Part shown: in pieces, positions 1-39,498 of the stretch
Position numbering within the stretch: the stretch's first letter is position 1
Layout: every line of letters starts with the position of its first letter
Assembly: GCA_030606285.1 (NCBI GenBank)
Contig: JAUWGS010000019.1
Location: forward strand, 1 to 39,498
Reading direction: 5' to 3'
From: Planctomycetales bacterium
GTDB lineage: Bacteria > 4484-113
DNA: 39,498 nt
Made by a program: the position numbers and the translations under genes
The notes under the pieces: model-generated
What the model was told of the DNA's origin: nothing
Databases searched by the model: none
What the model saw: only the letters and a program-made list of their open reading frames with translations

Positions 1-129
1 CGCACCACCGGCCCTGCCGAAGCCCTCAACCGTAAGATCGCCTTGCTCCGTCGCCAGGCTTGCGGCTATACTAATCTCGACAACTTCATCAGGAGAATCC
101 TCTTGCTCAATTCACCTGCCCACCATTAA
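1..129 (+). CDS. ISL3-type transposase, C-terminal end (cut by window edge)
   Basis: Frame 1 is open from the first base to a TAA at 127-129 and encodes about 42 residues. The motif TGPAEALNRKIALLRR followed by GYTN...FIRRILLLN matches the end of ISL3-family DDE transposases, where the Glu of GPAE is the last catalytic acid and the rest is the conserved NxKIKxLKR / GYxNxxxFxxRIL tail. The stop codon directly abuts the stop codon of the convergent DUF4411 gene (130-132). No room is left for a terminal inverted repeat before the next gene, so the element may be truncated or may end inside that gene. The start and most of the protein lie outside the window. Assignment to ISL3 rests on this tail only. 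Confidence 0.7.
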   Translation, partial: RTTGPAEALNRKIALLRRQACGYTNLDNFIRRILLLNSPAHH

Positions 130-600
130 CTATGAAGAGCCATAACAGGAGACGCCTACCGATTGGCAGATAAAGGGTATCCTCTCTTGATTTCCCTTCA
201 TTTTCTCTGACGTTACCACAATGTACCTTGGTCCATCTACTGGATCGTCATTTGCCATTGCTAGGGCGATTACATAAGGATCTGCGGGCTCACGTAGCCC
301 CCCAGTTAAGGGCTCCAGAAAAGCATACTTCTGGAATCTTTTCATTAACTGGCTTACGCAATCAAGTATCGGTTGGGTATTTGGCTTGAAGATCATACTA
401 TGACTACCAACCCACTGTGAGAGAAAGTCCTCTCTGTCTTTAGTCTCGTCTCTGACTTGCACAGGAGCAACTAGGCGACCATCAATGACTAGATCGTTGA
501 GGTTAATCCATAAGCTTTTAAACGTCGCTGGGAAATAATGCCTTTGGAGTTCAATAAGAGCTCCAGTATCTATGCAATAAACGCTCATTATTTGCGCCAT
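130..600 (-). CDS. DUF4411 family PIN-like protein, probable toxin-antitoxin partner
   Basis: This 156-residue protein fits the DUF4411 family, PIN-like proteins that usually sit next to an Xre-ImmA/IrrE (COG2856) gene. Visible acidic positions typical of PIN folds are the early Asp in YCIDTGALIEL, the Glu in VRDE and the Asp in EPADPYVIALA; the later VVTSEK segment also fits the family pattern. The upstream gene ends in TGA, and the ATG chosen here at 600 overlaps that stop by one base (TGATG), which implies translational coupling. A second Met 15 bases further in would give the common family start MSVYCIDTG. The likely role is a ribonuclease-type toxin or a phage-response component. The toxin assignment is inferred from family and context, not from catalytic evidence. 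The region is AT-richer than the housekeeping genes, suggesting transfer. Confidence 0.78.
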   Translation of the reverse strand: MAQIMSVYCIDTGALIELQRHYFPATFKSLWINLNDLVIDGRLVAPVQVRDETKDREDFLSQWVGSHSMIFKPNTQPILDCVSQLMKRFQKYAFLEPLTGGLREPADPYVIALAMANDDPVDGPRYIVVTSEKMKGNQERIPFICQSVGVSCYGSS

Positions 601-1796
601 CAAACAGTTTTCTCCAACGCCTTTTCCAGTGCAGGTATCTGTCCCGCTTGCATACCTAGTAACCTAGTGATTTCTGCAGAGGATAGCGTCTCTCGTTCGA
701 CTGCTTCAAGTGCTAGTCTGACGAATGAAGATCCGAGCTCATGGATTGCTCGGTCAGCGGAATTCTCTCCACCACCGCTCGCCCTTGGTGAGTCTAGGGC
801 TTTCCGTCTATCCTGCTGCTGCCAGTCTCGGAATAGTGCCCAATAGAACTCTCGGTCAACGTAGGAAAGGTCGAGCAGTCGTCGCAAGGCTACATACTTG
901 CTCACCTGAAAGAAGGATGCTAGCCTGCGCACTACGCTCTCATCTTGCAGATCATTGGGGTTAAGACGAAGAGCTTTTATGCGCATATCCAAGTGATCTT
1001 CGCCTACAAGAAAGGCTCCGGCGAACGCGTTGCACCACAATTCGGTTTTCTCTCTGGCCGAGTGGACGCGAAAGACTGGACTATCATGACCGCAATCGCT
1101 TAGTGCATCTAGCCGAAGCATGATATGTGCATATTCGTGGAAAAGCGTGAAAATTCGCGCTTTGATGTGATCAGACCTGTTGACCCATATTAGCGGATAT
1201 AATTTGCTGTAGAGCGTGAAACCACGAGCTTCACTCACTTTTAGGCGCGACTGACATACCACTATCCCGATCTGTTCTAAACGACCTCGCCACAGCCGAA
1301 AGATAAAATACGGGTCATCGCCCTTAAAATCCTCATAGAAGTCATAAGTAACGCCAATCTTCTTCCGTAAGCGTGCTGCGGCCCTTACGACTTCCGAATC
1401 CACATAGTCGTCGGGTTGGGAAGTAGGATGAGAAACACCGAGTTCTTGGTTGAGATATGTATAGACTCGCTGTAGAGCTGATGCGCGACGGATGATCAAT
1501 CTCAACTCAGTCGAGAACATACGTTCTGAGGTGGTCGTGAATATCCTGAAGTCACTCGGCTGTTTAGTCCTTTCTGGAGGTTCCGGCAAGAAGAAGAAGA
1601 GCAACGGTCTGTGGTAGAGCCTTGACAGAGCTTTCGCCTTAGTCAGCGATGGTTTTGTTTCGCCGATCTCCCAATGCGATAGCTGTTCGGGTGTAATCTT
1701 GAGGCTATGGGCAGCCACTTCCAACGGAATGCCCGCATCTTCGCGTGCCCACTTGAGTACGCTGGGCGTGACGTCAGTGAAAATCGCCTTTCCCAT
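600..1796 (-). CDS. Xre-family HTH fused to ImmA/IrrE-type metallopeptidase
   Basis: The 398-residue protein has an N-terminal Xre helix-turn-helix (about residues 10-65; core PEQLSHWEIGETKPSLTKA) and a C-terminal ImmA/IrrE domain with the zinc motif HEYAH in FTLFHEYAHIMLRLD. In characterised relatives such proteins bind their own promoter and cleave a repressor or partner protein. Fused versions beside DUF4411 genes are recurrent and are predicted toxin-antitoxin modules. I chose the ATG at 1796 (MGKAIFTDVTPS) because the upstream alternative start at 1856 lies ahead of the probable -10 element at 1847-1852. No clear Shine-Dalgarno is visible. The stop overlaps the DUF4411 start by one base. 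Which partner is toxic cannot be told from sequence. Codon use and base composition differ from the core genes. Confidence 0.82.
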   Translation of the reverse strand: MGKAIFTDVTPSVLKWAREDAGIPLEVAAHSLKITPEQLSHWEIGETKPSLTKAKALSRLYHRPLLFFFLPEPPERTKQPSDFRIFTTTSERMFSTELRLIIRRASALQRVYTYLNQELGVSHPTSQPDDYVDSEVVRAAARLRKKIGVTYDFYEDFKGDDPYFIFRLWRGRLEQIGIVVCQSRLKVSEARGFTLYSKLYPLIWVNRSDHIKARIFTLFHEYAHIMLRLDALSDCGHDSPVFRVHSAREKTELWCNAFAGAFLVGEDHLDMRIKALRLNPNDLQDESVVRRLASFFQVSKYVALRRLLDLSYVDREFYWALFRDWQQQDRRKALDSPRASGGGENSADRAIHELGSSFVRLALEAVERETLSSAEITRLLGMQAGQIPALEKALEKTV

Positions 1797-1846
1797 GGTT
1801 AGTGGCCACGAAGCTCTCGCAAAAGCGTTAGAGCCTCGCCACAAGG

Positions 1847-1855
1847 AGTATAACA
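1847..1855 (-). promoter_or_regulatory. Extended -10 promoter of the Xre-ImmA/DUF4411 module
   Basis: On the minus strand the sequence reads TGTTATACT, an extended -10. Transcription would begin near 1840, leaving a leader of roughly 44 bases before the ATG at 1796. No convincing -35 is present. An Xre protein encoded directly downstream would be a natural autoregulator here. Confidence 0.5.
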
Positions 1856-2099
1856 CATGGGCCTACTAAGTATTCGTTACATCAAGAACTTCATGCGTGA
1901 GATGCGAAGGCTGCACTTCTTGGTGGTTATCTTTGGCTATCACGTTTCGTTCTCAAGCAGATTCGCTGCATTTAATCCTCTCATCGCGGGCATAGTTAGC
2001 CACTCCTGTCAAAGGGCGCTGCTAATGAGGAGGGTAAACCGATTTTAACGCCTAATCCCCAAAATCCCCCCAAAACAGTGTCCGCTTTTTGCCAATATC

Positions 2100-2108
2100 T
2101 GCTATAAT
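2100..2108 (+). promoter_or_regulatory. Orphan extended -10 element
   Basis: TGCTATAAT is a perfect extended -10 match. The downstream sequence has no obvious ORF but can form a short stem (GAGCG ... CGCTC, about 2116-2136). It may drive a small RNA or be left over from a lost gene. Confidence 0.4.
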
Positions 2109-2160
2109 AGTTAATGAGCGTAGGAATAAGCGCTCTCAAGTATGAGGGATGATTTGACTG

Positions 2161-2195
2161 GCTACGGGCTATTTACCCGCCATAGCGCAAGCGAC
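2161..2195. repeat. Dispersed 35-bp repeat, copy 1
   Basis: This segment matches 35674-35708 at 31 of 35 positions in the same orientation. The core GGCTATTTACCCGCCATAGC is identical in both copies, and the outer GCTAC and AGCGAC blocks are also shared. The arms GCTAT/ATAGC are self-complementary. Both copies lie in intergenic, repeat-rich DNA. Confidence 0.7.
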
Positions 2196-2340
2196 ACACC
2201 CATCGCCACCACGCGCCTTGCGTGGTCGGCTGATCCCAATGCAAATTAGCTGCTCTCCTCACACTCAATCCGTGCAGCAACACTCCCTGAACCGTCGCCA
2301 GCCGCAACTCCTCCCCCATCGCTCTGCCTTTTTGTCCCAT
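2173..2340 (-). CDS. Small HTH-like protein, probably an IS transposase N-terminal remnant
   Basis: This short ORF encodes 55 residues. The ATG at 2340 is preceded by a good Shine-Dalgarno (GGAGG about nine bases upstream, near 2351-2355). The core LRLATVQGVLLHGLSVRRAA followed by WWRWVCRLRYGG resembles the first helix-turn-helix of IS630/IS481-type transposases, whose usual pattern is a helix, then GLSVREAA, then a W-containing helix ending in RYxxGG. The ORF stops right after YGG, at the point where the catalytic part of such a transposase would follow. The final codons fall inside the dispersed repeat at 2161-2195. It may be a decayed element, or a small stand-alone DNA-binding protein. 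Confidence 0.4.
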   Translation of the reverse strand: MGQKGRAMGEELRLATVQGVLLHGLSVRRAANLHWDQPTTQGAWWRWVCRLRYGG

Positions 2341-2516
2341 CGATGAACACCTCCAGATGCCCCTACGATGTTACAGCTGTCTGCGAATAGCACACCTGCT
2401 TCCTACCGACCTCCCCCCGCTACTCGCTACTTCCCTCTGCTAGATGACGCTATGCCCAAGAGGGCCGACTCTGGCGTATAACTTCCCTGGCACTATCTGT
2501 GAACTTCTTCAGAGCT

Positions 2517-2544
2517 TTGCACAGGGGCGCATTGCCTATACAAT
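2517..2544 (+). promoter_or_regulatory. asnS promoter
   Basis: TTGCAC at 2517-2522 and TACAAT at 2539-2544 are separated by 16 bases, a good sigma70-type pair. Transcription would start near 2551, exactly where an in-frame TTG lies and only six bases before the ATG at 2557. The mRNA is therefore leaderless or nearly so. Confidence 0.6.
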
Positions 2545-2556
2545 TAGGCTTTGTCT

Positions 2557-3876
2557 ATGGGGCGCCACATGTGCGAGACAATCCGAATCCGGGACGCGAA
2601 AGAACACATCGGGCAGAAGGTGCGGCTGCGCGGGTGGCTGCGCAACAAACGCAGTGGAAAGAATCTCCATTTCCTGATAGTGCGAGACGGCAGCGGCGAA
2701 CTGCAGTGCGTCGCTGCGGAGGACAGCCTGCCTGTTGAGACGATGGAGCTGTGCGACCGGATGGGGATCGAAACCTCGCTTGAAGTGTGCGGCGAACTAA
2801 ACGCGGACGACCGCGCGCCCGGCGGGGTCGAACTGCAGGTGACGCAAATCGATTTGTTGCAGCTCGTCGCAGACTACCCCATCACCAAGAAGGAGCACGG
2901 CACCGAGTTCCTGATGGAGAACCGGCACCTGTGGCTGCGTTCGAGCAAGCAGATAGCGATTATGCGCGTGCGCGATATGGTGGAGAAGGCCTGGGCCGAT
3001 TTCTTCTACGACCGGGGCTTCGTGCGCGTGGATACGCCGATATTCACTCCCAACGCAGTGGAGGGCACGACCACACTGTTCGACGTGGATTATCACGGTG
3101 AGAAGGCGTTTCTCTCGCAGACCGGGCAGCTCTACAACGAGGCTACCGCCGCCGCGCTGGGGCGTGTCTACTGTTTCGGCCCTACGTTCCGCGCGGAGAA
3201 GAGCAAGACCCGCCGTCACCTTCTGGAGTTCTGGATGCTCGAGATGGAAGCGGTGTTCTTCGACCACGAGGATAATATGCGCTTCCAGGAGGAGCTGATT
3301 CTCGACACCATCCGCGCCGTGCTGAAGAATTGCACGGCCGAACTGGAGATTCTCGGGCGCGATACCGCGAAGCTTGAAGCTGCAAAGGCGCCGTTCCCGC
3401 GCATGCACTACCGCGATGCGGTGAAACTGATAAACGACAAGATGCCCGGCCGCGAGGAGGAGTTCGAGTACGGTTCCGACTTCGGTGCGCCCGAAGAGAC
3501 CTTCCTCGGCGAGCAGTTCGAGCGTCCGGTGTTCATCACCAACTTCCCCGCGCACACAAAGGCGTTTTATATGAAGCGAGACCCGGATGATCCTGAGACC
3601 GTGCTTGCGTCGGACCTGCTGGGCCCGGAGGGATACGGCGAGCTTATCGGCGGGAGCCAGCGGGAGGACGACCTTGAGGTTATCCTTGAGCGGGTGAGGG
3701 AGTTCAAGCTGCCCGAAGAGGCGTTCCAGTGGTATTTCGACCTGCGCCGCTTCGGCAGTGTCCCGCACTCAGGCTTCGGAATCGGGCTTGAGCGCACGCT
3801 AACCTGGCTATGCGGAGTGCCCCACATCCGCGAAACGATTGCGTTCCCGAGGATGCTTCATCATATGTATCCGTGA
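2557..3876 (+). CDS. asnS: Asparaginyl-tRNA synthetase
   Basis: Class IIb aminoacyl-tRNA synthetase that attaches asparagine to tRNA-Asn in the cytoplasm. The 439-residue protein has an N-terminal OB-fold anticodon-binding domain (about 10-110; KVRLRGWLRNKRSG) and a catalytic domain with motif 1 around VRVDTPIFTPNAVEGTTTLF, motif 2 FRAEKSKTRRHLLEFWMLE and motif 3 GFGIGLERTLTWL. The linker YPITKKEHGTEFLMENRHLW is characteristic of AsnRS rather than AspRS. Start codons are ambiguous: TTG at 2551, ATG at 2557 or ATG at 2569; I prefer 2557 for its distance from the promoter. The TGA stop overlaps the ATG of the next small gene. Having AsnRS means Asn-tRNA can be made directly. Confidence 0.95.
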   Translation: MGRHMCETIRIRDAKEHIGQKVRLRGWLRNKRSGKNLHFLIVRDGSGELQCVAAEDSLPVETMELCDRMGIETSLEVCGELNADDRAPGGVELQVTQIDLLQLVADYPITKKEHGTEFLMENRHLWLRSSKQIAIMRVRDMVEKAWADFFYDRGFVRVDTPIFTPNAVEGTTTLFDVDYHGEKAFLSQTGQLYNEATAAALGRVYCFGPTFRAEKSKTRRHLLEFWMLEMEAVFFDHEDNMRFQEELILDTIRAVLKNCTAELEILGRDTAKLEAAKAPFPRMHYRDAVKLINDKMPGREEEFEYGSDFGAPEETFLGEQFERPVFITNFPAHTKAFYMKRDPDDPETVLASDLLGPEGYGELIGGSQREDDLEVILERVREFKLPEEAFQWYFDLRRFGSVPHSGFGIGLERTLTWLCGVPHIRETIAFPRMLHHMYP

Positions 3877-4064
3877 TGGTAATGGATGAATCAGAATCCG
3901 GCCGGAAGAGAATCATTAAGGCGCTGGAGGAGCTGCAAGCGGCGCTGGAAGGCAAATTGCCCGATGACCTGTTGCCCGAAGTGGCGGACAAGGTAAAACC
4001 GCTGCGCGATAATGTTCAGTCCTTGCTTGTGCGACTTCGTCAGGAGCAAGAAGAACAGGACTGA
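3876..4064 (+). CDS. Small acidic helical protein, function unknown
   Basis: This 62-residue, highly charged protein is predicted to be helical (KALEELQAALEGKLPDDLL, then EVADKVKPLRDNVQSLLVRL) and ends in an acidic EQEEQD tail. It has no membrane segment and no cysteine. Its ATG overlaps the asnS stop by one base (TGATG), so it is probably translated by coupling; an in-frame GTG lies one codon upstream and another ATG at 3882. I do not recognise a family. The promoter of the following ABC exporter lies just beyond its stop, so it belongs to the asnS transcript. Confidence 0.6.
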   Translation: MVMDESESGRKRIIKALEELQAALEGKLPDDLLPEVADKVKPLRDNVQSLLVRLRQEQEEQD

Positions 4065-4073
4065 TGCTAGAAT
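4065..4073 (+). promoter_or_regulatory. Extended -10 promoter of the MsbA-like exporter
   Basis: TGCTAGAAT starts at the stop codon of the preceding small gene. The predicted start near 4080 leaves a leader of about 16 bases before the ATG at 4097. The same nonamer recurs before lptB and rimP. Confidence 0.55.
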
Positions 4074-4096
4074 AGGCGCACTTCGGTCAAGTGACT

Positions 4097-5863
4097 ATGC
4101 CGATAGCCAACCGCGCAAAGAGGACGGGCCGCCGGGGCTGGTGGGAGCTTCGGCGAATCCGTCCGCTGCTTGCGCGGCACCGGAAGTACATCTACATAGC
4201 GCTGGCGGCTGCCGCTGTCTTCTCGCTGGCCCAGCTCTCGCTGCCGGTCGTCATAAAATACCTGTTTGACGAGGTCATTGCGAAACGGCGCGACCTGGTG
4301 TTGCTCTGGTGGACGCTGGGGGGCCTGGTGTTTGCGCTGCTCGTCCGTTCGCTGGCCCTTTCGGTGCGCATCTACAGCATCAACAGCCTGGCGCATACGG
4401 TGACGGCGCAACTCAGGCAGCGGCTGTTCGACCACCTCCAGCATCTGTCCTACTCTTTCTTTGACCGGAGCCGCGTCGGAGACCTGATGTCCCGGCTGAC
4501 GAACGACGTAATCACGCTTCAGAACTTCATGGTCTCGTCCCTGGAGGACTTTTTCGTCGCTCCGCTGATGTTGACCGGCGCTCTCGTCATCCTGTTCGTA
4601 CGCAGCTGGCAGCTCGGCTTGACCATCCTCATCGTATCCGTCGTTGTCGGCTTCGGCCTGCGTTTCGTCGGGGGCCGGCTGCGCAAGATAAACCAGCGCA
4701 TCCAGGATTTCACCGGCGAGCTCACAGGTGTGCTCTCAGAGGGGCTTAACGTCATCCGGCTGACCCAGTCCTTCAACATGGAGGCGACGGTAAGCGACAA
4801 GTTCCACGACGTAAACTGGCGCACGCTGCGGGAGAACCTGCGGGCGGTGAAGTGGATTTCCGTGCTGGTGGCTTCGGTGGAGTTCATAGGCCTTATGGCG
4901 CCGCTTCTCTTCTTCGCCTTCCTTGCGTTCCTCATTATGAAGGACCAGTCCACGGTGGGCGACGTATTCCTCATTGTCGGTCTCGCTGCAATGGTGGCGA
5001 GCCCGCTGAACAAACTCTCGCGGGTGATGGCGAACATCCAGTCTGCGTCCGCGGCGATATCGCGCGTCTACGCCATTCTGGACACGCCGCGCGAGATCTG
5101 CGACCTGCCGGGAGCGGAGCCGCTCGAAGTTACAGATGGCAATATCATCTTTAAGGACGTGAGCTTCCGCTACGGTGGCAGCGACGAAGTGCTCGACGAT
5201 TTCTCGCTGGATGTGCGGCCGGGCGAGGTCATCGCGCTCGTTGGCGAAAGCGGCTCCGGCAAGACGACAGTCCTCCAGCTTCTCCCCCGGTTCTACGAGC
5301 CCGGGCGCGGGAGGATACTCATTGACGGGCAGGACGTGACCCGGGTGACGCTGTCATCATTGCGCCGGCACATCGGTCTCGTGAGCCAGGAGACGATTCT
5401 GATCCACGGCGCCATCCGGGAGAACATATGCTTCGGCGCGGCGGTGACCGATGAGCTGTCGGTCATTGCCGCGGCGAAGAGCGCAAACGCCCACGAGTTC
5501 ATCATGCGCCTGCCTGACGGCTATGACACCGTTGTAGGCGAGCGCGGAGTGACGCTCTCCGGCGGCGAACGCCAGCGCATCTCCATCGCTCGGGCGCTGC
5601 TGAAAGACCCGCGTATCCTGCTGCTTGACGAAGCGACGTCGGCGCTGGATTCCATATCCGAAGCCATAGTGCAGGACGCGCTCAACAAGCTGATGTACGG
5701 GCGCACCACGCTGATGGTGGCGCACCGGCTTGCCACGGTGAAGAACGCCGACCGCATCGTGGTGCTGGAAAACGGCAGAATCCGCGAGATGGGCAGCCAC
5801 TCTGAGCTCGTGGAGCATCGGGGCTACTACTACAGTCTCGTCAAGCTGCAGGGCTTGGCTTGA
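4097..5863 (+). CDS. MsbA-like ABC exporter (fused transmembrane and ATPase domains)
   Basis: The 588-residue half-transporter has an N-terminal six-helix ABC exporter membrane domain (about 30-320; first helix near IYIALAAAAVFSLAQL) and a C-terminal nucleotide-binding domain. Visible motifs are Walker A GESGSGKT (383-390), the Q-loop LVSQETILI, the signature LSGGERQR (487-494), Walker B ILLLDE (507-512) with the catalytic Glu, and the switch histidine in VAHRLATVKNADR. Homodimers of this type flip lipid A-core across the inner membrane (MsbA) or export drugs or lipids. With lptB next door and Kdo genes in the window, lipid A flipping is the best guess, but drug export cannot be excluded. A GTG two codons upstream (4091) is an alternative start. 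Confidence 0.88.
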   Translation: MPIANRAKRTGRRGWWELRRIRPLLARHRKYIYIALAAAAVFSLAQLSLPVVIKYLFDEVIAKRRDLVLLWWTLGGLVFALLVRSLALSVRIYSINSLAHTVTAQLRQRLFDHLQHLSYSFFDRSRVGDLMSRLTNDVITLQNFMVSSLEDFFVAPLMLTGALVILFVRSWQLGLTILIVSVVVGFGLRFVGGRLRKINQRIQDFTGELTGVLSEGLNVIRLTQSFNMEATVSDKFHDVNWRTLRENLRAVKWISVLVASVEFIGLMAPLLFFAFLAFLIMKDQSTVGDVFLIVGLAAMVASPLNKLSRVMANIQSASAAISRVYAILDTPREICDLPGAEPLEVTDGNIIFKDVSFRYGGSDEVLDDFSLDVRPGEVIALVGESGSGKTTVLQLLPRFYEPGRGRILIDGQDVTRVTLSSLRRHIGLVSQETILIHGAIRENICFGAAVTDELSVIAAAKSANAHEFIMRLPDGYDTVVGERGVTLSGGERQRISIARALLKDPRILLLDEATSALDSISEAIVQDALNKLMYGRTTLMVAHRLATVKNADRIVVLENGRIREMGSHSELVEHRGYYYSLVKLQGLA

Positions 5864-5934
5864 GCAAGGCTCGAACCGACTGTGCTGCGCCGCTGAACAG
5901 TGCGGCGCGCTGCGCGTCCAGCTTGCAGGGGCTG

Positions 5935-5943
5935 TGCTAGAAT
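5935..5943 (+). promoter_or_regulatory. Extended -10 promoter of lptB
   Basis: TGCTAGAAT is preceded by a further TG. Transcription would start near 5950, a few bases before the GTG at 5955. The upstream GTG that would add seven residues overlaps this promoter and is therefore unlikely to be used. Confidence 0.55.
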
Positions 5944-5954
5944 CGGAACCCATC

Positions 5955-6743
5955 GTGGATACTCCGCAGAGGACAACCGGGCAGACAGCCACCGGTGTGG
6001 ATGAGGTCTCAGACGGCGGAAGGCCGATCCTGGAGGCCAGAGGTGTCGTCAAGATCTACCGGGGGCGGCGGGTTGTCGACGACGTGACCGTTCGGGTCGC
6101 CAAAGGTGAGGTCGTGGGCCTGCTCGGTCCCAACGGCGCTGGCAAGACGACGACGTTCTACATCGTCATCGGGCTGGTGAAGGCCGACGGAGGACGGGTG
6201 TACCTAAAGGGCGAGGACATCACGACACTCCCCATCTACAAGCGCGCGCGCCTCGGTATCGGTTACCTTTCCCAGGAAAGCTCGGTCTTCCGCAAGCTCA
6301 GCGTGGAGGAGAACATCCGGCTGGTCTGGGAAGTCCTCGGAGTGCCAGAAAGCGAACAGGCAGAGCGGATGGAGGGGCTGCTGGAGGAGTTCGGCATCAA
6401 GCAGCTGCGGCGGCAGAAGGCCTACGTGCTCTCAGGCGGTGAGAAACGGCGCGTGGAAGTCGCGCGGGCGCTCGCGGGAAACCCGGACTTCATCCTGCTG
6501 GACGAGCCGTTCACCGGCATTGACCCGATAACAATCGAGAGTCTCCAGGGCATCGTCGCTTCGCTGCGCGACAAGGGCCTGGGCGTGCTCATCACCGACC
6601 ATAACGTCCGCGAGACTCTCAGAATCTGCGACCGCGCCTACATTATGGTTGACGGAAAGGTGCTGGTTCAGGGCACGCCCGAGGAAGTATCCAGCAATGA
6701 GCTGGCCCGCAAGTACTTCCTGGGTGAGAGATTTCAGTATTAG
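5955..6743 (+). CDS. lptB: LPS export ABC transporter ATPase LptB
   Basis: Cytoplasmic ATPase that powers LptFG to extract lipopolysaccharide from the inner membrane and push it across the Lpt bridge. The 262-residue protein has Walker A GPNGAGKT (about 58-65), the LptB-typical Q-loop segment IGYLSQESSVFRKLSVEENI, signature LSGGEKRRVEVARALA, Walker B FILLDEPFTGIDPI and the switch histidine in ITDHNVRETL. The QESSVFRKLSVEENI block separates LptB from branched-chain amino acid ATPases. The first 20 or so residues are an unusual low-complexity extension. The GTG at 5955 is preferred because the promoter covers the earlier GTG at 5934. lptF/lptG are not in the window; a short LptD-like protein is encoded at 9194-10693. 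Confidence 0.93.
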   Translation: MDTPQRTTGQTATGVDEVSDGGRPILEARGVVKIYRGRRVVDDVTVRVAKGEVVGLLGPNGAGKTTTFYIVIGLVKADGGRVYLKGEDITTLPIYKRARLGIGYLSQESSVFRKLSVEENIRLVWEVLGVPESEQAERMEGLLEEFGIKQLRRQKAYVLSGGEKRRVEVARALAGNPDFILLDEPFTGIDPITIESLQGIVASLRDKGLGVLITDHNVRETLRICDRAYIMVDGKVLVQGTPEEVSSNELARKYFLGERFQY

Positions 6744-6769
6744 TAGAGTCTGCACTAAAGGAGGCTGCA

Positions 6770-6979
6770 ATGAACCTGTTTACAGACAAGGTAACGCTTA
6801 CCGGCTCACATATCGCGTCGCTGAAACTGGCATCGTTCGCGTTCGCCTTCTTTCTAGCCAGCTTCTTCCCATTATTCGTTCAATCCTGGCGCTGGATCTG
6901 GCTGATACTGTCGCTCGTTCTGGCCGTCCCATTCGTCATTGCTTGGATAAAGCAAGCGATGATCGAACGCGAAGCTTAG
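6770..6979 (+). CDS. Small two-helix membrane protein, function unknown
   Basis: The 69-residue protein starts at an ATG with the strongest Shine-Dalgarno in the window (AAAGGAGG, five to seven bases upstream). Two hydrophobic segments are visible: LASFAFAFFLASFFPLFV and WIWLILSLVLAVPFVIAWI. A short charged tail, KQAMIEREA, follows. It lies 26 bases after the double stop of lptB and is probably cotranscribed with it. I recognise no family. Its location and small size would fit an accessory subunit or stabiliser of a membrane complex, but that is only inference from context. Confidence 0.75.
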   Translation: MNLFTDKVTLTGSHIASLKLASFAFAFFLASFFPLFVQSWRWIWLILSLVLAVPFVIAWIKQAMIEREA

Positions 6980-7127
6980 AGTTCCACTGCTCGCAATCTG
7001 ACAGCAAGGCTTCAATGCCGCGCCGAATGGCGTCTTCGCTCAGTTCTGACACGATTCTGAGACAGCCTCCGATTGCAGGAAAACCCGCTTCAAATCCGGA
7101 TTCGGGCTTATCTTCCAGGCTGTTAAG

Positions 7128-7136
7128 TGCTACAAT
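7128..7136 (+). promoter_or_regulatory. Extended -10 promoter of gyrB
   Basis: TGCTACAAT lies 54 bases upstream of the gyrB ATG at 7191. Unlike most units in this window, this gives a leader of roughly 45-50 bases. No Shine-Dalgarno is evident directly before the ATG. Confidence 0.45.
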
Positions 7137-7190
7137 AATAACAGGGCTGGAGGATGGCTGGGGCAATACGGATGTTAAGCGGTATTTCTG

Positions 7191-9179
7191 ATGGCTAAGG
7201 CTAAAAAATCACCAAACGACGGCGGTGGAGCAGGGGCAACCAAAGCTGCTGAAACCGCCGAAACTGAAGATTCCGGATCCGAAGTCGAATCAGGCGCCGA
7301 GGAGTACACCGGCCGGTCCATTCAGGTACTAAAAGGCCTTGAGGCGGTGCGGCAGCGTCCGGCAATGTACATCGGCACCACCGCTGAAAGCGGGCTGCAT
7401 CACCTCGTCTGGGAGATTGTCGACAACGCCGTCGACGAGGCGATGGCCGGCTTCTGCCACAACGTCAAGGTTACCATCCACGACGACGGCAGCGTTTCGG
7501 TCTGGGACGACGGACGGGGCGTGCCGGTCGACCACATGGAGTCCGAGGGCATGAACGCCGCCGAGGTGGTCTACACGATGCTTCATGCTGGCGGCAAGTT
7601 CAGCTCCGGGGCCTACAAGGTCTCCGGCGGGCTGCACGGCGTGGGCAGCTCGGTCGTCAACGCCCTGTCGAAGCGCTTTGAAGTCGAGATCCACCGTAAC
7701 GGCAACAAGTACTTCCTCGCCTGCGAGCGCGGCAAGCTGTGCGAGAAGCTGCGTGAAACCGGCACGAGCCGCAAGAGGGGCACGCTCGTCCGGTTCTGGC
7801 CCGACCCCGATATCTTTGAGACAACCGAGTTCAAGTTCACCATCCTCGACGAGCGTCTGCGTGAGCTTTCGTTCCTGAACGGCGGGCTGACTATTGTCCT
7901 GCGTGACGAGAAACATGATGTCGAGCAGACGTACCGGGCCAAGGGCGGCTTAAAGGAACTCGTGAAGTATATGACCCGAGCCCGCAATCCGTTTCACCGG
8001 GTCATACACTACACGAAGATGGTGGGCGCGACGCGGGTCGAGTTCGCGCTGCAATGGACGGACTCCTACAAAGAATACATCCTCGCGTTCGCCAACAACA
8101 TCCGGACGAAGGATGGCGGCACGCACGTCACCGGCCTGAAGGCCGGGCTGACGAGAACGCTCAACAACTACGCGAACAGCTACGGCCTGGTGAAGAACGG
8201 TGCGCTGCTGCCCACCGGCGATGACATCCGCGAGGGGCTGACTGCCACCATCTCCGTATGGCTGGAGAACCCGCAGTTCGAGGGTCAGACGAAGGGTCAG
8301 CTTGGGAATTCCGACGTGAAGGGCATCGTGGAGTCGGTGGTCAACGAGATGCTCTCGTCCTACCTGCAGGAGCACCCCACCGATGCGCGGAAGATCTTCG
8401 CGAAAGCCGAGGTTTCCGCCCGTGCCAGGGATGCCGCCAAGAAGGCGCGGGACATCACGCGCAAACGTGCGGGGCTGGACACGATGCTGCCGGGGAAACT
8501 CGCCGACTGCGCCATCCGCGAGCCTGAGAATGCGGAGCTGTTCATCGTCGAGGGCAATAGCGCAGGCGGGAACGCCAAGCAGGGACGGGACCGCGAGTAT
8601 CAGGCGATACTCCCGCTACGCGGCAAGATACTCAACGTGGAGAAAGCCGGGCTGAACAAGATCCTGGGCAATGCGGAAGTGCGGGCGCTGATAACCGCCA
8701 TCGGCAGCGGTATGGGCGCGGATTTCGACATATCCCGGCTGCGCTACCACAAAGTGATAATAATGACCGACGCCGACGTGGACGGCGCGCACATACGGAC
8801 TCTCCTGCTGACGTTCTTCTTCCGGCATATGGTGGAACTCGTGGAGCGCGGCCACCTGTTCGTCGCTCTGCCGCCACTCTATCGCGTGCGCAAGGGCCAG
8901 AAGAGCTTTTATGTCTTCAACGACCAGGAGATGGAAACGAAGATGAAGGAGCTTGGCGGCAACGTGGAAGTCACCCGCTTCAAAGGCCTGGGTGAGATGA
9001 ACGCGAAGCAGCTCTGGGAAACGACGATGAATCCGGAGACGCGCACGCTTATCAGGATAACGATGGACGACTTGCGGAAGGCCGAAGAGACCTTCGAGAA
9101 GTTGATGGGGAGCGACGTCCAACCGCGCAAGGTTTTCATCACCGAATATGCGCGGAACGTCAAAAACCTCGATGTCTAG
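7191..9179 (+). CDS. gyrB: DNA gyrase subunit B (type IIA topoisomerase ATPase)
   Basis: ATPase subunit of DNA gyrase, which introduces negative supercoils together with GyrA. The 662-residue protein begins with a low-complexity acidic/alanine tail of about 40 residues, followed by the GHKL ATPase (EIVDNAVDEA, DDGRGVPVD, GGLHGVGSSVVNALS), the transducer domain with the QTKGQLGN switch-lysine loop, and a TOPRIM domain (FIVEGNSAGGNAKQGRDR, MTDADVDGAHIRTLLLTFF) and the tail RFKGLGEMNAKQLWETTM. Metal-binding residues are the Glu of VEGNSAGG and the DADVD acids. GyrB rather than ParE is favoured by these motifs, though gyrA is not in the window. It has its own promoter and converges with the lptD-like gene across 14 bases. 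Confidence 0.93.
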   Translation: MAKAKKSPNDGGGAGATKAAETAETEDSGSEVESGAEEYTGRSIQVLKGLEAVRQRPAMYIGTTAESGLHHLVWEIVDNAVDEAMAGFCHNVKVTIHDDGSVSVWDDGRGVPVDHMESEGMNAAEVVYTMLHAGGKFSSGAYKVSGGLHGVGSSVVNALSKRFEVEIHRNGNKYFLACERGKLCEKLRETGTSRKRGTLVRFWPDPDIFETTEFKFTILDERLRELSFLNGGLTIVLRDEKHDVEQTYRAKGGLKELVKYMTRARNPFHRVIHYTKMVGATRVEFALQWTDSYKEYILAFANNIRTKDGGTHVTGLKAGLTRTLNNYANSYGLVKNGALLPTGDDIREGLTATISVWLENPQFEGQTKGQLGNSDVKGIVESVVNEMLSSYLQEHPTDARKIFAKAEVSARARDAAKKARDITRKRAGLDTMLPGKLADCAIREPENAELFIVEGNSAGGNAKQGRDREYQAILPLRGKILNVEKAGLNKILGNAEVRALITAIGSGMGADFDISRLRYHKVIIMTDADVDGAHIRTLLLTFFFRHMVELVERGHLFVALPPLYRVRKGQKSFYVFNDQEMETKMKELGGNVEVTRFKGLGEMNAKQLWETTMNPETRTLIRITMDDLRKAEETFEKLMGSDVQPRKVFITEYARNVKNLDV

Positions 9180-9194
9180 CGGGCAAATCCCGCT
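9178..9194. terminator. Compact hairpin between convergent gyrB and lptD
   Basis: AGCGGG at 9178-9183 pairs with CCCGCT at 9189-9194 around a five-base loop CAAAT. The gyrB stop (9177-9179) and the lptD stop (9194-9196) overlap the two stem bases. There is no U-tract on either strand, so it may act as an RNA 3'-end stabiliser or a weak two-way terminator. Confidence 0.5.
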
Positions 9195-10693
9195 TAGAAC
9201 TTCAGCGCCACTTCGACTCCCGTGCTGCCGCGTGCGAAGTCGTAGTTGAGTCCGAGGTAGTACGCCCCGAACTCCTTACTCAGCCCCAGAATCAGGCTGT
9301 CGAAGTGCTTAAGATCGAAGTCGTAGGCTGCGGATACGCGCCCCGTCAGGTGCGGCAGCGCCTGGAAGTTCTTCGTCGCCGTCAGCAAATTCTCCGGGAA
9401 GTCGTCATCAAACCTGAAAGGGCTGCCGCCGAACTTGTCGGCGTGCGCGAACTCGACCGAGTCGATCCCCCAGGGAGTGCTCTTGGCCAGCTTGAGCCGT
9501 GAGCGCAGGGCCAGGAACTCGTTGTCGCCGAAGGAGTAGTCGTAGTAGTGCGCGCCAAACGCGGCCAAGAGCCTGATGTCGTGGTCCAGACGGAACGAGG
9601 GGGTCGTCAGTTCTATGTAACCGTAGCTGCTGCGCGAGGTGATTTCCGGGATGTCCTGCTTTAACTTGGCGATATTGACGCCGGCGACCACCTGCTGAAC
9701 GAGAGGCCAGTCCAGTTTAACCCTCTGCCACCCGTAGAAATCGTAGCGAGTCGTCTTGCCCACCCGCTCTTCCCATCGGTCGGTCGTTCGGTTGCGCCCG
9801 AAGTGCACGCCGATCCGCGAGTTGTCGGACGGGTCGGTGTAGACGAAGGCGTCCGCCCAGAACTCGTCGTTGCGCGAGTAGTAGTTCGAGTAGATGTCGG
9901 TCGAGACCTTGCCTACATCAAAGAAAGTGGCTTGCTTGATGTAGAAGCCGTCGTCATCGCTGTGTCCCGGCAGGGGCACGGTGAAGGAGACGATACTCCG
10001 CCCTTTCCGCAGCTTCGTCTTGAACCGCGGTATATAGCCTACACTGACCCCGCCGGCCTGGACCCGCACACCGCGCACTGAGAGGAACTCGTCAGGGGCA
10101 TAAAGCAGGCGCTTGACGCTCAGGACTAGATCCGCGTCGTCGGATTCAGTCGTCGTGATGCGTGCCTGGTGGAACTCGAATAACAGGACGCCGCTCTTGT
10201 CTTCGTAGAACTCCAGATCGCCGCCCGTCAGGTGAACCCGGGGATGATCGCTGCGGAACCTGACGTAACGCCGGTCTATCAGTCCGGTCTCGTCAGCGAA
10301 AAGCCCGGGATCGATGCGCACTGAGCCTGCCACTTCGCCCATCGAGCCGGTTCGCTCCACAAGATTGGCGACCAGGTCGGTGCCCGTCAGGGCCATCTCG
10401 TATTCCAGGATAGTGACCGTGGTGCAGCCGGGCACGGTGAATATGCTCGACTTCTCGTCCCAGACGGCGCTGTCGGCTCGCACTTCAACCGTCAGGCCGG
10501 GGAATACGGATTCTGTGTGAAGCACGACGTTGCCGCTGAGTTCCAGCTTGTCTCCGGAGATGTAGGTGCCGGTGTCCGCTTCGATGTAGTCGGCGTCGTT
10601 CTCTCCCGGTAAGAGCGAGATGTTGCATAGCGCGGCTTTCGGGGCAACGACAGCCGCAATTGTCAGCACCAGGAGGATGAGGTAGCCCCGCAT
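9194..10693 (-). CDS. lptD: LptD/OstA-like outer membrane LPS assembly protein (short form)
   Basis: Outer-membrane protein proposed to insert lipopolysaccharide at the cell surface. The 499-residue protein has an N-terminal signal peptide (MRGYLILLVLTIAAVVAPKA), an OstA/LptA-like beta-jellyroll (about 30-165, with YIEADTGTYISGDKLELSGN) and a C-terminal part rich in alternating aromatic strands that ends in Phe (VALKF), as outer-membrane barrels do. The phrase VGYIPRFKTKLRKGRS recalls the YxPYF segment of LptD. It is much shorter than the roughly 780-residue E. coli protein, mainly in the barrel. The ATG at 10693 is chosen because longer forms start upstream of the promoter. It could be an LptD-like paralogue rather than the essential LptD. 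Confidence 0.7.
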   Translation of the reverse strand: MRGYLILLVLTIAAVVAPKAALCNISLLPGENDADYIEADTGTYISGDKLELSGNVVLHTESVFPGLTVEVRADSAVWDEKSSIFTVPGCTTVTILEYEMALTGTDLVANLVERTGSMGEVAGSVRIDPGLFADETGLIDRRYVRFRSDHPRVHLTGGDLEFYEDKSGVLLFEFHQARITTTESDDADLVLSVKRLLYAPDEFLSVRGVRVQAGGVSVGYIPRFKTKLRKGRSIVSFTVPLPGHSDDDGFYIKQATFFDVGKVSTDIYSNYYSRNDEFWADAFVYTDPSDNSRIGVHFGRNRTTDRWEERVGKTTRYDFYGWQRVKLDWPLVQQVVAGVNIAKLKQDIPEITSRSSYGYIELTTPSFRLDHDIRLLAAFGAHYYDYSFGDNEFLALRSRLKLAKSTPWGIDSVEFAHADKFGGSPFRFDDDFPENLLTATKNFQALPHLTGRVSAAYDFDLKHFDSLILGLSKEFGAYYLGLNYDFARGSTGVEVALKF

Positions 10694-10705
10694 TAGCCCG
10701 CGCGG

Positions 10706-10714
10706 ATTATAACA
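10706..10714 (-). promoter_or_regulatory. Extended -10 promoter of the lptD-like gene
   Basis: On the minus strand the sequence reads TGTTATAAT. The last T is 12 bases before the ATG at 10693, so the leader would be about six bases long. Confidence 0.6.
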
Positions 10715-10747
10715 CGGGGATTGCGGGAAGAGCGCAGCTGGGAAGCG

Positions 10748-10764
10748 GGGAGACACGGTCTCCC
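10748..10764. repeat. Perfect 7-bp palindrome between lptD and rimP promoters
   Basis: GGGAGAC at 10748-10754 and GTCTCCC at 10758-10764 flank ACG. It lies between the divergent lptD (10706-10714) and rimP (10804-10832) promoters and could be an operator or a hairpin. No binding protein can be assigned. Confidence 0.4.
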
Positions 10765-10803
10765 GGTGGACAGGGCTATCAACGCGACCGGGAGCGTATT
10801 GCT

Positions 10804-10832
10804 TTGCGACTGGGCTTGTGCTGTGCTAGAAT
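10804..10832 (+). promoter_or_regulatory. Promoter of the rimP-nusA-infB operon
   Basis: TTGCGA (10804-10809) is followed after 17 bases by TAGAAT (10827-10832), with TG one base before the -10, giving TGCTAGAAT. This is one of the few promoters here with both boxes. Transcription would begin near 10839 and produce a leader of about 73 bases containing a terminator-like hairpin. Confidence 0.65.
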
Positions 10833-10868
10833 TTGTGCGTCAGGACAGCAGGTGTACGATATCGCGGC

Positions 10869-10906
10869 GGCCACTTTCCTGGACGGGGCAAGGTGGCCTT
10901 TTGTTT
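10869..10906 (+). terminator. Terminator-like hairpin in the rimP leader (probable attenuator)
   Basis: GGCCACTTT (10869-10877) can pair with AAGGTGGCC (10890-10898) in nine base pairs including one G-U, closing a 12-base loop, and is followed at once by TTTTGTTT. This is a textbook intrinsic terminator, yet it lies between the operon promoter and the rimP ATG at 10912. Read-through would have to be controlled, as in leader attenuation. Confidence 0.65.
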
Positions 10907-10911
10907 GGACG

Positions 10912-11412
10912 ATGCTGGATTTAATCGAACTTGAGGAGAGACTCGGCGAGTTCCTCACCGAGAACAGCTTTGGCCTGGTTGATTTCCAGGTCACGGGTTC
11001 CGGTCGGGGACGCACGTTCAGGCTGTTCGTGGAGCGGAAGGACGGCTCGCCGGTGGACCTGAACGATTGCGCAGCGCTTTCTCCGAGGGTGAAGCTGTTT
11101 TTAAAGTCTAACCTCGTGTTCAACGATGACTCCTCGCTGCTTCTGAGCAGCCCGGGGGTTGACCGGTTGCTCAAGCGCGATGTTGATTTTGAGCGCTTTG
11201 CGGGCAGCGACGTGACGGTCAGCCTTCGCATAGAGGGCCGAAAGCTGACCCTTGCCGGAGAGTTGGCAGCCTGCGATAACGAGTCACTGAAGCTGAGGAC
11301 GAACGGGCTACCGCCTGCGCTCGATGGCGAAATGGGTATTGCAGCGAGCGACGGCGTGGTTTCACTTCCGCGCCGGCTGGTAAAGGAAGTTCGGTTGAGG
11401 GTCGAGGGCTAA
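10912..11412 (+). CDS. rimP: Ribosome maturation factor RimP
   Basis: Cytoplasmic factor for late 30S subunit assembly. The 166-residue protein matches RimP in layout: an N-terminal domain with LIELEERLGEFLTENSFGLVDFQV, the family hallmark of a conserved block ending LLLSSPGVDRLLKRDVDFERFAG, and a C-terminal SH3-like domain. The ORF could be extended upstream by 36 codons, but that part covers the leader hairpin, so I take the ATG at 10912 (MLDLIELEE), which fits the family start. It is followed three bases later by nusA, the usual partner. No strong Shine-Dalgarno precedes the ATG; the U-rich hairpin tail sits there instead. Confidence 0.88.
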   Translation: MLDLIELEERLGEFLTENSFGLVDFQVTGSGRGRTFRLFVERKDGSPVDLNDCAALSPRVKLFLKSNLVFNDDSSLLLSSPGVDRLLKRDVDFERFAGSDVTVSLRIEGRKLTLAGELAACDNESLKLRTNGLPPALDGEMGIAASDGVVSLPRRLVKEVRLRVEG

Positions 11413-11415
11413 GCT

Positions 11416-12597
11416 ATGAGAATCGACGCAAAGGTCTCGGCGGCGCTTCAGGAAATCGAGGTAACACGCGGCGTGCCCCGGCAGCGCATCATTGAGGCGC
11501 TTGTTGAGGCTATGAAGGCTGCCTATGAACGCAAGCACGGGCCCACGCCCAACCTGGAGCTGGAAATCGACATGGCCTCCTCCACCATCGAGGCGTACCT
11601 GAGCAAGAAGGTTGTCGAGCAGGTGGAGAGCCCTGAACTGGAGATTTCGCTCGAAGAAGCGCGGGGCTACGATCCCTCCGCTGAGGATGGCGACCTTCTA
11701 CTGATAGAGATTGAGCTGGGCGATCTCGGTTACTGGGGCGTCGCTACTGCAAAGACGATGATCAAGAGCCTGATCCGCCAGGCGGAGAAGGACCACATTC
11801 AGCGGGAGTACCGGACGCGCACCTACGATCTCATCTCTTGCACCATGCAGTTCGAAGAGCGCGGTGACCTGTTTGTGGAAACGCCGGACAAGGTTGAGGG
11901 CATTGTGCCGATGAAGGAGCGCATTGCGCACGAGCACGTGCGTTCGGGGCAAAGGCTGAAGTGCATGCTTGTCGAAGTGCGTTCGGGTAAAAGGAGCGGG
12001 CCGCTGCTCGTGTTCTCGCGCACCCATCCCGATCTCATCAAGCGCCTGATGGAGAACGAGATACCGGAGGTGCGCGAGGGAAGTATTGAGATTATGGCCA
12101 TAGCGCGCGACCCCGGATTCCGCGCCAAGGTCGCGGTGAAGAGCAACCTGCCGGAGCTGGATCCGGTCGGCACGTGCATTGGCAGCCGGGGTGTGCGGGT
12201 CACGGCGATCTCTCACGAACTTAGTGAGGAGAAAATAGACCTGGTGCCCTGGCGGGCCGACTCGTTTGAATTCATTGCTGAGGCGTTGTCGCCAGCCAAA
12301 GTGCTGTCCGTGGAGATTTTCGAGAACGAGAAGCGTGCCCTGGTCATCGTTCCGGACGACCAGATCTCACTCGCCATCGGCAAGTCGTGGCGGAATGTAA
12401 AGCTCGCCTCGCGCCTGACCAAGTACTTCCTGGAGGTCAAGAGCGTGTCCGAGATGGAGGCCGAGGAGGCGGGTCGGGCGGCGGCCGATAAGCCGCAGCC
12501 AAAGAAGGAAACGCCTGAAAAAGCCGTGAAGAATGCGCCGGCGGAAGCTGTGAAGGAAACGCCTGCGGAAACCGCGCCGGAAGGTGATAAAGCGTGA
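11416..12597 (+). CDS. nusA: Transcription termination/antitermination factor NusA
   Basis: RNA polymerase-associated factor that modulates pausing, termination and antitermination. The 393-residue protein has the RNAP-binding N-terminal domain (to about 125), an S1 domain (about 130-205), and two KH domains (CIGSRGVRVTAISHELSEEK in KH1; VPDDQISLAIGKSWRNVKLA in KH2). The C-terminal 40-odd residues are a Lys/Pro/Glu/Ala-rich low-complexity tail, not the acidic AR repeats of E. coli. The KH1 loop reads GSRG instead of the more common GxxG variants but keeps the pattern. The gene is tightly packed in the rimP-nusA-ylxR-infB operon, and its stop overlaps the ylxR start by four bases. NusA could itself act on the hairpin in the rimP leader. 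Confidence 0.95.
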   Translation: MRIDAKVSAALQEIEVTRGVPRQRIIEALVEAMKAAYERKHGPTPNLELEIDMASSTIEAYLSKKVVEQVESPELEISLEEARGYDPSAEDGDLLLIEIELGDLGYWGVATAKTMIKSLIRQAEKDHIQREYRTRTYDLISCTMQFEERGDLFVETPDKVEGIVPMKERIAHEHVRSGQRLKCMLVEVRSGKRSGPLLVFSRTHPDLIKRLMENEIPEVREGSIEIMAIARDPGFRAKVAVKSNLPELDPVGTCIGSRGVRVTAISHELSEEKIDLVPWRADSFEFIAEALSPAKVLSVEIFENEKRALVIVPDDQISLAIGKSWRNVKLASRLTKYFLEVKSVSEMEAEEAGRAAADKPQPKKETPEKAVKNAPAEAVKETPAETAPEGDKA

Positions 12598-12908
12598 GCG
12601 GCAGTGGTGATTTCAGGCCGATGCGTACCTGTGCGGGATGCCGGGAAAGGCTGTCTCAGAGCGAGCTGATCCGGCTACGCTACGTGAAGAACCGGGTGGC
12701 GATTGTCCGTCCCGGCGACGGCACAACGGGACGCTCGGTGTACCTGTGCCCGAGCGAAGGATGCTGGCATCGCGCTCTCAAGCGCGGCCGGCTGACTTTC
12801 AAGTCCGCCAAGCGAGACCGAACGGTGGTTCATCTGGAGCCGCGTGAGCGGGAGCAGCTCCTGCTAAGGCTCAAAGGCTATACCCGCGAGCAGGATAGCC
12901 TTAACTGA
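12594..12908 (+). CDS. ylxR: YlxR/RnpM family RNA-binding protein
   Basis: The 104-residue basic protein has the DUF448 (YlxR) pattern: RTCAGCRERLSQSELIRLRY near the N terminus, then GRSVYLCPSEGCWHRALKRG. Family members bind RNA and have been linked to RNase P modulation (RnpM in Bacillus subtilis) and to regulation of transcription. The start is a GTG that overlaps the nusA stop (GTGA), a sign of translational coupling. The gene sits in its standard place between nusA and infB. The last 20 residues are charged and poorly conserved. Confidence 0.92.
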   Translation: MSGSGDFRPMRTCAGCRERLSQSELIRLRYVKNRVAIVRPGDGTTGRSVYLCPSEGCWHRALKRGRLTFKSAKRDRTVVHLEPREREQLLLRLKGYTREQDSLN

Positions 12909-12909
12909 T

Positions 12910-15366
12910 ATGCCCAAGAAAGTCATCTATCTGGTCAAGACTCTCGGGGCCAGGTCCTACGACCAGGTCGTGGACTGGCTCCGTGCGGTGGGCTACGACG
13001 TCAATGCCGACGGCTTCGGCCCGCTTGCGGAGGTAGATGACAAAACGATATCCGAACTAAAGGACGTGGCTTCCGGCAAGGTGGAGGTAGAGGGCCCGGC
13101 AAAGCGCATCAGGCGCGCTACCATCGAAGAGGATACAGATGTTCCCGCGCCAAAGCTCAAGGATTTCTTCGCAGCGCCCGCCGCTACCGTGGACGCGGAA
13201 GCCGCGCCGGTGACCCCACCTCCTGCTGCCGCGCCCCGCCTCAAGCCGATTATCGAAGACCGCCCTTCGGCCAAGAAGGTCAAGCTCGCCAAGGCGAAGA
13301 AGAAAAAAGAAGAGCCACCGCCCAAAACAAAGGAAGCGCCCGCCGAAGCCGTCGCGAAAGAGGCTCCCGGAGCCGTTGAAGTGCGTCCGGAGCTGAAGAA
13401 GGAACTCGAAAAGCCCGCCAAGCCCGTGAAGCGTCCCAAGTCCCGGCTGCGGCGGCCCACGCGGCTGAGCCGGGATTTTATGGCCGACGACGATGCTACG
13501 GTCGTAAGCCGGAAGCGGGTGTTCAAGGTCAAGGGTACCGGCCGCAAGAAGCCCGCCCAGGAAGTGGAGTTTCACCTCAAGATTACCCGGCAAATGACCA
13601 TACGCGAAGTGTCCGAGCAGACTGGCGTTAGAGTCTCAAACATCATCCGGTTCTTGATGGACGAACTGGGTACAATGACCGGCATCAACTACATGGCGTC
13701 CATTGACGAGATATCGCTCATCTGCGACAAGTTCGCCATCGACTGCGAAGTTGCGCTGGCGGACCAGCCGGAGCAGGATCTGGAGACGTTCGCCCAGACG
13801 GACGAAAAGGAGCTGGAGTTGCGCCCGCCGGTGGTCACGGTCATGGGCCATGTCGACCACGGCAAGACCAAGCTGCTCGACGCCATTCGGGCGACGAACG
13901 TTGTGGATGAAGAAGCAGGCGGTATCACTCAGCACATCGGGGCATATCAAGCCAGGATTGGCGACAAGACCATAACCTTCATCGACACTCCCGGGCACGA
14001 GGCCTTCACGGCCATGCGGGCGCGCGGCTCCCAGGTGACGGACTTGGTGGTTCTGGTCGTGGCGGCTGAGGACGGCGTGATGCCCCAGACGCTCGAGGCG
14101 ATAGAACACTGCAAATCGGCGGGAGTCCAGGTCATAGTTGCCATCAATAAGATTGACAAGGCTGACGCCAATCCCGACAGGGTGAAGCAGCAACTCTCGC
14201 AGCACGGTCTGGTTCCCGAAGACTGGGGCGGGGACACGGTCGTCTTGAACGTTTCCGCCCTGACCGGCAAGGGAATTGATGAGCTGCTTGCAATGATAAA
14301 CCTGCAGGCGGAGCTTATGGAGCTGAAAGCCGACGCCACCGCTGCGCCCGTAGGCGTTGTCGTGGAGAACCAGGTTGATACGGGCGTGGGCATCATTGCC
14401 ACCATCCTTGTGACGCAAGGGACGTACCGCAAGGGTCAGTACATCCTCTGTGGCGAGTCGGTGGGCCGCATCAAACGGATGGTGGATGACGCGGGCAAGG
14501 AAGTGAAAGCTGCGGGTCCAGCTATGCCCGTGTGCATAATCGGGTTTGAAGAGCTGCCGGAGAACGGCGAGAAGGTGTATGCCTTCAAGGACAAGAAGCG
14601 CGCGCAGCAGATCGCGGAGAGCCGTGATGCAAAGCGTGACCGCCACGTGCCGCTGCGGCACGCCGCGGGCATGTCGCTGGATGACGTGCTTGCCCAGATT
14701 CGTGCCGGCGAGGTAAAAGAGCTGGCCGTCGTCGTTAAAGCTGACGTCCAGGGGACTATGGAAGCAGTAAGAGATGCCGTCAGCAAGATTGAGATCGAGG
14801 GCGTGCGGGTCAATGTGATTCGCTCAGGCGTGGGGCAGGTGAATGAAACGGACGTGATGCTTGCGTCCGCATCGGGCGCGATGGTGATAGGATTCAACGT
14901 CACGCTCGCTGCCCAGGTGCGCAAGCTCGCCGAGCAGGAGAAGGTGCAGGTGCGCCTGTATCGGATCATCTACAAGCTCATTGAGGACGTCGAGCTGGCT
15001 GTCAGCGGCCTGCTGGAGCCGGTGATTGTGGAAGTCGCCATCGGTGAACTCGAAATCCGCGCGATATTCAGAACCGAGCGCAACGCGGTCATCTGCGGCG
15101 GTATGGTGACCACGGGCAAGGTTGTGCGTAACTCATACTACCGGCTGATGCGTGGCGGCGAACTGGTGCTGGAGGGTCAGCTCGGTTCGCTCAAGCGCTT
15201 CAAGGATGACGTTCGTGAGGTCACGGAAGGTTTTGAGTGTGGCCTCAAGATTGAAGGTACGGCGGACGTGCAGGAGGGCGACGTCCTTCAGCTCTACATC
15301 AAGGAGGAAAGAGCGAGGGAAATCGTCGCGGCAACAGCGTCCGAGAAAGGCAGTGTTGAAGGATAG
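12910..15366 (+). CDS. infB: Translation initiation factor IF-2
   Basis: GTPase that brings initiator tRNA to the 30S subunit and promotes subunit joining. The 818-residue protein has a variable, Lys/Ala/Pro-rich N-terminal half (to about 300), then the GTPase domain: G1 GHVDHGKT (313-320), G2 GGITQHIGAYQ, G3 DTPGHEAF, G4 NKIDK and G5 SALTGKG. Domains II, III and IV follow (VVKADVQGTMEAV; the C-terminal fMet-tRNA-binding barrel ends near EGDVLQLY). The start ATG comes one base after the ylxR stop. No Shine-Dalgarno is obvious, consistent with coupling to ylxR. It starts with an unusual MPKKVIYLVKTLGARSYDQV segment, which resembles the small IF2 N-terminal helical domain. Confidence 0.97.
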   Translation: MPKKVIYLVKTLGARSYDQVVDWLRAVGYDVNADGFGPLAEVDDKTISELKDVASGKVEVEGPAKRIRRATIEEDTDVPAPKLKDFFAAPAATVDAEAAPVTPPPAAAPRLKPIIEDRPSAKKVKLAKAKKKKEEPPPKTKEAPAEAVAKEAPGAVEVRPELKKELEKPAKPVKRPKSRLRRPTRLSRDFMADDDATVVSRKRVFKVKGTGRKKPAQEVEFHLKITRQMTIREVSEQTGVRVSNIIRFLMDELGTMTGINYMASIDEISLICDKFAIDCEVALADQPEQDLETFAQTDEKELELRPPVVTVMGHVDHGKTKLLDAIRATNVVDEEAGGITQHIGAYQARIGDKTITFIDTPGHEAFTAMRARGSQVTDLVVLVVAAEDGVMPQTLEAIEHCKSAGVQVIVAINKIDKADANPDRVKQQLSQHGLVPEDWGGDTVVLNVSALTGKGIDELLAMINLQAELMELKADATAAPVGVVVENQVDTGVGIIATILVTQGTYRKGQYILCGESVGRIKRMVDDAGKEVKAAGPAMPVCIIGFEELPENGEKVYAFKDKKRAQQIAESRDAKRDRHVPLRHAAGMSLDDVLAQIRAGEVKELAVVVKADVQGTMEAVRDAVSKIEIEGVRVNVIRSGVGQVNETDVMLASASGAMVIGFNVTLAAQVRKLAEQEKVQVRLYRIIYKLIEDVELAVSGLLEPVIVEVAIGELEIRAIFRTERNAVICGGMVTTGKVVRNSYYRLMRGGELVLEGQLGSLKRFKDDVREVTEGFECGLKIEGTADVQEGDVLQLYIKEERAREIVAATASEKGSVEG

Positions 15367-15383
15367 CTGCGGGAGAAGGTATC

Positions 15384-15968
15384 TTGGAAAACGTATGTGA
15401 ACCATCTTTTATGAGGAAAAAGCAGATTGAATATCTGCACCGCTTCGTGGATGCAGCGGCACGCGCGAACCTCGGGCTGTGGGTCTGCGGCGGATGGGGC
15501 GTGGAGGCTATTTCGATGGAGCAGTACCCACGTGAGCATCATGACCTTGACTTCCTGGTGTTCCGGCTGTACTCGTCGGCCTACCACAGGATGGCGCGCT
15601 GGCTGCGTTTCCATTTCGCTGGCGAAAGTTACTACGGATTCAACCTGGGCAAGTACTCCGGAGGAGCGCTGATTCGCGTGCAGATCGGCTTCGTCGACTG
15701 GGAAGAGGACGGTAGGCTTGTTACCTACGTGCCGGAACATACGGTTAACTGGCCGTGTGCCGACCCCATCGACCTGCCGCATCTGCCCATCTCAGGCAAG
15801 GACGTTCCCTGCTGCGACTGGGAGATGCTGTTCGCTGCAAACCAGGTCCACTTTTTTCTGAACCCGGAAGACGGGGAGTCGCCGGACACCGAACTCATCC
15901 ACAAGCACGTGAGTGCCGCGCGGCGCAAAGAGATAACCAAGAACCTCATAGTCCCCTGTGGCCAGTAG
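15384..15968 (+). CDS. LinA/AadB-like nucleotidyltransferase domain protein
   Basis: The 194-residue protein has the pattern of small aminoglycoside/lincosamide nucleotidyltransferases: WVCGGWGVEAI (GG at 36-37) followed by the metal-binding HHDLD (Asp54 and Asp56). Such enzymes transfer AMP from ATP to a hydroxyl group of an antibiotic or another small molecule. The substrate cannot be read from the sequence, and many such proteins in environmental genomes are not resistance enzymes. The start is a TTG at 15384 with a Shine-Dalgarno (GGAG about eight bases upstream); the ATG at 15411 lacks one. It follows infB after 17 bases, so it is probably a passenger of the translation operon. Five bases separate its stop from that of convergent waaA. 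Confidence 0.7.
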   Translation: MENVCEPSFMRKKQIEYLHRFVDAAARANLGLWVCGGWGVEAISMEQYPREHHDLDFLVFRLYSSAYHRMARWLRFHFAGESYYGFNLGKYSGGALIRVQIGFVDWEEDGRLVTYVPEHTVNWPCADPIDLPHLPISGKDVPCCDWEMLFAANQVHFFLNPEDGESPDTELIHKHVSAARRKEITKNLIVPCGQ

Positions 15969-15973
15969 TCTGC

Positions 15974-17248
15974 CTAGGCTCCAGCCAGCTCCTGAATGAT
16001 TGCACGTACGGTGCACGCGGTAGCACCCGCTAGTGAGCGCGCGACGGTTCTGGCACGCGCCCCGAGCTTCAGCCGCCTTTCCTCGTCCATTGCCAGCGAA
16101 CTGAGCGCCTGCGAAAGCTCGTCGGGCGCAACCTCAATGACACCGCCGGCTTTGCGCAACCGCATAACGTGCTCGGCGATGGAGTCTATGTGCGGGCCGA
16201 TTATGACGGGCTTCGCCAGGTGCGCCGGTTCAAGCACATTGTGCCCGCCGATGCGGGGATTGAACGTGCCGCCCAGAATGACGATGTCAGCGATGCGGTA
16301 GTAATCCAGCAGCTCGCCGATCTTATCCACAACAACTACATCCGGCGTCTCGCTCTCGCCCTTACTACTCAGGAGCCGGGCGGTGAGGTTCAGTTTCTCG
16401 GCGAGTGCCATAACTTCTTCGCCCCGCTCCGGGTGGCGTGGTGTCAGCGCAAGCGCCCATCCCGGATCGGCTGCCCGAAGTTGCTGAAACGCGTCCAGTA
16501 TCGCGTCCTCCTCGCCGGGATGCGTCGAGCCGGCGGTCACCACGCGCTTCCGTGTCCAGCCGAGCTGTGATTTGAAGCGCTCCGCCTGCGTCTCCGGCCA
16601 CATCTCGGGCGCAATGTCGCTTTTTATGTTGCCGCAGACGATGAGCTTTTCGCGTGGTACGCCGATTCGCGCGTAAGCATCCGCGAACTCCTGCGACTGG
16701 CAGACGATGCGGCTAAAGTCCTGCAGCAGCATTCTCGTCAGTTTAAGCTTCCACGCAGGCTTGCGGGACGAGTAGACGCGGGCGTTGACCAGCAAAGACT
16801 TGACCTCTCTGCGCTTCAGCTGGGCCTGAAGGTTTGGCCAGGCTTCCGCTTCCGTAGCGATATAGACGAGAGGCTTGACAGCGTTCAGGAAGCGCGCGAT
16901 AACCCACGGCAAATCCGCCAGCGGGAAGTAGGACGCGGTAATGTCCTCCTGGCCCTGTGCAAATCGGTCCAGTACTTTCCGGCCGGACGGCGTGATAGTG
17001 GTGGTGAAAAACGTAGCATCGGGCAGGCGCTCACGCAGAGCGGATATGAGCGGCTGGAGTAGCTTTACCTCGCCCACTGACACACTGTGCAGCCAGATGT
17101 TTGTCCCGATAGGCCTTCGTATCCGCTCCGGCCTGGGCCAGCGTCCCAGCCTTTCGGTCATCCCCTGGCGCAGCTTCGGGTTCATGTTGGCCACGAGATA
17201 GACGAGTGGCGAAAGCAGGATAAGGAGGACATTGTAGAGCAGCCGCAC
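15974..17248 (-). CDS. waaA: 3-deoxy-D-manno-octulosonic acid (Kdo) transferase
   Basis: Inner-membrane-associated glycosyltransferase (GT30) that adds Kdo from CMP-Kdo to lipid IVA. The 424-residue protein begins with a membrane anchor (LLYNVLLILLSPLVYLVA), then shows LHSVSVGEVKLLQPL with the catalytic base Glu60, TEAEAWPNL, GSTHPGEEDAIL, TPRHPER and the C-terminal GGTFNPRIGGHNVLEPA motif for nucleotide-sugar binding. The start is a GTG exactly six bases after a perfect TATAAT on the minus strand, so the transcript should be leaderless. That promoter overlaps the TGA stop of the upstream glycosyltransferase gene. The protein start MRLLYN fits the family. waaA is a strong marker that this cell makes a Kdo-type lipopolysaccharide. 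Confidence 0.94.
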   Translation of the reverse strand: MRLLYNVLLILLSPLVYLVANMNPKLRQGMTERLGRWPRPERIRRPIGTNIWLHSVSVGEVKLLQPLISALRERLPDATFFTTTITPSGRKVLDRFAQGQEDITASYFPLADLPWVIARFLNAVKPLVYIATEAEAWPNLQAQLKRREVKSLLVNARVYSSRKPAWKLKLTRMLLQDFSRIVCQSQEFADAYARIGVPREKLIVCGNIKSDIAPEMWPETQAERFKSQLGWTRKRVVTAGSTHPGEEDAILDAFQQLRAADPGWALALTPRHPERGEEVMALAEKLNLTARLLSSKGESETPDVVVVDKIGELLDYYRIADIVILGGTFNPRIGGHNVLEPAHLAKPVIIGPHIDSIAEHVMRLRKAGGVIEVAPDELSQALSSLAMDEERRLKLGARARTVARSLAGATACTVRAIIQELAGA

Positions 17249-17254
17249 GACGTG

Positions 17255-17263
17255 ATTATATCA
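17255..17263 (-). promoter_or_regulatory. Leaderless promoter of waaA
   Basis: Minus-strand TGATATAAT, then six bases (CACGTC), then the GTG start. The TGA of the upstream gene's stop codon (17261-17263) supplies the TG of the extended -10, so the two genes share these bases. Confidence 0.7.
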
Positions 17264-19300
17264 GAGGCTGCCCGGCGGATTCTCTCTTACCGGCAGCCGC
17301 ACGAGCCTTAGCCAGGCAAGCGCCAGCTTGTCGACGATACCGTTTCTGCCGTCAATCCTTCCGGAAAGCAGCTGCAGGAACGCAGCGTCTCGCACCGCTT
17401 TTCCTGCCTGTTTGGCCAAAGGCTGGGTATGGCGCAACCGCCCCATCTGCCGCCGTTCGCAAGCGATGTGAAGCTGGTTGCTGAGAAAGAATCCCTCGAC
17501 GCGCAGCGTCGCCTGGAACTCATCCCACGACAAAAGCGCACGCAGGCAGCGCGCGATGCTCTCGATGAAGCATAGCGGCCAGATGCGCGCAAGGGTCGCG
17601 CCTTCTAAGTAAATCATCCGGTTGAGAATCCGGTTACGGGTCTGGTAGTAGCGTACGGTTGCGCGGGGCAGGTTACGCGTGGTCGCCCCGCCAAAGTGTT
17701 GCGCGCGCGCAGCCGGTATCTTGATGACGTTGCCGCCCGCAAGCCGGATGCGAAAGCCCAGGCTGACGTCCTCGTGGTAGATGAAGTAGCGTGGGTCAAA
17801 TGGCTGCCCGCCCAAAGCTTCGATGGACGTGCTGCGCAGTATTGCCGCGCCACCGGACGGATAGAATGTCAGCGCTTCCTCCCCGAACACGTTGGGGATA
17901 TTGCGCCCCAGCACGCTAAGGCTGTCGTTGCCCGGCTCGCGCCCCTCTTCGATGAGCGTTCCGCAGCCCGCGTCCGCGCCGGTGCGCTCCATCGCGCCGA
18001 CGAGCTCGGCGAGAAACTCGCTCTCCGGCTCTGCGTCGTTGTTAAGCAACACGGCGTATTTGCCGCGCGCAGCGGCGTATCCCAGATTCACCCCGCCGGC
18101 GAAGCCGGTGTTTCTGCCGGCCAGCAACACCCGTGCCTGTGGGTATTCGCGTTTGAGGATCTCGCCTTCGCGGTTGTCGCTGCCGTTGTCCACCACAATG
18201 GTCTCGAAATCGGTGAAGGTTTGGCGGCTAAGTGCGTCCAGGCAGCGGCGCGTGTGCTCAAGGCCGTTGTAGTTGACGACTATCACCGACACAGCTACGG
18301 GATATTCGGATGATTTGGCGCTCCGTGGATACCGCGCCTTCGCTGCACCGAAGCGCGGTGTGAGCGTGGAGCGAAACTGCGCCGGTTTTAGCGTCCTTCG
18401 GCGCTGCAAGTGCATCCGCTTGCGCAGCGTACTTGGCAGGAAGTAGAGATAGCTGAAAAGCGCCAGGAATAGATACGGCCGCACAAGTGTGCGCAGGAAA
18501 TGGTAGGCTTCATATGCCATCATTGCAGGCAAGTTCGGCAGCCAGTCGCGCACCGTCAGCCATTTCGCCAGCGCGAGATAGCGGTTTTTCTCCGCGACAA
18601 GCTGCAGGCGCATGCTGTGGCGCTGGCCGGAGCCTCCGCCGACGTGCTCCGCCACCAGCACAGGCTGATGCCACGCTTTGTATCCGGCGAATTGCGCGCG
18701 AACGTCCAGGTCCACGTCCTCGAAGTACGCGAAGAAGCTCTCGTCGAAGTACCCGTCTTTGTAGCGCACGGCCTCCAGCATTTCCCGCCGGTAGACTACG
18801 CACGCGGCGGTTCCGCCCAGGACATACCCCGCCTCCTGTGCCGCTTCCATTACGTGCAAACCGCGATCACGATGGGCTGCTGTGAAGTCTGTGCGCAGCA
18901 GGTGCCCGGTGCTTTCAATGATGTCCGGGTTATCCCAGCGGACGATGCGCGGCACCACTGTGCCGATGGATGCATCGCGTGCGAACTCCGCCACTACCGT
19001 GCTCACGAAACCCGGCGGAATTTTCGCATCCGCGTTCAGCAGCAAAACATATTCGCCGCGCGCTTTTAGAATCGCCTGGTTGTTCGCCCGCGCAAAGCCG
19101 GCATTCCTCGGGTTGTTGATGAAAACGTCGGGTTTGTGCCGGTCGAGGACTTCGCTTGCGAAATCCGGGCTTGCGTTGTTGACCAGGGTGAGTTCCAGCT
19201 TGCCGTAATCCTGCTGCCGGACGCTGCGCAGGCACTCGTCCAGATAGCGGTCGGTCTTGTAGTTGACGACAATGACCGAGACAAGCCCCTCTTCGTACAC
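17261..19300 (-). CDS. Tandem-domain family 2 glycosyltransferase
   Basis: The 679-residue protein carries two GT2 (GT-A fold) domains. The first (about 5-290) starts LVSVIVVNYKTDRYLDECL and has LLLNADAKIPPGF and a FFAYFEDVDLDVRAQFAGY acceptor loop. The second (about 333-620) starts AVSVIVVNYNGLEHTRRCL and has LLNNDAEPESEF and YFIYHEDVSLGFRIRLAGG. Both show the D-x-D-like and ED motifs of rhamnosyl/galactofuranosyl-type transferases. A region near 290-315 is hydrophobic and may associate with the membrane. Two active sites could add two sugars in turn to an O-antigen, core or exopolysaccharide. It starts with a leaderless GTG and precedes waaA by 12 bases. Sugar donor and acceptor are unknown. 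Confidence 0.85.
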   Translation of the reverse strand: MYEEGLVSVIVVNYKTDRYLDECLRSVRQQDYGKLELTLVNNASPDFASEVLDRHKPDVFINNPRNAGFARANNQAILKARGEYVLLLNADAKIPPGFVSTVVAEFARDASIGTVVPRIVRWDNPDIIESTGHLLRTDFTAAHRDRGLHVMEAAQEAGYVLGGTAACVVYRREMLEAVRYKDGYFDESFFAYFEDVDLDVRAQFAGYKAWHQPVLVAEHVGGGSGQRHSMRLQLVAEKNRYLALAKWLTVRDWLPNLPAMMAYEAYHFLRTLVRPYLFLALFSYLYFLPSTLRKRMHLQRRRTLKPAQFRSTLTPRFGAAKARYPRSAKSSEYPVAVSVIVVNYNGLEHTRRCLDALSRQTFTDFETIVVDNGSDNREGEILKREYPQARVLLAGRNTGFAGGVNLGYAAARGKYAVLLNNDAEPESEFLAELVGAMERTGADAGCGTLIEEGREPGNDSLSVLGRNIPNVFGEEALTFYPSGGAAILRSTSIEALGGQPFDPRYFIYHEDVSLGFRIRLAGGNVIKIPAARAQHFGGATTRNLPRATVRYYQTRNRILNRMIYLEGATLARIWPLCFIESIARCLRALLSWDEFQATLRVEGFFLSNQLHIACERRQMGRLRHTQPLAKQAGKAVRDAAFLQLLSGRIDGRNGIVDKLALAWLRLVRLPVRENPPGSL

Positions 19301-19306
19301 CGGCCG

Positions 19307-19341
19307 ATTATATCAGGGGAGGGCGCAGGCTCTGATATAAT
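19307..19341. promoter_or_regulatory. Back-to-back leaderless promoters
   Basis: On the minus strand TGATATAAT occupies 19315-19307 and the glycosyltransferase GTG (19300) follows after six bases. On the plus strand TGATATAAT at 19333-19341 is followed after six bases by the kdsD GTG (19348). Neither has a recognisable -35. The two -10 elements are only about 25 bases apart and divergent. Confidence 0.7.
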
Positions 19342-19347
19342 CACGCC

Positions 19348-20379
19348 GTGAGCGACGTGGAGCGAACGCCCGAAAAAATACTCGAAATCGCGCGAGGCGT
19401 CATCGAAAACGAGGCCGGAGCCGTGAGCGCCCTGCTTTCCGGGCTGGGGGACAACTTCGTTCGGGCCGTCGAGCTCATCCTTTCCGCCAAAGGACGGGTG
19501 GTTCTGACGGGCATCGGTAAGTCGGGCCACATCGCCCAGAAGATTGCCGCCACACTCACCAGCACCGGCACACTGGCTGCTTTCCTCCATCCGGCCGAGG
19601 GATTCCACGGCGACCTGGGCCTGGTTTCACGCGACGATGTCGTGATAGTCCTGAGTCATTCGGGCGAGACCGGCGAGATTGTCGGTTTGCTACCGGCTCT
19701 GTCGTATCTGGAGATACCCATCATCGCGGTCACGGGCAACCCCGAGTCAACGCTTGCGCGGCGGGCGACGGTGCACCTGCACATCGGCGAGATCCGTGAG
19801 AGCGACCCGGACAACCTCGTGCCCACCGCGTCGGCTTTGGCGACTCTTGCGCTTGGCGATGCGCTGACCGTCGTTCTGATGCGGCTCAAGGACTTCCGCA
19901 AGGAAGACTACGCCATAATTCACCCGCGCGGTATGCTCGGTAAGCGCCTGACGCTCAAGGTCGTCGACCTGCTCAAAGGCGAGGCGACGAACCCGACGGC
20001 GCACGTTGACGACAGCTTCCGCAAGGCGCTCAAGGCGATAACGCGCTATATGCTCGGCGGAGTCAGCATTGTGGACGACGCGGGCGCGCTCGTGGGCATC
20101 ATCACCGACGGCGATGTCCGGCGGATTATGGAGCACTGGGAAGGCACGGTGGAGGAGCTGATGGACGCGCCATCCGCTGAACTGATGACCTCAACTCCCA
20201 CCGTCATCGATGACGGCGCGCTGGCGCGCCAGGCACTGGAGACGATGGAGAACCATAAGCCCCGTCCGATCTTCCTGCTGCCGATAGTGGATGCGAAAGG
20301 GCGTCCTGTGGGAATGGTGCACCTGCATGACCTGGTGCAGGCTGGCTTCAAAACCAGCCTGAACGAGGTTGACCACTAG
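19348..20379 (+). CDS. kdsD: Arabinose-5-phosphate isomerase
   Basis: Converts D-ribulose 5-phosphate to D-arabinose 5-phosphate, the first committed step to Kdo. The 343-residue protein has an N-terminal SIS sugar isomerase domain (about 45-190; VVLTGIGKSGHIAQKIA with Lys58, VLSHSGETGEIVGLLPAL, DYAIIHPRGMLGKRL) and two CBS domains (about 210-340), as in KdsD/KpsF. The start is a GTG exactly six bases after TATAAT, so its mRNA should be leaderless. It is divergent from the glycosyltransferase and waaA, both of which act downstream of Kdo production or in the same surface glycan. Its TAG stop lies in the stem of a perfect hairpin shared with the convergent protease gene. Confidence 0.94.
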   Translation: MSDVERTPEKILEIARGVIENEAGAVSALLSGLGDNFVRAVELILSAKGRVVLTGIGKSGHIAQKIAATLTSTGTLAAFLHPAEGFHGDLGLVSRDDVVIVLSHSGETGEIVGLLPALSYLEIPIIAVTGNPESTLARRATVHLHIGEIRESDPDNLVPTASALATLALGDALTVVLMRLKDFRKEDYAIIHPRGMLGKRLTLKVVDLLKGEATNPTAHVDDSFRKALKAITRYMLGGVSIVDDAGALVGIITDGDVRRIMEHWEGTVEELMDAPSAELMTSTPTVIDDGALARQALETMENHKPRPIFLLPIVDAKGRPVGMVHLHDLVQAGFKTSLNEVDH

Positions 20380-20393
20380 CGCTTGGCGCTAGT
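20375..20393. terminator. Perfect 8-bp hairpin holding both stop codons
   Basis: ACTAGCGC (20375-20382) and GCGCTAGT (20386-20393) are exact inverted repeats around TTG. The plus-strand stem contains the kdsD TAG and the minus-strand stem contains the TAG of the convergent protease gene. No U-run follows on either strand. Confidence 0.6.
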
Positions 20394-23300
20394 ACTGCGT
20401 CAGTCCGCCCAGCGTCGGCGGAGGCAGAACGATTGTGAGCTTCTTCCCCGTATCGCAGCCCCAGAGCCATACGTTACCCGTTTGTGTGTCGACTGGAACG
20501 TCCAGCACGATTTCAGTGTCGCTCCAGCTCGTGATCTCCCCGGCAAGCACCGCGCCGTGCCCGCCGAGCACCAGCGCATCGGGATAATGCCCGTCGCCGA
20601 AGTTCTGCCCGGCGATGGTGAGCGTCTGGCCGCGGATGGCGCGTTCGGGTGTCAGGCTGTCCACGGCGGGGAAGGCGCGCATCATCACGTCGTCCAGATA
20701 CCAGCCTTCTCCCACCACCAGCGGGTCGCTGTCGAGCATAAACGCGACTTTCACCGGCTGGTTGTACGAAGAGAGATCGTAGACATCATGCTGCCACGAG
20801 CCGCTGCCGTGGTACCGGCCCAGGTAATCCCAGGTGTCCAGGTCGGTGGTTATGTAGACTTTGGCGTAATCGTAGTTGGTCTCGGTGTTCCACCAGTGGT
20901 GGAAGTACAATATCGGGCCGGTCACGCCCGTCAAGTCCAGCGTCGGCATAATCAGCCAGTCGTACTCGTAAGCGCCGTACTTGTGAGTGGACGGCTGACC
21001 GCAGTACGCGGAGTAGTCCCCGCGGAAGAATCGATACGTGCTTCGCTGCCACGTCCCGGGCCCGCTGGCGTCAATGATCTGCCAGTTGTCAGTGAAGTGG
21101 GCTGCGTCCTCGAAGTCATACGCGTAAAGCGGGGTGAAGAGCGGGTTGTTTACGTGATAGGTTACCTGCACCTCGTCTGATTGCTCGTCGCGGTCGTAGG
21201 CGCGAGCGGTAACGATAACATCGCCGTTGAAGACGAAACGGGAATTCCAGGAGAAGCTGAACGGCTCCGAGGTGTCCTCGCCGACGTAGTCGCCGTCCAT
21301 CCAGAAGCCGACGTAGGTTACTTCCTCGTCGTCTGTGGCATCCACTTCTATAAGGACGTCGCCCGAAACGTCGGCGTCGTCCGCCGGAGTGATGCTGTTG
21401 ATGCTCGGTGGGTTGGAACGCTCGTGCAGGTCAACATCGTCCACCCACGCTCCGCCGCCGGGAGGCGGCGAATAAATGGATGTCGAGTTCAGCTCAAAAG
21501 CCACGAAGACCTTCTCGCCTGCCCAGTCGTCCAGGTAGACCGCGCGGCTCTTCCAGGTGAGATCGTTGCCGGTGTAGGATTTAAGCTGGGTTTCGGTGCT
21601 GCCGTCTTCGCTGATTACGTAGACGCGCACATTATGCATCCCGGTGGTGACTTTGTAGCGCATGTAGTAGGTCATTGTGGGATCAGTTGCGCTCGTGAGA
21701 TCCAGCAGCGGTGAGAGGATTCGGTCGTGCTCGTTGTAGTCGTAACCCGCACCAATGCCGATGCAGCTGGGGGAGGAGTTGTAGGTGCTAGTCCGGCGCG
21801 CCCAGAATGCGTTGCCCGACGGGTCGAGAATCGCCCAGTTGTCCGTGTCGCTAAGGTCGTCGCTGAACGGCCACTGCCCGTCATTATCTACCGTGACGCT
21901 GATGACGTCGCTGTAGGTTTCGCCTTCGCTGTCGGTCGCCTTTGCGAGGATGTCCACGGTTGTGTTGTAGCAAGTTCGCGAGTTCCAGGTGACGGAGTAG
22001 CTGTCGCTCTCGCCGGTCGTGTCGAAGCCCACGATGTAATCATTGGCAAAGAAGTCCACCCGCGCAATCGTGCGTGTGTCGTAGCCGGTTGCAGTGACGG
22101 AAAACGTCACGTCGCCGCTGACTGTTGAGTCAGCGGTGGGAGCGGTGATGCTGACGGTCGGATGCGTGCCCGTTTCGACCGAAATATCAGCGGTCATTGA
22201 CGCGCCGCTGGCGGAGATATTCTCCACCTTCACGTACGAATCGGTGCCGGCGTAAGATTTGCTGGGCGGATTGCTGGTGTAGTTGAAAGTGTCATTGTTG
22301 CCCGAGTAGAACGGATCGGTAGGCTCTCCCCGGCTTCCGCCCTTGTAGTCCAGGTGGTCCTTGCCGTCGCCGTCGAGCCCGCCCGCAACTTCTACATCCA
22401 CCAGCCGGTGGCTGTCAGTTTTGTTGTTAGAGCGTGAATCGTCGCAGTGGTATATCATCAGGCCCGCGCCCGGTCGCGTCCCGTCGGTGCCCTCTTTCTG
22501 CCGGTTCTCCACCAGAAAGTACTCGTCGCCCGGATCGCCGTTAGTCCAGAGCTTCAGCACAAAGCGGTTCGTGGCTATTTGCGGGATGCTGTATGACGTT
22601 TCGTCTTCTGTAACTACCGTTGGCGTGATCCAGCCGTACTGTATCCGGTGCCAGGGGTCGAAGGCCGGCGGCCTATAGGTTTTGTCATAGTTGTAGGCCA
22701 TCATCGACCACTTGCCGACGCCGTCCGATGAGTCATCGGTGTCGTAGAGGTCTATCGCGCCCATGATATGCCCGTATTCGTGGGCAGCGCAGCACATGTT
22801 GTAGGAATCGTAGTCGAAGTCGCCGCCGAAGCCGCTGACGTAGTGCACGTCAACAATGACGCCGTCGGCGTAGTAGTTCATCCCGCTGCTCATGTGCGGC
22901 CACAGCCCGGGCTCGAACTCGGTATAGGGATAAAACAGCAGGAAAGAATCCACGTAGCCGTCGCCGTCCACATCGAACTCTGAGAAATCCGTGTGGTCGT
23001 CCATCGACTGAGCCGCAAAGAGCAGAAGCTCCATAATGGTGGCCCAGTTCTTGTAGTAGTTCTTGGTGTTCGGAGCGGTGTACCAGCCGTCGTGATTGCC
23101 CTGGTCATCAATGGTGCCCTCGATATCTAGGTCGCCGTAGGAGACTTCTTCGTAGAAATCGTGAAACGATGGATTTGCGCCGGTGCCGTCGGCCAGCAAT
23201 AGGTCGTAGGTGTAGTCATAATCCCACGCGTCTGTGTCCGCCGGCTCGTCGGAAAACTCCACTCGCACGACGATAATTTTGTTCGTGCCCTTGGAGTTGG

Positions 23301-23676
23301 CGATGGAAACGCGCTTGCCCGGCGTGGGCTGGTAGCCCAGTTCCAGCACGTCGAACTGGTTTATCACGCCGTCAAAGTTCAGATCCAGATGCGCAAAGCG
23401 GAGTTCTTCGTCTTCCAGTTGGACAGTGCAGTCCTCGCTGGTCTCTCCGAAGTGCGCCGCCATCGCCACCAGCGCATCTTCGGTCGGTAACTGGAACGGT
23501 TCGGGTTCGCCGAACGTCCATTCCTGCAGTATCGGGCGCATCTCGTCCCACAGCCGCCGGTTGGCTTCGCTTTCGTCGAGCCATTCCTGGGGCGGTTGGA
23601 CAACTGCAATCGCGCTGAACGTGAGCGCTAGAACGGCCGTCAGTGCCAGGATTATGAGGTGAGTAAGCTTCTTCAT
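20389..23676 (-). CDS. Secreted M6-family metalloprotease with dockerin-like loop and beta-domains
   Basis: The 1095-residue protein has a signal peptide (about 1-25), a calcium-loop motif DLNFDGVINQFDVLELG (98-114) like one half of a dockerin, and a peptidase M6 (immune inhibitor A-like) domain with zinc motif HEYGHIMGAID (299-309) and a Met-turn SMMAYN. Next come an Ig-like domain (about 506-597), a jelly-roll/MAM-like module (about 603-750), another Ig-like domain (757-842), a second jelly-roll (850-1000) and a C-terminal IPT/TIG domain (about 1005-1073). It is thus a large exported protease with adhesion-like modules. Its ATG overlaps the stop of the upstream cohesin-like lipoprotein by four bases. 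The substrate is unknown. Only one dockerin repeat is visible, so the cohesin-binding idea is tentative. Confidence 0.88.
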   Translation of the reverse strand: MKKLTHLIILALTAVLALTFSAIAVVQPPQEWLDESEANRRLWDEMRPILQEWTFGEPEPFQLPTEDALVAMAAHFGETSEDCTVQLEDEELRFAHLDLNFDGVINQFDVLELGYQPTPGKRVSIANSKGTNKIIVVRVEFSDEPADTDAWDYDYTYDLLLADGTGANPSFHDFYEEVSYGDLDIEGTIDDQGNHDGWYTAPNTKNYYKNWATIMELLLFAAQSMDDHTDFSEFDVDGDGYVDSFLLFYPYTEFEPGLWPHMSSGMNYYADGVIVDVHYVSGFGGDFDYDSYNMCCAAHEYGHIMGAIDLYDTDDSSDGVGKWSMMAYNYDKTYRPPAFDPWHRIQYGWITPTVVTEDETSYSIPQIATNRFVLKLWTNGDPGDEYFLVENRQKEGTDGTRPGAGLMIYHCDDSRSNNKTDSHRLVDVEVAGGLDGDGKDHLDYKGGSRGEPTDPFYSGNNDTFNYTSNPPSKSYAGTDSYVKVENISASGASMTADISVETGTHPTVSITAPTADSTVSGDVTFSVTATGYDTRTIARVDFFANDYIVGFDTTGESDSYSVTWNSRTCYNTTVDILAKATDSEGETYSDVISVTVDNDGQWPFSDDLSDTDNWAILDPSGNAFWARRTSTYNSSPSCIGIGAGYDYNEHDRILSPLLDLTSATDPTMTYYMRYKVTTGMHNVRVYVISEDGSTETQLKSYTGNDLTWKSRAVYLDDWAGEKVFVAFELNSTSIYSPPPGGGAWVDDVDLHERSNPPSINSITPADDADVSGDVLIEVDATDDEEVTYVGFWMDGDYVGEDTSEPFSFSWNSRFVFNGDVIVTARAYDRDEQSDEVQVTYHVNNPLFTPLYAYDFEDAAHFTDNWQIIDASGPGTWQRSTYRFFRGDYSAYCGQPSTHKYGAYEYDWLIMPTLDLTGVTGPILYFHHWWNTETNYDYAKVYITTDLDTWDYLGRYHGSGSWQHDVYDLSSYNQPVKVAFMLDSDPLVVGEGWYLDDVMMRAFPAVDSLTPERAIRGQTLTIAGQNFGDGHYPDALVLGGHGAVLAGEITSWSDTEIVLDVPVDTQTGNVWLWGCDTGKKLTIVLPPPTLGGLTQY

Positions 23677-24221
23677 TGCCCCTCACCTCCCGGCCGGCTG
23701 ACCCGGATGTCGTGGCGAAGCGAGTCGCGTACCACGAGTTCCTCTTCCAGCCACACAAGTTGCACCGGCAGGCGGTTGGTCAGCAACCTGAACTGTGCCC
23801 GCAGCAGGACGCCCCTGCCGGTCGCGCCTGCGCTGATGCTTCGGCGGGTAAGCGTAAACGGTATTCGTCCGGGCTCGTCGGTCCGGTGGAAGAAGATGAC
23901 CTCCGGCGGGTCGCCCAGGAAGCTTCCCTGGCTCACGCCCGTAAGCTCCAGGCTCTCGGCGTCGTAAGAAAGCGTCCCCGCGATCTGGTAGAGGTCGAAG
24001 AAGCTCTCGGCCGCAAGCGTAACCGTCAGCTTACTCACATCACCTTCGGTTGAGAAATCCTCGGTGAGGGTAAGCGTATTAGCATCAACGCCGAATGTCA
24101 GCGGTTCCACACCTGACACGTCCGGCTGGCTGCCGTTGCCGCCCCCGCAGGCGGTGCAGGCAAGCAGGAATACCGCGAAAACCGCGCCGATGCCGCATAG
24201 TCTGCGCAGCGTTAGTGTCAT
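23673..24221 (-). CDS. Cohesin-like lipoprotein
   Basis: The 182-residue protein has a lipoprotein signal (hydrophobic core, lipobox LLAC with Cys22, then a flexible CGGGNGSQ linker). The remaining 140 residues fit a cohesin-type beta-sandwich: LTVTLAAESFFDLYQIAGTL, SYDAESLELTGVSQGSFLG, then an FFHRTDEPGRIPFTLTRRS-like strand and GVLLRAQFRLLT. Cohesins bind dockerins in cellulosome-type complexes, but single cohesin-like domains on lipoproteins also occur without that role. The stop overlaps the ATG of the downstream M6 protease (ATGA), so the two are made in coordination. The protein would sit on a membrane, facing the periplasm or outside. The cohesin call is by pattern only. Confidence 0.65.
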   Translation of the reverse strand: MTLTLRRLCGIGAVFAVFLLACTACGGGNGSQPDVSGVEPLTFGVDANTLTLTEDFSTEGDVSKLTVTLAAESFFDLYQIAGTLSYDAESLELTGVSQGSFLGDPPEVIFFHRTDEPGRIPFTLTRRSISAGATGRGVLLRAQFRLLTNRLPVQLVWLEEELVVRDSLRHDIRVSRPGGEGQ

Positions 24222-24251
24222 ATCAAAAGCCCTGAAGAGTTATCCCCCCTG

Positions 24252-24257
24252 ATTATA
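24252..24257 (-). promoter_or_regulatory. -10 element of the cohesin lipoprotein/protease operon
   Basis: Minus-strand TATAAT directly preceded by TTG. A start near 24245 leaves a leader of about 23 bases to the ATG at 24221. No clear -35. Confidence 0.45.
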
Positions 24258-24272
24258 CAACTTTCGTTCTTC

Positions 24273-24311
24273 CTGTAGGGCGGGGACCTGTGCCCCGCCT
24301 TCTGGCTACAG
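24273..24311. repeat. Palindromic repeat element, copy 1 of a covarying family
   Basis: GGCGGGG (24279-24285) pairs with CCCCGCC (24293-24299) around ACCTGTG. An outer arm CTGTAG (24273-24278) pairs with CTACAG (24306-24311). The first 33 bases align with the reverse complement of 35630-35662 with identical flanks CTGTAGGG and CCTTCTGG, and stem differences that preserve pairing. The look is that of a REP/REPIN-like mobile palindrome. Confidence 0.65.
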
Positions 24312-24325
24312 ACAAGGCTCCCCAT

Positions 24326-24404
24326 GGGTAGGCCGGGCTCACCAGCCCGGCTCCTAGAACGAACCAGACGAGCGGGGCTAGTTAGCCCCGCCTACCCGGT
24401 TTTT
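24326..24404. repeat. Clover-like nested palindrome with T-run
   Basis: An outer stem GGGTAGG (24326-24332) / CCTACCC (24391-24397) encloses two perfect inner hairpins: GCCGGGCT/AGCCCGGC (24332-24351) and GCGGGGCTA/TAGCCCCGC (24372-24391). The stem bases at each end are shared. A GGTTTTT follows on the plus strand, so read in that direction it is terminator-like. It sits between the end of addA and the lipoprotein promoter. Confidence 0.6.
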
Positions 24405-24435
24405 GCCCTCCCCACATTTACCGTGAGCTTCTTTC

Positions 24436-27400
24436 TCAGATCCCGCCAGCCGCTACCACCGCCCCGGTGAATTCCGCAAGGCGCTCCCGGATCTCCGCCA
24501 GTCCTTCGTCGAGCTTGTCGAGCCACACGATCTCGCCGCAATCCAGAAGCGCCAATCCCGCGCGTAGTTTGCGGTTGGGATATATCGCCTGCGCGGCGAG
24601 GCTGTAGGCCAGCAATTGCGGTCTGTAATGCTCCAGCAGCCGGGACTTACGCGCCCCGCCTTCTGTACTATCGGTCTTATAGTCAAGAACGGTTACCGTC
24701 GCATCGTCCGCCAGCAGCAGGTCAATCCGCCCGCGCAGGAAGATGCTTTCAGCCTTCAAGAGAAAGGCGTATTCGGGCCGCATTGCCTTCGCGGTCGCGC
24801 ACTGCACCTCCAGTCCCAGCGCTTCATAGCCGCGCAGGAGATGCGCCGCGCGTTCCTGCTGGCGTGTAATGACGTCGCCGTGCTGTGGAAACTGAGCGCC
24901 GATGAGCTTCTCATCCAGCAGCGCGGTGATGTCGCCTTCGCGGAGCGCTTCGGGCTGCGAAACCGCAAGAGCCAGCAGGTCGTGAATCGCCGTGCCCAGC
25001 TCGCGCGCGTCGTCCCCGACCGCTTCATCCACTGTTTTATGCCCGTCTATCCGGTCGTAGTCGGCAATCTCGTCGTCAAACCTCGTTGACCGTCCGATCT
25101 CGCCCGTGCGGACATACTCCAAGAATTCGCTGACGCCGTAGAGGTAGCGGTGAAACCCGCTCACGTCCGGCGCGACAGACACTTCGCGCATAAGCTCGCT
25201 GGCACGCGCTTTGCTTCTATCAGCGTCGGCGGTTACAGCGGAAGCGAGCAAGGCCAGTTCGTTAAGTGTTGGCGTCTCTTCTGTCGTCCCTTCAAGCTCA
25301 GGTTGCGCGTCCATGCGCTTCACGCTTATCAGATCGGCGAATCCTTCCGCAGGAACTTCCTCATCACTTATCAGCCTGCTTAACTGCTGTGCCCAGGGCT
25401 TGCCGCTTCGTGGATTTGGAGAAACGCCGAAGATAGCGATGTGCTCCGCGGCGCGCGTCACCGCCACGTAGAGCAGTCTTGCTTCCTCCTCCGCACCGCG
25501 AGCCTTCCGCAATTCCCGGTGTCGCTCGTGCCAGGGCTCGCGGCTCTTGGCGTCCGCCAGCCGGTGATAAATGCCCAGCTCGTAGCGCCCCGGTTCCTCG
25601 CTGCTCGGCTCCGCGCTCAACGCGGGGGAGGACGTGTCCAGCTGGTAATCGATCGCCGGGAGGATGACCACGGGAATGGTGAGTCCTTTTGCGCGATGCA
25701 CCGTCATTATCCGGACGAATCTCGCGCCTTCCATCCACATCTCGCCAATCTGCGACGCCTGGTAGCGCAGCTCGCGCACCTGTTCCACGAGCTTTCCTAG
25801 CGCCGCATATCCCAGTCCTTCCACGCCGTGCGCCATGTCGGCGAACCGGTCGAGGTTCATCAGCGAGCGCACCGGCGCATCGCGCACTGTGAGCTTCTCG
25901 CGCAGGCGGAGGCCGTCAATAACACGGCGGAGCATCGCAGAGGCGCTTATCGTCGGCAGGTCTAGCAGGATTTCGCAGTGCCACGCCGCGAACTCCTCCA
26001 CGGCTCTTGCATCGTCCGCATCGCTGAACGCAACTCCCTTCTCAAGGACTTTAATCAATGGCGCAGCTTCATCGTTTTCTTCCGGTTCCTCCTTGCGCGC
26101 AATCGCGAGTTCCGCCAGGCCGCTCGCCGAAAGCCCCACAAAATCGCTGCGCAGCACCTGCGCCAGCAGCAGGTCGCTTTCCGGCGTGAGCAAGAGCTGC
26201 AGCAGGTTGCACAGCGCCGAAATCTCTGGCGTCTCTAAAAATCCCACGCTGGTTTCGCTCACAAACGGGATGTTCGCTGCCGACAGCGCGGCTTCATATG
26301 CTGGCACGTATGCATTCTTGCGCAAAAGGATGGCGAAGTCGCCGTACTGCAGCGGGCGTGGCGCTTCGTTCGCCTTGGTGTGCATCAGCGCTTTACTTTC
26401 AACAGCTTCATGTATGTATCCCGCGACAGCTTCAGCCTCCAGCCTTCTCCGCTCGTCAACAGCCAGGGAAAAATCGCCTTCGGGTTCCATTCTGACGATG
26501 ACGTCAATGCTGGGGCGGTCTTTGTCGCGGAAGGTGCATTCCTTATGCTTCTCCCCCGCAGGCGTCAGATAGTCGTATTCAAAGCCGAGTATCTCTTCTT
26601 CGCCGCCGAACAGCCGGTTCACGAAGTTGAGAATCTCCGGGCGTGAGCGCCAGTTGTACGTGAGCTTCCCCGCGTATCCGCGCTCGCTGAATTCTCGCTG
26701 CTTTTCCCTGATGGTCTCAGGCTCGGCGAAGCGCCAGCCGAAGATGGACTGCTTCGGGTCGCCGACGAAGCAGTGCGCCCGCTCCTCGGCGATTTGCTCG
26801 ATGATCTTTACCTGCAACGGGTTGGTGTCCTGGAATTCGTCGACGAACACCGTGCTGAACCGGCGGCGGTAGTAATTGCGCAAATCGGCGTTATCTTCCA
26901 GCGCCCGGAGCATCGTGAGCTGTAAATCCTCGAAGTCGAGCACCCGCGCCGCGCGCTTCTCCGCGTTCAACTGGGCATCAAGTTCCGCAAGTATCGCCGT
27001 CAACTCATCGCGGATGGCCTGCGAATCCTGCGCGATGACCGCGGCGATGCATGCGGGGATGTGCTCCTCCCGCAGCGGCTTAAGCAACTCCTTAAGCTCG
27101 GCTGTGCCCGTCAGCTTTATGGTCGCGGCAAGCCGCCGGAGAAGCCATACAGTTCCTTCCACGGGTTTCAGCGAGCTGAGTTCTGCCTTGTGCGCGCGGA
27201 TAAATTCCTGCACTCTCAGGAGCTTTTCAATCGACGCGTCCGTCCGCACGTATTTGGCAGGCGTCTCGTCAACCCGCACGAGTTGGCTGCCCAGCGCATC
27301 GTTCGCCTTGTCCCAGCTCGGCTGCGCTACTAAAAACAGCCCGGGCTCGAACGAGAGAATCCCTCGGGCGCGAAGCTGCCGGTAAAGCTGAAGTAACTCG

Positions 27401-27894
27401 AATTCCAGGCTGCTGCCGAAATCGCTGCGCATGAAATAAGAGCCAAAGCGCAAACTGCGCGCCAGTACGCTTTTCTCGCGTTTTTCCGCCGAGTTGAAGC
27501 GCTCGCGCAAAATGCCCAGCAGAACGTGTCTTGCTAGCTTGCGCGCTGGAGCTTCTTCCAGCACGGCAAACGCCGGATCCAGCCCCAGCCGCACCGCGTG
27601 CCTGACCAGCTCTTTGCGGCAAAACGAATGAATCGTGCAGATGTTCAGTTCCTGCGCCAGCGGCAGCGCCTTCATTCCCTGCGACGAGAGCAGTTTGCCC
27701 TGGATGCGCTCGCGCATCTCCGACGCCGCGTTTTCGGTAAACGTTATCGCGAGCAGCTTATGCGCGTTCTCAAACCCGCCCGCTTCCAGCGCCGTATACA
27801 GGTCGCCGGTAATTTGGTGCGTCTTGCCGGTTCCGGCGCTGGCGACGTAGATGGTCGGCTTGCCGAGAAACCGGGGCTTTCGCCGGGCGCTCAT
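24436..27894 (-). CDS. addA: AddA-like helicase-nuclease subunit
   Basis: Subunit of the AddAB-type enzyme that unwinds and resects double-strand breaks for RecA loading. The 1152-residue protein is a UvrD/Rep-type superfamily 1A helicase: Walker A ASAGTGKT (18-25), ITFTENAASEMRERI, Walker B VFVDEFQDTNPLQ, YNWRSRPEIL, TVHRAKGLTIPVVILPA and LLYVAVTRAAEHI. The C-terminal nuclease domain shows GRIDLLLADD and VLDYKTD, the GxxD...DxK residues of RecB-type nucleases. The ATG overlaps the addB stop by four bases, so the pair is coupled. Similarity to Bacillus-style AddA rather than RecB is inferred from the partner; substrate hotspot (Chi) sequence is unknown. Confidence 0.88.
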   Translation of the reverse strand: MSARRKPRFLGKPTIYVASAGTGKTHQITGDLYTALEAGGFENAHKLLAITFTENAASEMRERIQGKLLSSQGMKALPLAQELNICTIHSFCRKELVRHAVRLGLDPAFAVLEEAPARKLARHVLLGILRERFNSAEKREKSVLARSLRFGSYFMRSDFGSSLEFELLQLYRQLRARGILSFEPGLFLVAQPSWDKANDALGSQLVRVDETPAKYVRTDASIEKLLRVQEFIRAHKAELSSLKPVEGTVWLLRRLAATIKLTGTAELKELLKPLREEHIPACIAAVIAQDSQAIRDELTAILAELDAQLNAEKRAARVLDFEDLQLTMLRALEDNADLRNYYRRRFSTVFVDEFQDTNPLQVKIIEQIAEERAHCFVGDPKQSIFGWRFAEPETIREKQREFSERGYAGKLTYNWRSRPEILNFVNRLFGGEEEILGFEYDYLTPAGEKHKECTFRDKDRPSIDVIVRMEPEGDFSLAVDERRRLEAEAVAGYIHEAVESKALMHTKANEAPRPLQYGDFAILLRKNAYVPAYEAALSAANIPFVSETSVGFLETPEISALCNLLQLLLTPESDLLLAQVLRSDFVGLSASGLAELAIARKEEPEENDEAAPLIKVLEKGVAFSDADDARAVEEFAAWHCEILLDLPTISASAMLRRVIDGLRLREKLTVRDAPVRSLMNLDRFADMAHGVEGLGYAALGKLVEQVRELRYQASQIGEMWMEGARFVRIMTVHRAKGLTIPVVILPAIDYQLDTSSPALSAEPSSEEPGRYELGIYHRLADAKSREPWHERHRELRKARGAEEEARLLYVAVTRAAEHIAIFGVSPNPRSGKPWAQQLSRLISDEEVPAEGFADLISVKRMDAQPELEGTTEETPTLNELALLASAVTADADRSKARASELMREVSVAPDVSGFHRYLYGVSEFLEYVRTGEIGRSTRFDDEIADYDRIDGHKTVDEAVGDDARELGTAIHDLLALAVSQPEALREGDITALLDEKLIGAQFPQHGDVITRQQERAAHLLRGYEALGLEVQCATAKAMRPEYAFLLKAESIFLRGRIDLLLADDATVTVLDYKTDSTEGGARKSRLLEHYRPQLLAYSLAAQAIYPNRKLRAGLALLDCGEIVWLDKLDEGLAEIRERLAEFTGAVVAAGGI

Positions 27895-30800
27895 CGTGCG
27901 CGCTCCTTCGCGAGATTGATAAGCCCTTCGGGAATATCTCTATTCGCAATGTTGGGCAACGTTTCACGGAATATATCGCGCCTGCATATGCGGTACATCT
28001 CGCAGTCGCCGCAGTCCATCGCCTTTCGATGGGGCGCGCGCGGGAATTCGCATTCCTGGATTAGCGCGATGCTGGCGACAATAGCCTCATAAACTATCTG
28101 CCCCGGCGGGCGCGGATCGTTCTCATCGGGCTTGAGTATCACCCATCGCCGCTCATTGCCCCGCACTAGCGCATAGGAAAACGGCGGCAGCTCGATCTGT
28201 TCCTTCAGGTATTGCTGCACCAGCACCGGATAAATGAACGGCGCGAGCGAGACGCCCAGCTTCGTCAGCGCGCCCTCTGCCGGCTTCACTTCAAAGTAGG
28301 CCGGATTACCGCTCTTGTAGTCGTGAATATAGACCGTCCCGTCAGCGCTCCGGTCCGTCCGGTCAGGGATCCCGTAGAGCATAAACTCGCGCCCCTGCGC
28401 GTCATAGACTTGGACTTTCGCGCTGAGGTCTTTTTCCAGCGAAACGACGGTGGTGCCCGTTTCCTCAAGCATCCTGAACTCGCTTTCGTAGAATTCGCGC
28501 AGGCTGTAGTTCCAGCCCGCCAGCTCGTGCGCCAGCTCAAGCTCGAAGTCGTGCAGGTATCCCTTCGCGGCGGCAATGCTCGTGAGCTTGTCGCGAAAGA
28601 GTTTAAACACGTCCGCCCGCTCCGGATACTTCTCAAACGCGACTTTAAGCGCCTCGTGCACCGCGATTCCGACTTCCATCGGGCCAATGCCGTCTTCGAG
28701 TGTTTCAAGTTCTCCGCCGAGCTTAAGCAGCTTCGTTGCGAAATAGAGAAACGGGCATTTTCGATAAGCGGTCAGAGCGTTGGGGCTAAACGATGTTGGC
28801 ACCAGTTCTATTGCGGCGGACAAGGCCGCGTGCGGCTCTTCGTTGGCAATGCCGCCGGTGCGGAAATATTCTGAGACAACTGAGCCGTCCATGCTTTGCA
28901 TAACGGCTGCAGCCGTCTTCCGACTGGGCTTCGCGTCGTCATCTTCGCCTTCGCTGTAGCGCAGCGCTTCCGCGCACGCCTGCGCAAGCGCCCTCTCGTC
29001 GGCATACGTGTTCGGCAGGGCTTTCGGCTCTTTGGAGCCCAGCTCGCGCAATGCCGCAACAAGCGGCGTGAGAAACGGCGAGGGAAGCTGCGGGTGTCCC
29101 GATACTTCGCGCCGCGCGAATGTAATGAACGTCTTGCGCGTCGCGCGCACGATGGCCGACAAAAACAGGCTTTCCTCAAACTCGTAGGTTTCGCGCGGGC
29201 TGCGCAGCTTCAGTCCCGTCACCGCGAGATGTCCGCGCAACTGATCGCCGCCCAGGGTGGCTTCGTCGGGTGCGCGAGGCCAGCGCTGCACGTCGCACTG
29301 GGGGATGAAGCAGATAGCCTTCTGCCACTGGCGTGCCATCAGCGCGTCAACTAAAAATACTCCGCCCACGCGCCGCTCGGATATAACTCCGGCATATTGC
29401 GAGCACGCTTCCGCAGCCAGCGCTAGCAGCTCCGCTGGCTTTACAGATCCACAGTCTGGTATGTCTAACGCCTCGATAATTCCGTCAAGCGCAGCCTGCT
29501 CCGCTGCACGGGATTCGGCGTCCAGCGCCACCGGCGAATCATCGCCGTCCATTTCCGCAAGCGCTTCGTTCCCCAGTTCTTCAGCGAAGTCGCGCAGCGT
29601 TGCGAAATCTCGATTGGCGGACAGCGCTTTTCTGAGCGCGTCCAGTCGTTCCAGCAGGTCGCTGAAGCTCTTCTCGCCAGCGTCACGCAAAAACTTGCGC
29701 GCCTTTCCCGCGTCCAGGAAAGCTCCCATATTGTGCAGGTACGCAAAGGCCTTATGTGTTGGCGGGAGGAACACGGGGCAAGCGGCGTGCATCAGCGTTC
29801 GCAGCCCGTCGGCCTGCGGGTGTGCGGCGTAGGAAAACGCCGCCTGCAACAATGCGGTGACGAGTCGTGGTCGCTGGCCGCGCCGCAGATCAATCAACGG
29901 CAAGTTCCTGGCTGCGAATTCGCCTTCCAGCGCAGAGACAAATTCCGGCGCGGCATGGTTTACTACCACGAGGAAGTCATCTAGCGGGATGCCTTCGCGG
30001 CGGTGCAGCGCGAGCACGCGGTCGGCGATGAATTCAGCTTCACGCAGGTACGTAGGCTGCGGATGGATTTCGATTCCCGCTCCCGCGACAGCGTCCATCT
30101 GCGCCGGTTCTTCGGGCACGCTTTGCGTCTTCACGCGGTCAATCGTTGTGAGCAGCTCCCCGGGCGCGGTCGATCCCCCGGACACCGTCTCGGCTGTCAG
30201 GCCCAGCGAATCGACAAGGCCCGCAAGCCGCGCGATCGTCTCGTCGCCCGGCACCTCCGGCAGGCTGAAGTAAAGCGACTGGGCGTGCTCGGTGAGTGCA
30301 GCAACGGCGCGCTGGTAGAGCGGGTAGAGATCGTAGAACCCGTCTATAAGAACGAGCCGCGGTAGCGCGTTCAGTATTTCGGGCGCCGCGTTCTCCAGCG
30401 CATGCACCGCGCGCTCCTGGCCCGCCAGCCCGTCGTATCGCGTGCGCATCTCTGCGTAGTACTCCCCCGCCAGCGCAAGCAGCAGCGAACTCACATCGTC
30501 GCTCACCGGAGCCGGTTGCGTTCCGTCCATCAGCGAAAGGAAAAGCCCCGCGTGCCGCATCGCTTCGATGCTCTTGAGGAAGTGCCGGGCGGTGGCAAGC
30601 GCGCGCGGCAGCTCGAGCTTGGCAGCCGCTGGAGTGCGTTCAAGGGTCTCAAGCAGCGCCAGGCTCTCCTCCACCCGCGTCATCCGCCGGCCGGTGAGCA
30701 ATCCGGCTTCGCCCGCGAGCCGGTAAAGAAACTCCGCAAGCGTCACAATCTCGTCTTCCGGCAGCGCGTTTAATCCTCCCTGCTCCACGATTTTCACGCG

Positions 30801-30953
30801 CAGATGATCGCGGTGCGACGTGTTGGGAACGACAAACGCGCGCCGCGCAAAGGGCTCCTCGCGCAGCGATTCCAGGTAGGCTTCAATCAGCCGGTGCGTC
30901 TTGCCGGACTGCGGAGTGCCGGTGACGCATGCTTTCTGTGCGAAGGCGGGCAT
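27891..30953 (-). CDS. addB: AddB-like helicase-nuclease subunit
   Basis: Partner of AddA. The 1020-residue protein begins with a Walker A sequence GTPQSGKT (12-19) and has a helicase-like N-terminal two thirds that has diverged from canonical motifs. The C-terminal third holds a PD-(D/E)xK nuclease (GIPDRTDRSADGTVYIHDYK) with an early Cys in YRKCPFLYF and a terminal cluster CGDCEMYRIC. These four cysteines match the iron-sulfur cluster of AddB, which stabilises the nuclease. The start ATG at 30953 is preceded by a minus-strand TACAAT about 15 bases upstream and no clear Shine-Dalgarno. The gene is divergent from leuS. Order addB-addA with a four-base overlap is the usual operon order. Confidence 0.86.
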   Translation of the reverse strand: MPAFAQKACVTGTPQSGKTHRLIEAYLESLREEPFARRAFVVPNTSHRDHLRVKIVEQGGLNALPEDEIVTLAEFLYRLAGEAGLLTGRRMTRVEESLALLETLERTPAAAKLELPRALATARHFLKSIEAMRHAGLFLSLMDGTQPAPVSDDVSSLLLALAGEYYAEMRTRYDGLAGQERAVHALENAAPEILNALPRLVLIDGFYDLYPLYQRAVAALTEHAQSLYFSLPEVPGDETIARLAGLVDSLGLTAETVSGGSTAPGELLTTIDRVKTQSVPEEPAQMDAVAGAGIEIHPQPTYLREAEFIADRVLALHRREGIPLDDFLVVVNHAAPEFVSALEGEFAARNLPLIDLRRGQRPRLVTALLQAAFSYAAHPQADGLRTLMHAACPVFLPPTHKAFAYLHNMGAFLDAGKARKFLRDAGEKSFSDLLERLDALRKALSANRDFATLRDFAEELGNEALAEMDGDDSPVALDAESRAAEQAALDGIIEALDIPDCGSVKPAELLALAAEACSQYAGVISERRVGGVFLVDALMARQWQKAICFIPQCDVQRWPRAPDEATLGGDQLRGHLAVTGLKLRSPRETYEFEESLFLSAIVRATRKTFITFARREVSGHPQLPSPFLTPLVAALRELGSKEPKALPNTYADERALAQACAEALRYSEGEDDDAKPSRKTAAAVMQSMDGSVVSEYFRTGGIANEEPHAALSAAIELVPTSFSPNALTAYRKCPFLYFATKLLKLGGELETLEDGIGPMEVGIAVHEALKVAFEKYPERADVFKLFRDKLTSIAAAKGYLHDFELELAHELAGWNYSLREFYESEFRMLEETGTTVVSLEKDLSAKVQVYDAQGREFMLYGIPDRTDRSADGTVYIHDYKSGNPAYFEVKPAEGALTKLGVSLAPFIYPVLVQQYLKEQIELPPFSYALVRGNERRWVILKPDENDPRPPGQIVYEAIVASIALIQECEFPRAPHRKAMDCGDCEMYRICRRDIFRETLPNIANRDIPEGLINLAKERAR

Positions 30954-30961
30954 AATTCAGG

Positions 30962-30974
30962 TGTTATAATTGTA
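30962..30974. promoter_or_regulatory. Overlapping divergent promoters of leuS and addB
   Basis: Plus-strand TGTTATAAT (30962-30970) serves leuS, and minus-strand TACAAT (30974-30969) serves addB. The two -10 boxes overlap by two bases, so only one polymerase could open this DNA at a time. Confidence 0.5.
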
Positions 30975-31003
30975 GCTCTACTTATGGACGCAGGTGAACT
31001 GAA

Positions 31004-33481
31004 GTGGCTGAGTACGACTTTAAACGCATCGAGGAACACTGGCAGCGCCAATGGGCCGACAACCAGGCATTCGCCGCACACACTCCGTTAGACCGTGAGG
31101 ACAAGGCCTACGTCCTCGTAATGTTCCCTTATCCTTCCGGCGACCTGCACATGGGTCACCTGCGCAACTACACCATCGGTGACGTCGTCGCCCGCTACCG
31201 CCGCCTGCAGGGCAAGAACGTGCTCAACCCGATGGGCTGGGACGCCTTCGGGCTGCCGGCAGAGCAGTCGGCGATTGACCAGAGCATCCATCCCCGCGAA
31301 CTCACTAACACTGCGGTGGAGAACTACCGCCGTCAGCTCATGAGCGCCGGCATCGCCTACGACTGGAGCCGGGAGGTAAATACTTCCACGCCCGAGTACT
31401 ACCGCTGGACGCAGTGGCTGTTCCTCAAGCTGTACGAGATGGGGCTGGTCTATAAGAAGGACGCGCCGGTGAACTGGTGCAACGAGCACGGCGTGCTGGC
31501 GAACGAGGAGGCGGCCGACGGCACCTGCTGGCGCTGTGGCAAGCCGGTGGTGCGGCGCAACCTGTCGCAGTGGTTCGTGCGCACTACCGCCTTCGCGGAA
31601 GAACTCCTCGCCGGTCTTGACGATGTGATCCACTGGCCGGAGAACATCCGCGCGATGCAGCGCAACTGGATAGGCCGCAGCGAAGGAACGAGCATCAAAT
31701 TCCAGATACCGGCCATCGGCGAGACGATCAGCGTCTTCACGACGCGGGCCGACACGCTGTACGGCGTGACGTTCGTCAGCATCGCGCCGGAGCATCCGCT
31801 TGCTGACCGGTTGGCGGAAGCCGGCGGAACTAAGCGCGAGCTGGCGGCACTTCGCGAACGCGCCGCGCGGCAGACGGCGATAGAGCGGGGCGCGGAGGAG
31901 CGCGAGAAAGAAGGTATCGACCTCGGCGTGGGCATCAGGCATCCGCTCACGGGCGGGGACGTTGCGGTCTTCGCCGCCGACTACGTGCTGATGGAGTACG
32001 GCACGGGCATCGTTATGGGCGTTCCAGCTCACGACACCCGCGACCACGCCTTTGCAGAGAAATACGGCATACCCATAGTCCGGGTAATTAAGGAGGCTGA
32101 CGGCAGCGAGCCCGAGCTGCCGTTCACCGGCTACGGACAGATGGCGGATTCGGGCAAGTACAGCGGGCTTACGAGCGATGAAGGTATCGCGCAGCTAAAC
32201 GACGACCTGGCGGCGCAGGATATGGGCGGCGCAACGGTCGAATACAAGCTTCGCGACTGGCTGGTGTCTCGCCAGCGTTACTGGGGCGTGCCCATCCCCA
32301 TCATCAACTGCGAAAAATGCGGTCACGTGCCGGTGGCATACGAAGACCTTCCGGTGCTGCTGCCCGAAGAGGTGGAGTTCAGCGCCGATACCGACGCGCG
32401 GTTAGCGACCAACCGCGAGTTTATAGAGACGACCTGCCCCAAATGCGGCGGCGCAGCCAAGCGCGAGGCGGACACGCTCTCCACGTTCGTGTGCAGCTCG
32501 TGGTACTACCTGCGCTTCACCGACCCGCACAACGATAAAGCCGCTTTTGATCCAGAGATCTGCAACGCGTGGATGCCGGTGGACAACTACATCGGCGGAA
32601 AAGAGCACGTCGTCGGCCATATGCTCTATTCGCGCTTCATCTGCCACGCATTGAGCCGCGCGGGAATACTCGACTTCCGCGAGCCGTTCGCCCGCTATTT
32701 CTCCCAGGGCATTTTGTACAAGGACGGCGCGAAGATGAGCAAGAGCCGGGGCAACGTGGTCAGCATCGACCACTTCCTCGATCGCTACGGCGCTGACACG
32801 GCGCGGATGATAAGCCTCTTCTGGGGACCGCCGGAGCGCGATGTCGAGTGGCAGGAAGGCGGCGTGGGCGGCTGCTTCCGCTTCCTCAAGCGCTTTCACG
32901 CGTTCTTCACCGCAGTCTGGCCCGACGTGGCGCAGGCCATCTCGCCGGACAGCGGTGATGCGTCAGAGGATGCGCAGCGCATCCTCAGCATCGTCCACGG
33001 CGGCGTCAGAGACATCACCCAGATGATGGACAACTGGCGCTACAACACGGTGATAAGCTCGCTCATGGTCTTCCTCAATCGCCTGAGCGAGTTCTGGGAT
33101 GGGCTGCCGGATGAAAGGCGCGCCGACGGCAACATCCAGGCCCTGTTGCGAGAAGCGCTGCTGGTCTACATACGGCTGCTTTCGCCGATTGCGCCGCACC
33201 TGTCCGAAGAGCTGTGGCACGTGGCGGGGCAGGAAGGCTTCGTAATGCACTCGCGCTGGCCGGAGTACGACGAGCGCTTCCTGCAAATAAGCGAGGTGGA
33301 ATACGGCATCAGCGTGAACGGCAAGCCGCGCAGCCGGGTAACGGTGCCGGTCGAGACACCCGATGCCGAGCTGGAAAAGCTCGCCCTGGCCGATGAGAAC
33401 ATCCAGCGCCATATCGCCGGAAAGCAGGTGGTGAAGGTAATCGTCATCCGCGACCGGCTGGTGAATATCGTGGTCAAGTAA
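31004..33481 (+). CDS. leuS: Leucyl-tRNA synthetase
   Basis: Class Ia synthetase that charges tRNA-Leu and edits mischarged tRNA. The 825-residue protein is of normal bacterial length. It shows the HIGH box variant HMGH (49-52), WDAFGLPAEQSAI, the CP1 editing domain (about 220-400, with the conserved TTRADTLYG and GIVMGVPAHDTRDH), zinc-like cysteines CPKCGGAAKREADT, the KMSKS motif KMSKSRGN (from 577) and the C-terminal anticodon-binding part. The start is a GTG, preceded by an AGGTG Shine-Dalgarno-like sequence eight bases upstream. It leads the operon leuS-comEA-yggU and is divergent from addBA. Confidence 0.97.
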   Translation: MAEYDFKRIEEHWQRQWADNQAFAAHTPLDREDKAYVLVMFPYPSGDLHMGHLRNYTIGDVVARYRRLQGKNVLNPMGWDAFGLPAEQSAIDQSIHPRELTNTAVENYRRQLMSAGIAYDWSREVNTSTPEYYRWTQWLFLKLYEMGLVYKKDAPVNWCNEHGVLANEEAADGTCWRCGKPVVRRNLSQWFVRTTAFAEELLAGLDDVIHWPENIRAMQRNWIGRSEGTSIKFQIPAIGETISVFTTRADTLYGVTFVSIAPEHPLADRLAEAGGTKRELAALRERAARQTAIERGAEEREKEGIDLGVGIRHPLTGGDVAVFAADYVLMEYGTGIVMGVPAHDTRDHAFAEKYGIPIVRVIKEADGSEPELPFTGYGQMADSGKYSGLTSDEGIAQLNDDLAAQDMGGATVEYKLRDWLVSRQRYWGVPIPIINCEKCGHVPVAYEDLPVLLPEEVEFSADTDARLATNREFIETTCPKCGGAAKREADTLSTFVCSSWYYLRFTDPHNDKAAFDPEICNAWMPVDNYIGGKEHVVGHMLYSRFICHALSRAGILDFREPFARYFSQGILYKDGAKMSKSRGNVVSIDHFLDRYGADTARMISLFWGPPERDVEWQEGGVGGCFRFLKRFHAFFTAVWPDVAQAISPDSGDASEDAQRILSIVHGGVRDITQMMDNWRYNTVISSLMVFLNRLSEFWDGLPDERRADGNIQALLREALLVYIRLLSPIAPHLSEELWHVAGQEGFVMHSRWPEYDERFLQISEVEYGISVNGKPRSRVTVPVETPDAELEKLALADENIQRHIAGKQVVKVIVIRDRLVNIVVK

Positions 33482-33495
33482 AACCGGGGGGTAAT

Positions 33496-33927
33496 GTGAG
33501 CCTTCAGGAGAAGGTGATAGTGTTCGCCGCGGGCGTGGTGCTGCTCGTGTCGGTCGCTATCGGCTACACTGCGCTTTTCGGGCATTCGAAGCTCACCCGG
33601 CCGTTTGCGGAATTCCCGGGAGTCGTCGCCGGCGAACAGCCGGGAGAATACAGCCTGCTGACGCTGCCGGAAGAAACTGCTGCACAAGCCAGCGGTGATT
33701 CCGCCCCGGCACAGCTTCAGGATGTGAAGTTCCCGCTCGACCTGAATACCGCCACCGCCGCCGAGCTTCAGATACTCCCCGGCATCGGGCCGGTGCTGGC
33801 GGAACGTATCCTGGACTACCGCGCCGAGATAGGGGGGTTTTCCACGGTGGAGCAGCTTCTGGAGGTCAGGGGAATAGGCGAAAAGAAGCTCGACGCTGTT
33901 CGAGACCTCGTTGTGGTGAAACAGTGA
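33496..33927 (+). CDS. comEA: ComEA-like helix-hairpin-helix DNA-binding membrane protein
   Basis: The 143-residue protein has one N-terminal membrane segment (about 5-25, VIVFAAGVVLLVSVAIGY), a Pro/Ala/Glu-rich linker and a C-terminal helix-hairpin-helix pair: LDLNTATAAELQILPGIGPV then LLEVRGIGEKKLDAVRDLVV. That arrangement is typical of ComEA, which binds incoming double-stranded DNA during natural transformation. The protein is rather short between membrane and domain. The start is a GTG with a G-rich Shine-Dalgarno (GGGGGG) 4-6 bases upstream, 14 bases after leuS. The stop overlaps the yggU start (GTGA). Other competence genes are not seen here, so the role in uptake is inferred. Confidence 0.82.
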   Translation: MSLQEKVIVFAAGVVLLVSVAIGYTALFGHSKLTRPFAEFPGVVAGEQPGEYSLLTLPEETAAQASGDSAPAQLQDVKFPLDLNTATAAELQILPGIGPVLAERILDYRAEIGGFSTVEQLLEVRGIGEKKLDAVRDLVVVKQ

Positions 33928-34220
33928 GCTACCTGCAGGAGAAGATCGGCGCTGTAGTGCTGCACGTCAAGGCGCTGCCGGGCTCAAGGCGCGACGAGGT
34001 GCGCGGCGTGGATGGTGGTGTGCTGAAGGTCGCGGTGACCGCCCCACCGGAGAAGGGCAAGGCGAACAAGGCGCTGCTTGCGGTGCTCGCGGAATTCCTG
34101 GGCGTTCCGCGCCGGGATGTCACGATAATCAGTGGCGAAACCTCGCGCGACAAGCGCATCGAAGTGGCAGGCGTCACGGTAGCGCAGGTAGAGGAGAAAC
34201 TGGCGAAGCTTGAACGCTAG
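33924..34220 (+). CDS. yggU: DUF167/UPF0235 (YggU) family protein
   Basis: The 98-residue protein matches the DUF167 family: VVLHVKALPGSRRDEV, then VAVTAPPEKGKANKALLAVL and VTIISGETSRDKRIEV. The family has a small alpha/beta fold, wide bacterial and eukaryotic distribution and no settled function. The GTG start overlaps the comEA stop by four bases. The stop codon TAG is part of CTAG, which is at the same time the reverse-strand stop of rpmB, so the two convergent genes overlap by two bases of stop codon. Confidence 0.85.
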   Translation: MSYLQEKIGAVVLHVKALPGSRRDEVRGVDGGVLKVAVTAPPEKGKANKALLAVLAEFLGVPRRDVTIISGETSRDKRIEVAGVTVAQVEEKLAKLER

Positions 34221-34429
34221 TCCTGCTTCTTCTTGCGGATGCGCACGGGCTTGGACATCGTTCTGAGCGCTTTCACCGACATCTTCACCTGCTTCTTGTT
34301 GCCGTTCTCGTCGATAACGGTGACCTTGCGCAGATTGGGGAACCAGCGGCGCTTGGTGTGCCGCTGCGAATGCGACACCTTATAGCCCGTTACGGGCTTT
34401 TTGCCGGTTACTTCACATTTCTTCGACAT
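34217..34429 (-). CDS. rpmB: 50S ribosomal protein L28
   Basis: The 70-residue, highly basic protein is L28: MSKKCEVTGKKPVTGYKVSH, then RRWFPNLRKVTV and a Lys/Arg-rich tail PVRIRKKKQD. It has a single Cys (position 5), not the four-cysteine zinc form. The ATG at 34429 has a good Shine-Dalgarno (GGGAGG, five bases upstream) and a TTGACA/17/TATGTT promoter about 44 bases further up. Longer reading frames upstream are not needed. A short hairpin lies in the leader. The stop overlaps the stop of convergent yggU. Confidence 0.95.
   Translation of the reverse strand: MSKKCEVTGKKPVTGYKVSHSQRHTKRRWFPNLRKVTVIDENGNKKQVKMSVKALRTMSKPVRIRKKKQD
34384..34402 (+). terminator. Plus-strand terminator-like hairpin inside rpmB
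   Basis: AGCCCG (34384-34389) and CGGGCT (34393-34398) pair around TTA and are followed by four further T residues on the plus strand. It could end the leuS-comEA-yggU transcript about 160 bases past the yggU stop, antisense within rpmB. The same bases encode the conserved KKPVTGY of L28, so coincidence is possible. Confidence 0.4.
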
Positions 34430-34441
34430 AGCCGCCTCCCC

Positions 34442-34458
34442 ACGGGCATTCGGCCCGT
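34442..34458 (-). promoter_or_regulatory. Leader hairpin before rpmB
   Basis: On the mRNA ACGGGC and GCCCGT pair around CGAAT, ending four bases before the Shine-Dalgarno GGGAGG. It could modulate L28 translation. On the plus strand the same palindrome is followed by TTTT and may be terminator-like. Confidence 0.4.
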
Positions 34459-34472
34459 TTTGAGGGCGAGTA

Positions 34473-34501
34473 AACATAACACAGGGGTATGCACGTGTCA
34501 A
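34473..34501 (-). promoter_or_regulatory. rpmB promoter
   Basis: The best -35 in the window: perfect TTGACA (34501-34496), 17 bases, then TATGTT (34478-34473) with TG one base before it. Expected strong constitutive promoter. Confidence 0.7.
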
Positions 34502-34569
34502 ACCAGATGCCCGTCGCGCTTGATTCTTGGCTAACGTGACGGTAAGCTTCAACCGTGGCTGTGTGGTGA

Positions 34570-35463
34570 ATGGCAATAAGGCAACATACCGCTTGGGTTT
34601 CCGCTCTAGGCCTCGCGCTGGCTCTTGTGGCGCTAACATCGTGCCCCTGCGAGGCCGAGGTCGCGGGAGCTGGCGAGGAACAGCCTGTTGAAGCTGATGA
34701 CGCTGCGGCGACAATTGAAGAAGTCGCAGCAATGGAGGCAACTGACATGCTCCGGATAACGACTCTCTACGACAACTACCAGCATGACGAGAAACTGAGA
34801 ACCAATTGGGGTTTTTCCTGCCTGGTCGAGCTTGGCGACAGCGTCGTACTGTTCGATACCGGCGGCGATAGCCCGACTCTGCTGTACAACGTCGACGAGC
34901 TGGGCATAGATCTTAAGCGCGTGCAGGCTCTGGTGCTGTCCCACGACCATGGCGACCACACGGGTGGCGCGGGGGGCGTCCTGAAGCGCTGTCCGGGCCT
35001 GAAGGTCTATGCTTGCGGCTCATTCTCACCCCGCACAAAGCGCGTGATTACCGGCAACGGGGGCAAACTTGTTGAGGTCACCAGCCCGATTGAGATTCTG
35101 CCCGGTATCCAGAGCACCGGTGAGATGGGCGCGGGCATCCACGAGCAGAGCCTGGTGGTGGATACCGGAAGCGGCATCGTTGTTATAACCGGCTGCGCGC
35201 ATCCGGGCATCGTCGGCATCGTGCGAAAGGCGAAGCAGCTCGTCAAAGGCGACGTCCTGCTGGTAATGGGCGGATTTCACCTGATGGGCACGCCGGGACC
35301 GGTGGTGGAGCGCGCCGTCGCTGACCTCAAAGACCTCGGTGTCCGGAAGGTGTCCCCCAGCCACTGCACGGGTGACGCGGCGATTGCGTTGTTTAGCGAA
35401 GCGTTCGGCGAAAACTTCATGCCCGGCGGCGTAGGATTGGTCGTGGAATTCCCTATGAAATAA
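34570..35463 (+). CDS. Exported metallo-beta-lactamase-fold lipoprotein (COG1237-like)
   Basis: The 297-residue protein has a lipoprotein signal ending in lipobox LTSC (Cys25), a Glu/Ala-rich linker (26-58) and a metallo-beta-lactamase domain with the zinc motif SHDHGDHTGG (His125, Asp129, His130 among ligands), later VVITGCAHPG, VMGGFHL and SPSHCTGD. These blocks fit the COG1237 branch (annotated as methanopterin-biosynthesis-like hydrolases), which are usually cytoplasmic; the export signal here is the odd point. The reaction is unknown. A promoter is not clear; the region upstream is shared with that of divergent rpmB. Confidence 0.8.
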   Translation: MAIRQHTAWVSALGLALALVALTSCPCEAEVAGAGEEQPVEADDAAATIEEVAAMEATDMLRITTLYDNYQHDEKLRTNWGFSCLVELGDSVVLFDTGGDSPTLLYNVDELGIDLKRVQALVLSHDHGDHTGGAGGVLKRCPGLKVYACGSFSPRTKRVITGNGGKLVEVTSPIEILPGIQSTGEMGAGIHEQSLVVDTGSGIVVITGCAHPGIVGIVRKAKQLVKGDVLLVMGGFHLMGTPGPVVERAVADLKDLGVRKVSPSHCTGDAAIALFSEAFGENFMPGGVGLVVEFPMK

Positions 35464-35527
35464 GGCAGGGCGTGCCTCGTACGCTCATGCAGACAATATA
35501 ACCACTTACGCGCGCCGCCTTCTGAAG

Positions 35528-35583
35528 GGTGGGGTCGCGCCGTCGCCATAGCGCCATTGCGCGTCGGCGACTTGTGCCCCACC
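35528..35583. repeat. Long three-tier nested hairpin
   Basis: GGTGGGG (35528-35534)/CCCCACC (35577-35583) enclose GTCGCC (35542-35547)/GGCGAC (35566-35571), which enclose GCGC (35551-35554)/GCGC (35559-35562) around CATT. Upstream lies CCTTCTGAAGG, a small palindrome that resembles the CCTTCTGG border of the repeat family at 24273. Confidence 0.55.
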
Positions 35584-35629
35584 GCATCCTTTCTGAATGA
35601 CCGGTGTTTCGCGGGACGCGAGATGACTT

Positions 35630-35662
35630 CCAGAAGGTGCGGCACGAGACCGCACCCTACAG
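35630..35662. repeat. Palindromic repeat element, copy 2 of the covarying family
   Basis: Reverse-complement counterpart of 24273-24305: 26 of 33 positions agree, flanks CTGTAGGG and CCTTCTGG are identical, and two of the stem changes are compensated on the other arm (C-G to U-A, G-C to C-G). Stem here GGTGCGG/CCGCACC with loop CACGAGA on the plus strand. Confidence 0.65.
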
Positions 35663-35673
35663 CGCTTTCCCCC

Positions 35674-35708
35674 GCTACCGGCTATTTACCCGCCATAGCT
35701 TCAGCGAC
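35674..35708. repeat. Dispersed 35-bp repeat, copy 2
   Basis: Same orientation as 2161-2195, 31 of 35 positions identical, including the core GGCTATTTACCCGCCATAGC. Lies just beyond the 3' end of the decayed repeat-protein fragment. Confidence 0.7.
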
Positions 35709-35732
35709 GGCGGGCTGGCCCCTGGCTACTTC

Positions 35733-36012
35733 CTAATAACAGATGGCGAACTTGAGGTCGCCGTTGGTCCAGCGGCAGTAGCTAATCGCGGGATTTCCGT
35801 TGACAACTGCGAGCGAAGTCCACCAGCCCACATTTCCCTCGCTTTCCACAGTTACAGGGGTGTCCCAGCTTCCCCCGCCGGCATCACTTGCCCGCACATA
35901 CTTCAGGTCGTCTTTGGTGTTGGTGTAGTCGCGGTAGCTGATAGCTGGATGCCCATTGACCACACAGAGCGAGGCACCCCGACTCCCACCACTGTCCACG
36001 ACCACGATGTTA
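35733..36012 (-). pseudogene. Fragment of a beta-propeller-like repeat protein
   Basis: Immediately after the double stop (TAG TAA) of the FN3 lipoprotein, a different frame encodes about 92 residues with two copies of a roughly 50-residue repeat: SLCVVNGHPAISYRDYTNT...DLKYVRASDAGGGSW and SLAVVNGNPAISYCRWTNGDLKF. Such repeats are normally found many times in a row in extracellular propeller-like proteins. There is no start codon or ribosome site at the head of this fragment, so it looks like the 3' end of a gene brought in by recombination or left by a deletion. It may also be a frameshifted continuation of the upstream gene. Confidence 0.6.
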
Positions 36013-38526
36013 CTACACCGGTCCAGCGCTCCCTTCGTCGGCGTTGCTGAAGGCGCCCTCGGCGAGCGAGTTGGTGGCTTTGAGCTTGTACCAGTAGCTA
36101 GTGCCAGGCTCAAACGGGCCGTCCAGATATGGACTGGCGTCGTCGGTGCCGATCTCGGTGTAGGTCCCGGTCTCGGTTTCCGACCGGTAGATGGCGTAGT
36201 CCGTCGCGCCGGTCACGGCGCTCCAGGTGATTTCGATCTGGTCCTCGTAGTCGCCATCCGATGCCTGGACGTTCAGCGGCGGTGCAAGGCCGCGATAGCC
36301 GCTGTCGTCGGCGCTTTTCGCGCCTTCGTCTGTGTTGTAGAGCGCGCTTGTGCAATACCAGTAGAGCGTATCGTGCTCCGCTGTATCATCGCCATAACCC
36401 GACGATGGCGCGGGCACTGTATCCAGCAGAACCGGTGCCGGATCGTTATCGACGGTGCTGCGATATATCCGGTAATGCGTCGCCTGCGACACCACATCCC
36501 ACGATACGTTCACGCCTGTGGTATTCGTGCCATCGCTTGCGCTCACGCTCGCCGGGATTCCAATACCACGCCAACCTTCGGCGGACTCACTCAGAGGACT
36601 TCTCTCCTCGTCCGGCCCGGCGTGCAGCACAGTTACGAAGTAGAAGTAGTGCACACCCTCGGTGTCTGCCCAGTTGGCCGCAGTGTCCTCGTAGCTGGTG
36701 GTAGGCGCTTCGACCTCATCGAGATATGTAGGATCAGGATCGTCTGCCGTAACGCTTCGATATACCCAGTAGCGAGTCGCGTTGTTCACCGCATCCCAGC
36801 CCACTGCCACCTTGCCGGCGAATGTGCCCTGTGTAGCAACCATACCATCGGGAGTACTGAGCCCACGATGTCCCAAGTCGCCTATGCCGCGTTCCCCCTC
36901 AATGAAGTAGAAGTGCGGCACGTTCCACGGCACGGTGGTGTCCGTACACGCATGCTCCGGCGGGAACACCGTGGCTATCAGCTCCTCATCCCCCTCTACC
37001 TCGTCGGTATCCCGGTACACGTTGTATTGACCCGGCGGAACCTCGAGCTCGCCCCAGACCAGCTCCACCCGATCCGGCCAAAGGCCGTCCGTCGCCATCA
37101 TCTGTCCCGGCTCAAGCTCACCCATGAACCCGGCATTAGGCCCGCCCAGCGGCCCCTCGATGTCCTCGCCTATAGCCTGCACCCAGTAGTAGTAGGTTGG
37201 CCCGATTTCGCCGCTGTAGTCGTCGTAGCTTAGAGTACCTGCATCAATCTGCGAAAGCTCAGAGGGCTCGCCATCCTCGGTGTCTGAGCGCTGGACGGAA
37301 TACGCTTTTGCGCCTTCAACACTCTTCCATTTAATATGCACACGGTTGCTAAAAACACCATCCGAGGCGTCTATCGTCGTCGGTGCCGTCATCAGTCGAG
37401 TGCCACTCATGGGGAGATGACACCCACCGTAACCAGCATCGTTGCGTGCGCGAACGCTGTACTTGTACTCCTTGCCCGGCACGCCGATATCCCAAATGAA
37501 GCTCGGATACTGCGGGTCTGTTGCTGAATCAATAAAATCCTTATCCGGGGCGAATACCGAAGCGATATGATCGAGCGAAATCCCAACATCCGGGTCGGCG
37601 CGGAATATCTGATAGATGTCAACATCAGGATCGGGATTGCTGTCCCAGATAAGCGACACTCCAGCCGTGGACGTGCTTACCGAAAGCCCCGTCACCACCG
37701 CAGGCTCCGTGTACAGGTTCTCTGCCACCCAGCTTATGATTTCCTCAACCGTCAGGCCACCGGGATCGTCGTCCTCCTCCGACACTGTGCGCGCACGCGG
37801 CTCAATGGGGAAGTCTGCCACGTATCCCTCATCCGGCAGTGCGCTTGCAGCTCGCCCGCCGTTGCTCGCCAGCACGCAAAGGTAGAAGTTCCCGTTGGGC
37901 GACTTGAAGCGGCTCTGCAGCGTCTCCGAGTTCACCGTCAGCAGCGTGTCGACTTCCTCGTATGGCGGCTCATTGTCCCCAAACGGCCCGAACCAGCGCC
38001 AGGAGCCGAGGCTGTAGTCGGCGATGCCCACGTAATACACTAGCGGAATGTCTTCGTCCTGCCCGCCACCGAACACGCAGACCTCGCAGTCAATCAGCGT
38101 CTTCAAGGGCTTGGTGGCAGCACCTATGTTCTGGCCGTAGATGGCGTATGCGTACTCGCCGGTGGCGTAAGCGCGCAGCGTAAGATACGTCCCTTCCATC
38201 TCGACGTTCAGCCCGGAGGTGCCGTTGGTGCTGGTCTGTCCGTCCCTGTACGCTTCCCATCCCTCGCTGATCCTGGTGTCATCCTCCGATGCGCGGCGGG
38301 ATGCAGTAATGCATCCGTCAAGCTTCATCACTGGCGGCAGCACGCCGCTGCCAGTGCCACCCGTCTGCTCAGACCCGTCCTGCGCCTGTTGCGGCGATGG
38401 CATCGGCGTCAGCGAAAGCTGCGCAACCTGTGCGCGTCTATGCCCGCAGGCGGCAAGAATCAGCACGAGTATAACCGTCAGTGTTGTGATGACTGCGCAA
38501 ACAGCAAGTGTCTTCCTCTGAGACAT
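36013..38526 (-). CDS. Large lipoprotein with fibronectin type III-like repeats
   Basis: The 837-residue protein has a lipoprotein signal (MSQRKTLAV..., lipobox LAAC with Cys27), a Ser/Pro/Gly/Gln linker, and a domain of about 200 residues (KLDGCITASRRASEDDTRIS onward) of unknown type. From about 265 it contains six FN3-like repeats with a recurring VSWDVVxxAThYRIYRS-type core and the linker (Y/H)RGLAPPxNVxASDG. FN3-like repeats suggest surface display, adhesion or scaffolding. The ATG at 38526 is taken because the upstream GTG lies too near the G-rich sequence to be the start. It ends with TAG TAA. No catalytic motif is seen. The IS110-like element lies just upstream. Confidence 0.78.
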   Translation of the reverse strand: MSQRKTLAVCAVITTLTVILVLILAACGHRRAQVAQLSLTPMPSPQQAQDGSEQTGGTGSGVLPPVMKLDGCITASRRASEDDTRISEGWEAYRDGQTSTNGTSGLNVEMEGTYLTLRAYATGEYAYAIYGQNIGAATKPLKTLIDCEVCVFGGGQDEDIPLVYYVGIADYSLGSWRWFGPFGDNEPPYEEVDTLLTVNSETLQSRFKSPNGNFYLCVLASNGGRAASALPDEGYVADFPIEPRARTVSEEDDDPGGLTVEEIISWVAENLYTEPAVVTGLSVSTSTAGVSLIWDSNPDPDVDIYQIFRADPDVGISLDHIASVFAPDKDFIDSATDPQYPSFIWDIGVPGKEYKYSVRARNDAGYGGCHLPMSGTRLMTAPTTIDASDGVFSNRVHIKWKSVEGAKAYSVQRSDTEDGEPSELSQIDAGTLSYDDYSGEIGPTYYYWVQAIGEDIEGPLGGPNAGFMGELEPGQMMATDGLWPDRVELVWGELEVPPGQYNVYRDTDEVEGDEELIATVFPPEHACTDTTVPWNVPHFYFIEGERGIGDLGHRGLSTPDGMVATQGTFAGKVAVGWDAVNNATRYWVYRSVTADDPDPTYLDEVEAPTTSYEDTAANWADTEGVHYFYFVTVLHAGPDEERSPLSESAEGWRGIGIPASVSASDGTNTTGVNVSWDVVSQATHYRIYRSTVDNDPAPVLLDTVPAPSSGYGDDTAEHDTLYWYCTSALYNTDEGAKSADDSGYRGLAPPLNVQASDGDYEDQIEITWSAVTGATDYAIYRSETETGTYTEIGTDDASPYLDGPFEPGTSYWYKLKATNSLAEGAFSNADEGSAGPV

Positions 38527-38572
38527 GAACCCCACTCTCCCCGCGCCCTAACCGAGCGCATTGACTAGAGGT

Positions 38573-38581
38573 ATTATAACA
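38573..38581 (-). promoter_or_regulatory. Extended -10 promoter of the FN3 lipoprotein
   Basis: Minus-strand TGTTATAAT. A start near 38566 gives a leader of about 40 bases, unlike the near-leaderless units elsewhere. Confidence 0.55.
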
Positions 38582-38655
38582 GGGAAACAGCTATGCCGCC
38601 ACCAGCGCGCACAGCGTTACAGACGGATGCCGCGGTCTTCTCTTCTGTAGATACT

Positions 38656-39498
38656 CTATTGGGATGTCAAGGGTTGGGGAGTTAGTTGGGGGAATAGGAG
38701 TGAGCCGTTGAAGGTGGTTTTGGTTTTGAACATTCCCCAGATGGCGTGAAGGAGTTTGCGCATGACGGCGACGATGGCCTGTATTTTCTTCTTGCCCCGC
38801 TGAACCAGGTTTTCGGCGAAGGCCCGCACGTGGGGGTCGGTTCTGCAGGCCACCATGGCGGCGAAGAAGAGGGCGTTTCTCAGCCTGGAGTTCCCGGCGC
38901 GGCTGATGCGGGAAGGTGTGCGGACGCTGGTGCCGGACTCGTTGTGCACGGGATCGAGGCCCGCGTAGGCGGTCCACTGGCGGGCGGTCAGGCAGCCCGG
39001 CATGGCGCTGAGTTCGGCCAGCAGCCGCACCGCGGTCGCGGCACCCACACCGGGGATGCTAAGCATCAGCTGGTAGCGCCCAAGGAGGGCTTCTTCCGAC
39101 TTGATAATTGCCACCGCCGCCTGGCGCATTCGCTTGATGCTGCGCTGGTGGTGCTTGATGTTGGCGAGCACATCCTGCTGCACGCAGCGGGGGCAGCTTC
39201 CGCCGGCCCGCAGGGAGTGAAGCCGGTTCTTGTCGGCCGCCTGCTGGCGGACCCTTTCGTCAATGCGCCGGGAGATGAGGCGCAGATGGTAGTGGTTGTC
39301 GCTAGCGGGCGCCCAGGCCACGAAGTCGGCCTTTTGGGCGTAGAGTGCGATCACCCGGGCGTCCACCCGGTCGGTCTTGGAACGCCGGTTCATCGCCCGC
39401 GCGAAGTCCTTGATGGTGCGGGGGTTGGCCACCATCACGCTGATCCCCTCCGCCGCGGCGAGGGCTTTGGCGGCCAACAGGAAGTACACCCCGGTCGC
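38656..39498 (-). CDS. IS110-family transposase (cut by window edge)
   Basis: The frame is open to the window end, so the N terminus is missing; the first visible residues ATGVYFLLAAKAL match the EATG-type block near the start of IS110 transposases. The RuvC-like domain shows NRRSKTDRVDARVIALYA with the DxxDA acids. The C-terminal Tnp20 domain shows LMLSIPGVGAATAVRLLAEL and AYAGLDPVHNESGTS...SRAGNSRLRNALFFAAM, with the catalytic serine presumably in this block. IS110 elements insert without terminal inverted repeats and use a bridge RNA encoded next to the gene; in the IS110 group that RNA lies upstream, outside this window. The 3' end of the element should lie between 38590 and 38655. Confidence 0.9.
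   Translation of the reverse strand, partial: ATGVYFLLAAKALAAAEGISVMVANPRTIKDFARAMNRRSKTDRVDARVIALYAQKADFVAWAPASDNHYHLRLISRRIDERVRQQAADKNRLHSLRAGGSCPRCVQQDVLANIKHHQRSIKRMRQAAVAIIKSEEALLGRYQLMLSIPGVGAATAVRLLAELSAMPGCLTARQWTAYAGLDPVHNESGTSVRTPSRISRAGNSRLRNALFFAAMVACRTDPHVRAFAENLVQRGKKKIQAIVAVMRKLLHAIWGMFKTKTTFNGSLLFPQLTPQPLTSQ

What the first reader, a model, noticed from the sequence alone, without database searches (positions are those of the whole stretch)
20389..24221. Cohesin-like lipoprotein coupled to an M6 protease with a dockerin-like loop
The two genes overlap by four bases. The first looks like a membrane-anchored cohesin; the second has a DxNxDGxIxxxD calcium loop of dockerin style before its protease domain. 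If the two bind each other, this would be a minimal surface docking system for a protease, unlike cellulosomes, which carry glycoside hydrolases.
Basis: partly seen in the sequence, partly recalled or inferred. Interest (0 to 1): 0.65.

Follow-up and report, generated by a model that had tools for sequence, protein, structure and literature searches.

The report
Lipoprotein cohesin paired with docking protease
In a little-studied bacterial lineage, one type of secreted protease appears to be tethered to the cell by a partner lipoprotein made from the overlapping gene upstream, using a pared-down version of the plug-and-socket (dockerin-cohesin) known from cellulose-digesting complexes.

Summary
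The two overlapping genes are real. The 182-aa protein is a lipoprotein with a cohesin fold: its model matches solved cohesins (VIA Z 12.9), although its Pfam cohesin score is just under the cut-off. The 1095-aa protein is an M6 metalloprotease with HEYGH. Its N-terminal loop is one F-hand, matching only the second repeat of a dockerin, so strictly a half-dockerin.

The pairing is not a one-off. In 10 genomes of this class (a relative is labelled UBP7), all 19 M6 proteases with this loop lack a lipobox and sit directly behind an overlapping cohesin-lipoprotein gene. The other 8 have a lipobox, no loop and no cohesin neighbour. None of 77 M6 loci elsewhere has either feature. The loop is nearly as conserved as the active site, and partner trees match by subfamily.

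Best explanation: the cohesin lipoprotein is a separate lipid anchor that captures its protease through the half-dockerin. Binding, calcium use and surface exposure are inferred. A complex could not be modelled, and the loop region was predicted with low confidence. Protease docking through dockerins is already known; the dedicated, overlapping one-to-one pair with an N-terminal half-dockerin is a new variant.

The parts
23673..24221 (-). cohesin-like lipoprotein gene (182 aa)
   Evidence: ORF; PF00963 23.0 bits; cohesin fold
24147..24221 (-). lipoprotein signal peptide, residues 1-25, lipidated Cys25
   Evidence: Cys25 invariant and Gly26 nearly invariant in 13 family members
23706..24041 (-). 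cohesin domain, about residues 61-172
   Evidence: Pfam stretch 61-167; model residues 17-150 (protein residues 44-177) align with solved cohesins
23673..23676 (-). ATGA start/stop overlap of the two genes
   Evidence: all 19 pairs overlap, by 1-11 bp
23683..23690 (-). GGAGGTGA, ribosome-binding-like stretch for the protease gene inside the cohesin gene
   Evidence: read in the sequence printed
20389..23676 (-). M6-family metalloprotease gene (1095 aa)
   Evidence: TIGR03296 E 3.5e-41
23605..23676 (-). ordinary Sec signal (no lipobox), residues 1-24, AxA end
   Evidence: A24 invariant, A22 nearly invariant
23329..23385 (-). half-dockerin: F-hand residues 98-116, DLNFDGVINQFDVLELGYQ
   Evidence: PF00404 second repeat; profile match to the second repeat of the class's own dockerins, probability 92%; mean pairwise identity 0.56 against 0.20 just before it
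22447..23268 (-). M6 catalytic domain, residues 137-410
   Evidence: TIGR03296
22768..22782 (-). HEYGH zinc motif, residues 299-303
   Evidence: invariant H299, E300, G302, H303, G306, D309
20389..22185 (-). C-terminal Big_7 domains, two choice-of-anchor J (MAM-like) domains, a TIG-like domain and the end LPPPTLGGLTQY
   Evidence: TIG below its cut-off
24252..24257 (-). TATAAT 30 bases before the cohesin start, possible -10 element
   Evidence: read; not listed by the promoter scan

Best explanation
The upstream gene makes a lipoprotein whose cohesin domain is held in the membrane by a lipid. The overlapping gene makes a secreted M6 protease that has no lipid anchor of its own but carries a half-dockerin (one calcium-type F-hand) between its signal peptide and catalytic domain. 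The two are made together, exported, and bind through cohesin and half-dockerin, so the lipoprotein is a separate, dedicated lipid anchor for its protease. Because the half-dockerin lies before the catalytic domain, cleavage behind it would set the protease free; that step is speculation. Shown: gene overlap, cohesin fold (by prediction), lipoprotein signal, M6 family and zinc motif, second-repeat dockerin match, all-or-none association. Inferred: binding, calcium use, outer-membrane or surface location, release.
For: Cohesin: all 50 listed Foldseek hits are cohesins or their complexes; VIA Z 12.9 over 130 residues to C. acetobutylicum CohA2 (6kgd), 12.2 to the A. fulgidus non-cellulosomal cohesin (2xdh); profile E 2e-4 to solved cohesins. 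Association: 27 M6 places in 10 genomes of the class. The 19 with the N-terminal loop have a Sec signal and an overlapping upstream cohesin lipoprotein; the 8 without the loop have a lipobox and no such neighbour; Fisher p 4.5e-7, not corrected for relatedness. Outside: of 77 other M6 loci none has a cohesin neighbour by this profile, and none has the N-terminal loop when the positions of the listed loops are read. From the cohesin side, the 19 strongest matches in the class are exactly these 19 genes. The loop is conserved 0.56 against 0.20-0.35 on either side and 0.63 at the active site. Protease and cohesin trees both show the same three subfamilies, with no partner swap between them. The only invariant columns among 13 cohesins are the lipid Cys25 and Gln79; by ungapped extension of the alignment Gln79 falls at the place of C. 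thermocellum cohesin Asn37, a dockerin-contact residue (PMC5772552).
Against: No direct evidence of binding; a complex could not be modelled. The half-dockerin region has pLDDT under 50 in the M6 model, so its fold is not confirmed. Pfam scores for cohesin and dockerin are under the curated cut-offs, and only 4 of 13 family members match PF00963 at E 0.01. One F-hand may be too little for a stable cohesin complex. The genome has full C-terminal dockerins that could be the cohesin's real partners. Two of the lipobox M6 proteases carry full C-terminal dockerins, so a direct lipid anchor does not exclude docking. A single origin of all 19 pairs is not excluded (AU p 0.275), so the 19 cases are not independent.
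Confidence: 0.7

Rival explanations
1. The cohesin lipoprotein binds the protease pro-region not to anchor it but to hold it as an inactive or properly folded precursor during export, like a dedicated chaperone or inhibitor.
For: The loop lies in the pro-region before the catalytic domain; overlapping one-to-one gene pairs are typical of chaperone or inhibitor pairs too (own knowledge).
Against: The 8 M6 proteases without a partner all carry their own lipobox, which anchoring explains directly and chaperoning does not.
Confidence: 0.15
2. The cohesin lipoprotein is a general anchor for the full C-terminal dockerins of the cell; the protease loop is an isolated calcium site and the two genes are merely co-expressed.
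For: Full two-repeat dockerins are encoded in the genome and beside several pairs; the loop region is not confidently folded.
Against: The loop occurs only in M6 proteases with the cohesin neighbour: 19 of 19 against 0 of 8 and 0 of 77. The subfamilies of loop protease and cohesin match.
Confidence: 0.12
3. The small protein has a cohesin-like beta-sandwich but has no docking role; the resemblances are incidental.
For: Pfam scores under the cut-offs.
Against: Fold match to solved cohesins; strict co-occurrence with a dockerin-type loop.
Confidence: 0.03

Closest known systems
Cohesin-dockerin modules of cellulosomes (type I, e.g. C. thermocellum, C. acetobutylicum CohA2)
   Same: cohesin fold; calcium-loop repeat of the dockerin; docking of a secreted enzyme
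   Different: single cohesin on a lipoprotein, not a scaffoldin; one N-terminal F-hand instead of two repeats; protease cargo; each cohesin gene overlaps its one partner gene
Non-cellulosomal cohesins and dockerins (Archaeoglobus fulgidus; Peer et al. 2009, known here only by citation)
   Same: cohesin outside cellulose degradation; fold match to 2xdh
   Different: here a class-wide, repeated overlapping pair with an M6 protease
Cloacimonadota 'Ca. Stygibacter' complex with dockerin-bearing S8 and C25 peptidases (PMC8542988)
   Same: proteases carried by dockerins
   Different: there a 3,755-aa scaffoldin with tandem cohesins and C-terminal dockerins; here one-to-one
Immune inhibitor A-type M6 metalloproteases
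   Same: M6 domain and zinc motif
   Different: N-terminal half-dockerin absent from the other M6 loci examined

Membership tests
Cohesin (PF00963) | Pfam score over the curated cut-off | tested here: not met
   23.0 bits against 24.1
Cohesin (PF00963) | cohesin jelly-roll fold | tested here: met
   model (mean pLDDT 67.8) matches solved cohesins, Z up to 12.9
Cohesin (PF00963) | binds a dockerin | not testable with these tools
   no binding assay; a complex could not be modelled
Dockerin type I (PF00404) | two calcium-loop F-hand repeats | tested here: not met
   only the second repeat is present, residues 95-113
Dockerin type I (PF00404) | calcium-loop pattern D/N at positions 1, 3, 5 and D at 12 | tested here: met
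   holds in all 19 partners (listing); D109 invariant
Dockerin type I (PF00404) | three-dimensional dockerin fold | tested here: inconclusive
   region has pLDDT under 50
M6 metalloprotease (TIGR03296) | curated score and HExxHxxGxxD motif | tested here: met
   142 bits against 110.8; motif invariant
Cellulosome | scaffoldin with several cohesins | tested here: not met
   one cohesin in this protein; 4 Pfam cohesin matches in the genome, all on different contigs; genome 91% complete
Bacterial lipoprotein | signal peptide ending in an invariant lipobox Cys | tested here: met
   Cys25 invariant in 13 of 13; lipidation itself not tested

The most novel reading that the evidence does not exclude
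A class-wide 'split lipoprotein': instead of carrying a lipobox, a whole group of secreted proteases is plugged by an N-terminal half-dockerin into its own cohesin lipoprotein encoded by the overlapping upstream gene, and cleavage of the pro-region could release it.
Probability: 0.55. Interest if true: 0.65.

Novelty: new variant of a known kind. Interest (0 to 1): 0.52.

Why it matters
It would be the simplest form of the cohesin-dockerin principle: one socket, one plug, one enzyme, from two overlapping genes. The natural contrast between lipobox M6 proteases and cohesin-paired ones in the same class makes the anchoring role directly testable. A single-repeat dockerin would also show how little of the module is enough for specific binding, and would offer several parallel pairs for studying specificity.

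Tried and rejected
A cohesin-protease complex: I tried to submit one chain reading through both genes with a custom four-letter step. Structure of the half-dockerin: low confidence. Pfam alone: both modules are under the cut-offs, so it settles nothing. I considered that the loop is a general M6 feature: rejected, since the other M6 loci show such loops only inside the M6 domain. I considered that subtilases share the pairing: among the subtilase loci whose catalytic motif my pattern caught (16 of 30), none has a separate cohesin-lipoprotein neighbour. I considered a fused cohesin-M6 ORF in G004: it was only an over-extended start. More than one origin of the pair could not be shown. A literature search for UBP7 found nothing on this lineage among the 12 papers listed.

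Full report
What is there. A GGAGGTGA stretch inside the end of the first gene precedes the start of the second, which fits translational coupling. Upstream lies a 214-base gap with a TATAAT; the flanking genes are RecB/AddA-like nuclease genes on one side and LPS-related genes on the other (KpsF/KdsD-type isomerase, Kdo-transferase-like), so the cell is probably diderm (inference).

The lipoprotein. Pfam cohesin scores 23.0 bits against a cut-off of 24.1. Sequence alone is therefore borderline, but the AlphaFold2 model (mean pLDDT 67.8, 4 sequences) matches only cohesins in the 50 listed Foldseek rows. VIA-align gives Z 12.9 over 130 residues. A profile of 13 family members finds solved cohesins at E 2e-4. 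In the 13 members two columns are invariant: the lipobox Cys25 and Gln79. Extending the alignment without gaps puts Gln79 at Asn37 of the C. thermocellum cohesin, which contacts the dockerin (PMC5772552); this mapping is by sequence, with the C. thermocellum sequence taken from my own knowledge, and not by superposition.

The protease. TIGR03296 at E 3.5e-41, residues 137-410, with HEYGH; then Big_7, two choice-of-anchor J domains and a TIG-like domain. The loop at 98-109 fits only the second half of Dockerin_1. The class has full two-repeat dockerins of its own at the C-termini of other proteins. Their second repeat (e.g. DPNDDGQIDERDVSFIGY) matches the N-terminal loops of the proteases (e.g. 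DLNHDGTVDERDLLVLG), with hhalign probability 92% over 23 columns. So it is best called a half-dockerin. Its fold was not predicted with confidence.

The comparison that carries the case. An M6 profile search of the 10 genomes of the class gave 27 places. Nineteen have the N-terminal loop, an ordinary Sec signal, and directly upstream a cohesin lipoprotein gene that overlaps by 1-11 bases. The other eight (G000 C32, G001 C91, G002 C51, G007 C77 and C104, G008 C219, G009 C8 and C98) start with a lipobox, lack the loop and have no such neighbour. Each M6 protease of the class thus seems to be tied to a lipid either directly or through the cohesin. In 77 M6 loci of other organisms neither the loop (in the N-terminal place) nor the neighbour was found. 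Seen from the cohesin side, the 19 best matches in the class are the same 19 genes. Fisher p is 4.5e-7 within the class, but relatedness is not corrected for: the 19 fall in three well-supported protease subfamilies, and one common origin is not excluded. The cohesins fall in the same three subfamilies, so partners have stayed together, including tandem pairs in G005 and G006. The loop is conserved at 0.56 mean identity between flanks of 0.20 and 0.35, near the 0.63 of the active site.

How it most likely works. Shown: co-expression geometry, cohesin fold (predicted), lipoprotein signal, protease family, half-dockerin sequence, strict co-occurrence. Inferred: the lipid-held cohesin captures the protease by the half-dockerin, replacing a lipobox. 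Whether this is on the cell surface or in the periplasm is open. The position of the loop before the catalytic domain allows release by pro-region cleavage, which is speculation.

What it is not. It is not a cellulosome: one cohesin, no multi-cohesin scaffoldin found. The loop is not a full dockerin by definition. Carrying a protease is not in itself new: dockerin-bearing S8 and C25 peptidases with a scaffoldin are reported in Cloacimonadota (PMC8542988), and this genome has C-terminal dockerins on S8 and M6 proteases. New, as far as the searched papers show, are the dedicated overlapping pair, the single N-terminal repeat and the all-or-none exchange with a lipobox.

Where it comes from. The window's genome is a 2.3-Mb, 36-contig assembly, 91% complete. 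A contig of a same-order genome (G005 C22, 180,457 bases) has the length of a GenBank record labelled UBP7 (JAGRNT010000011.1), and the two carry the same pair. So the lineage is probably the candidate phylum UBP7; this rests on that label.

Noticed in passing
24275-24299 (-), and the gap 24222-24435: A palindromic repeat GGCGGGGCACAGGTCCCCGCCCTAC lies upstream of the cohesin gene; 25 matches to its pattern without mismatch and 33 with up to 2 mismatches in the genome, none for the reversed control. It looks like a REP-type element; further palindromes lie beside it.
   Followed up: partly
20389-20424 (-) and L084, L072, L083, L069: Several secreted proteins of the class, proteases and TIG proteins, share a C-terminal end like (I/V)xLPxPxLxGLxQ(Y/L/I) after a TIG domain. 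It may be a sorting or anchoring signal; unexplained.
   Followed up: no
L072:517-2199, L075:1394-3076, L069:8235-9974, L083:13970-15670: Proteins of about 560-580 aa with a C-terminal two-repeat dockerin, some with TIG domains, are encoded close to cohesin-M6 pairs.
   Followed up: partly
G000 C32 (L085:5636-8653 and 8803-11544): Adjacent M6 (lipoprotein) and S8 proteases in the same genome both end in full two-repeat dockerins.
   Followed up: partly
L077:7832-8683: A second cohesin-like lipoprotein family of about 270-300 aa, conserved in most genomes of the class, without an M6 neighbour in the loci listed; its partner is unknown.
   Followed up: no
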